In this document: in pieces, positions 1 to 20,671 of the stretch
How the letters are laid out: each line of letters begins with the position of its first letter
How positions within the stretch are numbered: the first letter of the stretch is position 1
From: a virus
DNA: 20,671 nucleotides
Direction: 5' to 3' (one strand)
IMG/VR virus record: IMGVR_UViG_3300034198_006809
Location: 1-20,671 of that record
The notes under the pieces: model-generated
Told to the model about the DNA's origin: nothing
Database searches by the model: none
Seen by the model: only the letters and a program-made list of their open reading frames with translations
Translations under genes and position numbers: made by a program

Positions 1-1
1 C

Positions 2-439
2 TTAGAGTTAGCCGCCTCTCTGTGCCGTCAGTTTGAGGGCTACCGTGCCAAGCCGTACCTGTGTCCGGCTGGCATTCCCACGATTGGATACGGCAGTACC
101 TATTACTCTGATGGCCGTAAGGTAGATTTAAACGATCCACCGATGGATGAACCCACGGCTCGGGCACTTTTGATGGTTGAGCTAAACCATACTTACCTAC
201 CCGGAGTTTTGCGTAACTGCCCCGGTCTAATTACTGACGAGCGTAAGTGCAACGCCATAGTTGACTTCTGCTACAACCTTGGTATAGGACGCTTGCAAAC
301 AAGCACGTTAAAGAGGAAAATCAACGCCAATGATTGGGACGGGGCCAAGGAACAACTGATGCTCTGGACTAAAGGGGGCGGCAAGGTACTGCCGGGACTA
401 CTAAAACGCCGCACTGCCGAGTGCGCACTGCTGGACTAA
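2..439 (+). CDS. Phage lysozyme (GH24 muramidase, endolysin), 5'-truncated by window edge
   Basis: Endolysin that cleaves the glycan backbone of peptidoglycan at the end of infection. The reading frame is open from base 2, so the start lies outside the window; the Met at 143 is internal and is not the start. The visible 145 residues cover nearly the whole GH24 fold. The catalytic Glu (codon 35-37) lies in FEGYRAKPY, and the Thr (codon 80-82) lies in PTIGYGST. The position between them, Asp in T4 lysozyme, is Cys here (codon 62-64, YLCPAG), giving an E/C/T triad that other phage GH24 enzymes also use. The later motifs FCYNLGIG, STLKRKIN and GGGKVLPGLLKRR are typical of the family. A signal peptide or signal-anchor cannot be judged because the N-terminus is missing. 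It lies 3 bp upstream of a virion gene, so it is probably expressed with the late genes. Confidence 0.93.
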   Translation, partial: LELAASLCRQFEGYRAKPYLCPAGIPTIGYGSTYYSDGRKVDLNDPPMDEPTARALLMVELNHTYLPGVLRNCPGLITDERKCNAIVDFCYNLGIGRLQTSTLKRKINANDWDGAKEQLMLWTKGGGKVLPGLLKRRTAECALLD

Positions 440-442
440 CCG

Positions 443-2509
443 ATGCCATTACAAAAGATTCTGTTTAAGCCGGGCGTCAACCGGGAGAATACTCGCTACA
501 CAAATGAGGGTGGCTGGTATGAGTGCGACAAGGTTCGTTTTCGTCAAGGCACTCCGGAAGTTATTGGCGGCTGGCAACCCATCTCCGGCTACACATACCA
601 AGGCGTATGCCGATCACTTTGGAATTGGTCCTCACTGGCTGGCGCTAACTATATTGGCGTTGGCACAAACGTTAAATTTTACGTTGAAAATGGTGGGTAC
701 TACTATGACATCACGCCGATTGCTTCCACAGTAACGCTGGGCACAAACCCATTTACGGCCAACGGCACAACCACAGTAACAGTTACAGCCTCAACAACCG
801 GTTTGACGATTGGCACGTTTGTCACGTTCTCTGGCGCTACTGGTACATACGCTTCTACTTTTAACGCCCAGTACCAAATTCAAACTGTAGGCGCTAGCTC
901 ATTTACGATCACAGTTGGCTCGGCTTTGACTGCTGGATCGTACGGTGGCTCTGCTGTTTCTGCGGCTTTCCAAGTAAGCGCTGGCCCTGCCACTCCTGTT
1001 CCTTTGCTTGGTTGGGGCGCTGGTACTTGGGGGCAGTTGGGCACAACATGGGGTAACGGCGGCACTTCTACATCAGCACTGCGCTTGTGGAACCAAATTA
1101 ACTACGGCCAAGATTTAGTCTACGGCCCCCGTGGTGGTGGGTTGTACTACTGGTCAGCGACATCCGGTACAGGCACTCGCGGCGTGTTGCTTAACTCCAA
1201 AGGCGGCACAGTCACGTTTACTAATGCTTCCCCCACGCTTGTTACCTCTACGATTGAGTACACAGAAGGCGCGGCTTTGCAATTCTCAGGTGGCTCTTTA
1301 CCGTCTGGAGTTTCTGCGGCAACTACGTACTATGTGTATCAAGTTAACGGGCTGACATTTAATTTGTTGGATACTGCGGGAAACCCCGTCAATACAACTT
1401 CTACAGGCTCTGGCTCGGTGTCACTGATTGTGGACGTGCCAACTGTGCAGAACAATCTGACAGTTTCGGACACTTCCCGTTTTGTGATTGTGTTTGGTTG
1501 CAACGATTACGGCTCGAGCACAATGGATCCAATGTTGATTCGCTGGTCTGCGCAAAACGACCCGTACAACTGGACACCTGACCCGACTAACCAAGCTGGG
1601 TTTGTTCGCCTTTCTCATGGCTCACAGATTGTGACCACGGTTCAGACCCGCCAAGAGATTGTTGTGATTACCGACTCAAGCGTGTATTCGCTCCAGTACC
1701 TTGGCCCCCCATACGTGTGGGCACCGCAGTTGCTAGGTGACAACATTTCAATCATGAGTCCCAACGCGGCTGTGATTGCTTCTGGTGTTATCTACTGGAT
1801 GGGCGTTGACAAGTTCTATGTATATGATGGTCGTGTACAGACGCTTAACTGCGACCTGCGCCGCTACGTTTTCCAAGACCTTGACCAGACACAGGCATTG
1901 CAAGTTTTCTGCGGCACAAACGAAGGCTTCAACGAAGTGTGGTGGTTCTATTGCTCTTCTGGCAGCTCAACCGTAGACAAGTACGTGGTGTACAACTACC
2001 TTGAGAAAGTCTGGTACTACGGCACGATGGCACGCACAGCATGGTTGGATTCTGGCTTACTGCCGTTCCCGATTGCAGCAACATATAGCAACAACATCGT
2101 CTTCCATGAAGACGGGTTAAATGACAACACAACAGGTACAAATAACGCGATTGATGCTTATATCAGTTCGTCTGAGTTCGATATTGGCGACGGCCACAAC
2201 TTTGGTTTTGTCTGGCGCGTGCTTCCGGATTTAACTTTCTCTGATTCATCTAACGCACCCAACGGCGATGTGCCCAAGGTAACAATGACGTTGTACGGTC
2301 TGACCAATTCGGGTTCCGGCAGGACAAGTAGCGCAAGCCAGAACGTATCTAGCAGCAGTGCATACGACATTACGGAAGAGTTCACGGGGCAGATTTACAC
2401 CCGCATGCGTGGCCGTCAAATGATCTTTAAGATTGAGTCAAACCAAGTCAACACTGCTTGGCAGTTGGGCGCACCCCGTATCGACATTAGACCGGACGGC
2501 AGACGCTAA
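443..2509 (+). CDS. Virion protein, probable tail adaptor/nozzle beta-propeller (P22 gp10 / T7 gp12-like role)
   Basis: 688 residues. It belongs to a family I recall from many aquatic phages, marked by an N-terminal LFKPGVNRENTRYT, then GGWYECDKVRFRQGTPE, and a later block with DPMLIRWS, VYSLQYLGPPYVW, YWMGVDKFYVYDGRVQ and NEVWWFYCS. The many short beta-rich repeats with GGW/YVY/WYYG signatures suit a beta-propeller tail component such as P22 gp10 or T7 gp12; this role is inferred, not proven. Two Ser/Thr/Gly-rich stretches, at about residues 94-180 and 250-330, look like Ig-like modules inserted into the core. The start 3 bp after the lysozyme stop has no clear Shine-Dalgarno, so translation may be coupled. 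Its TAA overlaps the next ATG by one base (TAATG). It could instead be a different tail-tip protein. Confidence 0.72.
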   Translation: MPLQKILFKPGVNRENTRYTNEGGWYECDKVRFRQGTPEVIGGWQPISGYTYQGVCRSLWNWSSLAGANYIGVGTNVKFYVENGGYYYDITPIASTVTLGTNPFTANGTTTVTVTASTTGLTIGTFVTFSGATGTYASTFNAQYQIQTVGASSFTITVGSALTAGSYGGSAVSAAFQVSAGPATPVPLLGWGAGTWGQLGTTWGNGGTSTSALRLWNQINYGQDLVYGPRGGGLYYWSATSGTGTRGVLLNSKGGTVTFTNASPTLVTSTIEYTEGAALQFSGGSLPSGVSAATTYYVYQVNGLTFNLLDTAGNPVNTTSTGSGSVSLIVDVPTVQNNLTVSDTSRFVIVFGCNDYGSSTMDPMLIRWSAQNDPYNWTPDPTNQAGFVRLSHGSQIVTTVQTRQEIVVITDSSVYSLQYLGPPYVWAPQLLGDNISIMSPNAAVIASGVIYWMGVDKFYVYDGRVQTLNCDLRRYVFQDLDQTQALQVFCGTNEGFNEVWWFYCSSGSSTVDKYVVYNYLEKVWYYGTMARTAWLDSGLLPFPIAATYSNNIVFHEDGLNDNTTGTNNAIDAYISSSEFDIGDGHNFGFVWRVLPDLTFSDSSNAPNGDVPKVTMTLYGLTNSGSGRTSSASQNVSSSSAYDITEEFTGQIYTRMRGRQMIFKIESNQVNTAWQLGAPRIDIRPDGRR
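722..982 (+). other. Inserted Ig-like module in the tail adaptor gene (first)
   Basis: This encodes about residues 94-180 of the 688-aa protein. It is Thr/Ser/Gly/Val rich with alternating hydrophobic strands (TTVTVTAS, FVTFSGATGTY, SSFTITVGS). It interrupts the conserved core between YYYDITPI and PVPLLGWG. Such modules occur in phage structural proteins as surface decorations. The boundaries are approximate. Confidence 0.5.
1190..1432 (+). other. Inserted Ig-like module in the tail adaptor gene (second)
   Basis: This encodes about residues 250-330. The pattern GGTVTFTNASPTLV, then LPSGVSAATTYYV and NGLTFNLLDTAG, is a recognisable beta-sandwich insert seen in other phage tail proteins. Flanking blocks (YYWSATSG before, VPTVQNNLTVSD after) belong to the conserved core. 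The boundaries are approximate. Confidence 0.5.
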
Positions 2510-3375
2510 TGGCTAACAATGATCGCATCATTAACCCGGCAGCCCCTAACTTACCGTTGGGCGGTACAGAGTACGAACGACAGTGGCAAGATCAGTATTC
2601 CAACGTTTTGCGCCTGTACTTCAACCAACTGCGTAATGCACTGACCGAGTTACTTGGTAATGTTGGCGGGCGGTACGTTGCGTTCCCTTACGGCGCGTTT
2701 CACCAAAATGGGTATACAACTTTAACTAACGCTATACCGACTTCAGGCTCAACTGCAACTATTGTTGTTGGTTCAACTGTGGGATTTGCATCTGCTGGAA
2801 CTATTATTATTCAAAAAGAACTAATTAGTTATACAGGCAAAACTGCCACTACATTTACGGGCATTACTAGATCGCAGTACGGTTCATCAGGCGCTTCACA
2901 TGCTGCGGGTGTTTATGTATCGGAAGCTCAGGCGGTACCCTCTGCAACTACGGCTTTAGCTATCCCATTCGATACGACAGATGCTAGCAATCAAGTGTCT
3001 TTAGACCCCACAGATAACACCAAAGTTGTTTTTGCTATTGCTGGGTATTACAACATCCAGTTCAGCATTCAGCTTTTAAACGCTAAAAGTTCAATAGATA
3101 ACGTAACTCTTTGGTTTAGGCAGAACACTGTTGACATTCCATATTCGGCTGGTATTGCAACCGTTCCTCTTGGCCCCGGCACTACTTTAGGCGCAAGTCT
3201 TGTGGCTTGGAACCTAGTTTTACCTGTAAACGCTGGTGATAATATCCAGTTAATGATGGCTTCAGAATCTGGAGATACAGTAGCGGGCACTTATCCACCC
3301 GGAACAGCACCTGTGCACCCAGCAGCCCCATCCATCATTCTTACTGCAACATTTGTGTCTGCGCTTCCACCATGA
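2509..3375 (+). CDS. Virion structural protein with C1q/TNF-like C-terminal jelly roll, possible tail fibre or decoration protein
   Basis: 288 residues. The N-terminal about 65 residues (PNLPLGGTEYERQWQDQYSN, LRLYFNQLRNALTELLG) form an amphipathic helix likely to trimerise or attach to the particle. Residues about 66-145 form a Thr/Gly-rich beta module (STATIVVGSTVGF, GTIIIQKELISYTGKTAT, FTGITRSQYG) that I recognise from many unrelated phage tail proteins. Residues about 150-288 have the spacing of a TNF/C1q-like jelly roll (AGYYNIQFSIQL, VTLWFRQNTVDIPYS, VNAGDNIQLMMAS). Such domains often sit on fibres or capsid decorations and can contact the host surface; that role is inferred. The ATG overlaps the preceding stop, so translation is probably coupled. 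The codon use of the middle module is visibly more AT-rich than its neighbours. Confidence 0.68.
   Translation: MANNDRIINPAAPNLPLGGTEYERQWQDQYSNVLRLYFNQLRNALTELLGNVGGRYVAFPYGAFHQNGYTTLTNAIPTSGSTATIVVGSTVGFASAGTIIIQKELISYTGKTATTFTGITRSQYGSSGASHAAGVYVSEAQAVPSATTALAIPFDTTDASNQVSLDPTDNTKVVFAIAGYYNIQFSIQLLNAKSSIDNVTLWFRQNTVDIPYSAGIATVPLGPGTTLGASLVAWNLVLPVNAGDNIQLMMASESGDTVAGTYPPGTAPVHPAAPSIILTATFVSALPP
2704..2940 (+). other. AT-rich inserted beta module inside the 288-aa virion gene
   Basis: This stretch encodes the GSTVGF...SYTGKTATTFTGITR module. It uses mostly A/T in third positions (att att att, act att gtt gtt), unlike the GC-richer flanking genes. The protein motif recurs in many phage tail proteins, which suggests domain exchange. 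The limits are approximate. Confidence 0.5.
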
Positions 3376-3409
3376 TATTATCGACCAACCCCCATTTTGA
3401 GAGGCAAAA

Positions 3410-5971
3410 ATGAGCCTTCACGTACTAGCCGAGCACATGGCATCCAAAGGTCGCAACGGCGATTCGATGCTTGTCCATATGACCCCCGGAGAAGTCGCTG
3501 GACTTCATGCCCTTGCTGTTAAACATGGCGGGCAACTGACCATTAACCCAGATACGGGTTTACCCGAAGCTAACTTCCTTAAGTCTATTTTGCCAATGTT
3601 GGCAGGTCTTGCTCTTGGCCCCGCCGGTTTGGGTTTGACTATTGGTGGTTTATCAAGCGCGGCTACCGCGGGCTTGCTGGTTGGTGGTGTTACTGGATTG
3701 GCTACGGGCAGTCTGTCCAAAGGCTTGATGGCTGGTTTGGGTGCGTATGGTGGCGCAGGTATTGGCGAAGGATTGGTAAATTTAGGTAGTACCGGTTTTA
3801 GCCCCGAAACCCTTGCGCAAGCCAATAAATCTGTAGACCCAATTGCTGCACTTAGCGAAGCACCTAAACAGGCAATTCCTACGGGGTTTGAAGCTGCTAA
3901 AGCTGGTTTGACTACTGCCTTAGATGATCCTAAAGCGTTGTTAAATCAAATGGGTGGCGCAAAAGGCGCACTTACTACCGTAGGTATGGCGGCAGCCCCT
4001 ATCCTTGCTGACCAGATGGTTCCAACAACCACCAAAGCTCCTGCACCCATGAACCCCGGAATGATTCGCCAAAAGATTTGGGATGGCCGTCAGTTTGTGG
4101 ACGTTGGCCCTGTTGCGGCTGACCAGTTTGGTAACAAAAGTTTCTCTGATGTTTTTAAAGGTTATAGCGCCAAAGATGGCGGTATCGTTGCTTTAGCGGA
4201 TGGTGGTGCGGTGCGTATGGCTGATGGTGGTTATACACAAGATCAAATCAATGCCGCCCTTGCAAGCGAAATGGCTGCGCGCCCCGGTACTTCTCAGGCT
4301 GACTTGGCCAACTATGCTAAGTCCCAGTACGGTTTGACAGACGCACAAATTAACGCTGCATACGCCGCGCAACAACCCCCTGCCCAAGCGCAAACCGCAG
4401 CCCCAGTTGATTACAATAAATTGGCAACGCAGTATGTAGCAGGAGCAATGGGGCCAGACGAAACAACAAACCAATTTATCTCTGGTGCAAACACTGCCGG
4501 TATTGGTTTGACTCAACCTTTGGCCACTGCTTTGCAAAATTCAGGTTTGTCTGCTGGTGCTCAGTATGCACTGACTCACGCTGACATTGGCCCTTCTTCT
4601 AACGCTGCCGAAACTTATGGTGGTTTAAAGGGTTTGAGCAACAACATCAATTATGCGCTTAGCCAATACAACGCAGACCCTACCAATAAACTTAAAACTG
4701 CTGACCAAAAACGGGCAGAAGCAAGGGCGGCGCTGGGTAAAGATTTGACTGAAGCTGATGTTATTCGTGCAACAGGTAAAACAATCAACGAGTTGTTCCC
4801 CAAGACAACTACAGTAACGCCAACAGGTGTATACGGTGAATACGGCAACAACACAGGCAATCCTTTGACGTCAACTTCTGGCGACATTGGTATGAATCCT
4901 GACGGCACAGTGACTGTAACGCCTAATATTCCCGGTCGCCCCCAAGGTGGATTTACGGGCATGGGCCAAGTTAAAAATGCTTACACTGCTGGCGGTGGTA
5001 GTTTGGGTTACATTCCATACGCACCTAAAACGATTGACGAGTTCAACGCCAAATACGCTGACCGTATGAGTGGTGATTCCAAAGCCGCTTATGATTACCT
5101 TACAGGTAAAGCCGGTGCCGCATACCCTGTTAAATCCACAGTGGGTCAGATTTCTCGCCCATACGATGAGGCAGTTTTGGGCTACCCTGCACGGGGCAAC
5201 TTGCCATACATATATGACAAAGCCACCGGTAAAATGGTGCGTAACATGGACTACATAGCGCCAGCCCGTGATTCAAGCGGTAACGTGGTGTACGGTATGT
5301 CGCTGAACGACGTTAAGAAATATTTAACTGATTCACCATTGTCAGGCCAAGCCTTGTACGACTGGGCTAAAACAAACAACTTGTCTGCCCAACAGATTGC
5401 AGATGCCACAGGTCAATCTCTGTCACAGGTGTATGCGCAATTCCGCGCAGGTCAGCAGGCTGCGACAGCCACTGATAAAAAGAAAGCCGATGAAGCTGCT
5501 GCAACAGCCGCGGCAGCTAACGTTTCTCAAGATGGTGGTACGAGTGGGGGCGTTAGTGCTAGCTCTGGCGATAGTTCGGGCGACAGTGGCGATGGTGGAG
5601 ATGGAGGCACTTCCGCTAAACGCGGTGGATTGCAACTTGCGTACGCTATGGGTGGCATGTCTTACTCTGGCGGTGGCCTTGGCACATTGGGTGGTTACTC
5701 TGACGGTGGCCGTTTGCTCAAAGGCCCCGGTGATGGCGTGTCCGATTCCATACCCGCAACGATTGGCGCTAAGCAACAACCCGCACGCCTTGCCGATGGT
5801 GAGTTTGTAGTGCCTGCGCGTATTGTATCTGAGTTGGGTAACGGCTCAACAGATGCAGGTGCTAAGAAGCTTTACGCCATGATGGATCGCGTGCAACGTG
5901 CGCGGGGTAAAACCACAGGCAAAAACAAAGTTGCGGCCAATACCCGCGCTGACAAATATCTTCCCGCTTAA
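3410..5971 (+). CDS. Large virion-associated protein, probable internal/ejection protein
   Basis: 853 residues of a family I recall from environmental phages but whose function is not established. The N-terminus has MLVHMTPGEVAGLHALA and GGQLTINPDTGLPEA. It is followed at about residues 57-125 by a long Gly/Ala/Leu-rich hydrophobic stretch (LPMLAGLALGPAGLGLTIGG onward) that could enter a membrane. The middle is Ala/Gln-rich, with the motif ALADGGAVRMADGG near residues 262-275. The C-terminus has LLKGPGDGVSDSIPATIG, LADGEFVVPARIVSELGNGS and DAGAKKLYAMMDRVQRAR, a block shared by many phage tail and ejection proteins, and ends in a basic tail. The start is supported by GAGAGG at 3399-3404. The hydrophobic N-terminus and the position before the ejection-like cassette favour a DNA-delivery role over a tape measure. 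Confidence 0.62.
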   Translation: MSLHVLAEHMASKGRNGDSMLVHMTPGEVAGLHALAVKHGGQLTINPDTGLPEANFLKSILPMLAGLALGPAGLGLTIGGLSSAATAGLLVGGVTGLATGSLSKGLMAGLGAYGGAGIGEGLVNLGSTGFSPETLAQANKSVDPIAALSEAPKQAIPTGFEAAKAGLTTALDDPKALLNQMGGAKGALTTVGMAAAPILADQMVPTTTKAPAPMNPGMIRQKIWDGRQFVDVGPVAADQFGNKSFSDVFKGYSAKDGGIVALADGGAVRMADGGYTQDQINAALASEMAARPGTSQADLANYAKSQYGLTDAQINAAYAAQQPPAQAQTAAPVDYNKLATQYVAGAMGPDETTNQFISGANTAGIGLTQPLATALQNSGLSAGAQYALTHADIGPSSNAAETYGGLKGLSNNINYALSQYNADPTNKLKTADQKRAEARAALGKDLTEADVIRATGKTINELFPKTTTVTPTGVYGEYGNNTGNPLTSTSGDIGMNPDGTVTVTPNIPGRPQGGFTGMGQVKNAYTAGGGSLGYIPYAPKTIDEFNAKYADRMSGDSKAAYDYLTGKAGAAYPVKSTVGQISRPYDEAVLGYPARGNLPYIYDKATGKMVRNMDYIAPARDSSGNVVYGMSLNDVKKYLTDSPLSGQALYDWAKTNNLSAQQIADATGQSLSQVYAQFRAGQQAATATDKKKADEAAATAAAANVSQDGGTSGGVSASSGDSSGDSGDGGDGGTSAKRGGLQLAYAMGGMSYSGGGLGTLGGYSDGGRLLKGPGDGVSDSIPATIGAKQQPARLADGEFVVPARIVSELGNGSTDAGAKKLYAMMDRVQRARGKTTGKNKVAANTRADKYLPA

Positions 5972-5981
5972 GGAATAGATC

Positions 5982-6977
5982 ATGGCTGATCCACAAATTT
6001 CGCAGATAACGCAGTCGCAAACCACAATCCCCGACTATGCAAAACCGTACGTTGAGAATTTATTAGGGCAAGCGCAAGCCTATACTGACCCTTCTCAAAA
6101 CCCCTATCAGCAGTATATGGGGGAGCGTCAGGCGCAGTTCTCGCCTTTGCAGCAAATGTCTTACGACAATGCGGCGTTGATGCAGTCTCAACCCCAGTTG
6201 CAAGATGCCTCGGCTTTAGCGGGCATGGCTGGTCTGGGGGCACTCAATACACAATATACCTTCCGCCCCGCTAACTTCTCCTCTGCTGATGCTCAGAGTT
6301 TGATGAACCCCTACATGCAGAATGTGGTGGAACGTCAGCAACAGGATGCAACACGCCAAGCCGCTATCGCTGCCCAAGCTCAAGGTGCGCAAGCTGCACG
6401 CGCAGGCGCGTTTGGTGGAAGCGGTGACTATCTCATGCGTGCACAAGCCGCAGGTAATCTGGCACGTCAAAAAGGCGACATCCAAGCTACAGGGTTGAAC
6501 AATGCGTATGGCCAAGCTCTACAGCAATACAACACCCAGAACCAACTGAACGCTCAGCAACAACAGTTTGGCGCGGGTCTGGGATTGCAAGGTTTACAAA
6601 CAGCCAACACTGCCGCGCAGAATTTGGCCAACATTGGTCAGACGCAGTACGGTCAGAACATGGGCATCAATCAGTTGCAGAACCAGTACGGCTTGCAGCA
6701 ACAGCAGCAACAGCAAAACATTCTGAACAATCAGTATCAGGATTTCCTGAACTACCAGAACTCACCATATAAGCAGATGGGCTTCATGTCCGACATCTTG
6801 CGTGGCTTGCCTTTGACTCAGCAGTCTTCGACCATGTACCAGACTCCCCCTTCATTGGGTTCGCAGTTGGTTGGTGCAGGTACGTTGGCGGCAGGTGTTG
6901 CACTCAAAGCTAAAGGTGGTTCGATTAAAGAGAAGCCCGCTGGTCTGGCTGATCTGGCTTTATCCAAAATGGCGTAA
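5982..6977 (+). CDS. Gln-rich internal virion protein, small member of a putative ejection cassette
   Basis: 331 residues, strongly Gln/Ala/Asn rich. It starts IPDYAKPYVENLLGQAQAY. A central helical region at about residues 105-190 carries MNPYMQNVVERQQQDATRQA, AQAARAGAFGGSGDYL and GDIQATGLNNAYGQALQQYN. I recognise this block from virion-associated proteins of aquatic podovirus-like phages. A run of seven Gln lies at residues 239-245. The C-terminus has an Ala/Gly hydrophobic stretch (GAGTLAAGVALKAKGGS) followed by a basic tail. AAGGA overlapping the previous stop gives a Shine-Dalgarno 7 bases before the ATG. By order and size it resembles the small ejection protein of T7 or P22 (gp14, gp7); this is an analogy, not visible homology. 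Confidence 0.6.
   Translation: MADPQISQITQSQTTIPDYAKPYVENLLGQAQAYTDPSQNPYQQYMGERQAQFSPLQQMSYDNAALMQSQPQLQDASALAGMAGLGALNTQYTFRPANFSSADAQSLMNPYMQNVVERQQQDATRQAAIAAQAQGAQAARAGAFGGSGDYLMRAQAAGNLARQKGDIQATGLNNAYGQALQQYNTQNQLNAQQQQFGAGLGLQGLQTANTAAQNLANIGQTQYGQNMGINQLQNQYGLQQQQQQQNILNNQYQDFLNYQNSPYKQMGFMSDILRGLPLTQQSSTMYQTPPSLGSQLVGAGTLAAGVALKAKGGSIKEKPAGLADLALSKMA
6696..6716 (+). repeat. CAG/CAA tract encoding seven glutamines
   Basis: Seven consecutive CAG or CAA codons occur in the Gln-rich ejection-like gene. The mixed codons make it a less slippery tract than a pure triplet repeat. Confidence 0.9.
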
Positions 6978-6986
6978 GGAAGTAAC

Positions 6987-8627
6987 ATGGCGATCGATCA
7001 AAGAAACATCTCCGCTGAACTGCGCATGATGAATGACCAGCAATTGCAGCAATACGCTGCGATGCACAAAGCCGACCCTTACATTTTCCCTTTGGCTTTC
7101 CAAGAGAGCCAGAACCGTCAAGCATTGCGTGCAGGGAAAACTGCACAGATGGCTGGTATGGAACAGCCCAAGGTGGCGGATGCCGCACTGATGGCAATGA
7201 CGCCAACAGCAGCCCCTGAAATGCAGGGCATCGGCAAGCTACCTGCTCCCAATATGCAACACATGGCTGACGGCGGTATCGCAGGGTTTGACGAAAGCAC
7301 TAACTCACCCATGTCCCGCGAAAACTTAGATGGTATGGGCAACACGGGTGGTATGTTCAACTACGCCCAAGATGGTGGCGGCGTTATGCGCATGGCAGCG
7401 GGTGGACACATTCCACGTTACGGTGGCCCCACAGATGGTGAAGACCCCGATCAAGTTGTGTCTGATGATAATAGGTCTTTTATTGAAAAACTGTTGTATT
7501 CAAATCTTACCCCCGCAGAACGGGCGCGTAAGAAATCATTGGAAGACCAAGCAGAAGGCAGGCGCACTACTAAAACTTCTCTTAACGCGGAACGCGACCG
7601 CAATATGGCAGAAGTTAACCGTAGTAACCCTAACAAAACCCAAGAAACACTGGAGCGTGTGGGACTTGCTACTCGCCAAAACCAACCTACTCAACAAGTA
7701 GTTGGACAGCCAGCCACCCCTGCTAATCCACCGAGCGTTAAGGTTCCTAGCGTGGGCACAAACAAACCCGCGCCTGCGCCTGCGCCTGCGGCACCTACCG
7801 AAACCGCCGCTACTACTGTAGGTACACCCGCGTACACACCAAGCAACCCTGAAGACATCCGCAGAACCGCCGACACAATGGCCAAGCCTGAGTTGGAAGA
7901 AATCCAAAATGCTTATAAGCCATACGCCGAGCAGTTTGGTCAGGAACGCACTCGTCTTGCAGAACGCGAAAAAGGCAACCTCAGTGATGCATTAATCCGC
8001 GCAGGTTTGGGCATGATTGGCGGCAGGTCACAGTTTGCCGGAGTTAACATTGGCGAAGGTGGTATCCAAGGTCTAAATGCTTACCAAGAAGCGCAGAAGG
8101 CCGATGATGCCGCACGTAAAGCTTTGATGCAGTCTGAGATGCAAATGGCTGCTGCGCAACGCGCTGAACGTACAGGTGCCCGTAGAGATGCCGTGTCTTT
8201 GACGCATCAAGCAGAACAGTCTAAGCAGGTGGCCGTACAGTTGGCAAACCAATCTCAGCAGATTAAAAATACCGAAGCGTTCCAACAAGGCCAGCTCGAA
8301 CATTACAAACGCGCTGATGCTGCCGCTATGCTAGCTGCCCAAAACCGTGGTTTGGGCGCAAACGCTAACGAGAACAAGTTAATTTTGAACGCTTTGGTTA
8401 AAGAGCGTGACGATATTGCTAAACAACTTGATCCAAAAGCCAACCCCTTTATTCATCTGTCTAAAAATGCGGAAGAAAAGGCACGTTTGGTCGCACGTCG
8501 AAATCAGTTAAACGCAGCTATTGCAGGGATGACGCCAGAAGGTACAATCCCATCTGGGCTAACGCTCGCAGGCTCCCCCACTGGAAGTGGTGGCGGGGAT
8601 AAAGTTATAGATTTCAATAAGATATAG
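6987..8627 (+). CDS. Coiled-coil internal virion protein, middle member of a putative ejection cassette
   Basis: 546 residues. The N-terminus (ISAELRMMNDQQLQQYAAMH, DPYIFPLAFQESQNR) and the block KLPAPNMQHMADGGIAGFDE mark a family I recall from environmental phages without a proven function. Residues about 95-145 are Gly/Met-rich (ADGG, GGGVMRMAAGGHIPRYGG). Residues about 225-285 are a Pro/Ala/Thr linker with an (AP)n run. Residues about 300-460 look helical and coiled (RLAEREKGNLSDALIRAGLG, then EAQKADDAARKALMQSEMQM and AAAQRAERTGARRD). The Shine-Dalgarno AAGGAAG lies just before the ATG. It sits between a small Gln-rich and a giant multidomain gene, the relative place of T7 gp15 or P22 gp20, which suggests a DNA-ejection conduit protein. 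This role is inferred. Confidence 0.6.
   Translation: MAIDQRNISAELRMMNDQQLQQYAAMHKADPYIFPLAFQESQNRQALRAGKTAQMAGMEQPKVADAALMAMTPTAAPEMQGIGKLPAPNMQHMADGGIAGFDESTNSPMSRENLDGMGNTGGMFNYAQDGGGVMRMAAGGHIPRYGGPTDGEDPDQVVSDDNRSFIEKLLYSNLTPAERARKKSLEDQAEGRRTTKTSLNAERDRNMAEVNRSNPNKTQETLERVGLATRQNQPTQQVVGQPATPANPPSVKVPSVGTNKPAPAPAPAAPTETAATTVGTPAYTPSNPEDIRRTADTMAKPELEEIQNAYKPYAEQFGQERTRLAEREKGNLSDALIRAGLGMIGGRSQFAGVNIGEGGIQGLNAYQEAQKADDAARKALMQSEMQMAAAQRAERTGARRDAVSLTHQAEQSKQVAVQLANQSQQIKNTEAFQQGQLEHYKRADAAAMLAAQNRGLGANANENKLILNALVKERDDIAKQLDPKANPFIHLSKNAEEKARLVARRNQLNAAIAGMTPEGTIPSGLTLAGSPTGSGGGDKVIDFNKI
7770..7790 (+). repeat. GCGCCT simple repeat encoding an Ala-Pro run
   Basis: Three and a half copies of a 6-bp unit encode alternating Ala-Pro in the linker of the 546-aa protein. 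Such tracts often vary in length between close relatives. Confidence 0.9.
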
Positions 8628-8631
8628 CATC

Positions 8632-11600
8632 ATGGCATATTCGATTCGCCTCCCAGACGGAACCCTTGTACAGAACATACCTGACGAAGTAACCCCGGAG
8701 GCGGCGAAAGCTAAGATTCTTCAAGCCCGTCCTGACCTTGCCCCCAAAGAGCGTTCACTGACTGAGGCTGCAACCGATATAGGCGCTAGTGCCATATCGG
8801 GGCTTGGCAGTTTGGTGCAGCTACCCGGCCAACTGTATGGGTTGGCCACCGGTAATATGGAAAAGACCGGTACATTGGGGCTTGGGGAAAACATTCAGAA
8901 GTACGGCGAAGAAATGAAATCCGCGGGTTTAAAAGCCCGTGAAGCCGCCCGCGCACGTAATGTGCAAGAAGCCGAAAAGCGTGGCCAAGGCGCTGCGTTT
9001 GTAACATCTTTTGCCGAAACCCTCAAAGACCCTGCCCTGCTTACATCGTTCCTTGCTGAGCAGGTGCCACAGCTTCTAGTACCCGGAGCCGGTGCTGGTA
9101 TTGCAGGGCGTGCAGCCCTCAAGCGTGGTATTGCCGCGGGGGTTGAAGAAGCTGCCGCTAAAGAAGCCGCTGTTCAAGCAGGCACACGTGCCGCTATTGG
9201 TGTAGGTGCAGTGCAACAAGGCGCTGATGTTGGTTCACAAGCTTATGAAGATATTTACAAGAAGCTTATCAAGGATGGTAAGCCTGCGCCTGAAGCTGCG
9301 GGTATTGCTCTCAACCTAGCCCGTGCCGCTGGTGTATCAGGTGCAGTCATATCTTTGTTGGCGCAACGCCTCCCCGGTGCAAAAGCTTTGGAAGAAGCTC
9401 TGGCTGGTAAGAAGGGTGTGGCCGGTGTATTGGCTGGCGCTGGTAAAGGCGCGCTGGGTGAAGCCTTAAGCGAATCCGTAGAAGAAGGTGGTGGTAAGTT
9501 CACACAGAACTTGGCCATGCGTGAAGTTGATCCTACTCAAGCATTGATGCAAGGCGTTGGCGCAACCGCTGGTCAGGCGGCTGTTGGTGGTGTTGGTATG
9601 GGCGGCGGTGCGGGTGCTATCAGTGGCCTGCGTGGAGGCGAAGCTCCTACGGTACAACAAATACCCGGGCAGCCAACTTTTACAGAAGCCCAAGCACAGG
9701 CCGCACGTGAAGCACGCGCCCGTGAACAAATGGGTGTCAAGCAAGGCCGTGAAGCCCGTGAGGGTGAAAAGTTAATTGATGCAGAAGCTAAAGCGCAAGC
9801 CGCCCAAGAGCAGGCTGTCCGCGTACAGGCTGAGCAACAAGCCGCCCAAGAACTACAAGCATTACGTAACCAACGCCAAGCTGAACTGGAGCAAGCGTTC
9901 CCCAAAGATTACAGCGATGTAATGCAGAGAACCAACTCGTATGCAGAGTTGTATCAAGAAAAGCAAGCTCTGCTGGGGCAGACAAAAACTAAAGAAGTAA
10001 AAGCACGTCTTAAAACCCTTGATGGTTTGATGGAAAGCATCGTTGAAGAAGACAACCGTGTGCCTAACGAGTTTGCACGGATGCAAAAGGAAAACGCCAA
10101 GGTCATCAAGAAGTTACCCAAAGAATTGCAAGCCAAGTATGCGGCTACTGCGTTCACTGTGCCAGAGCCACAGCAGATGGAGATGCGTGCGTTTATTGAC
10201 CAACCACCACCCATACAACAAACTAATTTATTGGGTCAGCCAATTGAGCAAGAAGCGCCTGCACCAGCCGAGCCTGAGTTTAAAACTGTAAAAACACGAG
10301 AAGAAGCGCAAGCTGCCTTGGATGCGCAGAACAGACGCAAAGCACGCGCTGGGCAAGCCGAACGCAACGCCGCCAAAGATGCAGGCCAACTTGGTTTGTT
10401 TACGCGGGTTGGTACACCAACCGAACAAGCCGCCGTGGTGGAAGAAAAGCCACCAGTTACCGAACCTGTGGTGAGGCAGAAGCCCACTCCCGAAACAGTT
10501 GCGCCTGTCATCACAAGCGAAACGCTTGGCGTGTTGGGTATTGGCCCCACTGCTGTGATGCGCAAGCCCGGTCATGCTATCCAAGGTCTGGACATTACCA
10601 AACCAGAAGATGCGGCTGAAGTCAGGAACATGCTGAACATCTATAAGGAAGGTCGCAGCGAAAAGATTACCCAGAAAATTGACGCGTTCCTTGCACGCCC
10701 TGAGTTCCAAGGCTTGCCAGCTCCTGCACCCAAACCAACACCCGCACCAAAGGTTGAAGCTGCACCTACGCCAGCGCCTACCGTTGCAGAAGCACCTGCA
10801 CCCACACCTATAGTGGAAGCTCCTATTGCTGAAGCGCCTGCTGTTGCGCCACCTGCTACTACACCAGAAATTAAACAACCTGCTGAGAAGCGGGCGGCTA
10901 ACAAAGCGGCACAGCCATCCGCAAAGAAGGTTAAGAAAGAAGAGGCCAAAAATGAAGTTGTACAACCAACTGCTGAGCCTACTCCTGCGCCTACCCCTGC
11001 CAAAGCAGTGGAAGCACCGCCTGCTCCTACGCCTCCTAAAGTTGTAAAGAAGACTCCAAAGAAAGTTGAGGCCAAGAAAGAAGAACCCAAGGTTGAACCT
11101 AAAAAGGAAGAGCCAAAGGTTGAGCCTAAGAAAGAAGAGCCAAAGGTTGACAAGGCGCTTGAGAAGGCGCGTGAGACTGCCGATGATCTTGACCTCGATC
11201 CTGATACAACCAAAACTAAAGTCAAATCATTTGCTAAGCGTTTGCACAAGGCAGGCTTGATCGATGACATCAGTTTGAACGCGGTTGAAAGCATATCCAA
11301 AGACAAGGATATGGGTACTCAAGACTTGTTAGATGAAATTAAGTTTGCGCTTGAAGCCTACGAAGGTAAACAAAAAGAAGCACCCGCTAAGCCTGAACCC
11401 AAGGTGGAGGCCAAGCCCGAACCAAAAGTTCCGGAGCCACAAAAGGCACAGATTGAAAAGCCGTTCAAACGTTTAACAGAAGATCAGAAGCAGGAACTCG
11501 AAGAGTTCTATGGTGAGAAGCGTGACGCCGATGCCTTCTGGGACAAGCTACGTGCTGACGTTATAACGTCAATCAACAAAGGCTCAAAGGCCGTTGCACA

Positions 11601-14600
11601 AGCGATCCGTGAGATCGTCAATCAGATTGCCGCCGGTGTACTTGCAGTTGGCTTGGTGTTTAACCCCACGGCACTGAACAATCAGTACAACATCAATCTG
11701 CCAAAGACGTTCAAAGAAACGATCTCGGTAACTGCGCCTGTACCAGAAGCCGCTAAAGGCAAGATGTCGCCCCTTGCACAGAGCGTGTATGAGGCTATGG
11801 CACCCGTTGCCATGAAGACCGGCAAGTGGTTTATGGTTGCCGACAAGCCCAACGGCATGCTGCATATCTTCAAAGAAGATGGTTCACATTTCATATCTGA
11901 CGCTACCTTGTACGGCAAAGATAAGGGCGATGTACTAGCTAACGTATCTTCGCTTGAGGGCGGTGCAAAGATCACCCCCGCTGGTAAGTTCACACTGAAA
12001 CAATCTGAAGCTGAATACGCTGGTAAAGTTGCATTGCTTTTGGTTGAATCCCAAGACTCAACAGGCTACATCGCTGTCCATGCAGCAGATGTCAGCACGC
12101 CATCTGAGCGCAGGCTCGAGCGTTTGGAAACCCCAACTTCTGCCGATAACCGCATTAGCTACGGCTGTATTAACACCAAGCACGAAACGTTCATCAACGA
12201 AATTAAACCTCATATCAATGAGCTTGACGGTGGCCTGATCTTTGTGTTGCCTGACGCAACTGAAAAGACTGCTGAAATGTTCGCGCCTGAGACAAAGGTT
12301 GTTGAACGTACAGAAGCCCCTGCCCCCACTGCCAAGACAGAAGGCGCGCGGGAAATTGCAAAAAAAGAAGAAACGCTTGCGGAAACCCAACGCCTGCAGA
12401 AACCTGCGGCTGACCTATCTTATGTGGATCGCCCTGTATCTGTTGAGGCTGACTTGCAAGCTAAGCTGCAAGAAGGCGATGTCAAAGGCGCATTGCAGGC
12501 TATCCTTAAAGCGCCCAAAGGTGTGTACAACGATCTTGACCGCGCAGTAGCACGTCGCATCTTGTTGTCTAACAAACTGCCAACCATCGAGATGGTAGCT
12601 GAAGGCGCCTTGGGTCGAGAAGGTAATAACATTGTTGCCGGTCAATACGATGCGCAAACCGATAAGATTCAGTTGGTCAATGGTTATGCTGGCGCCCACG
12701 TACTATTGCACGAGCTTGTACACGGATTCTTACACCGCGCCATTGCCCTACAGGGCGCAGGCAAACTCAACAACGTTGGTATCCGTAACCTGCAAGAGTT
12801 GTATGAATACGTAGCTAAGGCCAATCCAAAACTGATTGACGAATACGGCATGACTAACCTCAGTGAATTTGCGTCTGAGGCAATGTCCAATAAAGCCTTC
12901 CAAGCTGCGCTGATGGCTATCCCATACCGTCGCAACAGCAACGTGTTCACCGCGTTTGCAAACGCTGTATTGAAGGCACTTGGACTGGCAGCAGATGCTC
13001 AACACACTGCGCTTGCATCAGCCATGCTGACTATTGACAGCATCATGACGGAAGGCCGTAAGATTCAAGAATCTTTGACAGGCACAGAAGTTGAAGGTTC
13101 ACTGCCCGGTATCGCCCCCGTTATGGTAAAAGAGTTGGATGATGCAACTCGCCAATCTATCAAAGATATTCAAGCGCAGTTCCCAGTAGGAGATCAATTA
13201 GGGGTTGGTGGTGTTGTTACACAAGCATTGAAGGGCGTGCAGTCAGCCAGAGAAAACTCTGGAATCATGAACACATTCCGTCAAGCAGTGGCTGACAAGT
13301 ACGCTACGGTTGAAGCCAAAGTATCTACCATGTTCTCTCAGGGCGTGCGAGATTATTTTGGCAACATTAATCCTATGCTGTTGGCACGTCAGGCAGAAGA
13401 TAGCGCCAAGGTTGTGATGGACTTCTTCCGTGCAGGTGGCGTGCGTTTGACTAAAGATGGTTTGGTGGAATCTTACAAGCAGGGTAAGTCCATGGTGACT
13501 GCGCTTCAAAAGGTTTCTGAATATGCTCGTGCAAACAACCTGTCTTACGAAGATGCAAAGAGCGAAGTGTCGACCGTATTGGAAGGCCATCGTTTGCACA
13601 ATATTAACGAAGAGCACAACAAGCCCTTGGAAGCATCTGCTCTGATCCTTGAACAGCAAGGTAAGAACAAAGAAGCTGATGCTGAGCGCAAGAATAAGAT
13701 TACTCTGCACATGGATCTGAAGCAGATCGCTACGCTGGAAAAGGCATACCAACAATCCGCTGGTATCAGGGAAATCCAAGACGATCTGAACGCAACTCGT
13801 ACGCAGGCTGTCGACTTGATGATTGCTACAGGTCGCTTGACTAAAGAGCAAGGTCAGTTTTGGAAAGACAACACTGCATACGTACCGTTCAGCCGCGTGT
13901 TTGAAGAAGCCGTACCTAACATGGTGTACCGTGGCAAGGGCTTGGGCGTGCTGAAAAAATTCCCGGGCATGGAAGGCTCGTTGGGCCGCCCTGTTAAAAA
14001 CGTACTCGACAGCTATGCCAACCGTCTGAGTTGGATGGTAGAAGATTCCATGAAAAACCATGCAGCCGTCAAGCTGCTTGAAACGATGGAGTTGGGTGGC
14101 TTCGCACAAGAAGTGCCGACCAAAGATAAGGCCAAGAACCCCAATCTGGTCGTGAGCCTGTACCGTGACGGAAAGCCCGTGTTGTTTGAAGTGCAGAACG
14201 AATACGATCTGCTTGCCTTCCAGCAAGCACCTGAGATGATGAATGGCCTGACCAAAGCGTTGGGTGCTACATCTCGCTGGTTGCGTCTATCGATTACTGC
14301 AATGCCGCCCTTTGCAATCAAGCAGGTGATTGAAGACGCGCAACGTGCCGCTTTCTATTCTGGTGTGGAGCGCCCATTAGTTGTAGCCATGAAGACTTTA
14401 TACAACATGCCCCGTGTGTTCTTTGGGGAAGTTACAGGTCGCAAGTCGCCTATGGTCAAACGCATGGAAGAACTTGGTATTGTGGGTGACTATGACTTCA
14501 ACGTGTATCAGCCTGTAGGTGACATTGAAAAAGAGATTGGCGCAACCAAACGCAACGTAGGGCAGAAGTTGTTTCATCGTCTTGAGCAATTTACCAAAGC

Positions 14601-15789
14601 CTCTGACTTGGCGGCACGTCTGGCTGTTTACGAAGAAACCATGCGGGATACCAAAGGCGACGAAGTGCTTGCCCAAACCCGTGCACGTGAATTAATTAAC
14701 TTTAGCCGCCGCGGTTCAAGCTCTGCAATGCGCACTGCCGCACGTGTGATTCCATTCTTTAATGCCTACGCACAAGGCATGGATGTGCTGTACCGATCAG
14801 CCACAGGTTTGGATTCTTCGTCTGCCTTAAACCGTGCCGCTGCCCGTAAATTATTCTTAAGCCGTGTGGCCATGATGACTGCGTTGGGTTTTGCATACGC
14901 ACTTGCCATGAGTGACGATGATGGCTACAAGAACGCAACAGATGATGTACGTGACAACAACTGGATTCTTCCTAATGGTTATAAAATTGGTGTACCAAAA
15001 GAACTTGGCTTCTTGTTCAAGTCAATCCCAGAACGTGTGGTTGAGTACTACAACCGCTATGGCACACCAGAAGAGCAACGCTTAACGGAAGCGCTGGGCA
15101 GTGTGGTCAAAGGTGCAATGTCTGCGTATGGTTCGCCCAACGTGACACCATCGTTCATCAAGCCAATCCTTGAGAACATGACCAACTATTCGTTCTTCTT
15201 GCAACGTGAGTTGGAATCTGCATCGCTCAAGCGTTTAGAACCCGGCCAACGGTTTACTTCTAGCACTTCCGAACTTGCTAAAGCGTTGGGTGAACAAACT
15301 AATATATCGCCTATTAAGATTGATAACTTCTTGCGTGGTATGTTTGGTATGGCTGGTTCAACCACACTGCTGGCAACTGACGCTGTGCTGAACCCAACAC
15401 GCCCTGATCGCCCCTTGTATCAGATGCCATTCGGTAGCTTGTTCTTGTACGACACCATTGGTGGCCGCGCTAAAAACGAGTTCTATGACCTGCAAGAACG
15501 CGTCAGCCAAGCCGATGCTACATACAAAAACTTGCTTGAGAAAGACCCTGAAAAAGCACAAACGTATCTTGAGAAAAATGAAGCGTTGATTAGTATTGCA
15601 CCGACTATCAACAACACATTGCAGCAACTGAGCACACTGCGCAGACTGCGTACCATGTACGAGCAAGGCACTGAAGAAATGCTTGGCATGTCTAGCGCGG
15701 AGCGACGTAAATCAATTGACGAAATTCGTGAAGCTGAGAACGAAACGTTATCGTTTGTGCGGGAACTCAATAAATCTTTGGAAGATTAA
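8632..15789 (+). CDS. Giant multidomain virion protein: YkuD L,D-transpeptidase + HExxH metallopeptidase + LPD38-like region
   Basis: 2385 residues, probably an ejected polyvalent protein. In order: RLPDGTLVQNIPDEVTPEAA motif at the N-terminus; Ala/Gly-rich hydrophobic helices about 110-345; coiled coil about 349-450; Pro/Ala/Lys linker about 697-840 with KKEEPKVEP repeats; a short hydrophobic segment near 999-1010; a YkuD-type L,D-transpeptidase domain about 1060-1208 with TPAGKF (1115-1120), His1150 and SYGC (Cys1179); a zincin-like domain about 1265-1450 with HELVH (His1360, Glu1361, His1364) and SEFASEAMSN (Glu1412 or Glu1416 as possible third ligand); and a long C-terminal region resembling large polyvalent protein domain LPD38, including SRWLRLSITAMPPFAIKQ near 1880 and a membrane-like helix about 2073-2092. 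The ATG follows the previous stop closely with only a weak Shine-Dalgarno. The domain calls rest on motifs; the virion location is inferred from position. Confidence 0.8.
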   Translation: MAYSIRLPDGTLVQNIPDEVTPEAAKAKILQARPDLAPKERSLTEAATDIGASAISGLGSLVQLPGQLYGLATGNMEKTGTLGLGENIQKYGEEMKSAGLKAREAARARNVQEAEKRGQGAAFVTSFAETLKDPALLTSFLAEQVPQLLVPGAGAGIAGRAALKRGIAAGVEEAAAKEAAVQAGTRAAIGVGAVQQGADVGSQAYEDIYKKLIKDGKPAPEAAGIALNLARAAGVSGAVISLLAQRLPGAKALEEALAGKKGVAGVLAGAGKGALGEALSESVEEGGGKFTQNLAMREVDPTQALMQGVGATAGQAAVGGVGMGGGAGAISGLRGGEAPTVQQIPGQPTFTEAQAQAAREARAREQMGVKQGREAREGEKLIDAEAKAQAAQEQAVRVQAEQQAAQELQALRNQRQAELEQAFPKDYSDVMQRTNSYAELYQEKQALLGQTKTKEVKARLKTLDGLMESIVEEDNRVPNEFARMQKENAKVIKKLPKELQAKYAATAFTVPEPQQMEMRAFIDQPPPIQQTNLLGQPIEQEAPAPAEPEFKTVKTREEAQAALDAQNRRKARAGQAERNAAKDAGQLGLFTRVGTPTEQAAVVEEKPPVTEPVVRQKPTPETVAPVITSETLGVLGIGPTAVMRKPGHAIQGLDITKPEDAAEVRNMLNIYKEGRSEKITQKIDAFLARPEFQGLPAPAPKPTPAPKVEAAPTPAPTVAEAPAPTPIVEAPIAEAPAVAPPATTPEIKQPAEKRAANKAAQPSAKKVKKEEAKNEVVQPTAEPTPAPTPAKAVEAPPAPTPPKVVKKTPKKVEAKKEEPKVEPKKEEPKVEPKKEEPKVDKALEKARETADDLDLDPDTTKTKVKSFAKRLHKAGLIDDISLNAVESISKDKDMGTQDLLDEIKFALEAYEGKQKEAPAKPEPKVEAKPEPKVPEPQKAQIEKPFKRLTEDQKQELEEFYGEKRDADAFWDKLRADVITSINKGSKAVAQAIREIVNQIAAGVLAVGLVFNPTALNNQYNINLPKTFKETISVTAPVPEAAKGKMSPLAQSVYEAMAPVAMKTGKWFMVADKPNGMLHIFKEDGSHFISDATLYGKDKGDVLANVSSLEGGAKITPAGKFTLKQSEAEYAGKVALLLVESQDSTGYIAVHAADVSTPSERRLERLETPTSADNRISYGCINTKHETFINEIKPHINELDGGLIFVLPDATEKTAEMFAPETKVVERTEAPAPTAKTEGAREIAKKEETLAETQRLQKPAADLSYVDRPVSVEADLQAKLQEGDVKGALQAILKAPKGVYNDLDRAVARRILLSNKLPTIEMVAEGALGREGNNIVAGQYDAQTDKIQLVNGYAGAHVLLHELVHGFLHRAIALQGAGKLNNVGIRNLQELYEYVAKANPKLIDEYGMTNLSEFASEAMSNKAFQAALMAIPYRRNSNVFTAFANAVLKALGLAADAQHTALASAMLTIDSIMTEGRKIQESLTGTEVEGSLPGIAPVMVKELDDATRQSIKDIQAQFPVGDQLGVGGVVTQALKGVQSARENSGIMNTFRQAVADKYATVEAKVSTMFSQGVRDYFGNINPMLLARQAEDSAKVVMDFFRAGGVRLTKDGLVESYKQGKSMVTALQKVSEYARANNLSYEDAKSEVSTVLEGHRLHNINEEHNKPLEASALILEQQGKNKEADAERKNKITLHMDLKQIATLEKAYQQSAGIREIQDDLNATRTQAVDLMIATGRLTKEQGQFWKDNTAYVPFSRVFEEAVPNMVYRGKGLGVLKKFPGMEGSLGRPVKNVLDSYANRLSWMVEDSMKNHAAVKLLETMELGGFAQEVPTKDKAKNPNLVVSLYRDGKPVLFEVQNEYDLLAFQQAPEMMNGLTKALGATSRWLRLSITAMPPFAIKQVIEDAQRAAFYSGVERPLVVAMKTLYNMPRVFFGEVTGRKSPMVKRMEELGIVGDYDFNVYQPVGDIEKEIGATKRNVGQKLFHRLEQFTKASDLAARLAVYEETMRDTKGDEVLAQTRARELINFSRRGSSSAMRTAARVIPFFNAYAQGMDVLYRSATGLDSSSALNRAAARKLFLSRVAMMTALGFAYALAMSDDDGYKNATDDVRDNNWILPNGYKIGVPKELGFLFKSIPERVVEYYNRYGTPEEQRLTEALGSVVKGAMSAYGSPNVTPSFIKPILENMTNYSFFLQRELESASLKRLEPGQRFTSSTSELAKALGEQTNISPIKIDNFLRGMFGMAGSTTLLATDAVLNPTRPDRPLYQMPFGSLFLYDTIGGRAKNEFYDLQERVSQADATYKNLLEKDPEKAQTYLEKNEALISIAPTINNTLQQLSTLRRLRTMYEQGTEEMLGMSSAERRKSIDEIREAENETLSFVRELNKSLED
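11074..11151 (+). repeat. 27-bp tandem repeat (about 2.9 copies) encoding KKEEPKVEP
   Basis: Units lie at 11074-11100, 11101-11127 and 11128-11151 and differ only at a few, mostly synonymous, positions. They lie at the end of the Pro/Ala/Lys linker of the giant protein, and shorter PEPKVE echoes follow at 11392-11440. This is a charged, probably extended spacer. Confidence 0.9.
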
Positions 15790-15815
15790 AAAAACCCCCG
15801 GTGTTTAGCCGGGGG
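15788..15815 (-). terminator. Rho-independent terminator for leftward transcripts at the convergence point
   Basis: Read on the minus strand, CCCCCGG, a 7-base loop (CTAAACA) and CCGGGGG form a 7-bp GC stem directly followed by seven T. On the plus strand the same hairpin follows the giant gene's stop but has no T-tract after it, so it is a strong leftward and at most a weak rightward terminator. The A-run overlaps the TAA stop of the giant gene. A weaker 5-bp stem (GCAAC/GTTGC, 15840-15854) lies just upstream in the leftward direction. Confidence 0.88.
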
Positions 15816-15864
15816 TAATCCCAAAGGAGAAAGCAAACTGCAACTTACCGTTGCGGTTCTATTA

Positions 15865-16086
15865 TTACTTAATTCGCCAAACCCGTATACCCCACATGCC
15901 ATTTTCTATGCGGGGAATTACCTTGACCCTAAAGCCTCGGTTCTCGGCACGCTGGATGATGCTACGCTCCATACGCCCGTGGTTGATACAGGGCAGGAAG
16001 AAAGAGGAGCCAAGCCTGAACTTGCGCCACTCAATCTGTACCTGTATGCCCTCAATCTCAAGCGGCTTTTCTATCTTCTGCGTCAT
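15865..16086 (-). CDS. Small conserved phage protein of unknown function (GSSFFLPC...GIRVWR type)
   Basis: 73 residues, basic. The central FRLGSSFFLPCINHGRMERS and terminal GMWGIRVWRIK match a small protein family I recall from many phages (a core like GdSFFvPc, then helix A..G and GvRVWR) whose role is unknown. I chose the ATG at 16086 because the family core follows it at the usual distance; an upstream in-frame ATG at 16119 would add 11 residues deeper inside the primase gene. It overlaps the 3' end of the primase gene by 29 bp in another frame, with no clear Shine-Dalgarno, so it is probably translated by coupling. It is the last gene before the leftward terminator. Confidence 0.65.
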   Translation of the reverse strand: MTQKIEKPLEIEGIQVQIEWRKFRLGSSFFLPCINHGRMERSIIQRAENRGFRVKVIPRIENGMWGIRVWRIK

Positions 16087-18916
16087 CGTTTGGTAGTGCC
16101 AACACCGCTTCCGCATCAAACACGTGGCTCATGGTGTCGTCAATTAACAACGCATTAACTGGGGGTGCTGCCATCAGCGTACCTTTTGCCATACGCTTCT
16201 TTACAGAATCCACACTAACGCCTGTATTACGCAGGGCGTTCACGGTGTCGTGATAGCTGACCTGATTCTTGGCGCACCATTCTTTGAACTTCTTTTGCAC
16301 AATGAACAGACGCTTGGTATCAAGCTCATACCGGATTAGCAACTCGCCCCGCGGTTCTCGTACCGGTGCTGCAGGTAATCCATTCTCGCTAGGGTTATCC
16401 CTAACCAACAAAATGTTGTTAATGTTGGCCATGACAAACGAACCGATTGCTGTAGCGCCATCTGTTGGGGCAGCTTTAATGTCGCCCTTGTTAGCCTTGA
16501 GCATTACCACAAGCCAGTTGAAGATGCGCTTGACGTCAAAGTCAATCAAACCCAGTTGGTTGGCAATCAAGCCGCCCGTGATACCCAGTGCACCGATAGA
16601 CGACCAGAAGCGTTCACGCTGACCCAAACCTGCCGCTGTATCCAAACGCAACTGCACATCGCGCAGAGTATCCAGAACTTCAGGTAGGTTGTTGACCACA
16701 TACTTCATGAAGATTTCACCGGCATGGCCATAGTTGGTTGCCAGCTTGCCAAACAACGCATCGGTAAATTCTTTTGAGAATGTCTCGTCACGGCGAATCT
16801 TCAACTCAATGATACGCATCATCTCGCCTTCAGGAAATTCCTTTAGGGAAAACAACTTATCGTACAAGCTGCTATTGGATGATGTGATTGCAAGCAAGCG
16901 CCAGAACGTATTATTCAAACGCTCAGCGTTGGTCTGTGACTCCATGCGGTTCTTGCCGCGGCCTTGGGTGATAGCGTATGACAACTGCGACACCATTTCA
17001 TCACGCATGTTGGTGACTTCATCGATCGTTGCAGGTATGTTGTTCAGAACCCCGAAGCGGTGAATCTTGGCGTTGTACGTATCATCGTTCTGAAGTAGTA
17101 GGTCGAACGGTTGCCCCCAGATACTATTGATAGCCATCTGCACGGTTGACTTACCTGTGCCAGAGCCGGGACTCATCAGGTTCACAATGCCACCGCGCAC
17201 TTGAGTAAACGGCATCAGCACCCCACCAAACCCAAGCATGAACGCGAAGGCTTGAGCTTCCATACCGTTGTTGTTATAGAAGTTAACCACAGACTTCCAT
17301 TCGTCTAGTTCGCCCTTCTTTGACAGCAGCGCACAGGTATGCAAGATTGAACTTGCAGGGGGGCTATACCTTACGCCTGTTGTTGTGATCTCACGATCGC
17401 CAAGGATGAAAGTCTTCTCATCCGTCCAACCAAATTGGCTTCTTACTTTTTCAGCTTGTCCCATAACTTGCAATTCCTTTACCCAACGGGAAACATAAAA
17501 CATTAACTCATCTACAGTCTTACCCAGTACCGCCATGCCCTGCGTTGCGATGGCATCACGAAAGCGATCTTTTGACAACACACTGACCAACGGCACTGAG
17601 AACTCACGCACACCATCTTTAGGTAGGTGCAGGCGCATCCATAGAACTTCACCAGCCACAGGGTCATGCATACGCTTGACCACGTAGAAATCATTTTCGT
17701 AAATCAACTTATCGTTGCCTTCTTCTTCGGTTTTGTTAGGGTCGCCACGGCGGTAGATGCCACCGTACTTGCCACGAAAAAAGGGGAACGGAAAAGCTGG
17801 AATGTTATAGACCCGCACATCTTTTGTGCCAGAGTCAACAGTTGTGATTGTGTTGTCTTCTTCGGTTGCTTCAATGATCTCTTTACCCAACACGATGGGC
17901 GAACCAAACTTACCTTTATGCTTGCAGTCTTTGCAACCCCCGGGTCGTAAGTCTTCAAACGTTGCACAGGTATACGGGCCTTTGGTTTCGCCAGCCTTCT
18001 TGTCTGTCTCGTAAGAGTTGTAGCTTTCATGTTGGCTCGACATCTCATGAATGGCAGTCTCACGATCTATGCAAAGATGTGCAATGGAAAGCCCCGCACG
18101 CCACAAAGGTTCTGCTACTTGCTTCTGGTGCTCAACGATGTGGTTCAGTTGGCCACACCCCTCAACCTTCAGGGCAATAATCTTTTCAAAGCGATACGAA
18201 TTGTTCTGCCCCATGAGGGCTTTGCTGGTCGCGTCAGACCCAGCGTTCTTGATGTAGTCGGGCACTTCAAAGGGCAACGCGTCAGTAGACTGGCTTGGCT
18301 CGGGCGCACCCAGTGCGGCTGCGAAATCAAACAGGTCAACCTTGCCGTCACCACTCATGTACTCCACGGGAAGTGGGGCATCAGGATTTTTGAAGTTGTG
18401 TGTAGTTGGCACGCGCAGGATACGCGCCATGTCAGTTGTGCAAGCGGGATCAGCAAATAAGCCGCGTTCAGTGCAAACATTCTTCAAACGCTTGGCCACA
18501 GGTAGCCATGTGTTCTTGTCAATACTCTCAGGCAGTACCCAGTACGCATGCACTCCGTTACCAGAGTTGATGCAGATGGGTTGAGGTAGGTTCAGGTCAG
18601 CGCAAAACTGTCCCAGTGCCGCCATTGCCAGATCACGTGATGCGTAATCTTTTGTGGGGCCACAGTCCAGATCAAGCCAAAATGCTTTGGCCTTGTATGC
18701 GTTGGCGGCTAGCCTACGGGGTGGCGTAATCTCTGGGTCAAACGAAAACATCGCATAGTACGTGTCTGCGTTGGCGTCATAGATATCTTGGATTTCCGTG
18801 ATGAGAGATGGAATGTCCGATGCAAAACGTGTACGTAACTTTTCCTGCTTAATACCGACCGCGCAGTACTTGCCAGCGTCGGGCAGAACTGCATTTAAAA
18901 ATTCGGTCAATGTCAT
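16058..18916 (-). CDS. Primase-polymerase (AEP-like) / superfamily 3-like helicase fusion
   Basis: 952 residues; a replication initiator that probably primes and unwinds phage DNA. The N-terminal about 200 residues resemble archaeo-eukaryotic primases: acidic pair Asp82/Asp84 in FWLDLDCG, then SGNGVHAYW (118-126) and the Arg-rich ARILRVPTTHN (164-173). A middle cysteine set (Cys254, Cys317, Cys328, Cys331 in CKDC) suggests a zinc knuckle. The C-terminal ATPase has Walker A GSGTGKST (584-591), Walker B-like PATIDEV (Asp632, Glu633), and LLAITSSN with a sensor-type Asn681. The upstream stop is 14 bp away, and no Shine-Dalgarno is apparent before the ATG (ATTACCTCT precedes it). It follows the SSB-like and helix-turn-helix genes in one leftward operon. 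A DUF927-type helicase is the likeliest ATPase family, but I cannot verify this. Confidence 0.88.
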   Translation of the reverse strand: MTLTEFLNAVLPDAGKYCAVGIKQEKLRTRFASDIPSLITEIQDIYDANADTYYAMFSFDPEITPPRRLAANAYKAKAFWLDLDCGPTKDYASRDLAMAALGQFCADLNLPQPICINSGNGVHAYWVLPESIDKNTWLPVAKRLKNVCTERGLFADPACTTDMARILRVPTTHNFKNPDAPLPVEYMSGDGKVDLFDFAAALGAPEPSQSTDALPFEVPDYIKNAGSDATSKALMGQNNSYRFEKIIALKVEGCGQLNHIVEHQKQVAEPLWRAGLSIAHLCIDRETAIHEMSSQHESYNSYETDKKAGETKGPYTCATFEDLRPGGCKDCKHKGKFGSPIVLGKEIIEATEEDNTITTVDSGTKDVRVYNIPAFPFPFFRGKYGGIYRRGDPNKTEEEGNDKLIYENDFYVVKRMHDPVAGEVLWMRLHLPKDGVREFSVPLVSVLSKDRFRDAIATQGMAVLGKTVDELMFYVSRWVKELQVMGQAEKVRSQFGWTDEKTFILGDREITTTGVRYSPPASSILHTCALLSKKGELDEWKSVVNFYNNNGMEAQAFAFMLGFGGVLMPFTQVRGGIVNLMSPGSGTGKSTVQMAINSIWGQPFDLLLQNDDTYNAKIHRFGVLNNIPATIDEVTNMRDEMVSQLSYAITQGRGKNRMESQTNAERLNNTFWRLLAITSSNSSLYDKLFSLKEFPEGEMMRIIELKIRRDETFSKEFTDALFGKLATNYGHAGEIFMKYVVNNLPEVLDTLRDVQLRLDTAAGLGQRERFWSSIGALGITGGLIANQLGLIDFDVKRIFNWLVVMLKANKGDIKAAPTDGATAIGSFVMANINNILLVRDNPSENGLPAAPVREPRGELLIRYELDTKRLFIVQKKFKEWCAKNQVSYHDTVNALRNTGVSVDSVKKRMAKGTLMAAPPVNALLIDDTMSHVFDAEAVLALPNDDAEDRKAA

Positions 18917-18930
18917 AGAGGTAATTCAAT

Positions 18931-19155
18931 TCAGTGGCGGTCGATGTAAGTGAGAATCTTTTTTGCGGTTTCAGGCCGTGGCGAATATTCACCCGTGAAC
19001 CATGCATACACAGTAATTTTTGTTACCCCTGCAATCTCGGCAACTTTTTTTACTGATATGTTTTTCTTGATACACGCTCGACCAATCTGCACTCCAAGCA
19101 ACTTACCATCAGCTTTCTTGTTTTTTAGCACGGTGGCTAATGTGTAACCAATCAT
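18931..19155 (-). CDS. Small helix-turn-helix DNA-binding protein (phage regulator, XRE/Cro-like)
   Basis: 74 residues. The span LLGVQIGRACIKKNISVKKV, then AEIAGVTKITVYAWFTGEYS, reads as a five-helix HTH domain: helix 2 VKKVAEIAG, turn, and recognition helix TKITVYAWFTG, with PRPETAKKIL closing it. This pattern occurs in small phage regulators. It lies between the SSB-like gene and the primase and follows a 91-bp structured gap, so it may regulate that gap or the replication operon. The ATG at 19155 is preceded by GAAAG as a weak Shine-Dalgarno. It could be a transcriptional regulator or a replication accessory protein; its target is unknown. Confidence 0.75.
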   Translation of the reverse strand: MIGYTLATVLKNKKADGKLLGVQIGRACIKKNISVKKVAEIAGVTKITVYAWFTGEYSPRPETAKKILTYIDRH

Positions 19156-19246
19156 CGCTGTCTTTCATTAGGTGGGGGTACTAAAGGCTACGGCTGATCG
19201 TCACGGGGAACCCCCCGAGTCCGACACCTAATTCCCCCCGATTGGT
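19156..19246 (-). promoter_or_regulatory. Structured intergenic element upstream of the HTH gene
   Basis: This is the only sizeable gap in the leftward module. ATTAGGTG (19167-19174) and CACCTAAT (19225-19232) form an exact 8-bp inverted repeat 50 bp apart. Between them is a 5-bp hairpin CGGGG-AACC-CCCCG (19204-19217). Three C or G tracts (19174-19178, 19211-19216, 19234-19239) could form competing pairs. No T-tract follows, so it is not an intrinsic terminator. No convincing -35/-10 pair is visible. It could be an operator for the adjacent HTH protein or a leader RNA element. Confidence 0.45.
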
Positions 19247-20125
19247 TTACTCGTCGCCGTCATCAGCCCATGCGTCAAGCACAGAGGCTACGTCTTTGGA
19301 TTCCGTTTTCTTCACGGCACGTTTGACAGGTTCGTCAACGGCTTCAGCTTTGGCGGCTGGCTTGGGTGCAGGCTCTACAAAAGGAGAAGCCTTGGGTGCA
19401 TCACCATCAATCTGAGCAACCGTTTGTGTTACAGCGTTCAGCGCATCTGCTGATTCACCTTGAGCTTTGCTCTCGGCCAACTCTTCCACAGACAAGGGGC
19501 GCACAGCGCGGAATGTCAACTTAGGTGTTGCACTGGCTGTATCAAAACGCATCTCGGTCACAACGGCTGTCACGGGAATACCATGGCCACCCAAGAACTT
19601 GGCGTACTGTTGCAGGGGCATCTTGCCATTCTCACCTGTGCCAAAGATTGACTGGCCGGGCAGTGTCAACTGATACACATCACCAGACAAGTTGTTCTCT
19701 AGCGCCACGGCAATACGCTGATTAAAGCGGCAAGCACGGCTGTCGCCCTGACCGGAACCCTTGATGTTCTGCTGGCAGTTCTGGCAGCTAGTGCTTTGTG
19801 GATCTTTCACACCTTTATCGGGTGCAACGCCATCAGAAGATGAGCATGAAGGTGCAGAGTTCTGGCCTTCAACGTAAGTGCCTGCATAGTATTGGCGTGA
19901 TGTTTTTTCAGCAGAGCGCACGATTACCACGTTCATGGCGCGGTCGTCATTCTGTGCAACTTCTTTACCGCCAACAACCATGCGGAATACACCGCCACGG
20001 ATTGAGATACGCTTGCCATTACCACCGCCACCCATCAGGGCTTTGGTTGTTGCGTCCAGTTCAAGGTTACGCAAGTGAGCGGGGAGAGTGTTACCACCTT
20101 GGGAGAAGAGAGCGATGTCAGACAT
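19247..20125 (-). CDS. Putative phage single-stranded DNA-binding protein with a four-cysteine cluster
   Basis: 292 residues. The N-terminal domain (DATTKALMGG, KRISIRGGVFRMVVGGKEV, AMNVVIVRSAEKTSRQYYAG) is followed by a Cys set (Cys94, Cys114, Cys117, Cys132; CSSSDG...CQNC...ACRF) likely to bind zinc. Beta-rich segments follow (DVYQLTLPGQSIFG, GIPVTAVVTEMRF). The tail is a flexible Ala/Pro/Lys stretch ending in DAWADDGDE, an acidic tip like the partner-binding tails of SSB proteins. I recall this family beside replication genes in other phages; the ssDNA-binding role is inferred from tail and context. The start is firm: AAGGAA lies 8 bases before the ATG, and the upstream HTH stop overlaps its first codons by 8 bp. 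The gap after its stop is the structured element. Confidence 0.62.
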   Translation of the reverse strand: MSDIALFSQGGNTLPAHLRNLELDATTKALMGGGGNGKRISIRGGVFRMVVGGKEVAQNDDRAMNVVIVRSAEKTSRQYYAGTYVEGQNSAPSCSSSDGVAPDKGVKDPQSTSCQNCQQNIKGSGQGDSRACRFNQRIAVALENNLSGDVYQLTLPGQSIFGTGENGKMPLQQYAKFLGGHGIPVTAVVTEMRFDTASATPKLTFRAVRPLSVEELAESKAQGESADALNAVTQTVAQIDGDAPKASPFVEPAPKPAAKAEAVDEPVKRAVKKTESKDVASVLDAWADDGDE

Positions 20126-20336
20126 TTGTCGATTCCTTTTTGATAAATGTGTTGATGATTTCTAAATCAATGTTGAAAAATTTGGCAAGGTCACTAGCGA
20201 AGAATCGATAGTTCTTACCAACGCGGATAAATGGGATACGCTTCTCAGGGTTTTCTTCCCTAATCAGCGCATGGACAGTTGACGGTGCGACTTGCAAAAG
20301 CTTCGCCACCTGCGCCAACGTAAGGGCAGTTTCCAA
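20118..20336 (-). CDS. Excisionase-like helix-turn-helix protein (MerR/Xis type), TTG start
   Basis: 72 residues. LTLAQVAKLLQVAPSTVHAL forms the HTH, then IPFIRVGKNYRFFASDLAKF is the wing typical of excisionase-family (winged MerR-like) DNA-binding domains. The start is TTG at 20336-20334: AGGAG (20345-20349 on the plus strand as CTCCT) sits 8 bases before it, and no ATG exists early in the frame. It starts one base after the stop of the upstream gene and overlaps the SSB-like gene by 8 bp, so all three are co-translated. Family members include excisionases and transcription factors. No integrase is in view, so excision is not implied. Confidence 0.8.
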   Translation of the reverse strand: METALTLAQVAKLLQVAPSTVHALIREENPEKRIPFIRVGKNYRFFASDLAKFFNIDLEIINTFIKKESTNV

Positions 20337-20337
20337 T

Positions 20338-20670
20338 TTAGCTTCTCCTGACTGTTACAGTATATTGATGATCTACGTTCAATCCTGTCGGCAGTAGATC
20401 GGGATTTTCCCGTAGGAACTCTTTCATATTCAACTGCGATATGCGGCGCTCAACTAAGTCAAGCGCATCATGGTCACGTATGAATTTGTGCATTGCGGCC
20501 CAGTCGCCTGTCCAGTAGCGTGTTTGCACTGAACGAATCGCTGTGCCGTGGGCCGTCTTGATACTCTCGGCTCCAGTTGCTTTACAAGTCTCAAGCAAGT
20601 TTGATTCGACCAAACCCATTTGCTCTTTGATTGCAAGGTCTTCTGCTTCGTACTTCGCTTTGAGGGCGGC
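20338..20670 (-). CDS. Conserved phage protein of unknown function, N-terminus outside window
   Basis: The frame is open to the right edge, so the gene is 5'-truncated; the internal Met at 20619 need not be the start. The visible 110 residues begin with a charged helix (AALKAKYEAEDLAIKEQM, then VESNLLETCKATGAE), followed by a compact alpha/beta segment (GTAIRSVQTRYWTGDWAAMH, FIRDHDALDLVERRISQ) and a C-terminal strand LNVDHQYTVTVRRS. I recall this arrangement in unnamed phage proteins next to SSB and recombination genes. The helix plus small domain loosely recalls Mu Gam-like proteins, but that is only a resemblance. Its stop lies one base from the TTG of the next gene, so it belongs to the same leftward operon. 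Confidence 0.6.
   Translation of the reverse strand, partial: AALKAKYEAEDLAIKEQMGLVESNLLETCKATGAESIKTAHGTAIRSVQTRYWTGDWAAMHKFIRDHDALDLVERRISQLNMKEFLRENPDLLPTGLNVDHQYTVTVRRS
20345..20349 (-). promoter_or_regulatory. Ribosome binding site fixing the TTG start of the excisionase-like gene
   Basis: AGGAG on the minus strand lies 8 bases before TTG and inside the 3' end of the upstream gene. It is the reason for choosing the TTG start. Confidence 0.75.
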
Positions 20671-20671
20671 A

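Follow-up and report, generated by a model that had tools for sequence, protein, structure and literature searches.

Three consecutive genes in the viral DNA analysed here (20,671 nucleotides of IMG/VR record IMGVR_UViG_3300034198_006809, referred to as the window) are best explained, with a probability of about 60%, as encoding podovirus-type ejection proteins, the giant one of which carries an inserted, optional YkuD module that would edit wall peptides at DNA entry, complementary to glycan-cutting enzymes and not as a fixed replacement of an SLT domain. The relevant features, all on the plus strand, are as follows.

2..439 (+): Phage_lysozyme gene, probable endolysin, outside the cassette (Phage_lysozyme match, 2.7e-32)
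5982..6977 (+): small cassette gene, 331 aa, in the gp14-like position (ORF; phrog_4287 match)
6987..8627 (+): medium cassette gene, 546 aa, in the gp15-like position, without known domain (ORF; gene order)
8632..15789 (+): gene of the giant protein (2385 aa), a large polyvalent ejection protein (ORF; LPD38; homology of the core with JC1 gp69)
11599..11661 (+): conserved helix of hydrophobic/amphipathic character, aa 990-1010, QAIREIVNQIAAGVLAVGLVF, travelling with the YkuD domain
11764..12270 (+): YkuD-fold (L,D-transpeptidase/carboxypeptidase) domain, aa 1045-1213, with TPAG at 1115, H1150 and C1179 (alignment, AlphaFold model, Pfam on homologues)
12427..13056 (+): zincin-like (MPTase-type) domain, aa 1266-1475, with HELVH at 1360-1364 and SEFASE downstream (Z to PhiM1 and N4 vRNAP)
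13729..15621 (+): conserved C-terminal core with LPD38 (aa 2096-2267, window 14917-15432; LPD38 match, JC1 gp69 homology)

Identity of the probable ejection cassette

The original prediction gave three ORFs of 331, 546 and 2385 aa, of which both coordinates and lengths are exact, and the small product is indeed Gln-rich (19%). This small protein matched phrog_4287, annotated "DNA ejection protein" (E 1.2e-11), and is a probable ejection/internal virion protein. The medium protein had no match in PDB or Pfam, profiles of both proteins against PDB sequences returned nothing useful, and tblastn with both in cultured phages gave no match. The order small, medium, giant is seen again in dozens of viral contigs as well as in JC1, the medium-gene homologue adjoining the giant on its upstream side in 70/70 loci with a match and the small-gene homologue being the second gene upstream in 55 of 63.

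The giant itself is a large polyvalent protein of the LPD38 group, with an LPD38 match at 4.5e-29 (102 bits, cut-off 27). Its resemblance to the LPD38-group proteins described previously (PMC5512222) extends to LPD38, zincin (MPTase-like) and ART-PolyVal domains, to great length and to a position adjoining late virion genes; ART-PolyVal is present in 11 of 24 homologous giants. The exchangeable domains in the giants of relatives include ART, methylase, helicase, InPase and RadC, while here they are the YkuD and zincin-like domains. The latter aligned structurally with a PhiM1 ejectosome chain (PDB 8vb2 residues 289-517, Z 9.8) and with N4 vRNAP residues 2134-2367 (Z 8.7), this fold being the only likeness of the giant to ejectosome chains. 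Internal enzymatic inserts are also known from the PhiM1 ejectosome (PMC11440229). No report of YkuD in either PhiM1 or N4 came to light, and the RNA polymerase of N4 has no counterpart seen in the window's giant; a match to phrog_2206 "virion RNA polymerase" (aa 89-509) falls within an Ala-rich stretch and was given no weight.

The C-terminal core is homologous to that of the DarB-like gp69 (4515 aa) of Burkholderia phage JC1/Bcep22, a remote relationship at 18% identity (hhalign 5e-18). JC1 gp69 was detected in CsCl-purified virions with 51 peptides, and JC1 has the same arrangement of gp64 (332 aa), gp68 (510 aa) and giant, all three, gp64 included, being found in the virion by mass spectrometry (PMC9144972). 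In a second group of YkuD giants, the neighbouring small gene is a homologue of JC1 gp64. Neither gp64 nor gp68 showed homology to the window's small and medium families, which leaves the giant's core and the second-group gp64 homologues as the basis of the virion argument. Since the core is homologous to a virion protein, the identification of the three genes as an ejection cassette, as had been proposed, is well supported by sequence comparison, and the conserved gene order, the phrog_4287 match and the zincin-like domain speak for it as well. The accompanying comparison with T7 gp14-gp15-gp16 and P22 survives in part: gene order, relative sizes and a largest protein tied to a wall enzyme are shared with T7, but searches revealed no sequence similarity between the cassette proteins and the ejection proteins of T7 or P22, and the SLT domain of T7 occupies gp16 residues 1-156 (PMC8954989). 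The lysozyme gene at 2-439 was set aside as a virion enzyme because, in a sibling record, a holin-like gene (judged by eye) directly precedes it.

A divergent YkuD-fold domain

The YkuD-type domain claimed for the giant is real, its match to the YkuD fold being far beyond chance. The window's copy is below detection by Pfam YkuD and NCBIfam; Pfam YkuD does match 6/24 homologous giants (best 2.1e-5) and one cellular relative (2.5e-4), and TPAG, the histidine and SxGC are invariant across 21 aligned diverse copies. The AlphaFold model of the domain has a mean pLDDT of 77.9, with the catalytic part mostly at 80-96, and compares well with LdtMt1 (Z 12.9), B. subtilis YkuD (Z 12.8) and H. pylori Csd6; for these three, Z is 12.7-12.9 and the rmsd 2.2-2.7 over 112-128 residues. 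Among the matches listed, nearly all PDB structures retrieved with the model are L,D-transpeptidase-type enzymes. This fold comparison superseded NHL-repeat (TRIM) and other chance-like PDB sequence matches of the module (phmmer, profile).

The domain shares its fold, TPxG, His and Cys with LdtMt1/2, YkuD, Csd6, Pgp2 and DpaA. However, these bacterial enzymes have His before GC, whereas the copies in the giants have Tyr or Phe in its place (SYGC/SFGC) and lie inside a phage protein of 2,000-4,450 aa. The canonical motif H-X14-17-(S/T)HGC has 14-17 residues between H and S/T (PMC9638812), while 25 residues separate H1150 and S1176 in the window's SYGC copy. Because of the variant spacing and the absent second His, the domain was filed as a divergent YkuD-fold subfamily and not as a canonical L,D-transpeptidase, and with Tyr/Phe for His and the longer spacing its predicted activity is not assured. 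Nearly all of 68 giants have a counterpart of the helix at aa 990-1010, placed 163-189 aa ahead of SxGC; in the model, a low-confidence stretch comes after the helix. Membrane contact is possible for this helix, which is moderately hydrophobic and may play a structural role instead.

Distribution of YkuD, SLT and lysozyme domains

The reported lack of an SLT or GH motif in the giant was borne out by domain searches, which found no SLT, lysozyme or GH domain; the N-terminal SLT of SLT-type gp16 is absent, and no SLT was found in a 61.6-kb record near-identical to the window. It had further been proposed that YkuD takes the place of SLT or lysozyme as the wall-opening enzyme for DNA entry, which we regard as unlikely. 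Such strict substitution would fit the absence of SLT matches from all 40 YkuD-bearing records and of lysozyme matches from all 24 YkuD giants, as well as the collinearity of one YkuD giant, in which SLT was not found, with JC1 gp69 (34% identity in the methylase/helicase region, 26% in the core), which lacks YkuD and has an N-terminal SLT (see PMC6630229 for the Bcep22 literature). The comparison of cassettes thus yielded one collinear SLT/YkuD contrast, but not at the same position: SLT or lysozyme is N-terminal in JC1 gp69 and in one further giant (L050), and YkuD is internal, at aa 1027-2926 among the giants. Near relatives present a clean "empty site", with the module absent and no recognised wall-enzyme substitute, and lysozyme occurs in only one of 32 YkuD-less LPD38 giants, the other 31 being without a recognised wall enzyme. 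(The proportion of YkuD-positive giants, 31/64, is not a frequency, since that sample was drawn partly with a YkuD query.)

The E. coli phage-plasmid pSTEC648_2 combines both types of enzyme, its giant (UIU63841.1) having an LPD38-type core (4e-13) and a YkuD module (9e-34) and a separate GH104 gene lying directly upstream. Both it and the window have related DUF927 genes encoded on the opposite strand; it differs in that GH104 gene and in small and medium genes from other families. YkuD enzymes are not known to cut glycan strands. Moreover, P22-like phages manage with a gp16 homologue that has no wall-hydrolase domain (PMC8954989). The position mismatch, the empty sites and the coexistence of YkuD with GH104 therefore led us to read YkuD as an optional module and not as an obligatory SLT substitute.

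The module also appears mobile. Two giants (L024 and L028) are set apart by an exact 365-aa insertion whose two flanks are 67% and 86% identical, YkuD presence changed at least 7-10 times on the core tree, and the identities of the module and of the giant's C-terminus are discordant. A standalone relative of the module is encoded at 452 genome loci, of which 80 were kept; those inspected by eye have N-terminal hydrophobic, signal-like stretches, some plasmid-borne ones are annotated as L,D-transpeptidase, and the variant motif recurs in cellular relatives. From these sequences, the module is best read as a descendant of secreted proteobacterial L,D-transpeptidase-like enzymes. It moves in and out of giants and is therefore probably an optional host-wall editing tool at DNA entry. 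A 4.7-kb contig in which a gp4-like start is fused with a YkuD domain was left out as a possible assembly chimera.

Predicted role at DNA entry

In the favoured mechanism, the three genes would supply a podovirus-type phage with its internal (ejection) proteins. The giant would consist of a conserved C-terminal carrier (LPD38) and exchangeable enzyme domains, with a module of about 270 residues (the helix, then the YkuD catalytic domain) inserted midway. The giant would leave the virion with the DNA at infection, and the helix, more speculatively, may keep the YkuD domain at the inner membrane. Judging from fold and active-site residues, the cysteine would target the stem peptides of the peptidoglycan that surrounds the DNA conduit, trimming or exchanging them or tying strands off round the channel, which would loosen or reseal the wall locally. 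The zincin-like domain may release parts after entry, as can be surmised from Iyer et al. 2017. YkuD would thereby complement glycan cutters where it is present. A bolder version, in which a virion-delivered L,D-transpeptidase of a widespread uncultured podovirus-type lineage lays or rearranges cross-links round the conduit as a mobile module for sealing, not cutting, appears doubtful, at roughly one chance in five.

Just as improbable as strict substitution is an injected effector that acts on host wall metabolism after DNA entry and not in DNA passage, for example by channel sealing, superinfection block or wall disturbance as by the T6SS effector Tlde1a. The domains around YkuD are indeed exchangeable effectors (ART-PolyVal, methylase, helicase), and Tlde1a is itself a delivered effector with the L,D-transpeptidase fold (PMC9638812); however, apart from the zincin-like domain there is no signal for separate periplasmic release, and a peptidoglycan target combined with the ejection route makes action during passage simpler. 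A catalytically dead domain, or a peptidoglycan-binding or structural part of the conduit, is suggested by SYGC/SFGC but very improbable given the invariant Cys, His and TPxG in the 21 diverse copies and the same variant in cellular relatives.

The wall enzymes reported by Iyer et al. 2017 are lysozyme, SpoIID-type and DD-peptidase, the words YkuD and transpeptidase being absent from the main text (PMC5512222), and those in the cited accounts of ejection and polyvalent proteins cut glycan or D,D-peptide bonds. If the favoured reading is true, a virion-delivered, peptide-editing YkuD would give DNA entry a second chemistry and tie phage entry to L,D-cross-linked walls. Taken together, giants with and without YkuD, SLT or lysozyme would then constitute a natural modular system for directly testing the contribution of wall enzymes to DNA entry.

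Composition of the probable ejection cassette

The window is part of a phage genome, and a 61.6-kb IMG/VR record encoding the same giant protein (100% identity over the aligned parts) also carries large terminase, portal, and tail-tubular-like proteins. The three open reading frames of 331, 546, and 2385 aa are exactly as first described. The features in and beyond the giant gene are as follows:

8632-15789 (+), giant protein of 2385 aa
12427-13056, zincin-like domain of the giant
15794-15816, strong terminator-like hairpin between the convergent giant and DUF927 genes
16058-18916 (-), gene for a DUF927 primase/helicase-like protein

Near its C-terminus the giant carries LPD38 (Pfam, 4.5e-29), a domain of "large polyvalent proteins" found only in the phage-type ones according to Iyer et al. 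(PMC5512222).

Conserved gene order, a PHROG match, homology to a virion protein, domain matches, and genomic context give good support for placing the cassette in the ejection class. A homologue of the medium protein adjoins the giant on its upstream side in 70 loci, the small-protein homologue is the second gene upstream in 55 of 63, and both are apparently fused into one reading frame of 842-911 aa in three loci (L099 3572-6304, L117 4548-7073, and L118 3861-6410). The small protein matches PHROG 4287, "DNA ejection protein" (1.2e-11). In Vibrio phage 1.211.A, coat, head-completion, and stabilization genes are followed by an LPD38 giant, close to where gp16 stands in the P22 gene order. The same small-medium-giant order is seen in Burkholderia phage JC1, whose CsCl-purified virions contained each of the three products, gp64 (332 aa), gp68 (510 aa), and gp69 (4515 aa) (PMC9144972), thereby locating a homologous giant in the particle; the core profile of the giant aligns with the gp69 C-terminus (hmmsearch 73 bits; hhalign E 5e-18). 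Finally, the domain following YkuD (HELVH...SEFASE) matches the PhiM1 ejectosome (PDB 8vb2 residues 289-517, Z 9.8) and N4 vRNAP (Z 8.7), both far ahead of anthrax lethal factor, the group that comes next (Z 5.3). The PhiM1 TEP region matched by this zincin-like domain of the window was called endolysin/exotransglycosidase-like by its authors (PMC11440229); it might instead be a polyvalent-protein metallopeptidase. The cassette originally proposed from its T7- and P22-like gene order is thus supported as an ejection cassette (order, PHROG 4287, JC1 gp69 core), but not through homology to T7 gp14-16.

The YkuD domain and its mobile module

The Pfam YkuD model does not match the window copy. Nevertheless, the YkuD-type domain proposed for the giant is borne out by invariant residues, the Pfam scores of its relatives, and the predicted fold. 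In an alignment built from relatives collected in viral contigs, TPAG, His1150, and SxGC (Cys1179) are invariant across 21 diverse copies, and Pfam YkuD scores in 6 of 24 homologous giants (best 2.1e-5). An AlphaFold model of aa 946-1213 resembles L,D-transpeptidases and L,D-carboxypeptidases, with Pgp2 as the top Foldseek match (4.6e-5) and VIA Z values of 12.9, 12.8, and 12.7 for LdtMt1, B. subtilis YkuD, and Csd6, respectively. Relatives are encoded at 452 loci across hundreds of bacterial genomes. Most are small proteins that stand alone, and the best 80 include loci from Sphingomonas, Burkholderiales, Chromatiaceae, and other bacteria; one relative scores with Pfam YkuD (2.5e-4). Because these relatives share the DNRISYGCIN-type signature of the phage copies, begin with a hydrophobic signal-like stretch where inspected by eye, and in some plasmid-borne cases are annotated as L,D-transpeptidase, the phage domain is most likely an acquired cell-wall enzyme.

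A hydrophobic/amphipathic helix, AIRxIIxxIHAGVLAVAMIFNP, lies 163-189 residues N-terminal of SxGC in nearly every copy (68 giants), while SxGC itself falls anywhere from aa 1027 to 2926 in proteins of 2166-4452 aa. This helix-YkuD module moves independently of the rest of the giant, since module and C-terminal identities to the window disagree: the related locus L024 is 76% identical at the C-terminus and only 32% in the module, whereas L013 is 58% identical in the module, with no detectable C-terminal similarity. Between the sister sequences L024 and L028, a clean insertion of 365 aa that covers the module is the difference, its flanks being 67% and 86% identical, and YkuD presence switches at least 7-10 times on a tree of the C-terminal core whose sample was partly chosen for YkuD. 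A second C-terminal type of giants matches PHROG "DarB-like antirestriction". ART-PolyVal was observed in 11 of 24 YkuD giants (L032 and others, alignment A5) and in 2 of 32 scanned giants lacking YkuD. A 4.7-kb contig (L124, 2841-4742) joins the module to a P22 gp4-like start, possibly as an assembly chimera.

The open-access literature searched yielded no ejection or polyvalent protein with a YkuD domain. When 50,697 phage records were searched with three module queries, no giant with the module emerged, the matches being limited to short genes of Stenotrophomonas phages; a fourth query added other short matches, these in large phages, and one of them is annotated as L,D-transpeptidase. Such short YkuD-like matches outside ejection giants occur in the large phages XacN1, PhiXhv-12/15/16, Ep032, and DLP_5/DLP_3/Summit. 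The only named-host giant found with the module (9e-34; core 4e-13) belongs to pSTEC648_2 (L298, CP061838.1; region 40327-47974), a 60.5-kb E. coli element deposited as a plasmid, with no close copy in 5,426 E. coli genomes. This element has the appearance of a window-related phage-plasmid, with a DUF927 protein 28% identical and an LPD38-type giant that bears YkuD.

Wall enzymes and a proposed role

Strict substitution of SLT by YkuD would agree with the absence of SLT from all 48 related viral records in a first test and of lysozyme domains from 24 YkuD giants. However, 31 of 32 YkuD-less giants lack any recognised wall enzyme, and pSTEC648_2 combines a YkuD-bearing giant with a GH104 gene immediately upstream, a gene not found in the other related loci examined. 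The suggestion that YkuD sits in the place of SLT is also not supported by cassette comparison, as wall enzymes occupy different positions: SLT is N-terminal in JC1 gp69 (7e-14), as has been reported for Bcep22 (PMC6630229). In the homologous giant of L050, Phage_lysozyme2 is likewise N-terminal, and in phage Palmer a separate SLT/NlpC gene directly precedes the LPD38-type giant. Since L012, with YkuD at 937-1202 and no SLT found, is collinear with JC1 gp69, homologous giants can carry either SLT/lysozyme or YkuD, at different positions.

For the window phage, we infer the location of the giant and the substrate and timing of YkuD action as follows. The giant would be ejected together with the DNA, bringing its YkuD domain into the periplasm, where it may edit stem peptides beside the conduit. 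It could trim them (Csd6/Pgp2-like), exchange (Tlde1a-like, PMC9638812), or cross-link. The top Foldseek match, Pgp2, weakly hints at trimming, which may be slightly favoured. Since glycan cutting is not expected of YkuD enzymes, the domain would complement SLT action and not copy it.

What the first reader, a model, noticed from the sequence alone, without database searches (positions are those of the whole stretch)
11760..12260. L,D-transpeptidase (YkuD-type) domain embedded in a giant phage virion protein
The core reads GKWFMVADKPNGMLHIFKED, then ITPAGKF, YIAVHAAD and ISYGCINTKH. TPxGxF, the upstream His and SxGC are the signature of L,D-transpeptidases, which make or trim 3-3 peptidoglycan cross-links. 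Two oddities stand out. The usual SHGC is SYGC, so the second conserved His is Tyr1177. The His-to-Ser spacing is 25 residues, longer than the usual 14-17. Such an enzyme in an ejected protein could open, trim or reseal the wall at the injection site.
Basis: partly seen in the sequence, partly recalled or inferred. Interest (0 to 1): 0.78.

Follow-up and report, generated by a model that had tools for sequence, protein, structure and literature searches.

The report
Wall-enzyme domain inside phage giant protein
A phage gene for a 2,385-residue protein that is probably injected into the host contains a domain with the fold of bacterial cell-wall cross-linking enzymes, preceded by a membrane- or export-like stretch, so the virus may carry its own wall-remodelling tool into the cell it infects.

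Summary
Residues ~1043-1219 of the 2,385-aa protein (ORF 8632-15789 +) contain TPAGKF...H1150...SYGC1179. AlphaFold2 gives a confident model (pLDDT 90), and the 29 best PDB matches are all L,D-transpeptidase/carboxypeptidase-fold proteins. The window protein itself has no Pfam YkuD hit; relatives straddle the YkuD cut-off (one passes).

Both "oddities" (SYGC, His-25-Ser spacing) mark a divergent subfamily. They recur in secreted proteins of Sphingomonas, Burkholderiales and other bacteria (374 candidate loci), and the residue before GC also varies in E. coli LdtA, LdtC and LdtE. They are not signs of a dead or phage-specific enzyme.

The host protein is of polyvalent/ejection type: LPD38, a zincin-like HExxH region, an N-terminus like the N4 virion RNA polymerase profile, and a place after a DNA-ejection gene. 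The domain travels as a cassette. Some relatives lack it, and it brings a signal-peptide-like hydrophobic segment ~180 residues before the Cys, where secreted bacterial homologues have their signal peptide.

Most likely the domain acts on peptide stems in the periplasm during genome entry. Activity, virion presence and topology are inferred. L,D-TPase annotations already exist for other phage proteins: a new variant of a known kind.

The parts
8632..15789 (+). Giant multidomain (polyvalent/ejection-type) protein, 2385 aa
   Evidence: open frame; LPD38 hit; gene order
11758..12288 (+). L,D-transpeptidase (YkuD-like) fold domain, residues 1043-1219
   Evidence: AF2 model pLDDT 89.8, pTM 0.87; PDB matches E 2e-5, Z up to 13.5
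11974..11991 (+). TPAGKF, residues 1115-1120
   Evidence: conserved in alignments A1 and A2
12079..12081 (+). His1150, putative catalytic base
   Evidence: invariant in 32 relatives; aligned with the His of secreted bacterial homologues
12157..12168 (+). Ser1176-Tyr-Gly-Cys1179, putative nucleophile motif
   Evidence: Gly and Cys invariant, S/T first, Y/W/F second
11605..11670 (+). Signal-peptide-like hydrophobic segment, residues 992-1013 (IREIVNQIAAGVLAVGLVFNPT)
   Evidence: one of the most hydrophobic stretches of the protein; constant 174-190 residues before the Cys in 31 relatives; present with the domain, absent without it
8896..10158 (+). N-terminal region like the N4 virion RNA polymerase profile (phrog_2206), residues 89-509
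   Evidence: E 2e-17 to 7e-19; composition is Ala/Glu-rich, so treat with some caution
12433..13071 (+). Zincin-like metallopeptidase region, HELVH at residues 1360-1364
   Evidence: HExxH; the L079 relative matches the vRNAP profile at 2079-2243; fold matches weak
14917..15432 (+). LPD38, large polyvalent protein-associated domain
   Evidence: PF18857, E 4.5e-29, 102 bits against a cut-off of 27
5982..6974 (+). Neighbour: DNA ejection protein family (phrog_4287)
   Evidence: E 1e-11; same family in the same place in phage DSL-LC04

Best explanation
The domain is a divergent L,D-transpeptidase-fold enzyme, related to a family of secreted bacterial proteins, that is carried as an optional cassette inside a giant phage protein of the polyvalent/ejection type. 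The cassette includes a signal-peptide-like hydrophobic segment just ahead of the enzyme. Proposed working: the protein leaves the virion with the DNA (inferred from context); the hydrophobic segment enters or crosses the inner membrane and leaves the enzyme on the periplasmic side (inferred); Cys1179, activated by His1150, attacks the L-D bond of peptidoglycan stem peptides (inferred from fold and motif). It then hydrolyses the bond (L,D-carboxypeptidase-like trimming) or transfers it to another stem or a protein, locally remodelling the wall around the entry site. Shown by computation: fold, conserved motif, family, cassette behaviour, co-occurring hydrophobic segment. Not shown: presence in virions, export, catalytic activity, type of reaction.
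For: Model pLDDT 89.8, pTM 0.87. PDB: the 29 best Foldseek matches are all LDT-fold proteins (Pgp2, Csd6, LdtMt1/2/3, YkuD, DpaA, YcbB), 16 with E<=0.001; VIA Z 13.5 over 111 residues at 2.2 A. Motif conservation in 32 relatives. Profile match to the secreted bacterial homologues at E 3.7e-55 with His and Cys aligned, and to canonical LDTs of the same bacteria at 91% over the N-terminal half. Pfam YkuD over cut-off in relative L054. LPD38, N4-vRNAP-like N-terminus, zincin motif. Gene order like phage DSL-LC04, whose gene in that place is annotated 'DNA transfer protein'. Hydrophobic segment at constant distance in 31 relatives, in 18 of 18 LDT-bearing and 0 of 8 full-length LDT-less LPD38 relatives; bacterial homologues have N-terminal hydrophobic segments at a median of 180 residues before the Cys.
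Against: No Pfam or NCBIfam hit for the window protein itself. The classical HG and GC-hydrophobic-R positions read HA and GCIN here. No proteomics. The segment's hydropathy (Kyte-Doolittle about 1.6-1.9) is modest for a membrane helix, and no signal-peptide predictor was available. The search pattern for the segment was shaped on LDT-bearing members.
Confidence: 0.6

Rival explanations
1. The domain keeps the LDT fold but is used only to bind peptidoglycan or stem peptides, anchoring the ejected protein to the wall, without turnover.
For: The classical HG and GC-R signature is altered (HA/HR and GCIN); binding-only derivatives of enzymes are common in virion proteins (general knowledge).
Against: His, Cys, the S/T before x-Gly-Cys, the TP.G region, Arg and Asn are invariant or nearly so over 26-100% identity and shared with the secreted bacterial family, which is the pattern of an active site.
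Confidence: 0.15
2. The domain is made in the infected cell rather than delivered: the giant protein is cleaved by its zincin region during late infection, and the LDT part is exported to modify the wall before lysis or against superinfecting phages.
For: Signal-like segment ahead of the domain; zincin-like region after it; one phage contig carries a standalone secreted version beside an ssDNA-binding-type gene (L059 1272-1811).
Against: The gene lies with head/ejection genes, and the rest of the protein resembles virion-injected proteins.
Confidence: 0.2
3. The hydrophobic segment is an amphipathic helix of the ejection channel and has nothing to do with export; its position matching bacterial signal peptides is coincidence.
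For: Ejection proteins often have membrane-active helices (general knowledge); hydropathy is borderline.
Against: It is gained and lost with the LDT domain in otherwise similar proteins, and its distance to the Cys matches the bacterial family.
Confidence: 0.3
4. A chance resemblance: the residues are not an LDT-fold domain.
For: No direct Pfam hit.
Against: 0 of 20,000 shuffles; best fold matches exclusively LDTs; homologous secreted family.
Confidence: 0.02

Closest known systems
YkuD-fold L,D-transpeptidases and L,D-carboxypeptidases (B. subtilis YkuD, LdtMt1/2, E. coli LdtA-E, Csd6, Pgp2)
   Same: fold; TPxG region, upstream His, S/T-x-G-C order; variable residue before GC also in E. coli LdtA, LdtC and LdtE
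   Different: His-to-Ser spacing 25, not 12-18; HA instead of HG; GCIN instead of GC-hydrophobic-R; embedded in a giant phage protein
Secreted SYGC-type homologues of Sphingomonas, Polaromonas, Janthinobacterium, Lysobacter and others (no NCBIfam name found for the relatives tested)
   Same: same domain over its whole length, same spacing of 25, same SYGC(I)N, hydrophobic segment at a similar distance
   Different: small secreted proteins of about 210-300 residues with N-terminal signal-like segments
Polyvalent proteins of phages and conjugative elements (PMC5512222)
   Same: LPD38, zincin region, many unrelated domains in one chain; relatives carry inorganic pyrophosphatase, LPD1, SNF2 helicase, methylase, RadC-like domains
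   Different: the defining survey text lists lysozyme, SpoIID-like and DD-peptidase wall enzymes but does not mention transpeptidase or YkuD
UniProt entries A0A6J5S7V6 (uncultured Caudovirales phage, 44% identical) and A0A8S5MBC9 'L,D-TPase catalytic domain-containing protein' (Podoviridae sp. ct53O25)
   Same: large phage proteins with the same fold; the first is named for a large polyvalent protein domain
   Different: automatic names only; no study of them was found
N4 virion RNA polymerase (gp50)
   Same: N-terminal region and, in a relative, the zincin-like region match its profile
   Different: no RNA polymerase was detected in this protein

Membership tests
L,D-transpeptidase (YkuD) fold superfamily | YkuD fold | tested here: met
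L,D-transpeptidase (YkuD) fold superfamily | ordered TPxG, upstream His, (S/T)xGC | tested here: met
Canonical LDT signature | spacing of 14-17 (10-18 in other accounts and in the sample here) between His and S/T, HG after His, Arg after GC-hydrophobic | tested here: not met
   25 residues, HA, GCIN; so it is filed as a divergent relative, not as a canonical LDT
Pfam PF03734 | score over the gathering cut-off for the window protein | tested here: not met
   no hit; relative L054 passes with 23.8
L,D-transpeptidase | 3-3 cross-linking, L,D-carboxypeptidase or exchange activity | not testable with these tools
   needs muropeptide assay
L,D-transpeptidase | His and Cys side chains in contact | not testable with these tools
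   model coordinates not returned
Polyvalent protein | large chain combining unrelated domains with LPD domains | tested here: met
   LPD38, LDT fold; other domains in relatives
Polyvalent protein | zincin-like metallopeptidase | tested here: inconclusive
   HExxH and profile matches; fold matches not significant
Ejected virion protein | encoded among head and ejection genes | tested here: met
Ejected virion protein | found in virions and delivered to the cell | not testable with these tools
   no proteomics
P22 gp7/gp20/gp16 ejection proteins | same PHROG families | tested here: not met
   P22 proteins fall in other PHROGs

The most novel reading that the evidence does not exclude
Phages took a whole secreted L,D-transpeptidase, export segment included, into an injected giant protein, so that the virion-delivered chain threads its enzyme into the periplasm and seals, or covalently fixes itself to, the wall at the entry hole: a virion-borne wall cross-linking rather than wall-cutting enzyme.
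Probability: 0.2. Interest if true: 0.8.

Novelty: new variant of a known kind. Interest (0 to 1): 0.55.

Why it matters
Virion wall enzymes described so far mostly cut glycan strands or peptides. A domain able to remake peptide links would suggest that some phages repair or reinforce the wall at the injection site, which would make the question of how cells survive DNA injection directly testable. The internal export-like segment, gained and lost with the domain, also gives a concrete hypothesis for how parts of a giant ejected protein reach the periplasm. Finally, the work ties an unnamed, widespread family of secreted bacterial SYGC proteins to the LDT fold.

Tried and rejected
PDB sequence searches with the domain and its profile gave only chance matches (NHL repeats, BRCC36). 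hhalign against the five E. coli LDTs was inconclusive and aligned the His wrongly; a broader canonical set matched only the N-terminal half. A first genome scan with the phage profile found nothing; a scan with the more bacterial-like subset succeeded. Orthology to P22 ejection proteins was not supported by PHROGs. No close relative of the domain was found among deposited phage genomes, only short distant relatives in Stenotrophomonas, Xanthomonas and Erwinia phages. Paper searches for LDT domains in ejection or polyvalent proteins found none, and the phi29-like review speaks of Ig-like domains only. Tyr1177 as a loss-of-function sign was rejected. The N-terminal DarB-like match (phrog_10089, E 0.003) was judged too weak to use.

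Full report
WHAT IS THERE. The finding lies in ORF 8632-15789 (+), 2385 aa. The motifs are as reported: TPAGKF at residues 1115-1120, His1150, Ser1176-Tyr-Gly-Cys1179. The ordered signature occurs once in the six frames of the window and in none of 20,000 shuffles of the protein. The window protein itself does not score against PF03734, Pfam or NCBIfam models; the only sequence hit for the domain is PHROG 38499, a 117-residue family of unknown function (E 8e-5).

FOLD. Relatives from IMG/VR give a 32-sequence alignment in which D/K of the first strand, T-A-G of TPAG, His1150, Arg, Gly-Cys and Asn are invariant. The AlphaFold2 model of residues 1043-1219 has mean pLDDT 89.8 and pTM 0.87. Foldseek against the PDB puts L,D-transpeptidase or L,D-carboxypeptidase-fold proteins in all 29 top places, first Pgp2 and Csd6 (E 2e-5), then LdtMt2, YkuD, DpaA and YcbB. 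The second aligner gives Z 13.5 (111 residues, 2.2 A) to the M. smegmatis enzyme and similar values to LdtMt1, Csd6 and YkuD. Values within 1 of each other are ties, so the type of reaction cannot be read from the ranking. Pfam YkuD is passed by relative L054 (23.8 against 23.4 bits) and nearly by L024 and L060.

THE TWO ODDITIES. They are not defects. E. coli LdtA reads SQGC, LdtC and LdtE SSGC, and a 2025 review writes the motif as (S/T)XGC (PMC12729407). A genome scan with the more bacterial-like members found 374 candidate loci, 80 fetched, in Sphingomonas, Polaromonas, Janthinobacterium, Caulobacter, Lysobacter, Halopseudomonas and others. In 19 of the 20 bacterial proteins inspected, and in all 32 rows of the A2 alignment (31 phage sequences plus one bacterial-type fragment, L062), a His stands exactly 25 residues before the motif, against 12-18 in most canonical LDTs of the same bacteria. 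Phage and bacterial profiles match over the whole domain with the His and Cys aligned (E 3.7e-55). So this is a divergent subfamily with its own spacing, and with HA/HR and GCIN where canonical enzymes have HG and GC-hydrophobic-R. For that reason it is filed as an LDT-fold relative, not as a canonical LDT. In a quick tree the domains of giant phage proteins fall on one side of a branch with 99% SH-aLRT support, apart from the bacterial ones.

THE PROTEIN THAT CARRIES IT. LPD38 is at residues 2096-2267. Residues 89-509 match the virion RNA polymerase profile. A zincin-like HELVH lies at 1360-1364; in a relative this region matches the same profile at 2079-2243, near the place where Iyer and colleagues put the metallopeptidase of N4-type RNA polymerase (aa 2130-2448, PMC5512222). 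Its own fold matches were not significant, though N4 gp50 and several zincins were among them. Upstream genes are an endolysin-type gene, a stabilisation-type protein and a DNA-ejection family protein. Phage DSL-LC04 has the same order, ending in a gene annotated DNA transfer protein. Thus an ejected virion protein is likely but not shown.

CASSETTE. Proteins with the same C-terminus were fetched independently of the LDT domain. Eighteen carry it and eight full-length ones do not. L079 aligns to the window protein on both sides of the module (residues 1-693 and 1271-2385) with a short linker in its place. The domain also occurs in proteins of other make-up, with inorganic pyrophosphatase, LPD1, SNF2 helicase, methylase or RadC-like domains.

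THE HYDROPHOBIC SEGMENT. About 180 residues before the Cys, every one of 31 LDT-bearing giant proteins has a stretch with a basic lead-in and a short hydrophobic core, in the window protein IREIVNQIAAGVLAVGLVFNP. It usually ranks among the most hydrophobic few per cent of its protein (median 1.8%). A pattern of it is present in 18 of 18 LDT-bearing and 0 of 8 LDT-less full-length relatives, with the caveat that the pattern was shaped on the former and that several records are near copies. Secreted bacterial homologues have their N-terminal hydrophobic segment at a median of 180 residues before the Cys, and one phage contig has a small standalone version with a signal-like N-terminus (L059). 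The simplest account is that a whole secreted enzyme was taken in, export segment included. No signal-peptide predictor was available, and hydropathy alone cannot tell an export signal from a membrane-active helix.

HOW IT PROBABLY WORKS. Peptidoglycan is outside the inner membrane, so the enzyme needs to face the periplasm. Delivery with the DNA, placement by the hydrophobic segment, and Cys-His attack on the L-D bond of stem peptides is the chain of inference I favour. Trimming, cross-linking and protein anchoring are all known for this fold (PMC12729407) and cannot be told apart here.

NOVELTY. YkuD domains are already counted among phage lytic proteins (PMC8310338). A library of predicted viral structures holds large phage proteins with this fold, including one named L,D-TPase catalytic domain-containing protein and one named for a large polyvalent protein domain. 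The survey that defined polyvalent proteins lists other wall enzymes, and the words transpeptidase and YkuD do not occur in its text. I found no paper that describes the arrangement. It is a new variant of a known kind; the co-travelling export-like segment is the least expected part.

Noticed in passing
L104-L183 (genome contigs), e.g. L104:9989-10534: A widespread family of small secreted SYGC proteins in Sphingomonas, Burkholderiales and other bacteria; the sampled bacterial members have no YkuD hit or only a marginal one in Pfam, and the bacterial-type fragment L062 has no NCBIfam hit, so it looks like an unnamed LDT subfamily.
   Followed up: partly
L059:1272-1811: Standalone secreted LDT-fold gene next to what looks like a T4-type single-stranded DNA-binding protein gene on a viral contig.
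   Followed up: partly
L023:4001-4288 and L024:3926-4267: Short (about 80-115 aa) LDT-like proteins in Stenotrophomonas and Xanthomonas phages, annotated hypothetical, each downstream of a long Gly/Ser/Asn-rich secreted-type protein.
   Followed up: no
L060:3354-16493: Polyvalent protein of at least 4,379 residues with pyrophosphatase, LPD1, methylase, SNF2 helicase and LDT-fold domains.
   Followed up: partly
window 16058-18916 (-): DUF927 / primase-helicase type protein (phrog_25314) on the opposite strand after the giant gene.
   Followed up: no
window 10760-11560 approx., residues ~710-975: Pro/Ala/Lys-rich repetitive linker (KKEEPKVEP repeats) ahead of the LDT module, varying in length between relatives.
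   Followed up: no
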